Assembly (NCBI GenBank): GCA_958496175.1
Contig: OY292279.1
Coordinates: 10,478,001 to 10,542,000, forward strand
Direction of reading: 5' to 3'
DNA: 64,000 bases
Source of the DNA: Sisyra terminalis
Taxonomy: Eukaryota > Arthropoda > Insecta > Neuroptera > Sisyridae
The translations under genes and the position numbers were made by a program. A model generated the notes under the pieces. That model ran no database searches and was not told the origin of the DNA. It worked only from the letters and a program-made list of their open reading frames with translations. The number at the start of each line of letters is the position of its first letter. Position 1 is the first letter of the stretch. Below are positions 1 through 64,000 of this stretch, one piece after another.

Positions 1-2
1 AC

Positions 3-125
3 AATGTTATCGAAGCAAAAAAAATGAAATTAAAATATAAAGGTGAAGATGTTTCGATTTCACACATCCCTATGATTCCGAACGACAGGTCGTACGACTT
101 GAAAGCATTACAATTTTCAGTGTAG
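3..125 (+). CDS. possible 3' terminal exon of an unidentified gene (partial)
   Basis: An open frame runs from the window edge to a TAG at 123-125, about 40 codons, ending in the residues DLKALQFSV. The codon use looks less AT-driven than its surroundings and the stop is followed by AT-rich sequence with AATAAA-like words (148-153). I do not recognise the protein. It would lie convergent to, or within a downstream intron of, the minus-strand eIF2A gene. A chance ORF is possible. Confidence 0.3.
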   Translation, partial: NVIEAKKMKLKYKGEDVSISHIPMIPNDRSYDLKALQFSV

Positions 126-466
126 CTTGCATATTTTGTAATGCCGATAAATAAATTGCAATAGCAGTCATTAACTTTAAAAATTCATGTTCTTCACATA
201 GCCAAATATACATCGCCTGTTCACTAATAAACACAAATAAACTATTTTTTTTTATAAATTAAAACATTCGTACACAATTTTGCACGCACTGCGTTGTGAT
301 ACATAATAAATGCAAAATGATTGCCAAAATGACGCGGACTTACAACACTCTCCCAAGATATGAATTAAATAATTATTTTTACATAAATTGCTAAGCGTTT
401 TTCATGAGGTAGGCGTAAAACTTTGCAGATGCCGAGGGACACCTTAATCTTCTAGAGGAATGAAAT

Positions 467-597
467 ATACTTAACGTCCGATTCTCATGCCTACCGAATA
501 TACATATAAAATTTTATGAAAATCGGTCCAGCCGTTTCGGAGGAGTTTGGCTACAAACACCGTGACACGAGATTTTTATATATATATAAGAAGATTG
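467..597 (+). mobile_element. 3' end of an unclassified interspersed element
   Basis: The segment carries the phrase AAAATCGGTCCAGCCGTTTC followed by GACACGAGA and a TATATATA tail. This wording is typical of the 3' end of a very common class of insect interspersed elements; related wording (ATCGGTCAAGTAGTTTCGGA) occurs at about 44.6 kb and inverted at about 55.8 kb. The 5' end cannot be placed. The rest of 126-639 shows no gene and is intron or intergenic DNA. Confidence 0.4.
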
Positions 598-639
598 TAT
601 AAAAGGTAAGAAAGTACTTATGCAAATAAAAAAAATTAC

Positions 640-1281
640 CATCCAATTTGTTTTTTGTGTACAAAAGATGCGACTAGTTTGCCTGTGTCTGTTTTATGAA
701 TATGCAAATTGTCCGAGTCTTCCGGATTGTCTTTGTTAACCGAATAGGGGCCACAACACATAATGTAGGTACCCTGGGGGGAAAAGGCCATCATATTGGC
801 CTTTGGTCGTTGTACTTCGACTAAAAGTTCCCATGTTTTTGTGCTTGCAATTTTTAGACTAAAAAAGGGAAAAAAATGAGTCATTTACTAATATTGACAA
901 TGGGGGGCAATGGTATGCTTACGATGTTCCATTGAGCCATGCAAAGTATTGGCCATTGGGACTGAAGAGGATTCTACAATTGTTGCACAATTCTCGAGGA
1001 AATTTTTTCACTTGTTCATAACTAGGTGGACCGTACACAACGTGGACTCCCGTTGAACCCCTAACTGTAATTGGAAAATGGAAATGCGATTATTTTTAAC
1101 AATGACATAACCTCAACATTTTAACACATGCTTTTGTGTGAAAATTGTAGGATATTTAAAAGAAAAGTTGGCCACGACCGTAAGTTGAGCCGTAAATTGC
1201 TGAAGAAAACTACAATTTCCACGAAAAATATTTAAAAAAAATAATGTTTTTACCGGCAATAGCAGGAATTGGAGCTGACAT
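640..1281 (-). CDS. eIF2A: eukaryotic translation initiation factor 2A, N-terminal three exons (partial)
   Basis: Joined exons 1281-1254, 1064-923 and 858-640 read MSAPIPAIAVRGSTGVHVVY at the N terminus and continue in frame. All introns have GT/AG ends, phases agree, and introns are short (189 and 64 bp). The order of motifs (VRGS.G...V.GPP, FAWLNGTS, FSPQGTYIMCCGPYSVNKDN, LHIHKTDTGKLVASFVHKKQ) matches the start of eIF2A, a cytosolic WD-repeat factor that can deliver initiator Met-tRNA to 40S subunits independently of eIF2. The ATG at 1281 gives an N terminus like that of human eIF2A. The last exon here ends at a donor at 639-638; the remaining WD blades and C terminus must lie beyond the left edge, since none of 1-600 on this strand reads as eIF2A. 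Confidence 0.85.
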
Positions 1282-2040
1282 GGTGATTCACTAATAAAAT
1301 CATGAAGTTCACAAGATAAGGAAGTTAATATTTTCGAAAATCCGTTTGACTATTTTGTAAAAAATAGCTGAAACTAAGATGTCAATTCATTTTTACTAAC
1401 GATGGATAAAATTGCTGAAAATGTTTGGAAATATTCGATTAAAAATTAATAAATAATTCAATTGATAATATTCATTGTTTTCATTTTTTACAGAAGGAAT
1501 AAATCATGTGAAATTGAAGTTAGAGTTAAATTTTTTTGTGTCCAATTTTTCTAATGTCTTTTATTTGTTTCATAAAGGCTACTTGATTTTTCGGAAAATA
1601 AATCAATATGTTTCAAGTAAGCCATATATAAATTCAAATTTGGGAAAATGCATATAAAATATGTCCGTTGAATTACTTCTTTGATTCTACATTAATTTGC
1701 ATACTTAAAATATAAACAGAATAAATAAAACATAATTTAAACAGTCAATGAGAAAAAAATATTTCAGATTCATACATTCAAAACAATTTACGCAATAGAC
1801 CTAAGGGACCTAATACATATTTTCTAAAAATACTTTAAAAATGTTATAAACTAATATAAACATAATGTAACTGTTTATTTTTAACGTTAGTTGATAAAAT
1901 CAAAGAATTATTCATTTGAAAAACATTAAATTCAAAATACCTAAAACGAGTTTTTATTGGTCCGGCATTATGATGACGTCACAGTACAGAAACTCCACAA
2001 TCCGCAGGACGTTTTCCTATGCTAAATGTTTTTAACGTAT
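1282..2040. other. gene-free stretch upstream of eIF2A
   Basis: AT-rich sequence that should contain the eIF2A promoter and 5' UTR. I see no coding exon and no clear repeat. Confidence 0.5.
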
Positions 2041-2044
2041 CTTT

Positions 2045-3960
2045 TTAGTATACTACCTTATCCTCAAGTTCTACCTCTTCAAAATATGTTTTAGAGTGAG
2101 GTGCAACAACGAATTCTCTCCACTATCATTTCACGGTTTCATTAAATTCTTTTGTGTATGGTTATAATATTAAATACATTTGATGCAATTGATATGAACT
2201 TGATTATGCGAAATGCAAATATTTTTTTTACTAAACATCAGAGGACCTGCTGAACTTCGTATCATCTAAAATTGAATTGCGAAAATTAATTGATATCGGT
2301 AATATTGCTACATTTTTAATTATAAAATTACCAACAACAACAATACATATTAACAATCAAATTAATATTTATCAAATTCTCCCAGTGAAAGCTTTTCGTC
2401 CATCCGAAATAAAATTCCTACTCAATAAATCCCCTTTGAAAAAATCTCAAAATCTCCACGGCATGATCTTTTAACTGCAGAAATTCTTCGCCACCTTCCC
2501 GGAAAATCAATTTTCTATCTAACAATTAACAATGCAATTCTTCGTACTTTCCAGCACAATGGAAATACTCTATTATCATCCTCATTCCTAAACCCAACAA
2601 GCCTATATCGGACCCATCATCTTACAGACCCATAAGCTTGATCCCAATATTTTCAAAAATCCTTGAAGAACTCCTTAAAAGAATAACTCCTTATCTGGAA
2701 AGTAAAAATATCATTCTTTCTCACCAATTTGGTTTCTGACCTCATCATTCTACAACTCAACAATGCTTCAGAGTTGTGTATGAAATATCAGCCCTAGAAA
2801 ACAAATATTTTTTCCAAGGAGCATTTCTGGATGTGCACAGGCTTTCGATAGAGTGTGAAATCCAGGACTGTTATATAAGCTCAAAAAAGTTTTTCCCACT
2901 CAGTACTACCTTATCCTTAAGTTTTATCTCTTCAACAGATGTTTTAGAGTGAGGTGCAACAACGAATTCTCTCCCCTAACACAAATTCAAGCTGGTATTC
3001 CTCAAGATAGCATATTAAGGCCAATACTTTACTGTATTTCCACCGCAGATATTCCTACACATCCCAAGACCATATTAACAACTTATGCTGATAATACAGC
3101 AATCTTTTCCTCGGATCCCAACCCCCTTCAGGTTACCAAAAATTTGCAATTGCACCTTGACCTTTTGACAGTATGGAGCCAAAACTGGAAAATAAAACTA
3201 AACCAAGAAAAATAGGTAAATGTCACTTTTACCCTCAATAAAAAATTTGCCGACCATTATACTTAGAAAACGAAATCTTAAAAAAATCATCAGGAATTCG
3301 ACATCTAAGGTTCTACTTGGATAACCAGCTTACTTGGAATCCAAACACCAGACTGAAAAGACAGGAACTTAACAGACGTTACGGACTTTTACGTGGATTA
3401 TTAGGACCAAAATCTACAATTAGTATACACAATAAACTGACTTTATACAAAGCAATATTACGACCTATCGGGACGTACTCAGCAGAACTGTGGGGTTCCG
3501 CTAAACCTTCCAATATACAACGAATCTAATCCTTTCAATCCAAATATCTCCGAAGAATCCCCAATGCTCCCTATTATGTTCAAAATGAAATAATTCATAA
3601 AGACCTAAGTATTCCCTATGTGACCGAACTTGTATCACATAAATTTCAAAAATTTCATGAAAATTTACACTACTATACAAGCCCAGAAGTGCAAAAGTTA
3701 CCATTATTACAACACCCAAAGAACCCTCCACGTTGATTGAAAAAGCGATGACCAAGAGATCATTTTATTAATTCGTAGAGAGTTTCAATAATGATTGGTG
3801 CCTCCCATCAAGTCCTCAAATCTGGTGGCTCTAACTTGATATTCTTTTCGAGTTAAAGTTTACTTTATTTTTATTTACAAATTATCACTTTTGCTTATTG
3901 TATGTTTATTTATTGTACAGATTGCAGATTTATCTTTTATAATAACAAAAAAAAAAAATC
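2045..3960 (+). mobile_element. degenerate jockey-type non-LTR retrotransposon
   Basis: Broken frames encode reverse transcriptase pieces: KLIPKPNKP-like sequence near 2585-2620, ...AGIPQDSILRPILY (about 2990-3030), the polymerase box YADNTA at about 3083-3100 in place of YADD, and the RT thumb region LDNQLTWNPNTRLKRQELNR (about 3316-3375). Stops and frameshifts separate them, so the copy is dead. It ends in TAATAACAAAAAAAAAAAA at 3940-3958, the expected 3' tail. A stretch at 2047-2125 repeats the RT-region sequence at 2903-2980, so part of the element is duplicated or a second fragment lies upstream. Another unrelated repeat (2143-2380) separates the two. Confidence 0.7.
2143..2380 (+). repeat. 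interspersed repeat, second copy at 45663-45925
   Basis: The segment from TTTCATTAAATTCTTTTG through GAACTTCGTA to TTTTTAATTATAAAATTAC matches 45663-45925 with scattered differences. It contains a 'GAACTTCGTACCACC' phrase reminiscent of the 5' head of common insect interspersed elements. Class uncertain. Confidence 0.5.
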
Positions 3961-4084
3961 TTTTTAGTACAAATATACCTTCCAAAAATGGCCCAAATAT
4001 CTTTCTGAGACTTATTATTCATTGTTATCGTCCTGTGATTTAAAAAAAACGCATTAAAAAGTTTTATTTTTTATTTTTTTAGCA

Positions 4085-4260
4085 AAATATATGTGGAAAC
4101 GTATTGAAATCAATGGTAAAATATATGCAACTGATGCGTAGCGTTTCGTAGCAGGTCTGATCGTCGGCCATATTTATGTTCTTATCCTTTTTTGCATGCA
4201 CAGCAGCTTTTCTGTCACATATTTTTCTACCAACCTTGTTAGAATGCGACCTATTGTTGA
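4085..4260. repeat. unclassified repeat, related copy at 21308-21420
   Basis: The sequence from GTAGCGTTTCGTAGCAGGTC to CTACCAACCTTG resembles 21308-21420 (GGTAACGTTTCGTAGCACGT...). On the minus strand one frame reads [13 protein letters not shown], but the second copy does not preserve a long frame, so I treat it as repeat rather than exon. Confidence 0.4.
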
Positions 4261-5383
4261 AAAAAATCAAAAAAGTTATTAAAGGCATTTAAAAACATTT
4301 AAATTTTAAAAACTTTACTTATGCGGAAAAATCTTTTGACTCCAGACTGCTTTTAAAATATATTCAATGAGTTTTGTAAATCTCCCATTCACCTACGAGG
4401 GAACAAAGAAATTCTTCCTGAAATTAAACTTTATATATTAAAATTTAAATTTAAATATAAAGTTTTGACTTTTATGTACCAACTTTTTAATTATATATTA
4501 TGAAACAATTAATTAACTGTAGATTAATCTTATAAAAAAATAATAACAATTATTGAAATCCAAAATTTACAAATTTTCTTTAAAATTATATTTTTAGAAC
4601 AAATTTTTAATTTCATAATGCAGTTTTAAAATTTTCAAATTTTAAGTCGCAATAAAACATATGACTGTTTTCGAAATCTCGCAATCCTATTGGTCTGCCT
4701 GTTATCCTTGCTCAGTAGAGTGCATTAGAGTGTGTTAATGGAAGCTGCATCGCTTGGCTTAAGCTCCGGGCTAATTAGTGAATAATTAATAAATTTCACT
4801 TAATTAAAAGCCAAAAAGTTGTACAATTGATAGTTTAAGTAGTGTTTTATCGATTGTGCTAATTATTTTTATTCGGGTAAGTAAATTTTAATCAAAATCA
4901 TGTAATAAAGTTTTTCTTCTGGGTCAATGGTGTACGCTTGGGTCCAATTTTCATTTGCATTTTTTGCGAAAAATTCACCAACGAACCCAAAGAAAATGTA
5001 GTGGAAATAGTTTGGAGATGGTGTGTAATCGATTTGTGATTGATTTATTGGGTTTTTTGGTTGAATAATGCTGAAATTTGAGAAATAAAATTTACATTGT
5101 TAGGTCCATAAGCGTTGTTGACAAAACAATTGAAGATGTAACAAACAACTTGGCTTGTTCGAATCAATACAAAAATGGCGAACATAAAGCTGGCTATTTA
5201 CGTTTGATTTGTTATCCTTTTTTGTTGTTTTGATCTAAATGAGATTTCAACTTAATTAAGCAGGCTTACTCTTTTCACCTTATGACCTAATACCCATATA
5301 ATATTGGAAGCTATTAGGCTTGAAGTTTTTAATACGAAAAATACACTTCTAATATTTACCAAAAAAAATCAAAAAAAAAATCC

Positions 5384-5960
5384 TTGAGTAGGGACGGGGG
5401 CTGTGCCCCCTATTTCACTTCTTTAAAATTAATTTTATTTTTTTTTTCAGATATTTTAAGTGTTGTGTTTGTGCCACACCAATTGGATTATTGGAGCTGT
5501 TCGGAGGAAGGATTAATGGCAGCAGTTTTGAATGCTGATTGCTGTTTGAAGTCTTCAGTCAAGCTACGTTGCATGCTTTTGTACACTAATCCCTTTTTTT
5601 TACCGTTTCAGCTAAATCGCGAATTGCAAATGCTTTAGTCACAAACTGTTTTCATTTTTTTTTCCGTACACGCGCGCGGTTTTACGCGGCATCTTCGAGA
5701 CTCCAATATCCGTTCGCTTTGGTGTCTCCAGATGCAAATTCGTTAGGTAAAAGGATTCCAGGATACCAATTGGTATTAGGAAGCAGTTCGAATCCTGGTT
5801 GCAACGATAAGGTTGGGGATTTTTTTTTCTGGTGACTAAGGCAATTGCAATATTTTAGATAAATGGATAGGTAGGCTGGGAAGGGCTTTGCTCTGGTCAG
5901 GTGTTAGGTAGGACATTTTTTTTTCTTTCCTCCGTTTTTTTTTTTAAATTAAATTCACGG
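5384..5960 (+). other. possible upstream exons of the candidate RNA locus
   Basis: After a long pyrimidine tract and CAG (5441-5451) the sequence becomes less AT-rich up to about 5640, followed by a GC-rich patch ACACGCGCGCGGTTTTACGC at about 5668-5687 and a potential donor at 5745 (TTAGGTAAAAG). No long ORF is convincing. These could be 5' exons of the unit described at 4700-15119. Confidence 0.25.
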
Positions 5961-5985
5961 TCGCGTCGCGTATTTCGTAGGAAGA

Positions 5986-6477
5986 ATGGATCACACCAAA
6001 GAAGGTAATTAATATCTTACAGACATGGAAATCCTCATTTTTTTTACTACTTATTTACTTATTTTTTAGTTTCTGGAATAGACGAAGAATACGGAATAGA
6101 TGAGGAATCAAATGAAAAGTTGAAATGATTATTGATTTCATATTAAATTGGTAATCATACAAAAAAAATGATAACGCATAGAAAAAAATAACTATTTAAT
6201 TTTTAGCAAGAATCATCCATCACTATTCTCATATATTACTCCGAAGATCATTTTAACGGCAATAGAATGAACAACAATAATTGAATAATCTTCGATATTT
6301 GTAACGGATTTCGATTTGTCATAAGTTACGTTAACGGTTTTTCCCTATAATCAAATTTAAAACTAAAGTTCCTATATTTTTGCAGACTTTGAAGAGCAAA
6401 TGAATATAAATAATACTGTTAGGAGATTTAAGTTGGAAAAATATTTAGGAACCGAAAGCATCGAGACAAATGTTTAA
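5986..6477 (+). CDS. possible two-exon small ORF (36 aa)
   Basis: ATG at 5986 in MDHTKE is followed by a GT donor at 6005. Joining to the acceptor TTTGCAG at 6385 gives in frame DFEEQMNINNTVRRFKLEKY and then LGTESIETNV with TAA at 6475-6477, 36 residues. The same donor can also join the acceptor at 6069, giving VSGIDEEYGIDEESNEKLK and a stop at 6126-6128. A later open stretch after the acceptor at about 6940 reads EYCPAEFIPSDKRRKNGNQF. I recognise none of these. The clean splice sites and acidic/basic composition are suggestive, but AT-rich DNA can produce such frames by chance, and the second copy of the module lacks this part. Confidence 0.25.
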
Positions 6478-7934
6478 AACGGTAGGTGAAGAGATATCAA
6501 TAAAAGTTTTCTTCTATTTAAAAATAACTTTTTCATAGAGCCTTCTAATTTATTTTTTAGATGGAACACCAAGGATTGGAAATAATTGAAACTTTTCCGT
6601 AATTCTGTTGGAAAATTCCTAAATAATCGTAACCATTTAAACTCCAAGAAAATTATATAGCTGCAGTGTAAATAATTTGTGATGTTAAGGAAAAACATCA
6701 ATAATTGGTTTATTTCTAAATAATTTACACATAACAAACCTAAATATTTGATACATTTGATATAACTCCAAAATGTTTAGTTTTCTTTTTAGATGTTTAC
6801 TGCCCCATTGGTTTGACTCTAAATTTTTAAATTTATAATTGAAAGAGGATTTGTAAGTACTTATTACTTTTTTTCAATAAATTGTTTCAAAATTTCTCTA
6901 ACATTATTTGTTTTTACGAAATTTCAATTAAAAAATCAGGAATATTGTCCAGCTGAGTTCATTCCATCAGACAAGAGAAGAAAGAATGGGAATCAATTTG
7001 GTCCAAATTTTGTAATAAAGCATCCAATTTTGGATTCTGGAATACAAAGTTTCAGGATTTTAATTTTATTTTTTATCTACTAATTTTATGTATTTCTATG
7101 TTAATATCTAGTTTAAGTTTCTTTCAAAAAGAATTAATTGCCATAAAACTGTTAATGTTTTAGTCTATTTATGTAGAGTTAATGATTTATAGTTTCAATC
7201 AATTTGCAAACCAAATTTATTATCTAAAAATCATTTATGCATACATAAAACTATGGTTCATTATAATCTTATTAGTAAAATTAATAATTTTAATAGAAGT
7301 GTTAACAATTTAGTTTAACAATTTTTAAATCAAAAATAGTTGCTTTCTTAAAAACTAGACAAGATAATTTTTGTTTTACTTTTCTTATTGGACTTTTATT
7401 CTAAATCTCAGATAATATTGAAATTGGATTTGATGTTCAAAAATATTTAGAATTTAAAGTAATGAATTTTTAATTTTTTATTTGACAATAAATTTTTGAT
7501 AGTTTTTACCTTTTAAAAGCAGTAATTGAGAAAACTGGGAAAGACGTTAAATAAGGCAATTTAAGGTATAAGAATAATTAGTTAAATCAAATCTAGGAAG
7601 TTGATAAATTAATTATAACAAAGGATATCAAAGCAAAATTCTTAGTTCAATATTTTCCCTGGTTAAGACCAAAGAGAAGTTAAAGAACTTTAAAGTTCAA
7701 TTATTTTCCCAATTGATGAAAATGTAATGGTAATATTCAAAAAGTAGAATGTATAATAGCTAACGATAAAAATGAATCATAGAATTACTCCGGAGACAGA
7801 ATTAGAATCATGAAACATTTTTACAAAAAACATTATAAATACTACTCTGAGGATGACTTATTAATATCCAAAATGGACATTGAATCAAAACAAGAAATCG
7901 TTGATGTATTTAAGTTAAATAAAGCAACTTTGAT

Positions 7935-9110
7935 ACTTTTGCGATAGTAAATTAAGTAAGTACTTAAAATCTCTGGCAAAAAATCGAAAACTAATGCGAA
8001 CAAACTTAAGAAACTAAACTTTATTAACAATTAATTGAGTTCATGATAAAAATGCGATAGTAATATAAACTCGAACGTAATGCGAACGATCTCATTAACT
8101 TGACAGTAACGAAACAAGCTCGAAAGCACTGTAGTAAACGATCTCGAAAAATTGACGGACTATTGAGTTCAAAAAGCACACCAAATGAGCCTTTTGGGGT
8201 AGAATATTTAATAAGTACTTATAAAATTAGCAATAGATCTTAATTAATGCGAACCACTTAACTGACGGACTATTGAGTTCAAGTAGGGATTTTGATATCA
8301 GAATTTCAATGGCCCAAAATCGAAAGCAAAGCGAAAGAACTCAAACAATTGACGGACACTGAGTTCCAGTAGCGATTGTAAAAATAAAAAATGCGATAGT
8401 AATATCTCGAAAGCACTGCGAACGAACTCAAGAAACTCAATGTATTAAGTATAATAGCGACTTTAAGAGTCTTTAGCAAAAAGTTCAAAAACAATGCTAA
8501 CGAACTCGAAAAATTGACGGAATATTGAGTTCAAAAAGCATATCTAATGACATTTTTGAGGTAGAATATTAATTAAAGACTTAAATAAAATGCAACAGAC
8601 CTTAATTAATGCGAACCACTTAAGCAACTGACGGAATATTGAGTTCAAGTAGCGAATTTGATATCAAAATTTCAATGGAAAAAATCGAAAGCACTGCGAA
8701 AGAACTCAAACAATTGACGGATACTGAGTTCAAGTAGCAACCGTAACAAAAATGCGATAGTAAAAGCTCGAAAGTGTATCAAAAAAATTCATAAACTGAT
8801 GTTTTAAGTTTAATAGCAACTTTAAGATCTTTTTGCAAAAAAACGCAAAAGCAATGCAAACAAACTAGAAAAATTGATGGATTATTAAGTACATGTAGCA
8901 AACTTCTTGGCTCTATTGTGGTGGTAATTGTAAGGAGTGCTTTAAAATTTTGGCAAATTAAATTTAATGGGAACTTACTGATGATACTGATCAAGTTTTG
9001 AGGTCAAGTAGCAAATTTGATAACAAAATTACAATAATGACAAATCGAAAGCACAGCGAACGAACTCAAAAAATTGACGGAAACTGAGTTCAAGTAGCGA
9101 CAGCTACGAA
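7935..9110 (+). repeat. stem-loop repeat array, copy 1
   Basis: A diverged tandem array with a higher-order period of about 340-360 bp, marked by GCGATAGTAA at 7939, 8053, 8393 and 8754. Sub-repeats have the form CGAACTCAAA..ATTGACGGA..CTGAGTTCAAGTAGCGA. GAACTCA and TGAGTTC are complementary, so each can fold as a hairpin with ATTGACGG in the loop. Clear examples start at 8337, 8501, 8703 and 9061; the one at 8865 is decayed. Half-units with only the right arm occur at about 8252 and 8620. Confidence 0.7.
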
Positions 9111-9646
9111 AATCTTTAAGTAAAAGCTCGAAATCATGGCGAACGAACTCATGAAACTAATGTAGTCTTAAGTTTTAATAGCAAACAGAATTGATTCTTT
9201 TGCGATTGTAGATTTAAAATGGTACTTGTAATTACTGGCAAAAGCTTGAAATCGATAGGAACGAACTTGAAGAGTTGACTAAGGAATACTTTATTTGATG
9301 ACCTATCAAAATTGTTCGATTTACCGAACCATAACTATTCAAATTATGGAAAAATAACGATGTAAGAGAAGCCACTAAAAACTGATTGGTTAAAATGCTA
9401 GCTTTTCCTATTGTCTTCAACACTTCGGAGACTTTTATTCGTATTAACTATTCGTGCAGCTAATTCGGGGCGAATTGATGTCTCTAAAATATGAGTTCCC
9501 AGGAGAATGCAGCCGATCGCATGGATGGCTAGAATAGCCAATGTTTCTATCATAAAAGAAGTCAAAGAAGTTCTACTAAAGTTTATTTTCACCAGCGTAT
9601 GGATGAATTTTTGGATTTTTTGAACAGATTTATGACACACAATACC

Positions 9647-9718
9647 ATGGAAAAAGTAATTTACAAGGACGACTTTAAAGGAAAAGGAACCGTAGGTGAT
9701 TTCTCATCCGTGGAATAA
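9647..9718 (+). CDS. small ORF, 23 aa, conserved in both modules (copy 1)
   Basis: ATG to TAA encodes MEKVIYKDDFKGKGTVGDFS then SVE. The reading frame is base-identical to 13551-13622 although the flanks differ. A conserved micropeptide or a conserved RNA element would both explain this; I recognise no family. Confidence 0.3.
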   Translation: MEKVIYKDDFKGKGTVGDFSSVE

Positions 9719-10500
9719 AAGGGGAGGAATATCTCGTGGATTCAAGATTTGCAAAAGCAAAAGGATATAATCAATGAAGAAGTGAAGACATTTACAACAC
9801 TATGAGTGATAACCATATTAAAAACCATACAATTGCAACAATGTTGCGATTAAAAAGACGAAGGAAAATTAAGCTTTGGATTTTTCTCTGATAAATCAAA
9901 TCAGGGACATATAATACTCTTTTAGTGTAGAAAAGACGAATGTATGATATATTTTTCATTACCTAAAATGCCAAGAAATTATTTCTAAATGTAGATACAG
10001 TAATACCAAATATCCGAAATACCGATAGTGGAAAGTAAAAACTATCAAAAATTTGTTGAAATTAAATCTCTTTTGTCAAATACCAAATAAAAAATTGACT
10101 TTTAAAATTATTGAATCAATTTATTATTAATTTTGAAATGGCATTATATCAAATTATATATTTAAAGAGGAATAGATGCTTTTCAAATTGAATTAACGTA
10201 ACATAATAGAATATTGGCTTATAACCGGTTTCAATTAGTAAGCCCATTAAATATCTGCTCTTAATACTATGAATAAGATTATTTTTTTTTTAAATTTTTC
10301 AAAAAGATGATGCCTCATAATAGGATTCAATTTTGTTAATAAAATTGTTGAAAAAGTTAATTTGAATAAAAGGTATCACATTTTTTTTTAAGATTATAAT
10401 GAAACAATGACTATCTTTGTATAAAAGTTGTAATCTTTTTATCAATAACAATCATTTAATGTACTTAATATTTTCTAAAGCAAGTGTTAATAATTAAATG

Positions 10501-10549
10501 CTCGGTGGGTGGTTGGGAGGTTCATTTTTGGGCCTTTTGCCCGAAAATG
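10501..10549 (+). other. G-rich motif plus hairpin, copy 1a
   Basis: CTCGGTGGGTGGTTGGGAGG (10501-10520) has four closely spaced G runs, able in principle to form a two-tier G-quadruplex. It is followed by CATTTTTGGGC..GCCCGAAAATG, a hairpin with an 11-pair stem (one G-T pair) and a short pyrimidine-rich loop. Confidence 0.6.
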
Positions 10550-10760
10550 TTTAAAAATATTTAACGTTTAGTTTATTATTGATTTTTCTCGAAAACAATT
10601 GTATTAAACTTTTAACTTTGGCTGCAAATTGATTGAAAAGTTATTCAGTTCAATGCATCTTTTTGAACACTTTTGATACTTATATATTATTTAATTTGAT
10701 AAAAGAACTTTTACTATTGTTTTAAATTTTATATTAAATTTTTGTAAAGATAAATTAAAG

Positions 10761-10801
10761 CTCGGTGGGTGGTTGGGAGGCAAAATACGAGCTTCTTGCT
10801 C
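10761..10801 (+). other. G-rich motif plus hairpin, copy 1b
   Basis: The same 20-base G-rich motif (10761-10780) followed by GAGCTTCTTGCTC, a small hairpin of different stem sequence but similar TTCTT loop. Confidence 0.6.
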
Positions 10802-11707
10802 ATTGTAAATTTAAATTAACTTTAATATTTTGTAAACATTTTACTATAGCAATTGATTATTCTTGAGAGAAATTTCAACCACTTGGAAATACTTGGTGTT
10901 TACTAAATAAATCTTGATACTTATTTAATGTATGAAAAAGAAATTACAAGTAATTGCCAATACAAAGGACCAAATACGGGAATTACACTCTTTATATCAA
11001 TTTCTTATCCTGTTGCGTATTTCGTAAGAAGAAAGGACAATGTTTCAGAGGTATTCATCATGAAGAATAATTGCTGTGTTGCAAACAATTTCAGGTAAAT
11101 TAAAAATGTAAACACGTGGAATTTCTCATTTCTTATCGACATAATATATATATAATTGTATCTTATATATTTATTTTAAGTTACTCTCAAAAAGGATTAA
11201 TTGCCATAAAAATGCAAACTTATTAATTTATTTATGTAGAATTGTATAGTCTTTCAATCAATTTTAAAAACATAAATTTTTATCTGTAATAATCATTTAA
11301 CCTTTATGCATACATACAACTATGGTTCATAATAATCTTATTAGTAATATAAATAATAAGTAATAGAAGTAATACCTAATTATTATAAATTAACTTTCGT
11401 TTAACAATTTTTAAACGAAAAAAGACTTACTTTTATAAAATACTAAGTCAATTTTTTTCCAATCCAGCAATGGACTATTACAGTAAATCTTTGATAATAT
11501 TGAAATTGGATTTGAAGTTCTTCAATATTTAAAGCTTAATGGCTTTCGTATATGCGAATGAATGATTTACTGAATAATATTTGAATTGCCCTCTTACATT
11601 TATAATTTGACAATAAATTTTTGATAGATTTTACCTTTGAAAGTTGAAATTGACAAAATTGAAACAACAAAAAGGACAACGAATATGGCAATTTAAAGTT
11701 TAAGAAA

Positions 11708-11846
11708 TCCTGTTAAAAATGGTATTTAAAGGCATTTAAAATGTTCAAAAATCCCATAAAACCCATTAGAAGTCGATTAAAGTTATTACAAGTATTTTTA
11801 ATGTAATAATCTCTAAATGCCTTTTTTAAACAGGGATAATTAAATG
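11708..11846. mobile_element. small inverted-repeat element (CTGTTAAAAA family)
   Basis: The ends read CCTGTTAAAAATGGTATTTAAAGGCATTTAAA and, inverted, AAATGCCTTTTTTAAACAGGG. Related copies or fragments are at about 26213-26340, 30783-30856 and 46650-46704. It interrupts copy 2 of the duplicated module. Confidence 0.5.
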
Positions 11847-12254
11847 CCTCCTAAGTTGATGATAAAAAAATAACAAAGAATAACAAAAAATATGAGGAAA
11901 AAAGTTAAAGGTAGAAAGATTCAGTGATATCGGATCACTTCGATATTTTCACTGGCTAAGATCCACGGGAAGTTGAGGAATTATAAATTTCAATTGACCC
12001 CTTTGATAAAAATGTAATGGTAATAACCGAAAGACAGAACGTAGGTATAGATAAAGATTAATCATTCAATTACTCCGGAGAAAATATGTAAAATAGAATC
12101 ATGAAATAGTTTGACAAAACTTGACCGCTAATTTAAATGTAATTACTGCTCTAAAGATGACTTATTAATATCTAAAATAGATACAAACTTAAAGACACTA
12201 AATACAAGAAATCAATAAAGTATTAACATGAAATGGAAGCTTAATATTTTGATA

Positions 12255-13030
12255 GCTTTTTGCGATAGTAATTTAGTAAGTACTTAAAATCTCTGGCAAA
12301 AGATCGAAAACTAATGCGAACAAACTTAAGAATTTAAATCAGTATTAATTGAGTTCATGATAAAAATGCGATAGTATAAAATCGAATGTAAAGCGAACGA
12401 TTTCATCTACTTGACAGTAACTAAACAAGTTCGAAAGCACTGTAGTAAAGGAACTCGAAAATTGATGGAATATTGATTCCAAAAGCACACCAAATGGGGT
12501 AAAATACTAAAAAAATAGCAAAAGATCTTAACTAATGCGAACCACTTAACTGACGGAATATTGAGTTCAAGTAGCAATTATGTTATCAAAATTTTAATGG
12601 AAAAAATTCGAAAGCACTGCGAAAGAATTCAAACAATTGACGGATACTGAGTTCAAGTAGCAACAATAATAATAAAAATGCGATAGTAAAAGCTCAAAAG
12701 TGTATCAAAAGAACTCAAGAACTGATCTTTTAAGTTTAATAGCGAATTTAAGAACCTTTTGTATTAAAAACTCGAAAGCAATGCGAAAAAACTCGAAAAA
12801 TTGACGGATTATTGAGTTCAAGTAGCAAACCTCTTGGCTTTATTGTGGTGGTAAATGTATGGAGTGCTTAAAAATTTTGGCAAAATTTTAAATTTAATGA
12901 GAACTTAAAAATGATACTGATCAAGTTTTGAGGTCAAGTAGCAAATTTGGTAACAAAATTACAATAATGACAAATCGAAAGCACAGCGAACGAACTCAAA
13001 AAATTGACGGAAACTGAGTTCAAGTAGCGA
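12255..13030 (+). repeat. stem-loop repeat array, copy 2
   Basis: Same sub-repeats as 7935-9110, with examples at about 12452, 12627, 12789 and 12991. The last one (12991-13030) is identical over 40 bases to 9061-9100. The array is shorter than in copy 1 because one higher-order unit is missing. Confidence 0.7.
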
Positions 13031-13550
13031 AAGCTATGAAAATGTTTACGTAAAAGCTCGAAATCATGGCGAATGAACTCAAGAAACTGATGTAGTCTTA
13101 AGTTTTAATAGCAAACAGAATTGATTCTTTTGCGATGGCAGATTTAAAATAGTACTTGTAAGCTTGGAATAGATGGGAACGAGTTTCAAGAGTTGACTAA
13201 GGAATACTTTATTTGATGACCTATCAAAATTGTTCGATTTACCGAGCCATAACTATTCAAATTATAGAAAGATAACGACGTAAGAGAAGCCACTAAAAAC
13301 TGATTGGTTAAAATGTTAGCTTTTCCTATTGTCTTCAACACTTCGGGGACTTGAACTATTCGTGCAACTAATTCGGGACGAATTGATGTCTTTAAAAAAT
13401 GAATTTCCAGGAGAATGCTGCCGATCTCATGGGTGACCAGAATAGCCAATGTTTCTATCATAAAAGAAGTCAAGTTCTACTAAAGTTTCTTTTCACTAGC
13501 GTATGGATGAATTTTTGGATTTTTCGAACATATTCGTGCAGTCCAATATC

Positions 13551-13622
13551 ATGGAAAAAGTAATTTACAAGGACGACTTTAAAGGAAAAGGAACCGTAGG
13601 TGATTTCTCATCCGTGGAATAA
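13551..13622 (+). CDS. small ORF, 23 aa, conserved in both modules (copy 2)
   Basis: Same 24-codon frame as at 9647-9718. The identity extends past the stop (TAAAAGGGGAGGAATATCTC in both), so conservation is not restricted to coding sequence, which weakens the case for translation. Confidence 0.3.
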   Translation: MEKVIYKDDFKGKGTVGDFSSVE

Positions 13623-14406
13623 AAGGGGAGGAATATCTCGTGGATTCGAGATTTGCAGCAAAAGGATATAATCAATGAAGAAGTGAAGACATTCACAACA
13701 CTATGAGTGATAACCATATTAAAAACCATACAACTGCAACAATGTTGCGATTAAAAAGACGAAGGAAAATGAACGTCTGGATTTTTCTCTGATAAATCAA
13801 ATCAGGAACCTATAAAACTCTTTTACTGTAGAAAACACGAATGTATGATATATTTTTCATTGCCTAAAATTTCAAGAAATTATTTCAAAATGTAGATATA
13901 ATACCAAATATCCGAAGTACAATGGATATTGGAAAGTAAAAACTATCAAAAATGTGTTGAAATCAATCTCTCTTGTCTAATACCAAAGAATAATTAATTT
14001 CCTTAAAATTGTTTCAATTTAATATTAACTGTGAAATTTCATTATATCAAATTATATTTTGAAAGAGGAATTAAATGTTTTTCAAATAGCATTAACGTAA
14101 CATAATAGAATATTGGTTTAAAACCAGTTTCAATTAATAAGCCCATTGAATTCTTTGAGTTCTTAATACTGTGAATAAGAATTTTTTTTTTTAAATTTTT
14201 CCAAGAGATATTGTCTCATAATAGGATTAATTTTTTTTTAATAAAATTGTTGAAAAAGTTAAATTGAAATAAAAGGTATCACAATTTTTTTGTTCAAGAT
14301 TATAATGAAACACTAATTATCTTTGTATAAAAGTTGTAATCTTATTTTCAATAACAATCATTTAATGTACTTAATATTTTCTAAAACAAGTGTTAATAAT
14401 TAAATG

Positions 14407-14455
14407 CTCGGTGGGTGGTTGGGAGGTTCATTTTCGGGCCTTCTGCCCGAAAATG
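14407..14455 (+). other. G-rich motif plus hairpin, copy 2a
   Basis: Identical 20-base G-rich motif (14407-14426) followed by CATTTTCGGGC..GCCCGAAAATG, here a perfect 11-pair stem with loop CTTCT. Confidence 0.6.
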
Positions 14456-14667
14456 TTTAAAAATATTTGACGTTTAGTGTATAATTATTTTTTTTTCGAA
14501 AACACAATTGTATTAAACTTTTAACTTTGGCTGAAAATTGATTGAAAAATTATTCAGTTCTATGTATCTTTTTGTACACTTTTGAAACTTATATGTTACT
14601 TAGTTTGATAAAAGAACTTTTATTAGTTTTAAATTTTATATTAAATTTTTGTAAAGATAAATTAAAG

Positions 14668-14708
14668 CTCGGTGGGTGGTTGGGAGGCAAAGTACGAGCT
14701 TCTTGCTC
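14668..14708 (+). other. G-rich motif plus hairpin, copy 2b
   Basis: Identical G-rich motif (14668-14687) followed by GAGCTTCTTGCTC at 14696-14708, as in copy 1b. Confidence 0.6.
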
Positions 14709-15562
14709 TTTGTAAATTTAAATTAACTTCAATATTTTGAAAATATTTTTCTATGGCAATTAATCATTTTTCATGGAAATTTCAACCTCTTGTAAATACT
14801 TACGATAATAATTTTAAACTTGGAATTTCTTCTACTTTAATTTATTGCAGTCAAACAACTGATAACTGTTTTTATTTTTCAAACTTGAGAATGTAAGTTT
14901 TTCTTAAGAAAATATCAAATTTGCTCCTCTATAAACACATATAACATAAATGTTTATTATCTTTTCCAGAAACATCTTCATCAAATTTTTTTGCTACATA
15001 ATTTGGAGAAAAGACGCAATTTAATGAAACCCTTATCAGCCATTTTATCTTTTCGATCATCATTATAATATTTGAACTATAAAAAAGGAAACCGAGAAAA
15101 TTGTTTTCAAAGAAAAAATGGTGAGTTTTACTTATGCTTTTTTCTTCTGTACAAGTAGAAAATGTTTTGATAAATATTCCACACCAAAAAAGTTTTAAAG
15201 ATCACCCTAATTAGTATCAACTTCTTAAAATTAGGAAGATAAATTTTAAAAGTGAAATTCTTCCAGTCTAAAATACTGTTCAATGTTGAACTTGGAGGCC
15301 TCTAAACTTTCCTTAAAATAAATATTTGTTCTTAAATCTGTAAATGAAGTGGGTGGAAAAGGTATATAGCAAAACATAAATTACATAAATACATCGTTTA
15401 TTTTCCCATTATAACAAAAAAAAAACATATAAATAAATTAAACAAATAACCATTATATAACATTTGTTAACGGTTGGAATGTACAAAAATTCTGATAAAA
15501 AACCACATCGAAAAAGTCCTTTTTTACTTTCTTAAGTTATTTGTTATTGACAAAAAGACGTT

Positions 15563-18500
15563 CTAAGCTTGATAAGTGCTAGCCGAAACATTACCACCAC
15601 ATCCGGTCCAATTAGTATGCACGAATTTACCTTCTTGGCCCAATATTTCATAAGTATGAGCACCAAAGTAATCACGTTGAGCCTAAAAAAAAACAACGTT
15701 AATTGAAAAATGTTAATCAAATTATAGTTACAAAAAATTTACCTGTAATAAATTAGCGGGTAATCGTTCGGCACGATATCCATCGTAAAAAGCAAGAGCC
15801 GTACTAAAAGCTGGAACAGGAACTCCAATTTTCGCGGAAGTTGCCACAACTTCACGCCATCCCTCTTGGCAACGACTAACGGCATCGATGAAAAACGGTG
15901 CTAGTAACAAGTTACTCAATTTCGAGTCATTAACAAAGGCCTCTTTAATATCTCCCAAGAATACACTAAAACAAATCTCTGATATCTTCTCCGATATTTC
16001 TCTATTTTAATCTTTTGGTATACCTTCGAATAATGCATCCACCTCGCCACATAAGTGCAATAGCACCGTAATCCAAGTTCCATAAGTGAACGTTACCGGC
16101 TTCCCGTAACAACATAAATCCTTGGGCATAAGAAACAATCTTACTGGCATAAAGTGCTTGGCGGATTTGTTCCAAAAATAGTTTCTTGTCTTTTGGTGTA
16201 AAATTAGCGGAAGTTGGTCCTGGTAATTTTTTACTTGCCACCAACCGTTCTTTTTGCAACGCCGATAAACATCGTCCAAACACGGCTTCACCAATCAAAG
16301 TCACTGGAATTCCATACTGTAACGCTGCAATAGCCGTCCATTTACCAGTTCCCTTTTGGCCGGCACAATCTCGAATTTTTTCAAGCAAATATTTGCCTAA
16401 AACACAATTAAGTTTGTCCAAATAACAACTAAAACATCCTCTTTTAAAAACGAACCATCAGTGTCTTTGTAGCGTAAAATTTCCTTTGTGATTTCAATGA
16501 GAAAACTGTCCAATTCACCCTTGTTCCATTCTTCGAAGGCGTTGGCCATTTCTTCTTGATTTAATCCAATGGCTCTCATAAGATCATAGGCTTCGCCTAT
16601 CAGTTGCATGTCTCCGTATTCAATGCCATTGTGAACCATTTTAACGAAATGACCGGCACCGTCGGCTCCAACCCAATCACAACACGGTTGATTATCAACT
16701 TTAGCGCAAATTGCCTTAAAAATAAATTTAAATTATCAAAGTTTGTAAACAAAAACTGTTGACCAATTAATCAAAATAAGATATTTTTTTTCGCTGACTT
16801 TGAACAGTTATACTGTGTATACAATATATAAAATATATTGCAGTCCAATTTATGTAGTATAATCTGATATAATAATATATAAAAATCATACCACAAACAT
16901 AAATTTGAACCGAAGTTCAAACAAAACTATTCGTGCCGTATTGCCCAGATACGTATTTCGATTGCCAAGTAATCTTCATCAGTGGTCATCAAGTAGTTTG
17001 GATCACTCTGTAACTGCTTTGTGATGAAACTACTCGATGACCACTGATGAAGATTGCTTGGCTATCGAAATACGTATCTGGGCAATACGTCACGAATATT
17101 TATGTTTGAACTTCTGTTCAAATTTATATTTGTGGTATGATTTTTATATAGTATTATATTAAATTATGCCACATAAATTGGACTGCAATATATTTTATAT
17201 ATTGTGTACTAGCTGATCCCCGCGACTTCGTCTGCGTAACGTAAATAGATATGTTGGAAATAGATAGAAAGCGTGGAAGGAAATTCGAATATTTTATTTA
17301 TTTTCAATAACAATAATTGATTTTCAAATTTCTCTAAGATCGAAGAAAAATGGTTTTGAAGATTTTATTTTTTGATTGATAATGAAATATATGACAAAAA
17401 ATTGCTCCCTCAATGTTAAATAATTGCTCCAGGTCACAATCATTGGTTCATAAAAATTAGATTTTAAAAAAGTTTGATTGTTGAAAAACAAACAAAAATT
17501 AAAAACTGCCTCTTTGGTATTTGGTATAAGTACCTACTTCCTGAATTTTCATACTAATTAAGTGAAATGACGTTATTTAAAATGTTGTTATTAAAATGAC
17601 ATAACAAAAACAGACACTTATTATTAATTCATTATTTATAAATTTTTAACACTTATAAAATTAAAAATTTCGATTGTTGATTAACTCTATATTTGCTCAT
17701 ACAAACTTAGTGACCTCTTTTACTCTTTTAGGGTAGAAATTTTCAAAAAAAAGGCATTACGCTATAAACATCAACTATGTGTTTTGTATATATAAAGGTT
17801 TATGTTTCAAAGAGGCAATTTTTTTAAATTTAAATTGAATTTACTGTGCTTTTTATCAGTTCAACTAAAAATATTTTTACAGACTATTTTCTAACTTTTA
17901 ATTACCTTTCCAATGATATATAACTCACCTGTCTAGTGTAAAAATTTATGTTTTCATCCCTAAGGAATACCTTCCCTTATTATTTTTTTGGAATGATAAG
18001 TAGCCTATAGTTTGTGGGAAATGTCTTGTTGTATCTTAATACCAAACTTCATTAAATTTGGTTGTTCCATTCTTTAGTTAAATAGGGACACACAGACAGA
18101 CAGACAGACAGACAAAAATTTTAAAAATGTTAAATTTGGAGTAAGGACCTCTTGAAACAAATATTTACCCTAAAATTGGGTTCAAAATCGAAATGTACAG
18201 ACAGACGTAAGAATTTTATATATTAGTATAGATGTATACACAATGTTGACCAATTACCTGGAAGATTGGTTTGATGTGGGGCCAAGCGGCCGCATGGCCA
18301 CCCGGCATTAACGATGGTCCATATCGGGCACCTTCTTCTCCGCCACTAACTCCAGAACCGACAAACAACAAACCTTTTTGTGCCAAATCTTTGCATCGCC
18401 GTTGTGTGTCCGTGTATTCCGAATTGCCACCATCGATAATGATATCCCCCTTGTTCAACAGTGGGACTAATTGAGTAATAAAATCATCCACAGCTTGACC

Positions 18501-21500
18501 AGCTAAAAAATTATATTGTACTATAAGAATTACCCACGCAATTGTATACTTTATACCTTTTACGAGCAACATAACACGTTTTGGCGATTTCAATTTGGAG
18601 ACCATGTCTTGTAAGGATGTGGCACCAACGACGGAGGTTCCTTTCGCTTCATTTTCCAGGAAATGTTTGACCTTGTCAACCGTTCGATTGTAGGCAACGA
18701 CCACGAAACCATGGTCTGCCATGTTTAAGATTAGATTTTGGCCCATAACGGCCAAACCGATCAAGGCAATATCTCCAACTCTAAACAAAAAAAAAATAGG
18801 GACTCTTTTAGATTTTGTTTATGCAAAGTTAATTTTAAACTAAAAATCAGGGAAATCCAAAAAATAACTTAAATATCTGGGGAAATTTAAAAATTAGTTA
18901 TGTCTGTAGATAGGCAGCCTCGCATTACACTGATGACATATTAGTTGCCTATACGAACTGTCTTCTATGATTTTAGTTTGGGGGATATTTACTCTATAAG
19001 GGTTGATTTTATCAAGGTAAACTATAAAAAAAAAAAACTAAAATTAGATTTGTCAATTTTATAATAGATAATTTCAGTTAATTAATTAAAGATTTCTACA
19101 TAAACTTCTTCCTACTGTTTTATTTTTCACTTTCTTTAAATCACAAATTTGATATGCTATTCAATTAATGCATTTTACCTTGGCTTTGGTGTTTTTGATA
19201 AAAGTGCATATAATATAATAAACGTGCGTATTGAGTGGGTCTATTGGTAAAATTTGAATTTTGTTAATTGGAACAATACCCACGTCTTGCTACTGGATTA
19301 TTAGGAAATTCTAAACCAGTTCCAAACCGACATTCACTTTGTTAATATGTTTGATCTTTAACAATTAAATATTGTTTTTTTTTTTGAATATGAATTTGAT
19401 CATATTAATAATTGAGTTTTCGTTTAACATCAACACTAACAATTCAAATTCAAAATTTGATTATTGAAAAATGGCAAATTCGTTGGAAATCAAATGTTTA
19501 ATCAATTATTGAAAACTTAGGTACCTAGAGTTGAAGTTCATTTTACGAAAATTGATTTGGGTATAAGATTTTGTTATTGGATCAGAGGAAAAACAAGCGA
19601 AAGGCGAAAGTGGATTCGATTTTGTTAATTTAACCATCGAAGTCCAAAAAAATTCATAGCTATGAAACGTCACATGGGGTTTGGAGAAAATTATAATCAA
19701 TCAAGAGATCCAGGAAGAAAGGTGACATTTTTGAAGTACAATATAATCTCACTAATCCGGCACTTCGATAGATCGGCATGTCCAATAATCCGGCACCCTC
19801 CGCCCACGCCTTTCTCACCCCTCTATACCTGTGCGCTATATAAAATTCTTTATTTTATTCATTACCTATGATTTTTACTATAATCCAGTAATCCGAACAT
19901 TTTTAATAGTGCCGGATTCGTGAGATTACACTGTAATTGATTCTTCATCGTATTAATGACGTCAGAAAGCACATGGCGAAGTTCTTTTGATACCGTGAAC
20001 AAGTTAAATGAATATTCAAAATGAAAACGAACTTTTGTCAATTATCTTACTGTACATTCTTCCTTAGTTTAATTACCAGGAAATCCACACGTAGATTAAA
20101 TCAGGGGTCCCCAATTTTATACGCCTCCAGGTACCTAATACCCGCAGAATATTTCACATGTGTCCTTTACCGATTTTTAGTTTTTAAATATATAACTTAA
20201 TATTTCCAAATGGCATTTTAAACTAAACAATCCTCATTTAACATTTTAGGAGGAGTATAAAGCAACTATTTGTAGTGAAACTAGTGCAGCGGCTCTAAAA
20301 CGGTGGTACGCAAAATCATAGTTGGTACAATGGTACGCGAGTACTTCTTAGCAAAAGGAACCAATATAAATTAAAAATGGTAATTGAAAAATCATTACTT
20401 TTATTTAAAGTAACCAACTTCAGTAGTTATAAAGAACTTGATCTGTTTAAAAAACACTTTTGAAATCATTTAATTTAAAAGGCCTGTTGGTTTCTGTTTT
20501 AATATGGCGGAAATACATTGATATTGATAGAACGCCAAAAAATCATGAGATAGAGATAAATGTTGTCTTTGTTACACTCTACCAGAAGTCAATTTATTGT
20601 TATTTGTCATTAATGGCAGCAAAATATAAATTTAGTTAGCATCCTTTTTTATTTTGTTTCTATTAGGCTGGTTCTACAATTAGTCGCTTGTCGTTGACGG
20701 GATTCGCTATTCGGTTGTCGTGAGTCGTTAGTCGGGAGATAAACGGTAATTATTGGCGTAACGACATTTATTTGTTTATTAACAATTATTTGACACAACC
20801 TAAATGCGAACGATCCATATTTGGGAGTTGTTTACAATGAATATCCATGGTTGCCATGTTTTATAAATTAGAACAACAAAAATAATATGCTGTCGTTTGT
20901 CGTAAGTCGGGACAAGTTGAGCATTGGCCAACTCTGTCCACGACAACGACAGCTCATTACGACAACTTTCAAATGCTGTCAAAGTCAACACGCATGCGCC
21001 CGACAGACGACAAGCGACTAATTGTAGAACCAGCCTTAGTTGTTAGTTTGTAATGTACGGAACTTATAGTCTCATTTGTCAACTACTTCCGGGGACACTT
21101 TATCGTGCTGAATTTTGGCTCACCTACTTATTTTCAACGATAACGCATGAATCCGTTGTAAAATTTAATAACCACCAAGTGTTTCTACTTTAATTAAGTA
21201 TTTCACTTTGAAAAAAAATAAGTCAATTTAATGGCAGTTGAAACAAATGACAACAATTAGTTAGTTCAAATTTGAGACAGTGATTGACAAAAAGACTAAA
21301 AAAAAAAAGAGGGTAACGTTTCGTAGCACGTCTGATCACTGACCATATTTGTGTCTTTGTCCTTTTTTATTACATGTACCTCAGCTTTTCTATCACTCAT
21401 TTTTCCTATCAACCTTTAAAATAAGCTAATTAAGTAAATGTTTTAGGGCTCAAAACTAACCATAGTAATTTTTAATTGGAGTAACTAGTGATTTGTAGTT

Positions 21501-22869
21501 CTATTAGGACACATTAAGTAGTACGTCACTAAAAATATTGCCAACCGCTAATCTAGTAAACCGCAGGGTTTATCTTAGGGATCATCCGTTTAAGATTTCC
21601 GTTTTTTTTTTTTTTTGATTTTTCCCGCTTACCCCTTTATTCTTCTTCATCTCTTCTCTCTCGTGAACATTCTTATAACAACTTATCGAAGAAAAAACAT
21701 TTGAAACTTCTGAATGATTTTTTTTTATTTTCCGGAAAACCAACCCACTACCCTTTTGATTTAATTTTTGAAACTATCCTCCCCCTTTTGCTGCCCCCTT
21801 TAGTTCTATATAAAAATAGATAGTTTTTTCTTATTATTGGTGGTATCTCCTTTGAAAATATCACGCAAATGTCCCATGTTAGGTATAATAATAAATTACG
21901 TAAAAAAATTAAAAAATTTTTTTAAGAAATTTGTTTGGTAAACTTAAAATATAATATCCTTAGTCATAATATTATCGCACGATTTTATTATTATCTTTCA
22001 TTCTATGAATCTTGAAAATATTCTAGAGATAAGGAAACGGAAATGGCAATGAAGTTATGATTTATTTTCATCCAATATATTTTAGAGCTTCAATGATCTA
22101 CAAAAAACGTTTTTAAGTCCCAAAATACATAATTTTATGTAGGTATTGAGTTGCTATACGGTTAACTTAAATGACTTAAATTTTCCGCCCCCTTCGATTA
22201 TTAAATGGGCTCCTTGTGGGGCTTAGCCCCACATAAGGGAAACTAGCTTCACCTATTATATAAAAGCTCAACTATTATTCAACATAAACAGTTTCCATGG
22301 TAACTACATTTGACATTAAACTTATAAATGTCAAATTGAATTTATATGTATAAAAAATTTAAAGTTATAAGTATTTGGTTTATTCAAGGTTTTTGATGTA
22401 ATTTAAAAGACTATATAGAGACAATGTATGAGTTAAGATAAAATTAATTTCTTTTAAATTAATAGGTTTATCGATCTTTTAACATATTGATCTTTTACGT
22501 CAATCGTTTAACGTCAGAAATCATATTATACTTTGGTATATGTAAATTGCAGTTTGCCGCCATGGCCGTTGAAATATTATGCAAACTAGTAAATGAAATA
22601 TTTTAGTTCCAATCGTTGGTTAATTAGTAAAAGACAGGAAATTTGTGGTCAGTAATTAGTTGAGAAGGAAAATATGTACAAGTATTGTACGGCACAATGC
22701 ATTGTAAATGTAATTCCGATGATCTGTAAAAATGCTTATGTATGAAATTTGACCTTTGTCAATGACTTGACATTTTTCTTTAAGTGTAATTAATTGAAAT
22801 TTTTTACAGTTGATTTAAAATTTCGTATTTAAATAAAAGCCAAAAAATTAATACTTACGGTTCTCCCAT
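15563..22869 (-). CDS. Pgd: 6-phosphogluconate dehydrogenase, decarboxylating
   Basis: Seven exons: 22869-22859, 18780-18557, 18502-18258, 16714-16456, 16396-16024, 15965-15743, 15682-15563. They join in frame to 484 residues, the usual length (human 483). The enzyme oxidises 6-phosphogluconate to ribulose 5-phosphate plus CO2 with NADP+ in the cytosolic pentose phosphate pathway. Visible motifs: Rossmann GLAVMGQNL (about 11-19), [29 protein letters not shown], the catalytic segment [17 protein letters not shown] with the conserved Lys, Asn and Glu, and C-terminal HTNWTG. All introns are GT/AG; the exon 4 donor (GGTTCG) is weak. Exon 1 carries only 11 coding bases (MGEP) and intron 1 is about 4.1 kb with several transposons. 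Intron 3 has been enlarged by a family A element directly behind its donor. Confidence 0.95.
16770..18243 (-). mobile_element. palindromic retroelement-like repeat, family A copy 1 (interrupted)
   Basis: Bounded by a 13 bp direct repeat TGTTGACCAATTA (16757-16769 and 18244-18256). The inverted arms (about 16812-16995 and 17030-17208) start with CTGTGTATACAATATATA and include ATTGCCCAGATACGTATTTC. The left end has CGCTGACTTTGAACAG next to an A/T-rich tail. Another element (17209-18234) is inserted near the right end. On the arm reading plus, CTGATGAAGATTGCTTGG...ATCGAAATACG resembles a hammerhead core but has extra bases. The right target copy contains the Pgd exon 3 donor. Confidence 0.75.
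17209..18234 (+). mobile_element. unclassified interspersed element nested in family A copy 1
   Basis: It starts CTAGCTGATCCCCGCGACTT and ends TTTTATATATTAGTATAGA, flanked by a 4 bp repeat TGTA (left end of the interrupted arm and 18233-18236). A GACA-type microsatellite lies at about 18092-18113. The same head occurs at 43734. This head-and-tail wording is widespread in insect genomes; class unresolved (SINE, Helitron or LINE derivative). Confidence 0.6.
19739..19933. mobile_element. pogo/Tigger-like miniature transposon
   Basis: Terminal inverted repeats of about 25 bp (left TAATCTCACTAATCCGGCAC, right GTGCCGGATTCGTGAGATTA) flanked by TA at 19737-19738 and 19934-19935. TA duplication and CAGTGTAATCTC-type ends fit the Tc1/mariner-pogo group. 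It lies in Pgd intron 1 and has no coding capacity. Confidence 0.65.
20102..20350. mobile_element. hAT-like transposon fragments
   Basis: CAGGGGTCCCCAA at about 20103 and CAGCGGCTCTAAAACGGTGG at about 20287 followed by GGTACGC words are characteristic hAT end sequences. I could not pair them into one intact element. Confidence 0.4.
20666..21035. mobile_element. PIF/Harbinger-like miniature transposon
   Basis: Inverted ends GGCTGGTTCTACAATTAGTC at 20666 and GACTAATTGTAGAACCAGCC ending at 21035, flanked by TTA at 20663-20665 and 21036-21038. The 3 bp TTA duplication fits the PIF/Harbinger group. 370 bp, non-coding, in Pgd intron 1. Confidence 0.75.
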
Positions 22870-23689
22870 TTCGATAAATTCGACGTTCAAATGTTTTTAA
22901 TTTTAAATTTCGCGGTCCGGACTTCTGTCACTGCACACTTGATGCACGTTGAACTAAAAATATTACAGATATCAATTTTATGATATGAATTTATTGTGAA
23001 AAGCCTTGAAAATTTTTGTCGGCACGAAAAAATTTCTCTCTGATGTTTTCTCGACAAGTAATGTTTAGCTTATGAAATAAGAATTGAGAATGCTGATTTT
23101 ACGTTCAAGTGTGTGGTATGGAAATGTGCGATCAAGTGGTGTGATGTCCATTCATTTCCTTTGCACTGCTGGTATATGGATAGGCGAGTAAGAGAGAGGC
23201 AAAACATTAACCTACAGTTAAAATTATTGGCGTATATAGACCAGGGCTTTATCGAATTAAATTGTGAAAGGAATAATTATTTCAGAGGAAAAAAACAAAT
23301 ACAAAATGTTACTACAAGCCTGATGACTTAATGCCACCCCTACCCGTTTCCAATGGCCGGATTCAGGGACATTTATCCAATGTACAGAGCAGTATTCAAT
23401 GATGATTGTGGGCGTTTGCCCTTAAGCCTTAAGGTTTAAATGGTTTGTCCGTTCACTTCGGATTTCCGATTGCCAATGTTTTATTAGTCATGAATCGAAT
23501 ATTTAGACCAACTTTAATGATATAGGATCGGTTCATTCACGATTTTTGAAGTTATACGTCATAAACGAATTTTTAATTAAATGTGACGCCCTTACTACAG
23601 TAGGAAGTTGCATGCAAATGATTAGTGCGAACTTCACGATGGTGAAAGCTGGCCAATTTTTTGGAGAGATTTGTATAGTATTTCGGGTT

Positions 23690-23907
23690 CAAGTCCATTT
23701 AAACTCACCCACAATCAGGCAACGTTGCATTTTCGACTTTGTTTTTAATATAATTCGCGATTTTTTTGATGATTTAATTCTATTATAGTATAATTCTCTT
23801 TTTTGTGGCTAAATTTTCATTATGGACCGATTTATTTGCAAATTAAATTAAAAACAAAGTCGAAAATGCAACGTTTCCAGATTGTGGGTGTGCTAAAATG
23901 GACTTGA
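23690..23907. mobile_element. inverted-repeat miniature element, family F copy 1
   Basis: Arms CACCCACAATCAGGCAACGT...TTCGACTTTGTTTTTAAT and the inverted AACAAAGTCGAAAATGCAAC...GATTGTGGGTGTGCT. About 85 bp arms around a short spacer with GGACCGATT. Other copies at 58642-58867 and 58889-59113; one arm also in the SINE at 55532. Confidence 0.65.
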
Positions 23908-24295
23908 GACGTTTTGCGTTTGTCGGTAGTGGGTATGGACCGGATTCGATCGCCCCGAACAATTCCGAACCAGATACGAAGTTTAAAATTTTAACAGCAG
24001 ATTAAAATTCACTGTTACTTGTATTTTTTTAAATAGAACATATACATTGTCGACCTAAACATCTTAACATTTTCAATTTTTTCAGCCCAAAAAGTATTCA
24101 TATTAAGGATGTTATGGAGATACAATCGGAGACAAAAGTTCATAAAAATTGAAATTCGTGAACAATTACGTCGTATAGCATACCATGATGCGAATAAATA
24201 GCTCGATACTTAAAAAACTGTATATAGTTTAAGAGAAAATCGAAAGTTTCACCAAAAATTTTTAACAATAACATCTCCGTAATACACTACTAGTA

Positions 24296-25260
24296 GTTTC
24301 CCGTGAAATATTCACAGCCCAATACTGATACAACTGACAAATGGTAAAAATTGGCAGTTGGTTGAATGAAATCAAAATGATTGTATTTCACTCAAACGTA
24401 TGTGTTGGAGTATTTTTGGAAATACCAAAAAAAAAATTCCCTGAAAGTTTGAGCCCTTAATATTCATTTTAAGTCCTCGACCAAGACGTGTAAAGATTTC
24501 CCATTGAAAATACACGGAAACTCTGATTTTTTATTTTGAAATTTCTATATCTCAGCGGAATTTCATGAGATCGCTTTTACCGAAGATGTTTTTTTCTCAG
24601 AATTAAACGCTCTACAAAAGTGCCCATTGCGACAAAGTCGTAACTCACACCGGTGAGGTAGTACTACGGGCCACTGAACCTGATTTTTCCATAAAATGTG
24701 TTTTTTTGCCTTTATCTGGTAAATAACAAGAGCTACGGAAAAATTATAAATGAAAAACTTGTAGAGAATTTAATTTCCTACAAAAAAGTTTCGGTAGACC
24801 AAATCGCGAAGATCAATATTAAACGAGATATTAAGCCTTGAATTTTATGGAAAAATCAGGTTCAGTGGCCCGTAGTATCTCACCGGTGTGAGTTACGACT
24901 TTGTCGCAATGGGCACTTTTGTATAGAGTTTAATTCTGAGAAAAAACCATCTTCGGTAAAAGCGATCCCATGAAATGCCGCTGAGATATAGAAAATTAAA
25001 AATAAAAAATCAGAGTTTCCGTGTATTTTCAATGGGAAATCTTTACACGTCTTGGTCGAGGACTTAAAATTAATATTAAGGGCTCAAACTTTCAGAGAAT
25101 GTTTTTTTTGGTATTTCCAAAAAAATTTCACGATGGGATCAAAAAAAGTCCAAAAAAAAAATCACTCTAGTGTTTATAATATTTGTTCTTTGTCTTTTTC
25201 GACGATGCATACCTATTACATACGTTTGCCTATTATTATTATGAGAATTAAAATATCTTT
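24296..25260. repeat. unclassified repeat split by family B copy 1; intact relative at 25690-25910
   Basis: CCCGTGAAATATTCACAGCC, ACTGACAAATGG and GTTTATAA...TTCTTTGTCTTT occur in the same order at 24300-24420 plus 25165-25260 and, without interruption, at 25690-25910. The second copy gives the empty site for the family B insertion. Confidence 0.55.
24410..25162. mobile_element. long palindromic element, family B copy 1
   Basis: Inverted arms of roughly 350 bp. Left arm words such as GACGTGTAAAGATTTCCCAT, TATATCTCAGCGG, GCTCTACAAAAGTGCCCATT and CACCGGTGAGGTAGTAC return inverted on the right. No ORF of note. The left tip is shortened compared with copy 3 (40489-41265). Confidence 0.75.
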
Positions 25261-26212
25261 TTAAAAAAGATATTTTTTTGGAAATTATTCAATGCAATAT
25301 TTAAAATAGTATAAGGAAAGTTGATTGATATATTATATTGCTTAATATTTTTCTATATTTGAATTATAAACCAGTTTCAATACATAGATATCAATGGGTA
25401 AATAAAATATACAATTACTATTGTATTAATTTTTTTAGAACTTTGCTATTTAGGATTCAATTAGGACAATCACTTCTATATAGTAAATGTTTTCAATAAG
25501 TATTTTTCGAGCATGCTGTATTGATAAACAGTTAATTTATATAATATGTAATATACATTTTGTATAAGTAGCCAAATGTGAATAAATATGATAAATATTA
25601 TATATAATGTATAATCAACCAACTGTGTATACATATAATATCTACGTATAAATAGCTAATTTAATCTTTTATTTGAAAACCAGTAACTACCCGTGAAATA
25701 TTCACAGCCCAACACCTACACAACTGACAAATGGCTCTAACTAGCAATTGAATGAAACTGAAATGACAGTTGAAACTAATGACATGATAGTTCAAATTAT
25801 TATATTTGTATTCCACTTATATGGATGTGTTTATAACTTTATATTCTTTGTCTTTGTCGCAACATACGTTTGCTTATCATATATTTTGATATTAAAATTA
25901 AATCATGTTTATAATTTTAGTTGGGACTGGTGTGCCACTTCAGGCACTTCCGAAAGAGATTACGACAGTGAATTGAAAACATCTTTTTATTATACCAGAG
26001 AAGTATAACTTCCGAACATAAGTATTGAATCTGTCGGGTCTTTATTGATATTCCTCTGACCATCGTCATAAGGGAATAATTGTGGCAAAAATCTTAACAA
26101 CTATATACAAAAAAAAAAAATAAGTGGAGGGGTGGTCTGAGAGGGTGAAAAATTTCAGATTTAACTTTGGATCTATGAATTACATCGGCTCTATGATATA
26201 AAACTAAGTCCT

Positions 26213-26340
26213 GTTAAAAATAGGCATTTTGAAATCATTACATCTAAAATGTCTTTAATTGTCTTTTGGAACTTTAAACGTTTTCTAACGGGGTTTTTTG
26301 AGCATTTAAAATGTCTTTTTAACTCGAAGTATTATTTTCT
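26213..26340. mobile_element. diverged CTGTTAAAAA-family element
   Basis: CCTGTTAAAAATAGGCATTT on the left and TTAAAATGTCTTTTTAAC on the right; an imperfect relative of 11708-11846. Confidence 0.35.
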
Positions 26341-27639
26341 TCTAGTAACATTACTTTTCTTATTTCCCCAATATTTTCTTGGAAAAATGATCATTTAAAT
26401 GAATCTTCCTTAGAGAGTTCATTCGTTGGTAATATCGGATCCAGGATTTTATTGGAGGGGAGGGGGGGCATGACGTAAGTTAACAGGTGAGGATAGACCT
26501 TATCATCTGATAAACAATAAAAAAAGGACACAAATTTTATTTATCAAGGAAAAGCTCAGATGTTAGAATCTTTCGGTTTGTCTAAAATTTTTATATCTTT
26601 ATGAGGAAAAATTAAAAAAAAAAAATGTTTTTTTCCAAAACATTAAATTCAATTCAATGTATTTCAAGCAAACTTTATGGATACCCGTAACGATAAAAAC
26701 ATTTTTTTTTTATTATTTTTATTTTATTAATCCAAGTTTCTATCAATAATAAATCCAACATTTGACCTCAACAACCATTTGAAGGTTGTCCGTAATATTT
26801 ATATTATTTCTAGTAATTAACAAAAAAGAAAACTAGAAATCATACTTGAAAATATATACAGGCAATGAAATTGCATCAATCGTTTTCTTTTCATTTCGTA
26901 TACACAATATATAAAATTGGTTATTGAACTTAATTGACGTTTTTTTTTTCTTTTCTACATTAACAATCAACATATAAGTAATTATAGTAATAATGAAAAT
27001 GCAGTCGTAAAGAAAGGGAATATATATTGTTGGAGGTATAAAATTAATTAAAAATTATTAAAATTAGTTCACAAAGTCACGATGCAACAAGTTGGCGGTA
27101 AACCTTGATCTGCTTTTTGTAGGTACTTCATGGCTATAGAATTTTTGAAAGACAAATTATTTATGAATCACTTTAATCAATTATATAAATATATTAGTAA
27201 TTGTATGCATACAATAATAGTGAAAATACTATAAGGCAAATCACAAAAATCCTAACTAATTTAGTGGATTTTTTTTTTCCATTTTCAACCGTTAAAAGTG
27301 ATAATAATTGTAAATTGGAACCCAACGAATTTTGAATAAACCCAATTACTAAAACGGGTTTTTAATCTATTTTTAATCGGCCCCGGTTAGCATAAATAAC
27401 CCAATATTCACACCTATGATTAATATTATTTTCCCAAACATATAATCATATTATTAAGTAATTTTACAATCAAATAAATATGGAAATAATAATTAAGAAA
27501 ATATCAACTTCCATTTAAATTCGTATAATTAATTACTTATAATTTATTGAGCCAATAAGTTTTCAATTAACAAGAAAATGTCTGTAATGTAAACATAAAT
27601 CATTTGATTAAATAAATGTTGGCAACAAATGTATATTAG

Positions 27640-28140
27640 GGTGTCCGTTATTTCCCAAATTGATTTTATTTTACAACGATCGCCCCCTAAATTTTTAATT
27701 TAAGATATAAAAAAAAAATCCAATACAATTAAGCTCTTAATTTCTTGATTAAACCGTGCCGGAATCATGTTACTTTTACCATTTAAATAACATGGGATTA
27801 TTTGACTTTTTACTTTTTTTTTTTTCTCAGAAACAAATGAATGAAAAGATTTAAGATCAAATTACTCTGACGTAAAATTTAACGCTCTACAAAAAAGGTC
27901 TCCTATCCATTTTCGATTAAATCACTCCATTAAAAGTTATTCAACATTTCACTTGTACCTAATATAAATCTTGCAATATTTTCAAATTTTTGCTCATTTT
28001 TACTTTTTTTAACTATAAAATCATTGGAAGAGAAGATAAAATTATTATCATTAGAGCGCAAGTGATTATTTGTGTTAATTTTATGGCTTTCAAGCTTTTA
28101 CTATGTTATTTCGTATCACCAGTTGAGCATATTTTTGAAT
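27640..28140. mobile_element. family C left arm (copy 1), joined to one arm of family G
   Basis: 27640-28083 matches the left arm of the family C elements at 29600 and 60670 (GGGTGTCCGTTATTTCCCAA...GATCGCCCCCT...). The right arm is missing. The sequence then passes into about 28090-28135 (CTTTTACTATGTTATTTCGT..CACCAGTTGAG), which matches one arm of the element at 45128-45345. Confidence 0.6.
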
Positions 28141-28174
28141 TTTTTGTATATATACAATAGGCTGATTTTTTTAT

Positions 28175-28715
28175 TGACTTTTTTTTTTTTGGTCCCATCG
28201 TGAAATTTTGTTGGAAATACCAAAAAAAAAATCCCTGAAAGTTTGAGCCCTTAATATTAATTTTAAGTCCTCGACCAAGACGTGTAAAGATTTCCGATTG
28301 AAAATGCACGGAAACTCTGATTTTTTATTTTTAAATTTCTATATCTCAGCGGCATTTCATGGGATCGCTTTTACCAAAGATGGTTTTTTCTCAGAATTAA
28401 ACGCTCTACAAAAATGCCCATTGCGACAAAGTCGTAACTCACACCGGTGAGGTAGTACGGGCCACTGAACCTGATTTTTCCATAAAATTCAGGTTTTTTT
28501 TTGCATTTATCTCGTAAATAACAAGAGCTACGGAAAAATTATAAATGAAAAACTTGTAGAGAATTTGATTTCCTACAAAAAAGGTCCTGTCGACCAAATC
28601 GCGAAGATCAATATTAAACGAGATATTAAGCCTTGAATTTTATGGAAAAATCAGGTTCAGTGGCCCGTACTACCTCACCGGTGTGAGTTACGACTTTGTC
28701 GCAATGGGCACTTTT
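28175..28715. mobile_element. long palindromic element, family B copy 2 (right arm truncated)
   Basis: Full left arm beginning GGTCCCATCGTGAAATTTTG, central part as in copies 1 and 3, then the right arm stops after GGGCACTTTTGTAG, losing about 200 bp. Sequence after it (28716-28815) resembles 46575-46665, another repeat. Confidence 0.7.
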
Positions 28716-29599
28716 GTAGTAGATTCACTGCTGCATTTAAACACCTTACAATATTGACAAATAATTATCATTTCCCCAATTGTTCCAGATTACAATAAGT
28801 ATTACGTAAAATATGTAAATATAAGTAAATGGCAGTACTTTTGCAAAAGTCACAAAACCAATAAATGATATATTTAGTTTATTCTTCAAAAATTACAACT
28901 CTTAATATTTCAAAAAAAAAAAAAATATTACCTTAAAACTACAAATTGCAATATTAAATTCGCTAAAGTTTGAAGACCCTTGCTCATTTCATATATGACA
29001 ATTAATTAAAGCATTTCGTACATAAATGTTGTAACTTATAAATTGTTCAAATCCAAAGAATCCTGTCAACATGTTATTGAAAAAAAAAAAACACAAATAT
29101 TTCATTATTTAATAAATAATTTATTACACTTTAATATAACCAAACAATTTCGAATACTAAATCAATGCTGAGACACCATATTGTCAGGTCATACTAAAAA
29201 CTACAAATACATAGTTCAATAAAAATCATAAAATTCATCATTTTGAGTTTCAAATACAAACCTTTTAGAATTTATTAATCTTTTAGGATCTGTTAATGTC
29301 ATCAATTTTCTTTTTTCACATCCTAAAACAAATAAAAAATGGTATATTTAATTGATTCAAAAATAAAAAGGTTTTGGAAGTTTTAAATAACAAGGTAGTT
29401 GATATTAGAGGCTAGTATACAATTTTGTAAGTCCTGGTATGGTTTCTTTAAGTCCAATTTGAATTTTAGCGCTGTTTAAGTAAATGGTAGAGTGGTATAA
29501 GGTAATATATAATAAGATAAGGCAATATTGCAATGCATAATGGGAAATATACGCCACAAGTGGATCCGGAATACTAGTTTAGGCCAAAAATATGTACTT

Positions 29600-30653
29600 T
29601 CGGGTGTCCGTTATTTCCCAAATTTATTTTTTTACAGCGATCGCCCCCTGAATTTTTAGTTTAAGATATAAAAATTATCCAATCCAATTAAGCTCTTAAT
29701 TTCTTGATTAAACCGTGCCGGAATCATGTTACTTTTACCATTTAAATAACATGGGATTATTTGACTTTTGACTTTTAATTTTTTTTCTCAGAAACAAATG
29801 GATGAAAAGATTTAAGATCAAATTATTCTGACGTAAAATTTAACGCTCTACAAAAAAGGTCTCTTATGAATTTTCCATTAAATCACTCCATCAAAAGTTA
29901 TTCAACATTTAACTTGTGCCTAATATATATCTTGCAATATTTTCAACATTTTGCTCATTTTTACTTTTTTTAATTATAAAATCATTGGAAGAGAAAATAA
30001 AAATTATTATCATTAGACGGCAAATTATTATTTGTGTTAATTTTATGGTTTGAACAGAAAATTAAACAAAAAAAAACATTTTTTAACAATTAAAACCGGT
30101 GACATAAGATCCGAATTCGCTATAGTCGTGAAATTCAATTTATCCAAGATGAATTTTCGTACTTTAATCAATATTTTGTACCTACGAAGTGAATTTCATA
30201 CTAACTAATGAGACTATCGACAAAAGTTCAATTAAAATTCGAATTTTTACCATTTCACCTGATGCCATCTATGAGAAATTTCTTTGAACTTGTAGTCAAA
30301 ATCATTTTTATTGGGCCTATAGTCGATTGATTTGTCGTTTAAAAGTTAAATGTTGAATAACTGTTAATGGAGTGATTTAATCGAAAATTCATAAGAGACC
30401 TTTTCTGTAGAGCGTTAAATTTTACGTCAGAATAATTTGACTTTAAATCTTTTCATTCATTTGTTTCTGAGAAAAAAAGTAAAAAGTCAAATAATCCCAT
30501 GTTATTTAAATGGTAAAAATAACATAATTCCGGCACGGTTTAATCAAGAAATTAAGAGCTTAATTGTATTGGATAATTTTTTTTATATCTTAAACTAAAA
30601 ATTCAGTGGGCGATCGCTGTAAGGAAATCAATTTAGGAAATAACGGTCACTTA
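29600..30653. mobile_element. long palindromic element, family C copy 2
   Basis: Left end GGGTGTCCGTTATTTCCCAA, right end inverted (GGAAATAACGGTCAC). Arms are about 440 bp, separated by a unique centre of about 170 bp. Flanked by ATGTACTT at 29592-29599 and 30654-30661. Contains ACGCTCTACAAAAAAGG in both arms. Confidence 0.75.
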
Positions 30654-30782
30654 ATGTACTTGTACATGAGGTAACTTAGATAATTTAAGTTAGTATTTTA
30701 GACACACTGGTGGCGGCGCCACATTGCACGATTGGAACACCTTCTTAAGTATTATTTTAAAGTAATACATTGGTTAACATCT

Positions 30783-30856
30783 CTGTTAAAAAAGGGCATT
30801 TAAAGACATTTTAAGATTTACATTTCAAAATTTCAAATGCCTTTTTTTAACAGATA
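30783..30856. mobile_element. small inverted-repeat element (CTGTTAAAAA family)
   Basis: CTGTTAAAAAAGGGCATTTA at 30783 pairs with AAATGCCTTTTTTTAACAG ending at about 30856. About 74 bp. Confidence 0.55.
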
Positions 30857-30996
30857 TTTCACTAGATTCTCATCATGTTAGTGTAATACAAGTTGCCTCA
30901 TTTCAATGGTTTATTAGGATGAACTTATTAATATTTATCGAATAAACGATTATTTTTGTTAAAGTATTTTCAAAGTAAACTATCTACTTATTAAAA

Positions 30997-33900
30997 TTAA
31001 TTTAAAAGTGCTAAATTAAAACAGAAATATACTTTCACGCGTTGAAAGTTTAATTTGGTTTCATCATTTCGAATGCTTTTTTCTTTTACTTCAAAGGATA
31101 TATCGGATGAAGCAGGACTATGTCGGGTTATGGGATAATGGTCATAGTAAGTATATAACTAAATAAAAAAAATATGATGAAATAAGTATACCAAAAAAAG
31201 CACATTAATTGGCTAACCTTCGATTCGTCATTGGCTGAATATCCAAATTTCTTTTTCAATTGATCTGAATATCCGTCGAAACTTTGCTGTACATCAAGAA
31301 ATGACGGCATATGCAACCTAAAATCATCGCTACTCTCGTTTTTGGACGGTGTCGCTATAATTGAAAAATATTTTTATAAAAAAATGATTTTTAATAGTGG
31401 AAATCTTAATTGAACAAAATTAGTATGTAGCAATGTGAAATTTTAATTTTATGCTATTGAAAAGTGACCAGTATGCGGAACTTAAAAAAACATGGCTACG
31501 TATTGTGTGCAACTAAAGAATTATCCATTAGTGTCATAATTTTATTCAAAAATTTTGTGCGCTATTTGAATCAAATTCAGCTCAAAAAAACGGTTATAAA
31601 TGTAGAAGAAATTCTTGAATATTGATATTTAATTAAATGTGGCAAAAATATTGAAAATAAACAGTGATATTGTGAATTTTGCAGCGATAGGTTTGGAAAA
31701 TTCTCATATAAAAGAACTACCTCACGAAATTCAAAAATCAATTTCGAAAACAGGAAAAAAATTATCTATTAAATGCTTCGGAAAGGTGAAAAATGTAACC
31801 ACGTGGTGGCCACTTTATTGACCTTAAACGTTATTAAGCAATTAAGGGGAGCAACTGGGTGTTTTATCTTGTACTGACAAAAATGTTAATGGAAAAACCA
31901 ATAAGAACATAATGTGAAAAAATATAATTCTCTTCCAATTAAAACGTAAATATTGAATTAACCCAAAATCTAGCAGAAGATCTAAAGGCTGTTAATAGTG
32001 GACTCGTTTATTTTGAAAGTGGCGTAAGTCCATTTCAAGGACGGTCTATATGGTGATTCTTCTTGTAACTAGAACAAAGTATGTTAATTATTTAACTGCT
32101 AAGTTTTCAGAAGTTCCTGATTTCATATAAGTTGTTAACAAAAACGCCAATTATTCCCTCCTCCTTAGTATCTTATGTTCCTATGGTTAAAAATCATAAC
32201 ACTATAGAGATTGTTCTTGAAATGGACTTAATTCACTTTCAAAATAAACAATTCTGCTAGTCAACAATTCCTATTTGCTTTTTTACTTTAATTTTAATCC
32301 ACTACTTCATATACTTGTGTATCAAAGTGCCTACTAAAACTAAAAATTTAGCCACCAGATGTCGAGACCAAAGTGATCACTTTTAGAGGTATTATAAAAA
32401 CCGTTAATAAGTGTGTATTTTTTTAAAGTTAGTAGATTATACCTCCGAATATGAAGTTATACGTGATTGTAGCTGTCTTGCGAGTATCGTGTAATAATGA
32501 TCTAGAAAAATCGGCCGCTTCGTCAGGGTAGCAAAGTGAGGTCATCGCTAAAGCTGCTGCTGCTGAATAAATCGTTTTTTTAAAGAAACTTCTTCGCATT
32601 CCAAATATAAATCCGGCCAACCCTGCGGTGGCAATGGCCCCTATGCGAGGAGCTATGTTTTCCTCTTCTTTTAAATATGTAATGAACGCTAGAAATAAAA
32701 ATAAATTTCAGTTGTATACAAATAACCGGTCAAAACTGCCAGATTCTGGCAATACACTAATTGTAAACCTCTAAATTCATAGGAAATAGGTAAATTATTT
32801 GGTGTACCGAAAAATAGTTTTGTTTTTAAACCTATTCAATTGCCATTTATTTGCTTATAAGTTATTTCAAAGTGGTTCTCAAGATATTTTATGATTAAAG
32901 TGACTTATTAACTTATACAAAATTACAAATTCTATTAAAATGGCAAGACCAAAAACCCGAAGGAATTCGGTATTGTATGATCCTCTAGGTTTACAGGGGA
33001 GCAACGCAAAGTTATTACTAAAATATTTTTCAATGTTTATCCAAGTGCATTAGATGTTAATGCCAAATGTGAATATTTAAGCTCTAATTTGATAATTTTC
33101 AGTTCCCCGACTGGTGTTAACGATGAATGGCAAAAATTTAACCAATAAGGGAGGAAATGGTACCAAATGTATTCCAGAAAGTTGAAGACCTGTCAAATAT
33201 TTCTAATCAATCATGAGCGACCAATGATACACCCAAAAGTGCCCAAGAACTCTTAACAGGGAAAATTCTATGCTATAAAACGGTAATGCAAGATTCCTCT
33301 GCAGAAAAGCCCAGGAAAAAAAAACTAATAAATTAAGGGGGAGGGATATTGTCGTATCAACTATAATCGTTTAAAGTTATTCCATTGTATTTCTATTAAT
33401 TTCAATCGTTACTACATTTCCTAGGTGGTAAAAAAAAAGAATATTTTTCTTAGCACACAATTGATTTTTACCAATTTGGAATTAAAAATTTGCAATTTTA
33501 GATGTCAAAACGTTGAAACTATTGAAGTTTATACACCGGCGCACAAAAAAAAAGTGCTCTGTACTTTTGACCGGACCTACATAAATCTACGTACTTTGAC
33601 CCCCTGAATACGAATCCGGGGTCGGTTTGACCCGTACACCCTCAAAAATTCGAGAAAACTTTAAAAAACCGAAAAAAATGGTTAAAATCGGCAGTTTTGG
33701 GGACAAAGACATTTTTTTGAACTAAACCGAGCATGATTTTCATGTTTTTTGACCCGTTTAATACAAATTCGAAGTTAATCTAGATCATAAGCTGTTTTAA
33801 TTGTGAGAAAATTGCAAAAAATCTTTGAAAATTGGGATAAATTGCAGTAATTGTGTACAAAAATTCTAAGGAGCTAGATTAATCGTGATTTTCATGTTTT

Positions 33901-35753
33901 CTAATCCGCATAATATAAATCTTGAAGGTATTGGGTCCAGACATTCTTAGAAATCCATGTAAATAGCAAAAAACCCTGAAAATTTCAGAAAAATCAAAGT
34001 TCTTGTGATAAATATCAAATTTTTAATGAAGTCATAATAAATTTGACATGTTGGCAAATCTGATGAATATAAATTTGAAGTTCATTGATCCGGAATTAAA
34101 AAAAATTTTGTTAATCGTAAAAAATCTAGAAATAACAAAATCGCGGTTAGCCAAATAATCTTCAAAAATCATATTCCAGAAATAGAATATGCAAAATATC
34201 CTTTGTAGAGATTTAAAAGTTTATTTTCATCCTATAATCTCGAATTTTAGAACAATACCCGCAATTTTTCACAATTTTTAAGGGTTTTTTGCAATTTTCA
34301 TACAATTAAAACAGCTTATGATCTAAATGAACTTCGAATTTGTATTCAGCGAGTCAAAAAACATGAAAATCATGCTCTCGATTTAGTTCAAAAAAATTTC
34401 TATGTCACCAAAACTGCCGATTTTAACCATTTTTTTCGGTTTTTTAAAGTTTTCTCGAATTTTTGAGGGTGTACGGGTCAAACCGACCCCGGATTCGTGT
34501 TCAGGGGGTCAAAATACGTAGATTATGTAGGTCCGGTCAAAAGTACAGAGCACTTTTTTTTTGTGTGTCGGTGTTATATAATTGATTTAAAATCAAAAGT
34601 TGTAATAAAATTTTGGGTTTTAAATGTATACTAAAAAAAAAAAAACGAAATTTATGTCGGGTACACCTAATATTATTGTCAGATTTTGGCAATACACTAA
34701 TTGTAAACCTCTAAAATCATAGAAAATAGGTAAATTATTTGGTATACCGAAAAAAGTTTCGTTTTTAAGGCTATTCATATGCCATTTATTTCCTTATAAG
34801 TTATTTTAAAATGGTTCTTAAGACATTTTATGATTAGAATGACTTATTAACTTATAAAAAATTACAAAATATGTTTCATTAAAAAATATATTAAAATGGC
34901 AAGACCAAAACCCCGAAGGAATTCGGTATTGTATGCTCTTCTAGATTCACAGGGGAGCAACGCAAAGTTGTTACTAAAAACATTTTTAATTTTTAAGTGC
35001 GTTAGATTAATGTCAAAAAAAATGAATATTTTTCTTAGCAATCAATTGATTTTTACTAATTTGGCATTAAAAATTTGCACTTTTAGATGTCAAAACGTTG
35101 ATACCATTGAAGCTGAATATATCAATGATTTAAAATCAAAAGTTGTAATAAAATTTTCGGTTTTAAATGTATAGTAAAAAAACGAAATTATCTGTCGGGT
35201 ACACCTAATATTATTGCCAGATTCTGGCACTACAGTAATCGTAAGAGTCCAAAATCATAGAAAATAGGGAAACTAGTAAGTTATGTATAAATCAAAGGAA
35301 GAGTATTTTTTTAAGTTAATTTTTGGCTAAGTTTTGAACTCAAAAACACTGCCGACTGTGCTACAATTCCCACTTACATTGAAATTCATGTTTATAAGTA
35401 TCTATCGTTGGAGAATCAACCATCGAAGCAACAGTAGTCGTAATTTCGTTAGTCTTAGATCGAAATGTTTTAATCAAATGTTCAAATGGACCACTTTCAT
35501 CGCGAAACTGACGACGTATTTCCTGCTTATCCAATTCTTTCTCTTCAGGATATAGGGGTAGGTCAACGGGGCGACAAATTAGAGGGTTGTTTGGCTTATT
35601 TAATTTAATTTCATTCGCATCCTTTGCATCCCTTGCACAATCAACGACGATAAGAGCCGGAATTATTTTCGTTTGCAAAAACTACAACAAAGATAATAGT
35701 CAATTAACATGAAATGTTTTATTTACAACAATTACCTTAAGTTTACGGTCCAT
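30997..35753 (-). CDS. MICOS complex subunit MIC26/MIC27 (apolipoprotein O-like)
   Basis: Five exons: 35753-35736, 35681-35378, 32688-32443, 31354-31218, 31158-30997, joined in frame to 288 residues. The family sits in the mitochondrial inner membrane and shapes crista junctions. Support: the early motif ICRPVDLPLYPEE (like KPEQLPIY in APOOL), and the glycine-rich membrane segment IGAIATAGLAGFIFGMRRSF followed by FKKTIYSAAAALAMTSLCYP, which parallels the APOO/APOOL sequence GLAGLVSARKGSKFKK...ATVCYP. The C-terminal exon is family-atypical and less certain; the exon 4 donor is GTTAGC. Exon 1 gives MDRKLK. Intron 2 is about 2.7 kb and holds a tandem repeat with a family D palindrome. Whether it corresponds to MIC26 or MIC27 cannot be told from this reading. 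Confidence 0.8.
31360..31995. other. MIC26/27 intron 3, no further gene seen
   Basis: An open frame at 31639-31821 (begins MAKILKINSDIVNFAAIGLE) has no known relative to me and lies on the opposite strand inside the intron. Confidence 0.4.
32000..32265 (+). mobile_element. SINE body, copy lacking the tRNA-like head
   Basis: TCGTTTATTTTGAAAGTGGC through CTCCTCCTTAGTATCTTATG to TTCAAAATAAA matches 47920-48170 closely. At 47845 the same body is preceded by a tRNA-like promoter region, so this is a 5'-truncated copy in an intron of the MIC26/27 gene. Confidence 0.6.
32734..35290 (+). repeat. tandem repeat of about 0.55-1 kb units in MIC26/27 intron 2
   Basis: CCAGATTCTGGCAATACACT begins units at about 32740, 34680 and (partial) 35219. 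Each full unit contains ATGGCAAGACCAAAA...CCGAAGGAATTCGG and ends with GTCGGGTACACCTAATATTA. Unit 1 has been split by the family D element. The start of an ORF (MARPK..RRNSVLY) is shared by both units but the frames break soon after. Confidence 0.65.
33534..34573. mobile_element. long palindromic element, family D
   Basis: Ends CACCGGCGCACAAAAAAA and, inverted, TTTTTTTTGTGTGTCGGTG. Arms at least 320 bp: CTACGTACTTTGACCCCCTG, CGGGGTCGGTTTGACCCGTA and CATAAGCTGTTTTAATTG recur inverted. A 5 bp TTATA flanks it (33529-33533, 34574-34578). The uninterrupted neighbour unit at about 35105-35125 shows the pre-insertion arrangement. 1040 bp, no ORF. Confidence 0.75.
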
Positions 35754-35759
35754 TTTTTA

Positions 35760-37700
35760 TAAATTTTATTGTTTATGAATTTTTATTAAAGGAGTTTTTA
35801 TTTTTTTTACATTCGATTTGTTATGAGCAGTTGTCTGATTATGTCGGTTATGTCATCTATGTCATTTAGGAACCATAGGAACTATAGAAAATTTGCTTGG
35901 AAAACGAATTCGGGATTATTCGGAATTGTTTACGTCAATACTGTTGAAAACGTCGTCAGGTCGTCAGGGTTGTCAGCATCATCAGGGTACATCCGGTAAT
36001 CGAAATCGGTCAGGTATGGATTGGATAAGTACGGTAAATGTTTGGATGTTTTCAATTAAATTAACACTCACAATTAAATACACGCAATAATAATAAATAA
36101 ATGTCGGAATATAATGCATGCTTTTAATAATTGCAACTCTAAATTTTAAATTCCTAAATCAAAATAGGTGTTTGATGTGTTTGATTTATCAAAAAATTTT
36201 GCTAAAATATTATATAATGACTCCATGTCCTTGTTATTTATATAATTTTTCGGTTTCTATGCCAATTCACTGAATTTCAATTTGATAAAAATTACATATA
36301 GCAAAATCATTATTGTGGGGATGTTTTTCAAGTTGTAAGGGTGAGATTTAAGGGTGTTGTCCCATTTTGCGTTTCAGTATTTTCTACCGTTTTTCCAATT
36401 TATTTCCGCTTAAAACCAATGTTTTATAAAAGTTCTTGTGATTTTCAAGTGCAACAAATTCATATAATTAATTTACCATTAAAATTTTCGTTTATCTTAA
36501 GATTCTTGTAACCCACATTTCAGGAAAAAACCACCTACTCATATACTGCTAATCGTCAAAACCATCGACTAATCGCCCAGTCAACATCTAATATTTACCT
36601 AATATGGAAATGCTAACTATTTTGCAAATTCTTTCGATATTAAGTACGAAATTGAGTGCCGATTTGGAATCATTCAATTTCATACTTAGTTCCGGAAACT
36701 ATTGCATTTTTTACAATTGTAGTATCCCACCAAATGTCAAGGTAACTAATTATAGATTTTTCACAATTGCTCCCTACTAACGATCTTTTTTTTTGGTTCT
36801 TCTTGCATTTGTATTTACTTTAAGTTGCTTTTTAAGGATCCTATGTGTTGCTATCCAATGATTGTTATAAATCAATGAATGTTTTGATCAATTCCAGTAA
36901 AACTTCCTCATCTTCAACTGCTGCTTGGTTACAGTGATAATCTTTCATCCATTCTTCTCTTCAGTAGATCTAAGATTTCAACTCTTCCTCTTTTCTTCTT
37001 ATCTATCTGAATTTTTCTTTCTAGAGCAGCGGTTCTTAACCTGGGTTCAATGAGTCAGTCTCGGGGGTTCGGTGGGATTCAATAAACACCCCTAACACAT
37101 ATGACCTTCGTATACAAGGTTTATAAAATACACAGGTGGCCTCATGGTGACGTATCCAGAAGAAATTCGTACATATCTTCAGACTGATTTAATTTCAAAA
37201 TACTTCGTATGACGTCATTTTTTTTCCTAATGGAGCAACCTCTGTAATTTACAAACCTTACTTCGTATATTCCTATATTTTGAATTTTTTACCTCCAACA
37301 AGGTTAAGAACCACTGTTCTCGAGTTTTCAGTGTTATTTTTTGCAGAGGTGCTACGATTTCCGTATAGGTTCTAGATTTTCTTATAATTAAATTCGAAAA
37401 TGAGTGTGCCATTAAAATCGTTCAATTTCGGATTTAACTATGGGAAATAATATAGTTTTCCAACACATTTAATCCAACTAAGAATATTTTCGGAAGAAAA
37501 ATAAATTTAAAATGTTAATTATTGTAGTAATTACATCCGCCACTTGTCACCATTCAGACCAGTCCAGTCACGTTTGTTAATTCCCTTTGCATCCCTCCAC
37601 ATCCTATGAAATCGATCAAATGAAAATCCTTATGAATTTTATTATAAAACTTTATTTAATAAATGGTTTTTTTAACAAGTTTATCTTATACATGATTCAG
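35760..37700. other. intergenic stretch between EXOSC10 and the MIC26/27 gene
   Basis: Contains the promoter side of the MIC26/27 gene and one hAT-like element. No exon recognised. The 3' ends of EXOSC10 transcripts should fall just left of 37719. Confidence 0.5.
37027..37316. mobile_element. hAT-like miniature transposon
   Basis: Ends CAGCGGTTCTTAACCTGGG and, inverted, AGGTTAAGAACCACTG. Flanked by 8 bp TTCTAGAG / TTCTCGAG (7 of 8 match) at 37019-37026 and 37317-37324, as expected of hAT elements. Confidence 0.65.
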
Positions 37701-37718
37701 TATAAATCAAACTATTAC

Positions 37719-40700
37719 TTAGACTTCTTTTTGAATCCCAAATTTTTAGCAAAGTCGAAATTTTTTTCTCGTTTCTTGCCTTGTTTTTTCTGAAAATAGT
37801 TCGAAACAATTACGTTAATAATTGGTCAAAGAAATTAATTCTAAATTTACTATTGTTAAAATACGATTTTTTCGCTGACTTTGAACAGTTATACTGTGTA
37901 TACAATATATAAGATATATTGCAGTTCAATTTATGTAGTATAATTTAATATAATAATATATGAAAATCATACCACAAACATAAATTTGAACAGAAGTTCA
38001 AACAAAAATATTCGTGACGTATTGCCCAGATACGTATTTCGATTGCCAAGCAATCCTCCTTGCTTCACTGCTTTGTGATGATTCAAATCATCACAAAGCA
38101 GTTACGGAGTGATCCAAACTACTTGATGATCACTGAGGAAGATTGCTTGGCAATCGAAATACGTATCTGGGCAATACGTCACGAATATATACGTCACTGC
38201 AATCTTATATATTGTATACACAGTTTACTATTGTTATTCTACTATCTATTATTATCCAGGAATGATAACAATCTTAAAAATATTTACCTGATGTTTAAAA
38301 TTCGTTCGGAAATCTCTTCGAGGTTGCGAACTATTTGAGCCACCTTTGAAATTTTGATAGTCCACCTTCGAGTAATCAAAAGGTGTCCATGGTTGTGATT
38401 CAAATTTCTTTTGCGGCGGTCCTCGTTTATCGCGATGTAAACGTTTCTTTTTCCGGTCGGAATTTGTTTCCGACGTTTGTGCATCATTTTGTGGCACGGT
38501 TTCTTGTAAATTTCTCATTTCTTCGTCGGATTTAACATTTATCGAGAATTGTTTCGGTGATGATTCTCGTTTTCGTTTCTGTGGAAGTTTAGGTTGCAGT
38601 GGTATTACGTCTTGGTACGTTAGATCTATAGTTTCCGCTGGTTTTGGTTCAGCTAGAACTTCTTCCGATTGTTCCATTTCTCGTTTTTTATTAGCCTCGT
38701 TAGATTGTTCTTGTAGCCATTCTAGTGATTTATTGATATTTTCGTATAACTAAAATGTATAAATTAGCCATGAGTTCTGATAATATTGATATAGGAATCG
38801 TTGATATCCAAAACATTTTACTCAGAATTTCAATAGTTCAACCTACCTTCGTTATTCTAGCAGTATTATCTGTCGATTTAACGGTTTCTGGTGCTCTTTT
38901 TTGCCGTTCTTCCTCCGCTTTCTTCTCTTTTAATTGATAATACGACTTAACTAATTTATAACGTTCGAATGGACACAAAAATTTAATATTCTTTTCAATA
39001 TTTGATTCAGTTTCGTTTGAAGTTTGACTTGAATCAAATAATTCTACTATTGGCTTAGATTTCAATAAATTTGATTTAGTGACTATTGGTGGAGTGGAAT
39101 TATTTGCTAATAACGTTGGCATATCGTCTCGTAAGTCTTCAGTTTTACTTAAATCATGAGGACAATACAGTAAACTGTTTAAACTAAATCCATTGTATTC
39201 GTTAATTTGACGATTTATTGGTTCTTCATTTAAAATTGGCTAAAATAAATAAATCAAGTAGAATTTTGCGGAGATATTTCTTTATTTTATTTTTTACCTG
39301 AACCAATGGTTGGGAACGTGCTTTGAGAATAATTTGATGGAGATATATGAAATGTTTTCTAACTAATGGAGGCACTGGATTGCAACATGCGAAAATTCCT
39401 TGAGCTTCTCGTGGTAATTGTTCCGCTATTTTCAATAACATATTATTGGGAAGAACATATCTACAAAAAATGTTAAAAAATTTATAAGTTTTGTAAATAG
39501 AAATGCTTCTACAACACATAATTTGTCTTAGATTTGAAATTTATTACACTAAGGGCCGGTATTTTCACATCCAGATAGCGACATTTATCTTTCAGTTAAA
39601 ATTTTATCTGAAGAATAAAGAAAATATGCGTATTTTCACTTAAGGATAGTAATTTGTGTAGGATAAATGTATGGGTATTATCTGACATATAAATTTTTAT
39701 CTATTAAGTTATTATCTTAAGGAAATGTTTTATTTACCCATGAGTGAAAATACTGGCCCTAAGAAATAGAATATAAATATATTCTTCTAACTGGTTATAA
39801 ATTTCAGACGTCCCAAAAATAATGACCAAGTGGGAAAAACATATAATTGTGCAGGATAAAGATAAGGAGCACAAACTTTGTGTTAAGAAAGTATCCCTTG
39901 ATTTACCAAAAGACCAAAGGACAGAAAATAGTTTAATTTACACTATTACACCTTCCACTATACCAACTCTATTTTGGCCTTTTTATACAGCGGTTCCTAA
40001 CCTTTTTCAGCCGCGGATCCCCAAGGAAATCAAGCATAATGCTAAGGACCTCTGAGTGAAAAAAAGGTGCAATTTTCGGACAATATTATATTTTAGTATT
40101 CCTTCATTAAATTAAAAAACAACAACTTTTTCAAATGGGACCGCGGACCACAGGTTAGGAAACAATGATTTAATATATTCTATGGAATATACTCTATATA
40201 TTCTATACTTTTTGAGCCAAATATCATACTCTTTTATTTAATTGAAATAGACAATATTTGGCAAATATACGTATTGCGGGTTACCTATCTAAAACTGGTA
40301 GAAATAATGATCAATTAAATTTAGAGTTATAAACGTTTAAAGCTACCAAAATTACTCAAAATAATAAATTTATTGTAGTTTATGAGAACCTAAAATATTT
40401 CCGGAATTAACCATAATCCTATTATCTATTTCAACTTAATGAAAAAAGTATAAAATTTGCCTTAAATTTTCAGTAACCAATACTTATTAGGAGATTTTTT
40501 TTTGATCCAATCGTGAAATTTTGTTGGAAATACCAAAAAAAAAAATTCTCTAAAAGTTTGAGCCCTTAATATTAATTTTAAGTCCTCGACCAAGACGTGT
40601 AAAGATTTCCCATTGAAAATACACGGAAACTCTGATTTTTTATTTTTAAATTTCTATATCTCAGCGGCATTTCATGGGATCGCTTTTACCGAAGATGGTT

Positions 40701-43371
40701 TTTTCTCGGAATTAAGCGCTCTACAAAAGTGCCCATTGCGACAAAGTCGTAACTCACACCGGTGAGGTAGTACGGGCCACTGAACCTGATTTTTCCATAA
40801 AATTCAAGGCTTAATATCTCGTTTAATATTGATCTTCGCGATTTGGTCTACAGGAACTTTTTTGTAGGAAATCAAATTCTCTACAAGTTTTTCATTTATA
40901 ATTTTTCTGTAGCTCTTGTTATTTACGAGATAAATGCAAAAAAAACACGAATTTTATGGAAAAGTCAGGTTCAGTGGCCCGTAGTACCTCACCGGTGTGA
41001 GTTACGACTTTGTCGCAATGGGCACTTTTGTAGAGCGTTTAATTCTGAGAAAAAACAATCTTCGGTGAAAGCGATCCCATGAAATGCTGCTGAGATATAG
41101 AAATTTAAAAATAAAAAATCAGAGTTTCCGTGTATTTTCAATGGGAAATCTTTACACGTCTTGGTTGAGGACTTAAAATTAATATTAAGAGCTCAAACTT
41201 TCAGGGATTTTTTTTTTGGTATTTCCAACAAAATTTCACGATGGGACCAAAAAAAGTCAAAAAAAAATACTTATTCATACCCAATACTTTCATCTTCTTC
41301 TCTAGCAATAAAATCCCTCCAACGATAAAGTTCTTTCAGCGCATATTTTTGTCGATTATCGAAATTTTTGCGACTTGACCGATACAATGTTAGGTAACTT
41401 TCTTCAGTAAACAGGGGCTTTACGTAGCGCTGTAATTAAAAACCAAAAATTATAAATTATAAACCAAACAATTTTAAAAATAATCCACTTACAGTTTTGC
41501 ATAAATCTCTACTCTTATTTAACACCGATTCAAGTAAATGCGTTTTTCCATTTCCCTTTTGAATCAATTCGTTCCTCATTTTATGGTAAATGTAAAGAAG
41601 ATAATGCGTATCTTCTCGAGCATATTGTATCATATTTTCAGTCAAAGGTCTGCAAAATTTGTTTTAATTGTTTAAAAAGATATACGAATCAAGTTTTTTT
41701 TTAATTTTTGTCATGTTTTATATAATGGATCTGGGGATCAATTGATATGGATAAATTGTCCTGGATTAATTGTCACTAAAGGTAGTAACTACCTTAATCT
41801 CCAGTCGGCTAGTTGATATTCTTTATTGGGTGTACGTCGACAGTAATGTTGCATTAAAGTTGCCAACGATAATTTTGAAAATTCTAAAGTTTTTGCTGCG
41901 ATTTGCGTATCAAACATATTCACTATATACAATGATAAATCGCGTTGAAGCCATTGAATATCACATATTGCACCATGTAGAACCTACAAATATTATCTTA
42001 TTGTAAAAATATCATTTGATATCATCTTCAAACTTACTTTTACAACTGAAGGCTTTGTGAAAATTTCATTTAAAATCCACAAATCATTTCGCAGGGCAAT
42101 CGTATCGACTAAATAGTCAGTGTCGCCAGTGGATATTTGCATCAGACAAGTAAATCCTAAGAAAGAACGAAAAGAATGGTGTTCTAAATCAATCGCAATT
42201 TCCGAATAGTTGAATAGGTCTTCGTATAATTGTTGCAATTGTTCTTTATTATCAACATATTTGAGCGGAGTTTGTTCTAGAGGTTTGGGCTGAACCGGAG
42301 GAGAACTTAATAATTGATTTGGCATAGGTTTAAACTGCTCCAATTCCATTTCATAAGGATGGGAAAATCTAAAACATTTATATAAATTAATTTTAATTTG
42401 AAAACAAGATAAATTAAACCGGTTTAATTGATAAAAATAGACACAAAGTAAGGTTTCCTGTGAACTATTTTCATAAGAGGTTCAGATGAAATATGGGAAT
42501 CTTTTCCCGGAGTATCTCAGCTCTATTTTTCTATATTATCTTTTTAATCAATGCCATTTTAATACTCATACATTTTTTCCGTCTCATCATCGGTTTCTTC
42601 CAGAAATAAAGCCAATGGTTTAATAGAGTTTGGCTTATCCTTAATGCGAGGTTCCCACGGCATATTTACACTGTTATCGATTTTATCTTGAAAATATTTT
42701 TGAGGTTTTTCAACATTACTTTGAAACACGAAATCTTTTACTTTCGGTGTAGCCTGAAAATAAAAATCAATCAAACAATTTGCCCCAGTAATTTTAAAGG
42801 GGGAGCGCTAACTTTAAATTCCGGAATAATGATTTGTTCTACTTCCGAAATGATTGGTTCAGCCTTCGAAGGAGCATCATTCATGACTGTATTAGCCTCA
42901 TTTAGGGCTGAGTCCATTCCTTCGAAATTTTTTTCATTAAAATCTTTAAGCATCTGCAATTGACCGCCCAAATCTTTGCTGGAAAATAACAATAAAATTT
43001 AAGGGGTTTACAAATTTATTTTTTAAAAAAAAATACTCTTCAAAGTTTCTAAATGCGCTGGTTTTGTGCTGAAACATCAGGGAAATCATATGTGAAATGC
43101 ACGTGCTTTGTTCCTTAACGATATCCTTAAATTTTGGGTATGTCGTATAGTACTTGTACTCCGATTTTCGTGGAAGTTTATTTGCCGATTGGGTGCCCTC
43201 CAATAAGTTTTTGTAGGCATTCTAGGAATTAAAAAAGAAATGATTATTTAAATAAACTACGTTAATATATATTGTTTTTTTGTATACTTGTAAAAATTGA
43301 TCGAAATTTGAATCTTGCGATAATGTTTCCATGGGTTGCGAATTCGCATTCTTTTTGCTATTGTCACCCAT
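37719..43371 (-). CDS. Rrp6: exosome component 10 / Rrp6 3'-5' exoribonuclease
   Basis: Twelve exons: 43371-43288, 43221-43037, 42978-42813, 42753-42566, 42368-42038, 41983-41793, 41649-41493, 41429-41281, 39460-39298, 39239-38847, 38749-38288, 37790-37719. They join in frame to 846 residues (human 885). This is the catalytic cofactor of the nuclear RNA exosome. Order seen: N-terminal PMC2NT-like region (about 30-90), DEDD-Y exonuclease with IAIDLEHHSFRSFLG (Exo I), HGAICDIQWLQRD (Exo II, Asp kept) and YAREDTHYLLYIY (Exo III with the Tyr), then the HRDC domain YVLPNNMLLKIAEQLPREAQ with ACCNPVPPLVR, and a basic tail (QKRKRESSPK, DRKKKRLHRDKRG). All catalytic positions look intact. Exon 3 has a GTTAGC donor. 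Introns 8 and 11 were enlarged by palindromic elements. Confidence 0.93.
37859..38223 (-). mobile_element. palindromic retroelement-like repeat, family A copy 2
   Basis: Flanked by the exact 13 bp repeat TTTACTATTGTTA (37846-37858, 38224-38236). Left end A/T-rich then CGCTGACTTTGAACAG; arms include ATTGCCCAGATACGTATTTC and its inverse; the centre is a perfect TGATGATTCAAATCATCA palindrome. Right end TATACACAG. Lies in EXOSC10 intron 11. Confidence 0.8.
39988..40167. mobile_element. hAT-like miniature transposon
   Basis: CAGCGGTTCCTAACCTTTTT at the left and GGTTAGGAAACAATG at the right end. Possible 8 bp duplication TTTTTATA / ATTTAATA is imperfect. In EXOSC10 intron 8. Confidence 0.5.
40489..41265. 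mobile_element. long palindromic element, family B copy 3
   Basis: Most complete family B copy. Flanked by the 10 bp repeat AATACTTATT (40479-40488, 41266-41275). Arms about 350 bp, ends near GATCCAATCGTGAAATTTTG / inverted CACGATGGGACC. It sits 15 bases behind the splice donor of EXOSC10 exon 8 (41280-41279). Confidence 0.8.
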
Positions 43372-43730
43372 TTTGCGATTTATCAATTGATAATTAGAAT
43401 AACTACATCAAAAAGTAAGTGTTCTTTAAGAAAAAAAATAAGTTTTATATATAAAGTACTACAATTGACGGACATGTGTTTGACATTTTGAATATAAAAT
43501 TAAGGTTAACTTGGTCAAGTGTATTCTAGTGTTGTCCGGTGTACTTAGTGTAACAATAGGTGTCATTTAACACTGATTGTTATTTTACTATTTCTGCAAT
43601 AATGGCAATAATGTACTTTAAAGTTAAAAGTTATTAACACTTCAAAAAGAATAAAACGATTGTAATTATGGATTGGTATAGTAAATTTTTCAATATACAT
43701 TTTAACAATAGCTATATATAATATTACTAG

Positions 43731-44675
43731 CTGATCCCCGCAACTTCGTCTGCGTAACGTAGATGTAGATTATGTTTTCTTTTCAAATTTACCATTTGTA
43801 GCGGTATATGAAAATTTTTATTTTTCTTATTTCTTATACGAAAAACATAATCTTACTTGAAAACACTATTTTGTCAACTTTAAAAAGACACATTTAATAA
43901 ACTGTTGCAAAGAATAAAATTGTTCTATGTAATAATCAATTAATTTCAAAAAATATTTATAAATATCTAAAAAGAGTATGTCTATTGCGTATAGCTACGA
44001 TAGTTATACCTACCGTAGACCAAATAATCTGTAAATCAATCAGCATCTATACATAAATATAAAATATCGCCAAGTTCAATAAAGTTGGTCTTAATTATAA
44101 GTAAAATGCGGTGACCATGCGACATTTTTCAAATAACTTACATTTTTAAACTTGTGATATCTTTCGAATGGAATGTTCAAATAGAATAACTCAAAAAGTT
44201 ATATAATGGTATTGAAGCAAACTTAAATATGAAGTCATTTATTTTGATAAGGATTAATCCCAAAGTATAAATAAAAGAGCTTCTATAGCGTTGGCATTTA
44301 TATATATTTTTTAAAATGAAAAAACACTTATTGTGACATAACTATAATAGTTAGGCATATGCTGTCGGTCTATTTTTTGTAGATAATGATATGTTCTGCA
44401 AAATCGTACTACATTATTTATGTTCTATAACCAATAGTTTTCGCAGCGCACGCGATAAAAGAATTTTTTTTTGGTAATTTTTTCAGACCTTGGGTTACAT
44501 TATTGGAGTTTTAGTATGCATCCCTAACTTTTTTGAAAATTTAATATAGCCTATGTTCACCGGAAATAGTGTAGCTTCCCAACAGTGAAAGAATTTTTTA
44601 AATCGGTCAAGTAGTTTCGGAGCCTATTCAAAGCAAACAAACAATCCAATCTTTCCTCTTTATAATAATAGATAA
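43731..44675 (+). mobile_element. unclassified interspersed element (CTAGCTGATCCCC family)
   Basis: Head ACTAGCTGATCCCCGCAACT, tail ATCGGTCAAGTAGTTTCGGA then AAACAAACAATCC and TTATAATAATAGAT. Same head as 17209. The tail recurs inverted at 55743-55925. Middle sequences of the two full copies are largely different, so only ends are conserved. Confidence 0.55.
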
Positions 44676-45127
44676 TAAACAATGAACATAGATATTTAAT
44701 TATAGGTTCCGATTTATTTATTTTAATCGGCCTTCTTCTGAATGTTACCTTTATTAATAATAATTAAACGTAAATAGACAATCTTTTCTTCTGAAGAAAA
44801 AATAGTTGAACTTGATTACAAAGTTTCTATTAAATCAATAAAGCTGTCTTTAAACTGAAACCATAAGTAAAATATTGGTAAAACTATTTATATTAGACTT
44901 CTTTGTGACCTTTATACTTATTTTTGGTGAAACACGCCTAAAGACGTACCTGAAAACAAAATATTATCAAAATCAATAAACCTGTTCTTGAATCGTACGA
45001 AAGAATTCAGTTAGAAGAAATTTACATTAAATTTTTTTGACCTTTGGTCCATAATGATCAATATTGTGAGGGAAACTTGTTAAATTCCAAGTTGGTGTTA
45101 AATTGAAAAGGTATTTTACCTGATTTC

Positions 45128-45345
45128 AACTGTTGATATGAAATAACATAGTAAAAGCTTTTGAAGGCCAAAATGTGAGAAAAAGGTAGAATCAAACGTG
45201 TTACTAATGGATTCGGAAACAGGTGTTAATGTGATTATAATTGACAACAAATAATAACTACCTGAAACTGGTTCCAAATTCCTCAACTGCATATTTAAAT
45301 ATTTTGGCCTTCAAACTGTTATTATGTTATTTTAAATCACCAGTT
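45128..45345. mobile_element. inverted-repeat miniature element, family G
   Basis: Left CAACTGTTGATATGAAATAA...GAAGGCCAAAAT pairs with right ATTTTGGCCTTC...TTTAAATCACCAGTTGAG, arms about 48 bp. One arm also at 28090-28135. Confidence 0.5.
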
Positions 45346-45662
45346 GAGTGTACAGTACGATTGAAATGAAACCTATTCCAATTTTAATTTTATTTAAAGT
45401 TATTATAATAAATTCAAATTTATATTTTGTCTACACGTTTAAATTTGAATCTTCATTTGCGGTTAAGATACAATCAGTTAATTTTAATTCGATTATATAT
45501 CTGTGAACGCAGATTTAAGTTAATAATCATTTAATTATCGAAGCAAATATATCAAGAATATAAAGGATATAAATTTTATGGACATATTTTTCGTAAATAT
45601 ACAATTTAATAATATTTTTCATGATTTTATAAACAAATCAAATTTTAAATTTTACTTCTTAG

Positions 45663-45925
45663 TTTCATTAAATTCTTTTGGTTATGGTAATAATATTAAA
45701 TGCATTTAAAAAATAAAGCGTTTTACAAATTGCCTGTATTACAATTGATATGTACTTGATTATATTATATGCAAATATTTTTTTCTATAATATATCAGAG
45801 GATCCGGCGAACTTCGTACCACCTAAAATTGATTTGCGAAAATTATTTGACATCGGAAATGTTACTACATTTTTAATTATTAAATTACTAACAATGAATA
45901 TCAACAATTAAACTAATACACATTG
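45663..45925 (+). repeat. interspersed repeat, partner of 2143-2380
   Basis: Matches 2143-2380 from TTTCATTAAATTCTTTTG onward, including GGCGAACTTCGTACCACC. Class uncertain. Confidence 0.5.
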
Positions 45926-46288
45926 TATTTTACTTATTTTGATTTACACCTATAAAAACATTAAATATGTTAAAACTCATATGCGTACAAAAAATCCTTA
46001 AATTCTCACATATTCATGAGTTTAAAGACATATATAGATATTTCTAAACATATTTTAATTGTTGAATTTTTTGTGTCCTTTGAAATTGTATTATTCTTTT
46101 GGTCAAATCGATCCTAAGGTCGCTTTTAGTCTAGGACTGGAAGCTTACTGGGAATGTTCATGTTTTTTTTAGTACTTTCTTAAACATAATATTTCTTTTT
46201 TGCGCCAAATGACATCATTTGAAAACAACTGTTGTATTTTTGAATATTGACCACGGAGTATTTTGAATAATTACCTATCTCATAAACC

Positions 46289-46500
46289 ATGGGTCGGCAA
46301 CCTGCGGCCTGCAGGCTGCATGCGGCCCACCAGACATATTGGTGCGGCCCGCAAGATTCTCGCCATAACGCACATGACGGACACAGCGTTTTATTTTTCA
46401 AACTAAAATATTTGTACATAAATATTGTAGGTATACCTACTGCAAGTGCGGCCCGCACTGATCCCCATGAAAAATATTTGGCCCTTTTACAACTAAAGAC
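46289..46500. mobile_element. hAT-like element fragment with GC-rich ends
   Basis: GGGTCGGCAACCTGCGGCCT and GTGCGGCCCGCA words are typical of one hAT end type and stand out against the AT-rich background. Both boundaries are uncertain. Confidence 0.4.
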
Positions 46501-47844
46501 TAATGAGCCTAAAAGATCTGGTGTTGGGATCAATTGTGGCAATTTTACTTTTCCACCAGCACAATATAATACAGTAGATTCACCGAACATCTTACAATAT
46601 TTGTCAAATAATTGTAGTTTCTCCAATTGCTCCAGATTACATTAAATATTAAGTAAAATATCCCATTAGAAGTCGTTTAAAATTATTAGAGATATTTTAA
46701 CAGGGTCTTCAATAGTATTCATTGAGTTTGGAACTTGTAAGATGATTGATCAAGTTATTAAATTAAATATAATGAATTTTAACTTATGGTTACGTAAACT
46801 TATAGGTTTTTACTTTTATTATGAGTTTTTGATTAATGTTCCTTGTTGATCTTGGAGTTTCAGCAGTGTGTATATTTTTACCATTTTTACATTAAGATAG
46901 GCAATATGCATACATGTATGCATGGCTAATTGCCTTCATAAACGCGTTTAAGCAACAATCATTTTAGTATAGATTTAGTAACTTTTAGAGGTAATAAAAT
47001 TAGTCTAAATACTAGAATATTTTTAATTTTTATTTCTCTAAATATATTTGAACAAATACATAGGAATTATATTTTATTAAAATTTATTTTTATCCAAACT
47101 CAAACCACGTTTATAAAGTTGGAGTAAAAGCTTTTCAATATTTGCAAATTTGGAGAAGATAATCATATTTGTTAAATAATTAATTCATATGGATGGATGT
47201 AAAAACATTCTTATGCAAAATATGAATATTATAAGGATATAATAGAAGAATTTTTAGAAACGTTACAACTTTGTATCTTATACAAAGGCAACCAAATTAT
47301 TGCATTAATGCATGTTTTAACCGGGTGTATTTATACAAAGCTAAAGTGACAAATATAATTTAATTTTTGTCGTTGAGAAATGTACAAATTTAGCCGAATT
47401 TTGTGAGGTTTTGCAAGTATTTTATGGGGTGAAAAGGGGTGTGTAGGATTTTGAAGTCCAAACTTGGGTCTACATAGAGCTCGGAATCAAAAATTCAAGG
47501 GGAAACGAGGAATTTGCCGGGTCCCCCGGATCAATTTAGTAACTAAACGGTTCTCATTTATACAATCAGTGACCCTTCAAATCCCCAAGTATAAATTTTA
47601 GAATCATTTTACTCAAAACTTAGCATAAACTTCCGAAGATGGTGTTTTTGAAGCCTCCAGGTATAGAAAATAGTAAAGAATTTATTCCTCGGTTTACAGG
47701 ATTGCTTAAGATTAGTTGTACTTAAGATGATAATAAAGCAATGTTAAGAAACATTAGGAAATTAAAATAGTTGTTTTTTTTTTTATGTTTTACCAACTCC
47801 GTAAATGCGATCACCGTTTCCCTACTTTGAAAAAAACTTTATTA

Positions 47845-48290
47845 GCCGAGTGGTTTAGATGACCAAAACTGGTAGATTTTGGGTTCGATTCTCCTATCGA
47901 GCAAATTTTCAATATTTGGTTCGTTTATTTTGAAAGTGGCGTAAGTCCATTTCAAGGACGGTCTATATGATGATTCTTGTTCTTGTAACTGGAACAAAGT
48001 ATGTTAATTATTCAACTGCTAAGTTTTCAGAAATTACTGATTTCATTTTTTTTGTTAACAAAAACGCCAATTATTCCCTCCTCCTTAGTATCTTATGTTC
48101 CTATGGTTAAAAATGATAACACTATAGGGGTTGTTCTTGAAATGGACTTAACTCCCTTTCAAAATAAATGGTTCATTTCTCGAATAGTTTTTTTTAACCC
48201 TAGACTCGCTAAAGACCTTAGTAGTTAGTAGTTATAAATCGACAGGAATTAACAATTTTAAAAAAAGAATTATTGCCCTAAAACCCAATC
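47845..48290 (+). mobile_element. tRNA-derived SINE
   Basis: The head TAGCCGAGTGGTTTAGATG (A box-like) and GGGTTCGATTCTC (B box) 30 bp apart mimic a tRNA internal promoter. The body matches 32000-32265. The tail (AAAGACCTTAGTAGTTA...) is shared with 56280-56310. Confidence 0.65.
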
Positions 48291-48563
48291 ATATCATTTT
48301 TGTTATTTTCCTTTTTTACTATTTTATTTCAATTTTTGAGTAGATAAGGTTGAAGAATCATAAAGACGCTTCCTAATTATTTGATTGAATGTTGCAATGC
48401 AACATAAAAAAGGAACAAAACGGAAAGAAGAGACCAAAAAAAAATATTGTAAAAAAGAAAAAATATTTATTAATATCACATAATGTATACGTATAAAATA
48501 TTACTTAAACGTAAAATTGAACAAGCGTTCTAGAATAAGGAAAAAAGTAAATAAATAGGAGAG

Positions 48564-49707
48564 TTATTTAAAATGAAATTTCTTTTTATCAACAATGACA
48601 TTATTTTCGGACAATTTCCTTTGCGACTTGTACAACAGACGTCCGGACACGGAGCCACTCTTTAAATTCAAAATAGCGGCGCCTTGCCGCGGCGTGGCCG
48701 AAATCGATCGAAACGAATTGCTCATTGTTTGAATATTGGATATGTTGCGGGTGCCATTTGAAATTTGCAAGTGCTTCAAATGTTCAATGGGTGGCAGAAT
48801 GAAGTTGCGGGATGGTTTCACGAACTCTTTTCGCGCATCGTTAATAATGTTGTGGTTGTTTTCGTTGCGGGATTTAATTTCAACTAAATTGGTTTTTTCG
48901 TTGTGCATTTTACGCTTCGGCGTATAATATAGTGGAGGGATGCAAGGCAATGATGAGTACTCGTCTGATGGACTCGTTTGTCGATTGTGCCACTTCGGCG
49001 ACACTATTTCTATGGATAGTATGGACGAGTTGTTTGTTTTTAGTGGGGTGCTCGTTCGATTTAGGGGTGATATTCGTAGGTACTCGTCCAGGTCGTATCG
49101 GTTCCGTTTGTTTAAGGCACTGCTTCCGCAACTTGATCGTGGTATTTTTCGAGGTGTGCTGGTTTTTGTTCGGTTACATTTGGGAGATGATACTCGATAT
49201 GTTTGATTTCCGTATGTTGATTCTTGTTCTGCAACTTTGGTACCACAGATTCGGAGGTGTGGAAACGCTCGAATCCATTCATCGCACTCGTCACGAAGTT
49301 CTTGGCGCAGAGCGCCCGAATCGGCTTCTCCGTAGAGGACTTGTTCGATTAGCTCCAGGTGTTCACAAAGTTTTTTCGTTGTTTCACTATTGTATTCATC
49401 GAACCACGACACGGAACTCGACGTACTCTGATTGTCCCATGATTCCACATCACTTAAAACCGACGAGAACGAATTGTCCGGAATGCCTACGTCGAAATTT
49501 TCTTCCACAATAACACTTGACTCCAATTGACTAAAACTATCGCCCACTGTTGGCAAATCATAATTTGCACGTTCGGGTAACAAAAACGTTTTTTCCCTGG
49601 CTATTTTTATTTTGTTCACACCTCGAGAAATACTTCGTCCAGACATTGATTCAAAGATACCGCCAAGAGTTCTATCGTATTGATTTGTTACGAATGAATA
49701 AATCAGA
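48564..49707 (-). CDS. FAM149-like protein (DUF3719), 3' exon
   Basis: One long exon from an acceptor (TTTTTTTTAG) at about 49708 to a stop at 48564. If translation starts at the ATG at 49646 (MSGRSISRGVNK) the protein has 360 residues; upstream coding exons are possible because the frame is open to the acceptor. The conserved region, about residues 80-140, reads WFDEYNSETTKKLCEHLELI, a linker, and RDECDEWIRAFPHLRICGTK, containing the Trp and HLR signature of DUF3719 seen in FAM149 proteins. The rest is Ser/Asn-rich and probably disordered, with basic patches. FAM149B1 has been tied to primary cilia; function here is by analogy only. It is divergently placed to Sar1, with 1.1 kb between. An AATAAA lies near 48465 on this strand. 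Base composition is notably less AT-rich than its surroundings. Confidence 0.65.
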
Positions 49708-49709
49708 CT

Positions 49710-50805
49710 AAAAAAAATATATATACGCAAATGTTAATGAATGAGAAATTTGTGTGGAATTGAATAAATATGATTGTTTTGTATATGTACACAAATTTCT
49801 AGACAGAAATCATTGTTATAATTACAGTAATTCCGTGAAAAATCAAATTCAATTTGACAATTGAAATGAAAACATTGTCACCATTTTTAAAAACAACTGA
49901 TTATGCGCATTACACTTTATTGATTTCATTTAAATTTGAGAAAAAAAAAATCATCCCCTTATTCTTTTCTAATTTATGAATTATGAAAAAATGATTCAAT
50001 CGTTAAATTTTTTTTTTTTGTAAATTAAATTAAATATTTTCTTAACATATGATTTGAAATTTAATAAATACACCAAAATACACTAGATACACCGGAAATG
50101 GTATTTCGGAAATGACTAGCACCAATCAAAATCGATTACATAGAACTCTGTGGAACATTTAAAAATTGATCTTTTTCAAACACTCTTATCAAAAAATAAA
50201 AAGAAAAGAACTCAAAAAATGATATAAATTAAACTAATTACACATAATTCTTTCATTTAAGTAACTTTTGTAACAATTTATTGTCGTTAAAAGTAGTTTT
50301 TTTCGAAAAAGTCCTTTGCCCTTATGCCTATATTCTACATGGTGACATCATTTATGCCAACCAACCGATATGACGTTCTTTCATTGAAAAGTTCCAATTT
50401 TTGTTAGTTGTCATTTGACGAAAAATTGGAATTTTACATCAATAAATAGAAATTATTTTTCCGAAAATTGCTAATAAGACGTAAGTGACAATTTGTTGCA
50501 CCCATTAATAATATTCTATCTACGTTTCTACCGACGTTTCATTTGAAATACATGAAAAACTAACATAACCTTAAACAATACCCAAAAGAGATATGACATT
50601 TTTTTTTTCCCCATTTATAATTAATAACATTGAACTTTGTATTTTTATCACTCTATCTGGTAAAAATTTGCATGATTTATTTTTCCCATTGACATAGTGC
50701 TATTGTTCATTGTAAGCAATCTCATAGTGAAAAAGGCTGAGTCACTTCAGAAGTCTTTGATTTATAACATAAATTTCTTATTTTCCAGAAAAATACATTT
50801 CAATT
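49710..50805. other. divergent intergenic region between the FAM149-like gene and Sar1
   Basis: Should hold both promoters and a Sar1 5' UTR intron. A strong acceptor TTATTTTCCAG ends at 50788, just before the untranslated leader of Sar1 exon 1. No repeats recognised. Confidence 0.5.
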
Positions 50806-53800
50806 ATGTTCATTTGGGATTGGTTCACGGGCGTTCTCGGTTATTTAGGTGAGTAACGTTGAAATGGCGTTTTAAATCAATTGAAATTGAACGATTATAG
50901 GCCTTGTGCAGAAACAGGGTAGATATGGCATTGTAGGCCTAAACAACTCTGGAAAGAAAACTCTTTTAAGTCTATTAATTGAGGACAACTTAATTGCTCC
51001 AATTGATTGGCCTGATACTGTTTCTGATTGTAATGACAATAGTAAGTTCCTATTAACTGTTTTAATTTTCTTGTTGCATGGCTGTGTTTTGTTGGATCTC
51101 AAATACAATCATCAGGATTATGGAAGAAATCGGGCAAATTACTCTTTCTGGGACTGGACAATGCAGGGAAAACAACACTATTACATATGCTCAAAGATGA
51201 CCGGTTAGCACAACATGTGCCCACTTTACATCCCAGTAAGACAATGTTAATATTTGAAGACAATGATTGTTGTTTTGGCGTTAAAAACCAAAAAATAAGA
51301 TCAGTTACTTACAATACAGAATATCTGATCTTTTCTCGACAAATTTAATTGAATTTTAAGTGGTTTGCGATGAAAATTTTCAAGTTTTTTCGAATTGCCA
51401 ATCGTTTTACCGAATATATTATAATAGGTTGCTGAGAAGTACCTATTGATTAATTAATTTACATAAACAAATTAAATTAAGTCGTACGTTACTTAGTGTA
51501 TATTTGCACTAAGTAAAACTTTTTATTCGGAAATTATATATTTAATACTTTGCATGATAATGCTATGCTTTAAAGTTGATCAAAGAATCAAGCCGATTAA
51601 GTATTTGAAAACTAAACTCGCATCTAATGAAGGGATCTTACCTTGTATTTATTGTACCTAGCCATACACTTAATCTCACACCCCTCACCCTTATAGTAAG
51701 GCAATAGTAGGGGTGATAACACTTAAGGGTGGATCACCGTCAGAACGTAAAAAAAATGACTTTTTTAAAACTGCTGCCATTTTTTTTAGAGATATAAACG
51801 GTCTTCGGCATGTAAAAGTTGAAGTTTTGAACTATTTTTTTTTTATTTGCCCCGATATGTCCCCCCTACCCCTTTTACAGCGCTTTGAAAAAGGGTCCCA
51901 CAAAAATGAGGAGGCAAACAAGGGGAGACAAGTTTTCTCGGAAACCGGAAGTCGGATCATGATTTTCCAAAAAATGTAGATTTTGGTAATGCGTCTTCTT
52001 GGTACTGAACCTCGAAAATCCGAAAAAAGTTGAAAATTCACAAAATGGCACGACTTTGAAAAAAATTTAAAAAAAAACGACCTTTTTTTGAACCTTTCCC
52101 CGTCTCCCACTTTGAGGGGGGAGGTTTGGCCAATTTCAGAAGTTCAGTACCAAGAAGACGTGTTGAACTATAACACTCTCCAGTTTCAAGTCAATCCGTT
52201 GAATAGTTTCTGAGAAATCTTGTCTCCCAGTTTTAAAAAGTTGATTTCGAGAAAAACGCATTTAAAGTTTTTTTAAGATATTTTTTTATGTTATTATCAA
52301 TTTATTCAGTTTTTATTAGTGAAAATACATTAGTCAGCTATTCCAATCCTTTTAACACGTTATTCTTGAATGTTATAAGAAGACATTTATGGGAAAAAAA
52401 AATCGTTTTTTTTTAAATATATTTTTTCCCAGTACCTATTGAACATATCTTCATGAAATTGAAACTATATATGACTTAATAAATTAATTGCAATGTAATT
52501 TGCAGTATAGGAAACTGTGAAAAAACGAGAAGTATATTTTTTGGGGGTGGTTTTTCATATCAACCCCCAAAATTACACCTACCGAAAAAATATATTTTAT
52601 ATGTTAATTAGTTAGCTATCATATATTAAAGTTACAAAATGGTCGAATTGGTGGAACATGGAACATAATTAAAAAAACTAAAATCAAAGTATATGGTCAT
52701 AGTAAAGAGTGTATTATAGTTAATTCAATTACCTATACAAAATATAAAAATAATTCCGGATAGCCTAATTTTAATGAGCATTTAATCATCGTTGATGTTT
52801 TCTTCAACATTAGTAGTTATATAGATGGAGATCAAAATTTAAGCGGCTTTTGTAATCTTTGATTTATAACAAATATGTGATAAATAGTAAATAACAGTCG
52901 CTACATAAACGCAATAGGCTAATATTCTGTTCCTATTATATCCAACCATATGCATATCTTCTTATTTCGTCATAGGTGTTCGAATTTGGTAAAGTAATTA
53001 TATGTTTTGATTGTACTCTTACTTTTATATTTTCGCGATATCTAAAAAATTCAAGGGTTAATTTATTATTTAATATTTTAGGAAAATAACATACTGCTTT
53101 TGATAGTTAATAAGTGTTCGTTAATAATAATTTAAGGTCAGTTTATTCAGGTCTGGAAAATCCCTTACACTAGTTGAAGATAATTTCGTAAATAGTTATC
53201 AAAGCTGATTCAGGTTCTCATTTTTAAACAATTCTTAAATTGTATTCTGCTGATTTTCACGCTCTTTTATAAAGGCAATAATAGTATCGAAAAATTCGAC
53301 ATCTGAGTTCAATCTTTTATCAAAAGTGTTATTTAAAAATCCAGCTATTTTGACCAATGATGTTACCTTAGGTAGAAGATAGTTGTCCAGAACATTATGT
53401 AATAAATGGTATTTCTTATCAATAATGTAAAGCTTTAACAGCCTAACATACTTAAATAACTATTCATAATGCATTTACTTCTTCAAATAAAATTCGTGAA
53501 GTCGAATGCCATAAAATTGCATATTATTTATAGTGATATTTCATAGTTTATTTATAGGTATATAATTTTGTCGACAGTTAAAAGCTTTAAGAATGTATTT
53601 ATGATGATAAATATTAGACTGATTCAAAAAAAAAAATGATTTTTTTTTCTTAATTATATCGAAAATATTGTTGGAAATGACAAAAAAACTGAAAGTTTAA
53701 GCTCTTAATTAACTTAATTTACAAAAATGCATATTTTTGTCACTAGTTGGTCAAAAAAATAACGACGTACGGTTTTCTTACAACTAATTTTCTGCTCCAG

Positions 53801-54708
53801 TGCTGCCTATCCCTGGCGAGGTATTTCATTTCACTTCTGAACAAAATTAGAATTCCAAGTCGTCTTCATCCTCTTTTCTTGGATTCTTCCAGTTTTGATT
53901 ACAACTTGTTAATTGAGCATTTTATGAAATAAGTTTTGCAACAGAGGAAGCTTTAAGCAATTAAAACCCAATTTCTTCGGGTCCCTCTTATGGAAGAATA
54001 ATTTTGATATTTAGGGTTCACAATTTAAAGGAATAAGAGGAAAACGATTGGCGTTTGAAAAAAAGGACTAGAAGTATTCTAAGCAAATTACAGAAGAGTA
54101 TTTTATTAACATAGTCAATTTTTGTAGCATCCGAGGAACTATCTATTGGCAATATGAGGTTTACCACATTTGATTTAGGAGGCCACACACAAGGTATACT
54201 TTTCTACTAATAATAATTAATATGCTCTACTTATAGTTGATGAATATTAACCCGCATACTATGCCATTTTGTTTTTGAAGCTCGACGTGTTTGGAAGGAT
54301 TATTTTCCCGCAGTAGACGCAATTGTGTTTTTAATAGATGCATTTGATCGAGCCCGATTTGTCGAAAGCAAAGCCGAAATGGACTCACTGTTGAGTGACG
54401 AAACGTTGTCCAACTGTCCGGTGTTGGTTTTGGGTAATAAAATCGACAAACCGGGCGCAGCGTCCGAGGATGAACTACGAAACTATTTTGCCTTATACGG
54501 TCAAACTACGGGCAAAGTAAATTGACTACTATCTTTGTGGAAGGAATGAGGATTTGAGTTACTCTTCTTTTTTTTTTTTGTTTGATTTTAGGGAAAAGTT
54601 CCACGATCAGATTTACCAGGACGTCCATTAGAGTTATTTATGTGTTCGGTATTAAAACGTCAAGGATATGGAGAAGGTTTTCGCTGGCTAGCCCAATACA
54701 TTGACTGA
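50806..54708 (+). CDS. Sar1: Sar1 GTPase (COPII coat initiator)
   Basis: Coding exons 50806-50848, 51116-51235, 54128-54193, 54281-54516, 54592-54708 join to 193 residues, the normal Sar1 length. Sar1 recruits the COPII coat at ER exit sites. Visible: amphipathic N terminus [21 protein letters not shown]-loop [11 protein letters not shown], switch I TLHPTSEEL, switch II DLGGHTQARRVW, NKID, and [20 protein letters not shown] at the end. Every intron is GT/AG and phases agree. The ATG at 50806 is preceded by a UTR acceptor at 50788. Intron 2 is 2.9 kb, the others short. A second exon-2-like exon lies at 50901-51041. A candidate poly(A) signal AATAAA follows the stop at 54709. Confidence 0.96.
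50901..51041 (+). CDS. Sar1: alternative exon 2 of Sar1
   Basis: Between Sar1 exon 1 and the canonical exon 2 lies a 141-base open segment with acceptor GATTATAG and donor AGTAAGT. Spliced from exon 1 it continues [20 protein letters not shown] then [14 protein letters not shown], aligning with the canonical [34 protein letters not shown]. It enters and leaves in the same phase as the canonical exon, so skipping the canonical exon gives an intact 200-residue Sar1. The Thr after the P-loop Lys (Thr39 in mammalian Sar1, a Mg2+ ligand) is Lys here, Asp34 is Asn, and the switch I segment is replaced by a 7-residue-longer stretch ([12 protein letters not shown]). By family knowledge such changes should impair GTP binding. 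Expression is not shown; a decaying exon duplicate is the alternative, but no stop or broken splice site is seen. Confidence 0.7.
51236..54127. other. Sar1 intron 2
   Basis: 2.9 kb intron. Contains an inverted repeat around 51991-52161 (CGTCTTCTTGGTACTGAAC and its inverse), a less AT-rich block 51700-52180, and at about 53640-53720 a diverged tip of a family B arm (GTTGGAAATGACAAAAAAACT, GAAAGTTTAAGCTCTTAA). No further exon recognised. Confidence 0.5.
51991..52161. repeat. small inverted repeat in Sar1 intron 2
   Basis: GCGTCTTCTTGGTACTGAAC at about 51991 and GTTCAGTACCAAGAAGACGT at about 52142 are inverse copies 130 bp apart. Could be a remnant of a miniature transposon; boundaries unknown. 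Confidence 0.5.
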
Positions 54709-55259
54709 AATAAATAACTTTGGTTGTTATTTTTTTTTTCGTTTTGTAAAACTTCCATTGTGCAGTGTTTTTAATGTAATTTGCAACTTCATTTTATAAT
54801 TGGTTTCATTCATAACTTTACCATAGCCCGCGGACTGTTTTTTTTACAGTTATTTGATTCATTGGGAACAGATCCCTTATTTATACAAAAAAGAAAAAAA
54901 ATATATTTAAAATTATTCATTTAAATACAATTTGTTTATGAACTTCAATGGGATTGAATTTGAATTGTTTTTTTCTCTTTTTATCCTAATTAATGAGAGT
55001 ATGATTAAAAAGACGACGTTTTCATATACTTTAATTTCCAACAATAGTTGTAAGTCGACTTTTAATACTTCTAAATGTTATCTCATTTCGGTTTAGGTTT
55101 AATGTATTAAAAAAAGAAGTTAATATAAAATTGAAAAGGAGAAAAAAAATAAGAAAATTTAATAGTTATTTAAAATCTTTCCTTCATATTCCCAATTTAT
55201 AAAAAAATATTCCAATATTTATTCAATATACAAATTTATTTATTTGCTAAAAATATATG

Positions 55260-58200
55260 TTAGAGTTTATTTTTCAATGAGTTATCAGGGGGGAAATAGG
55301 CGTTTACTATTTCTTTAGTTACTGCTTCATAGTTGTTAGGATTCCATTTGGGCTTTCCATCTTTGTCAATCAAAACAGATCGTACACCTAAAACAATACA
55401 ATAAATAAAGAGGTAAATTCCATAACATTTAAGCAACTTTATCGTATGGTGTCCCAGGATTGAGCTTTCGAGTCCTATGATCCAATTCTAATATGTACCG
55501 GCTTTAATTTAGTTATAACACTTTTAAGCCTACTGGTGGCCGAGTGGTCAAGGTGGCCGCTCCAAAATTGGTAGGTGTTGGGTTCGATTCTCGTAGGAAT
55601 AGGAATCAGAGGAAAAACCTATCCACTCGGGGGTACCTCAAGGGGCCCAAGTGTACTTTAGCACACCCAAAATCTGACAATGTTGCATTTTCGACTTTTT
55701 TTTTAATTAAATTCGCGATATTTTTGTTAATTCCATTCTAATCTATTATTATAAAGAGGAAAGATTTGATTGTTTGTTTGCTTTGAATAGGCTCCGAAAC
55801 TAATTGACCGATTTGAAAAATTCTTTCACTGTTGGGAAGCTACACTATTTCCGGTGAACATAGGCTATATTAAATTTTCAAAAAAAATAGGAATCCATAA
55901 TAAAATTCCAATAATGTGTGAAAAAATTACTAAAAAACTTCCTTACATCGCATGCGCTAGTATGGTATAATTCTCTATTTTGTGAGGTTCTATATTTCTC
56001 TCTTTACATGAGCCCCTCAAGGATCAGTATTGGGTCCAATCCTTTTCAATCTCTACGTTGCGGACTTTCCGTCACTAGACCACTGTATAACCTCAATGTA
56101 CGCGGAGGACATCGCCATCATCAACCTGGAAAATGATCTTCAAAGGGCCGTTCAGAAAACCCAGCAGTCTATCAATTACCTATCTTCCTGGTTCAGTAGA
56201 TGGTAGATGGAAAATTCCTATATCGAGCAAATTTTCGATACTTCTCGATTACTGACTTTATTAACTCTAGAGCAGCTAAAGACCTTAGTAGTTATAAAGC
56301 AACGGTAAATAAGAAGTTAAAAAAATTGTCGACCTAGATTTAGGTAAGAAAGGTCAGGATAGCAAAGGTCATGATGGCCCTCTTGGACTCGCTTTTGGAA
56401 TTGATTGGGGGATTCTAATTTATAAAGGAAGAGTACAGCAGAGTTGTTACAATTGTTATCCTGATTCATTATTGAGGTCAAATTAAGGCTGGTTTGATTA
56501 TATAAGCCTAACGGGACCATATTTTTTTCCTTCAAAGCGGGATACCTGTAAATTTTAATACGTGAGAAAGTAACGGGACAATTAAGATTATAATATAGCT
56601 AAATTATAAATAACTAGCTAAAATTTATAGATACTTATTTATGTATGATTTTTATCCATGTACATTAGGTTTATGGCCTATGGGTTTTACACTATAGGTA
56701 TATGTATACTAGTGTGGGTCAAAAAAATCGTTTAAATTTTTTTTTACAAGTGACGCGGAAAAATGGGTTGCTAGACACCTTAAAAAAATTCTCACCAAGT
56801 ATGAGCTCTTAATTTTAATGGGAAGATCCTCCGCATCGCAGTTTTGTATTTTTTTCTCAGTCCAATAGAAAAAAAAACATACCTCATAATTTATCGATTG
56901 TACCGAAAAATGTTGTGAAAGAATTTTTTAGGAAATTTAATGCTCTACAAAAAAGGTATCTTATATTTTTTCCGTAAGCCTCACCATTTGAAAGATATTA
57001 AGGTTTTAATTTTGATTATTTTAAGACAAATTTCATTTTTATTTATGAATTTTATAACTCGACAATAAATGACTCTTATACAATGCGCAATTTTTGTTGG
57101 AAATTAACTGCTCTATAAAAATGGTTTCTTATGTTTTGACGATTAAATTAACCCTTCAAAAGATATTCATCATCAAACTTTCATGTGTATGGATTTTAAA
57201 AGTTTCTGATGAGATATTCGAATAATTTCAATTTAATTTATCGAAAAAATTACCCAACTTGCAACAAAAACTGGTTTGAAAATTGAAATAAAAAACTTTT
57301 TTATAACTAATTGGACATTGTGTATACAATATATAAAATATATTCCAGTCCAATTTATTAACATAAATTTGAACAGAAGTTCAAACAAAAATATTCGTGA
57401 CGTATTGCCCAGATACGTATTTCGATTTCCAAGAAATCTTCTTCAGTGGTCATTTGGATCACTCCGTAACTGCTTTGTGATGATTCACAAAGCAATCAAT
57501 CACAAAGCAGTTACGGAGTGATCCAAACTACTTGATGACCACTGATGAAGTTGCTTGGCAATCGAAATACGTATCTGGGCAATACGTCACGAATATTTTT
57601 GTTTGAACTTCTGTTCAAATTTATGTTAATAAATTGGACTGAAAAAAACTTTTTTGTTGACATTGTTTTTCTCTAATATTGAAATATATCATAATATATG
57701 TATAATGAAAACTTTACTTGTTTTAATAATAAATATTTAACTAAGCGATAAATAACGTAAAATTTATTTTTTTTTAAATGGAGACAAATATACTTAAGCA
57801 TAAAAAAAAACTTGAAAAATATTTTGAAGATTCTCAGTTGATAAAAACTAAAATTCGTGTAAATTTTCTCAAAAATTATAAATTAAATTGATTTTTTTCG
57901 AATATCTCATCAAAAACTTTTAAAACCCGTACACATGAAAGTTTGATGATGAATATCTTTTGAACGGTTAATTTAATCGCCAAAACATAAGAAACCATTT
58001 TTATAGAGCAGTTAATTTCCAACAAAAATTTATATTACGCATTGTATAAGAGTCATTTATTGTCGAGTTATAAAATTCATTAATAAAAATTAAATTTGTC
58101 TTAAAATAATCAAAATTAAATCCTTAATATCTTTCAAATGGTGAGGCTTACGGAAAAAATATAGAATACCTTTTTTGTAGAGCATTAAATTTCCTACAAA

Positions 58201-60263
58201 AATCTTTCAGAACATTTTTCTGTACAATCGATAAATGATGAGGTATGAATTTTTTTCTATTGGACTGAGAAAAAAAATACAAAACTGCGATGCGGAGGAT
58301 CTTCCCATTAAAATTAAGAGCTCATACTTGGTGAGAATTTTTTTAAGGTGTCTAGCAACTCATTTTTCCGCGTCACTTGTAAAAAAAAAAATAATCGATT
58401 TTTTTGACCCACCCTAATGTATACGGTATACAATATACCTGCATAATGATTTTGGTTGTGATGAATTAACACCTACCACAGGTCACTTTTTCTCAAAGCG
58501 AGTCATTTTTAGGTTCTTTGGGGACAGGAGAACGTATGGTCATGTTATATAACCCCCCCCCTGACTTGAAAGCTAGATCTATCGTTGAGGTACCCAACAG
58601 GGTAAAGTTTTCACTTCAAAAAGTGAACCAAGAAAAATTAAGGGCTCATGTGTATTTTAGCACACCCACAATCTGACAACGTTGCATTTTTGACTATTTT
58701 TTTAATTTAATTCGCGATTAAATCGGTCCATAATGAAAATGTAGCCACAAAAGAGAGAATTATACCATATTAGAATTGAATTAACACAAATATCGCGAAT
58801 TAAATTAAAAACAAAGTCGAAAATGTAACGTTGCCAGATTGTGGGTGTGCTAAAGTACACTTGAGCCCAGTCATGTATTTAAAATTAAGGGCTCATGTGT
58901 ACTTTAACACACCCGCAATCTGGCAATGTTGGATTTTCGACTATGGTTTTTAATTTAATTCGCGATTAAATCGATCCATAATGAAAATTTAGCCACAAAA
59001 GAGAGAATTATACCATATTAGAATTGAATAAACAAAAATATCGCGAATTAAATTAAAAACAGTCGAAAATGCTACGTTGCCAGATTGTGGGTGTGCTAAA
59101 GTACACTTGAGCCAAATTAAGACCTTAAAATTTGCAATTTTCTGGATTACCTTCGTAAAAATCGTTGCTACGAATAGCATATTTCGCCATGACAAGCTCC
59201 ATATCCAAACATTGATCCAACGTTAACATCATCCCCTTATAAAACTGGGCATGAGTCACTTTGAGACTGGTGGGTGACATTTTATCCAACGTTTTCATCG
59301 TCTGCTGTGCCCATGGAGTATCGAGCGTCTTCAATTTATGGAAAATGCCATCGAGAGTAATCGGCGAGAATGAATCATTTATCAGTAAAATATCATTTTT
59401 CAACGAGAACTCTGGCAATTGGCGTGGCTGGAATTTTTCTAAAATTTCCCGCACATCGTAATGGCTGCGACATTTCAACAATTCGTCGAACAATGCTGGT
59501 AAATTTTTGCTCTCGCAGTAGTGAGTGGCGATGTTGGCGTGGACGTTATCGGCGCCTTTTAGACGAGTCCCCGTCAGGGCTAAGTAGAGGCCCAAGTAGC
59601 CTTCGAGTCGCGGAAGGAAAAAGGAACCGCCTACGTCTGGGAAGAATCCTATGGCCGTTTCGGGCATGGCAAACAAAGTCCTTTCGGTGGCAACCCGGTA
59701 TCGTCCATGCACTGAAAGTCCGACACCACCTCCCATTGTAATCCCATCGATTAGGGCGATGTATGGCAACTTGTATTTTCCTATATAAGAGTTCAGTTTG
59801 TATTCCATGCGGAAAAAGTTTTCGCCGAGGGAATAGTCTTTTTTGTGGGAAGCCTCAGCGATTGCTCGCACATCACCACCGGCACAAAACGCCTTGGTAC
59901 CTTCCCCTTTGATTATCACTAACGCTTTGGCCTGTTCCCATTCTTTTAGGGCTAGCGCGATTTTTTGAATCATCGACGAATTAACTGCGTTCAATTGTTT
60001 AGGCCGATTTAATGTGATAACTCCTACATTTTGATTTGCCTCCAAAATTACATCGTCGACAATGGCAGGATTTATTTCAATTGCTGATTGTTTTTGTTGA
60101 CTCATTGAAGTGGTCGATTTCGATGAATTTGTACAAAAATAAGCCGGAAGTAAATGACCGTGGGATTTATACAGCGAATATTTCAATACCTTACGTATAA
60201 GGGTCTGGAAAACAAATACTTAGAATTAATTAAAGTTCAATATTTAATTAATGACGTTACCAT
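55260..60263 (-). CDS. Hibch: 3-hydroxyisobutyryl-CoA hydrolase, mitochondrial
   Basis: Coding exons 60263-60261 (the ATG alone), 60204-59151 and 55387-55260 join to 394 residues (human 386). The enzyme hydrolyses 3-hydroxyisobutyryl-CoA in mitochondrial valine breakdown. Crotonase-fold motifs: [19 protein letters not shown] (about 55-73), [20 protein letters not shown] (oxyanion hole), [16 protein letters not shown], and [20 protein letters not shown] with the catalytic Glu and Asp, then the HIBCH tail [16 protein letters not shown] in the last exon. The N terminus [20 protein letters not shown] is basic and amphipathic, fitting a mitochondrial presequence. The start codon is separated from the rest by a 56 bp intron directly after ATG; MKY at 60186 is an alternative in-frame start. 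Intron 2 is 3.8 kb and full of mobile elements. AATAAA signals follow the stop near 55240. Confidence 0.93.
55532..55742 (+). mobile_element. tRNA-derived SINE with a family F arm as tail
   Basis: GGTGGCCGAGTGGTCAAGG (A box) and TTGGGTTCGATTCTC (B box) imitate a leucine/serine-type tRNA. After CTCGGGGGTACCTCAAG the sequence becomes AAGTGTACTTTAGCACACCC...TTGCATTTTCGACTTTTTTTT, an arm of family F. In the HIBCH intron 2. Confidence 0.7.
55743..55925 (-). mobile_element. fragment of the CTAGCTGATCCCC family, inverted
   Basis: Reverse complement of the tail at 44500-44675 (TCCGAAACTAATTGACCGAT, TTCCGGTGAACATAGGCTAT). Confidence 0.55.
56005..56310 (+). mobile_element. reverse transcriptase fragment (jockey-like) followed by a SINE tail
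   Basis: One frame reads [20 protein letters not shown] and later [20 protein letters not shown], the RT palm with YAED in place of YADD, ending at a stop near 56202. From about 56216 the sequence TCGAGCAAATTTTCGATA...AAAGACCTTAGTAGTTATAAA resembles the SINE at 47895 and 48205. A dead fragment. Confidence 0.65.
56710..58416. mobile_element. long palindromic element, family E, containing family A copy 3
   Basis: Ends TAGTGTGGGTCAAAAAAATC and inverted GATTTTTTTGACCCACCCTA, flanked by ATGTATAC (56702-56709, 58417-58424). Arms about 540 bp with CTTCCCATTAAAATTAAGAG, GCTCTACAAAAAAGGTAT and CAAACTTTCATGTGTATGG recurring inverted. The loop has been hit by a family A element. Longest inverted repeat in the window. 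Confidence 0.8.
57303..57642 (-). mobile_element. palindromic retroelement-like repeat, family A copy 3
   Basis: Flanked by AAAAAACTTTTTT (57290-57302, 57643-57655). Shares TGTGTATACAATATATAAAA, CAGTCCAATTTATTAACATA and its inverse, and both ATACGTATTTCGATT arms. The central spacer contains TTTGTGATGATTCACAAA. It lacks the CGCTGACTTTGAACAG block present in copies 1, 2 and 4. Confidence 0.8.
58642..58867. mobile_element. inverted-repeat miniature element, family F copy 2
   Basis: Starts GGGCTCATGTGTATTTTAGC, ends GCTAAAGTACACTTGAGCCC. Same arms as 23690-23907 and the spacer CACAAAAGAGAGAATTATAC. Confidence 0.65.
58889..59113. mobile_element. inverted-repeat miniature element, family F copy 3
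   Basis: Flanked by AAATTAAG on both sides (about 58881-58888, 59114-59121), an 8 bp duplication consistent with hAT-type insertion. It ends about 30 bp from the donor of HIBCH exon 2. Confidence 0.65.
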
Positions 60264-60669
60264 TTTTTAGATTGGAAAGATAAAAAGACTATAATTTTGT
60301 TCCCCTTGCCTTAGTGCCTACTTTTTATTTATGACATATCAGAAAAAATACAAAAAAAAAATGTGTAGTTACAAAGGTTAAAATTTGGGTTTTTAAATTC
60401 GCAAAAAATTTATCCGAGATATGAACCAAATAAAATTGTGGGAAATTTTGAATTGAATAAGGATATTTGTAACAATACTACACAACGGTTAATCACCAAT
60501 AAACTGGCAAAGATTTGCAAGGGCTCGCCACTCCTTATGACTAATATTAAAGAAAAAAAACTTTTTTTTGGAATGTAACATTTAATTGCAAGAAAAACTT
60601 ATTATTGCAGAAAATACTTATTTAACGTAAATAAAAAAAAACTTTTTTAATCCAGTATCATTGCATATT

Positions 60670-61722
60670 AGGGAGTCCGTTATTTCCCAAATTGATTTTT
60701 TTACAGCGATCGCCCCCTGCATTTTTAGTTTAAGATATAAAAAAAAATATTCAATACAATTAAGCTCTTAATTTCTTGATTAAACCATGCCGGAGTCATG
60801 CTACTTTTACCATTTAAATAACATGGGATTATTTGACTTTTTACTTTTTTTCTCAGAAACAAATGAATGAAAAGATTTTAGATCTAATTATTCTGACGTA
60901 AAATTTAACGCTCTACAAAAAAGGTCTCGTATGAATTTTCGATTAAATCACTCAATTAAAAGTTATTCAACATTTAACTTGTGCCTAGTATAAATCTTGC
61001 AATATTTTCAACTTTTTGCTCATTTTTCCTTTTTTTAACTATAAAATCATTGGAAGAGAAGATAAAAATTATTATCATTAGAGCGTCAGTGATTATTTGT
61101 GTACAATTTATGGCTTGAACTAAAAGTTAAACAAAAAAATCATTTTTTGACAATTAAAACAGGTGCCATAAGATCCGAATTCGCTATAGTTGTGAAATTC
61201 AATTTATCCAGAATAAATTTTCGTACTTTAATCAATATTTTGTACCTACGAAGTGAATATCATACTAATTAATTAGACTATCGACAAAAGTTCAATTTAA
61301 ATTCAATTTTTTACCATTTCACCTGACGCCATCTATGAGAAATTTCTTAGAACTTGAAGTCAACAAATTAAATGTTGAATCAATTACAAAATACAAATTA
61401 ATTCAAGTTAATTGTTGAATAACTTTTAATGGAGTGATTTAATCGAAAATTCATACGAGACCTTTTTTGTAGAGCGTTAAATTTTATGTCAGAATAATTT
61501 GACCTTAAATCTTTTCATTCATTTGTTTCTGGGAAAAAAAATTAAAAGGAAAAAGTCAAATAATCCCATGTTATTTAAATGGTAAAAGTAACATGATTCC
61601 GGCACGGTTTAATCAAGAAATTAAGAGCTTAATTGTATTGGATACTTTTTTTTATATCTTAAACTAAAAATTCAGGGGGCGATCGCTGTAAAAAAATCAA
61701 TTTGAGAAATAACGGACACTCT
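60670..61722. mobile_element. long palindromic element, family C copy 3
   Basis: Flanked by an exact 10 bp repeat ATTGCATATT (60660-60669, 61723-61732). Ends AGGGAGTCCGTTATTTCCCA and inverted GAAATAACGGACACTCT. Arms about 440 bp around a centre that is similar to that of copy 2 (AATTCGCTATAGT, TTTACCATTTCACCTGA). Confidence 0.85.
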
Positions 61723-62455
61723 ATTGCATATTCTGGTAGTACCTGAAATGGTATATCATTTTAGTAGTTTGTGATAACTAAAATATGATACAATTTTTAC
61801 TTTTAAGGATGTTATGGAAGTATATCAAAATGCTTCCAGACAACTAAAATTTTTGTAGAATGTTCCTTATTTAATGCTAAAGTATCTATGAAAATTTTAA
61901 AACGATTCACTTAATCGTTAAAAAGTTATAGCAAATTAAAAATACTATGATTTTACATTTAGTCTTATGGAGATTCAGATATCAAACAAACTAAATTTAT
62001 TTTTAATTAGCAAAAAAATGGTACCAGGGCATTTGAAACTTTCAAAATATGTAGTTTAAACTTTAGGGAACCAATTTTGCATAAGTTTATTTGAATTCAC
62101 TACACAGTTTTTAAGAAACAAATCATAAACAGACTGAAAATGTGGTTTTTACTTGATAAATTAATAAGAGTATAAGAAAGTTTGGCAACACTGTCGTCAG
62201 ATGAGATGTATCGTCTTATATAATACAAGCTGTATTAGTACATTTGGTTAGATAAAAATGAAACACAGTACAAAGCGGAAAAGGATTAAATATATCAAAT
62301 AATTTATTTTAAAAGTTGAGTAAGTCGTGCATGCACACTAACATCATGTGAGAGAGACATACTAAAGTTACCACTGCTGCCAACCTTAAAAATCGACACC
62401 ATTATCACGTTTTCATTATTTTATCAAATGTTGAATTAAATTTTGATTTTTTTAT

Positions 62456-62744
62456 AAAATTAAGATTTTTTCGCTGACTTTGAACAGTTATACTGTGTAT
62501 ACAATATATAGACTATATTGCTTTGGGAATCATTACAAAACAGTTACGGAGTGATCCAAACTACTTGATGACCACTGAGGAAGATTGCTTGGCAATCGAA
62601 ATACGTATCTGGGCAATATGCCACAAATTTTTTTGTTTGAACTTCTGTTCAAATTTATGTCTATGGTATGATGTTTGTATATTATTATATTAAACTATAC
62701 TACATAAATTGGACCGCAATATATTCTATATATTGTATACACAG
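62456..62744 (-). mobile_element. palindromic retroelement-like repeat, family A copy 4 (left arm mostly deleted)
   Basis: Flanked by the 14 bp repeat TTTGATTTTTTTAT (62442-62455, 62745-62758). Left end CGCTGACTTTGAACAGTTAT and CTGTGTATACAATATATA as in copies 1 and 2, then a jump to the centre, then a complete right arm ending GTATACACAG. Confidence 0.8.
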
Positions 62745-63544
62745 TTTGATTTTTTTATGATTTAATTATATTAAAAGATTCTTCATTCATAACTAATGAG
62801 CATCAAATCAATAACATTTTGATTTCGGAAGAAAAACAAATACATTTTTGTAAAAGTAATAGAATATAGTTTTAATAATCTCAGATATTTGCAAATTATT
62901 AGATCACAATTTAAATTAGCTTATATCTGTAGTACAGGAATAGAGTAAATATACGTACAGTTCATAACACAAATAAAATTACATGAAATAAAAAAATATT
63001 TTACAAACACAAGCCTTACTCTAAAAATAAGATCTATAAAAATATGAATTTTTTTTAACATTCAGTAAAATTTAACAATATAATTTATTTACTTATTACA
63101 GATCAATGATCTAAAGAATAAAAATTAAAAAAACTAGCACAATTGGACGCAATAATCGATGCATTTGCATTAAACATTACAAAATTTGGCACTGATCACT
63201 TTTTAACAAGTCAACATCTGGAAAACGTCGATTTATTACAGATAAGACGTTGCCAAATGTTGGCTGATTTAAAATGAATCTGTGGAAGAAATTTATAGGA
63301 CAAATTCCAAAATATAAATCTTTAAAATCATCCACATACAATTGCGGCTATTGCAAACCATGGTTTATACTTGTGCACCCAACATGCTCATTAGATGGCA
63401 CTGTTACTGTTCAGGTGTGCATTGTAAAATTATATTAAATTTAACATTTTTGTTTCACTTCTAAAATAAAATAAGTTTATTTTAAAAACGCGTATTCATT
63501 AAAAACTTTTATGGTATAAATATATAAGAATAATCTTGACAAAA

Positions 63545-63832
63545 CTACTTGAAACGCTTTTCAAAAGCCAAGGTAGCTAAAACTCTGGCACTGCTAACTC
63601 TCGGTGCATGCAATGATTTCGCGTTCATATAAAGCGGACAACCATCCCTGAAATAAATATAAGAAAAATTTAACAAATACTTTATAATGAATCACCAAAT
63701 TCTTACTCTTTAAAGTGTGAATAATCCTCAATCGGTTTTTTGCAAACGTAGCACATCAAAGCCCCACATGGACAACATATTTTATTGCATCCGTGTGTTT
63801 TCACAAAATTCAATCCACATTTATAACATTTA
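63545..63832 (-). CDS. RNF216-like RBR E3 ubiquitin ligase, last two coding exons (partial)
   Basis: Exons 63832-63707 and 63647-63545 join in frame to a TAG at 63547-63545. The residues CYKCGLNFVKTHGCNKICCP then CGALMCYVCKKPIEDYSHFK form a RING2-type zinc domain; the pattern and the Y.HF ending match RNF216/TRIAD3, and HGCNKICC contains the expected catalytic cysteine of RBR ligases. The C terminus EDGCPLYMNAKSLHAPRV..ARVLATLAFEKRFK is short compared with vertebrate RNF216. The RING1 and IBR exons lie beyond the right edge. 63850-64000 reads as intron. Confidence 0.75.
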
Positions 63833-64000
63833 CTGAAAATAAATTATATTTTTTTTATATACTAGTAATTAAAGATAATTAATTTCCAAATTAGTAGCCG
63901 GGTAAGCATTTTAGCGATACTTTAACGATCATTTTCCGGGTTTTTAACGGAGCTAATGCCCAAAAAGTGAGTAGTAAATTCAACTCTTGTTACGGTCCTG

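Follow-up and report, generated by a model that had tools for sequence, protein, structure and literature searches.

Between exons 1 and 3, the Sar1 gene of the neuropteran Sisyra terminalis contains two consecutive candidate second exons, raising the question of whether the upstream one (exon 2a) is a dead copy of the canonical one (exon 2b) or provides the insect with a second Sar1. Sar1 is a switch protein that triggers COPII transport and initiates export from the endoplasmic reticulum (ER); its Thr39 mutant is routinely used to block this export. An earlier note on this locus had claimed that the upstream exon encodes an altered P-loop (GKK for GKT) and a rewritten switch I, and that its use could provide a built-in regulator of ER export. 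We report here a computational analysis of this proposal. All coordinates refer to the window, i.e., the whole stretch of 64 kb of contig OY292279.1 that was analyzed.

Results

Two frame-compatible second exons in Sar1

The Sar1 gene occupies positions 50806 to 54708 of the plus strand. Exon 1 (50806 to 50848, 43 nt) encodes the N-terminal helix in a 14-residue stretch and ends in phase 1. It is followed by a 52-nt intron (50849 to 50900), which is devoid of yTnAy and has 7 pyrimidines among the 16 positions before the acceptor. Candidate exon 2a (50901 to 51041, 141 nt) is preceded by AG and followed by GTAAGT, and it encodes a noncanonical P-loop and a rewritten switch I. An intron of 74 nt (51042 to 51115) separates it from canonical exon 2b (51116 to 51235, 120 nt), which is preceded by AG, is followed by GTAAGA, and encodes a canonical P-loop. 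Exon 3 (54128 to 54193) contributes a 21-residue stretch containing switch II, exon 4 (54281 to 54516) the NKID motif, and exon 5 (54592 to 54708) the C-terminal part, with the stop codon at its end. Translation of exons 2a and 2b affords 47 and 40 residues, respectively, each followed by a Thr residue that is completed across the junction with exon 3. Since both exons are entered and left in phase 1, with lengths divisible by three, exon 3 is in frame after either of them, and the open spliced products comprise 193 residues with exon 2b and 200 residues with exon 2a. Thus, the two exon-2-like segments with GT/AG sites, a common phase, and alignable P-loops, as described in the earlier note, were confirmed, and the junction predicted between 51041 and 54128 proved correct. 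The intact splice sites and phase of exon 2a argue against a dead or dying exon duplicate, an explanation that we consider improbable and according to which the database isoforms described below would be by-products of gene prediction.

A search with the canonical protein returned 5956 proteins at E ≤ 0.001, the best 120 of which were listed. Among these, the best named full-length insect Sar1 proteins were those of Aethina, Gryllus, and Photinus, with 93% identity to the canonical product over its full length; 181 of the 193 residues were identical in the canonical part of a Timema californicum model. When canonical Sar1 was used to place the species, Timema came nearest, with no supported placement. 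Both spliced products belong to the Arf family (PF00025), with scores of 204 bits for the canonical product and 156.5 bits for the 2a product (cut-off, 22.3), exon 2a alone remaining under the cut-off at 15 bits. Comparison of the whole product with solved structures identified SAR1b chains as the best matches.

Exon 2a can be aligned with exon 2b along the first strand and the P-loop and into the beginning of switch I, with 16 identities in 41 aligned residues. The two exons are adjacent, homologous, and in the same phase, as are the members of mutually exclusive exon pairs. A P-loop search pattern, G[LVIAM]xx[SAC]G[KR]x[TS][LIV], had two matches in the six frames of the window, namely, exons 2a and 2b. 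No match occurred in 40 random sequences that reproduced the dinucleotide frequencies of the window, leading us to reject a chance origin. The sole DNA match of the 381-base region of exons 2a and 2b in the S. terminalis genome (376.6 Mb, 11 contigs) was the region itself.

Other features lie close to Sar1. A 388-residue open frame (48564 to 49730, minus strand) is located just upstream of the gene on the opposite strand. Downstream, the open frame at 59125 to 60186 (minus strand) resembles a 3-hydroxyisobutyryl-CoA hydrolase, with a probable last exon at about 55290 to 55390 (minus strand); such a gene would be convergent with Sar1. The segment at 56010 to 56210 (plus strand) is presumably part of a broken LINE reverse transcriptase, based on a motif, and that at 55535 to 55680 (plus strand) presumably a tRNA-derived short repeat, based on stretches resembling A and B boxes. 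ARAGORN detected no tRNA in positions 48000 to 58000, and Rfam gave no match in the 64-kb window.

Exon 2a has counterparts in beetles, Hymenoptera, and stick insects

A single-sequence search with Sisyra exon 2a produced three candidates, none at E ≤ 10, because the exon is too diverged for this approach. Among the listed matches of the canonical protein, four insect models contained a 2a-like segment immediately preceding their canonical second exon, the two exons being in series: Timema californicum (P0002), Timema cristinae (P0088), Molorchus minor (P0021), and Trichomalopsis sarcophagae (P0108). An exon profile was built from Sisyra and three of these models, P0088 being left out and the tail consisting partly of X. 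The profile search gave 3429 matches from 5144 candidates, of which the best 120 were listed, and 13 further entries outranked every listed canonical insect protein. Comparison of the sequences revealed that the alternative segment replaces the canonical exon in these 13 entries, which originate from the beetles Onthophagus taurus, Sitophilus oryzae, Hypothenemus hampei, Euwallacea fornicatus, Leptinotarsa decemlineata, Aethina tumida, Tribolium castaneum, Dendroctonus ponderosae, Zophobas morio, and Harmonia axyridis and from the hymenopterans Orussus abietinus, Cephus cinctus, and Neodiprion pinetum. The upstream exon is therefore present in at least 17 entries from 17 species among the matches listed (11 beetles, 4 Hymenoptera, and 2 Timema), a taxonomic spread that is that of the best 120 profile matches and says nothing on flies, moths, or bugs. 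As indicated by leave-one-out tests, members that are diverged or truncated may escape the profile: once their own kind was omitted, the Trichomalopsis rows ranked with the canonical proteins, and so did P0088, a model devoid of exon 1, which also ranked there in the final profile search.

The comparison with related loci suggested by the earlier note thus uncovered a homologous open exon at the same place in the Sar1 genes of other insects. Judging from the sequences compared, exon 2a is not private to Sisyra and extends to at least three insect orders. The exon is already known in databases in the form of isoforms X1, X2, or X3 of beetles and sawflies, which correspond to the 2a isoform and for which there are annotation names only.

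Both isoforms were retrieved for five species and differed in exon 2 only, with no downstream difference in Aethina, Zophobas, Harmonia, and Euwallacea (138 residues each) or in Cephus (116 residues). At the level of annotation, these five pairs display the pattern of mutually exclusive exons. In all, 13 replacement isoforms, including five exact pairs, stand against four insect gene models with both exons, the latter being of the kind expected if gene prediction had picked up a dead exon. Isoform models of the replacement kind usually rest on introns detected by RNA-seq. None of the 17 exon-bearing entries had a jgi or lgn source, compared to 79 of the 120 listed rows of the canonical search (hand count). 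This is compatible with a dead exon and indicates that the isoform may be rare; it suggests low abundance, narrow expression, or a small number of such sources from these insects. In the Cephus gene model, either exon 2 is also combined with the same shortened, different C terminus (isoforms X3 and X4; P0129 and P0144), indicating a second splice choice in that model.

The alternative exons form a single clade with its own signature

We aligned 17 canonical exons with 17 alternative exons, the latter from Sisyra, the 13 replacement isoforms, Molorchus, T. californicum, and Trichomalopsis (P0088 was left out). With soybean and chytrid rows excluded from the canonical and between-set means, mean identity was 43% among the alternative exons, 97% among the canonical exons, and 32% between the two sets. 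In the tree, based on 43 columns and with most inner forks unresolved, all 17 alternative exons were on one side of a branch with support of 99/99. Separate origins of the insect 2a exons, which we had considered, were not supported by this single clade.

Column numbers below are those of the window product, Sar1b numbers being five higher up to Thr39. All 17 alternative exons have Lys or Arg at column 22 and Tyr or Phe at column 23, where the canonical insect exons have Lys-Leu, and Gly at columns 27 and 32. Column 31 is Ser in 16 exons and Cys in one, the canonical residue being Ala, and column 35 is Ser in 9 and Thr in 8. Asp is found in none of the 17 exons at column 29, the equivalent of Asp34. 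Column 33 (Lys38) is Lys in 12 and Arg in 5, whereas column 34 (Thr39) is occupied by Ala in 8, His in 3, Thr in 2, and Lys, Val, Cys, and Arg in one each. The P-loop core is conserved in all 17 exons, which span Polyneoptera and Endopterygota.

These constraints bear on two explanations. The fast divergence indicated by 43% mean identity, against 97% for the canonical exons, is what a dead exon would display, but retention of the P-loop core across such distant insects and grouping in one clade with its own signature speak against it. The basic-aromatic pair at columns 22 and 23 is a constraint absent from the canonical exon, and constraints specific to exon 2a suggest new contacts rather than mere loss. 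They are thus consistent with a pseudoGTPase having a positive, nucleotide-independent role, such as an ER exit site scaffold or a lipid- or cargo-linked function, instead of an inhibitor. The rest of the protein being unchanged in the five isoform pairs is also in favor of this role, although exons 3 to 5 are common to canonical Sar1 and hence could not be tuned to a new one. We regard this explanation as unlikely, albeit credible.

Predicted nucleotide cycle defect of the 2a isoform

In the Sisyra 2a isoform, Asp34 is replaced by Asn and Thr39 by Lys, and Thr60 is retained. The mapping to Thr39 was backed by alignment with solved Sar1b T39N, and a solved T39N Sar1 entry (8e0b) was among the structure matches. 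The alteration of Thr39 and of switch I that had been proposed for exon 2a was therefore borne out. The GKK P-loop held for Sisyra and did not generalize, since it was found in 1 of the 17 compared exons, Sisyra being the only one with Lys at the Thr39 position.

The codon for residue 60 spans the junction: the last base of exon 2 comes first and decides the residue, and exon 3 supplies the following CA. Thr60 is kept in Sisyra since exon 2a ends in A. In the 13 replacement isoforms, residue 60 is Ala in 10 (all beetles), Pro in 2 (Orussus and Neodiprion), and Thr in 1 (Cephus). Both Thr39 and Thr60 are absent from 10 of the 13 isoforms (8 of the 10 beetles and 2 of the 3 sawflies and kin), one of the two is absent from the remaining 3, and both are kept in none. 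Counting against the interpretation favored below, Leptinotarsa retains Thr39 and has lost Thr60, as has Onthophagus, which alone among the 17 exons retains both Lys38 and Thr39.

The equivalents of Thr39 and Thr60 hold Mg in structures of the Arf family. The Sisyra 2a isoform lacks the combination of Asp34, Thr39, and Thr60 characteristic of a Sar1 GTPase with an active cycle. The alterations would be confined to the P-loop and switch I, leaving exon 1 and both switch II and the NKID motif unchanged. With the loss of Asp34 and of one or both Mg threonines, the 2a isoform is predicted to be unable to hold Mg-GTP normally and hence to be defective in its nucleotide cycle. AlphaFold models were poor for both the alternative isoform of Aethina and the canonical control (mean pLDDT of 58 and 66, respectively, with 28 alignment rows).

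In-frame replacement of exon 2b combined with alteration of Lys38 or Thr39 in 16 of the 17 exons could also reflect a throttle, in which inclusion of exon 2a lowers the output of functional Sar1 by diverting it to a useless and inert protein. Such a throttle requires no conserved amino acid signature, yet exon 2a has one, and it would be equally served by a frame-breaking exon. We find it improbable.

Neutral decay fits the 2a exons poorly

We simulated decay by mutating exon 2b at the base composition of the intron, with random draws per site. After one draw per site, 5% of the frames were open and none of 4000 were open with the core GxxxxG[KR]x[ST]. The corresponding values were 14% and 1.1% for half a draw per site and 27% and 7% for a quarter draw, whereas all 17 compared exons combine an open frame with the core. 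The simulation describes one lineage without indels, matches divergence inexactly, and is set against real lineages that are not independent. In addition, entries of a protein database are open by selection, so that their openness is in part a matter of ascertainment, a point in favor of a dead exon. Neutral decay nevertheless appears to fit the 2a exons poorly. As judged from the alignment, the signature that distinguishes them from the canonical exon is a stronger argument than the simulation of openness.

A possible mechanism for exclusive use of exons 2a and 2b

In the 74-nt intron, yTnAy is matched only at adenines located 15 and 24 nt downstream of the 2a donor; no AG occurs between them and the 2b acceptor. 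The latter feature alone is weak, since 7% of the 66-nt stretches of the window are also devoid of AG. In the OGDH gene, branch points located 25 to 41 nt from the donor enforce exclusive use of exons 4a and 4b, and a donor-to-branch point threshold of about 50 nt has been proposed, according to the available part of that report (PMC7969005). By analogy, branch points near the donor in the 74-nt intron could prevent joining of exons 2a and 2b and thereby impose exclusivity. This parallel may hold for Sar1, a non-consensus branch point nearer to the acceptor being possible. The steric argument is weakened by the 52-nt intron, which, if spliced, works under the threshold of about 50 nt. We also considered that exon 2a might have clearly weaker splice sites; this idea was dropped, since the 2a and 2b donors match the consensus at 7 and 6 of 9 positions and their acceptors are preceded by 7 and 8 pyrimidines in 16 positions, respectively.

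Discussion

Recurrence of the exon in beetles, wasps, sawflies, and stick insects leads us to conclude, from sequence comparison, that exon 2a probably makes a second Sar1 that behaves differently rather than being a dead copy. We consider it reasonably likely that exon 2a is a functional alternative used instead of exon 2b, yielding a Sar1 pseudoGTPase isoform that damps COPII assembly. Splice choice of exon 2a would produce a Sar1 in which the membrane helix, switch II, and the base-binding motif are retained. Without Asp34 and the Mg threonine(s), this isoform would not hold Mg-GTP normally and would reside at the ER membrane in a GDP-like or nucleotide-poor state, where it might also occupy the exchange factor Sec12. 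COPII assembly would thereby be damped where splicing favors exon 2a. Sar1-T39N is described as restricted to GDP; in human cells, it displaces Sec24 and most of Sec16 from exit sites (PMC1761133). It is from this effect on exit sites that we infer a COPII brake for the 2a isoform. Of the interpretation given in the earlier note, the frame-compatible duplicate and the altered Thr39 and switch I have stood, and the test that it proposed revealed an open exon in relatives; the impaired GTP binding is predicted, and the regulatory function keeps the graded likelihood stated here.

The 2a isoform resembles Sar1 T39N (PMC1761133) in that the Thr that follows the P-loop Lys and coordinates Mg is missing from a Sar1 that is otherwise normal. 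It differs from this mutant in that the change is natural, exon encoded, distributed over several orders, and accompanied by loss of Asp34 and by a rewritten and mostly longer switch I. Like exons 2a and 2b, OGDH exons 4a and 4b are adjacent, homologous, and in the same phase and are separated by a short intron whose branch points lie close to the donor of the upstream exon (PMC7969005, in the part available), and G-alpha genes also contain mutually exclusive adjacent homologous exons (PMC5896119, likewise in part). Tandem duplicated, mutually exclusive exons are also present in insect Mhc and Dscam. Unlike Sar1 exon 2a, the OGDH and G-alpha pairs, as presented in those parts of the reports, do not deprive an essential GTPase of a P-loop ligand.

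A second homologue of exon 2 also occurs directly before the canonical exon in Sar1b of the spider Trichonephila clavipes (P0018, residues ~15 to 54). Both segments of this protein, which are in series, have a canonical P-loop, unlike insect exon 2a, and the extra exon groups with the canonical exons in the tree. On these grounds, the spider duplication is probably a separate event.

A description of an alternative Sar1 exon 2 was not found among the titles and abstract openings listed by the literature searches, a set outside most subscription papers, bioRxiv, and supplements. In the available portions of text, an article on evolution of the Arf family (PMC8358228) contained no occurrence of "splic" or "isoform," and PMC3303723 contained no occurrence of Sar1.

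A broader proposal, which we offer tentatively as possible rather than probable, is that a splice switch to a Mg-site-defective Sar1, a natural equivalent of T39N, predates the divergence of stick insects from beetles and wasps and has been retained in insects, serving to turn ER export down or to run a GTP-independent step in particular cells. If true, a large part of insects would possess a regulator of secretion that operates by exon choice and for which we found no description, and the Sar1 gene would offer a clean case of alternative splicing generating a pseudoGTPase from the gene of an essential GTPase.
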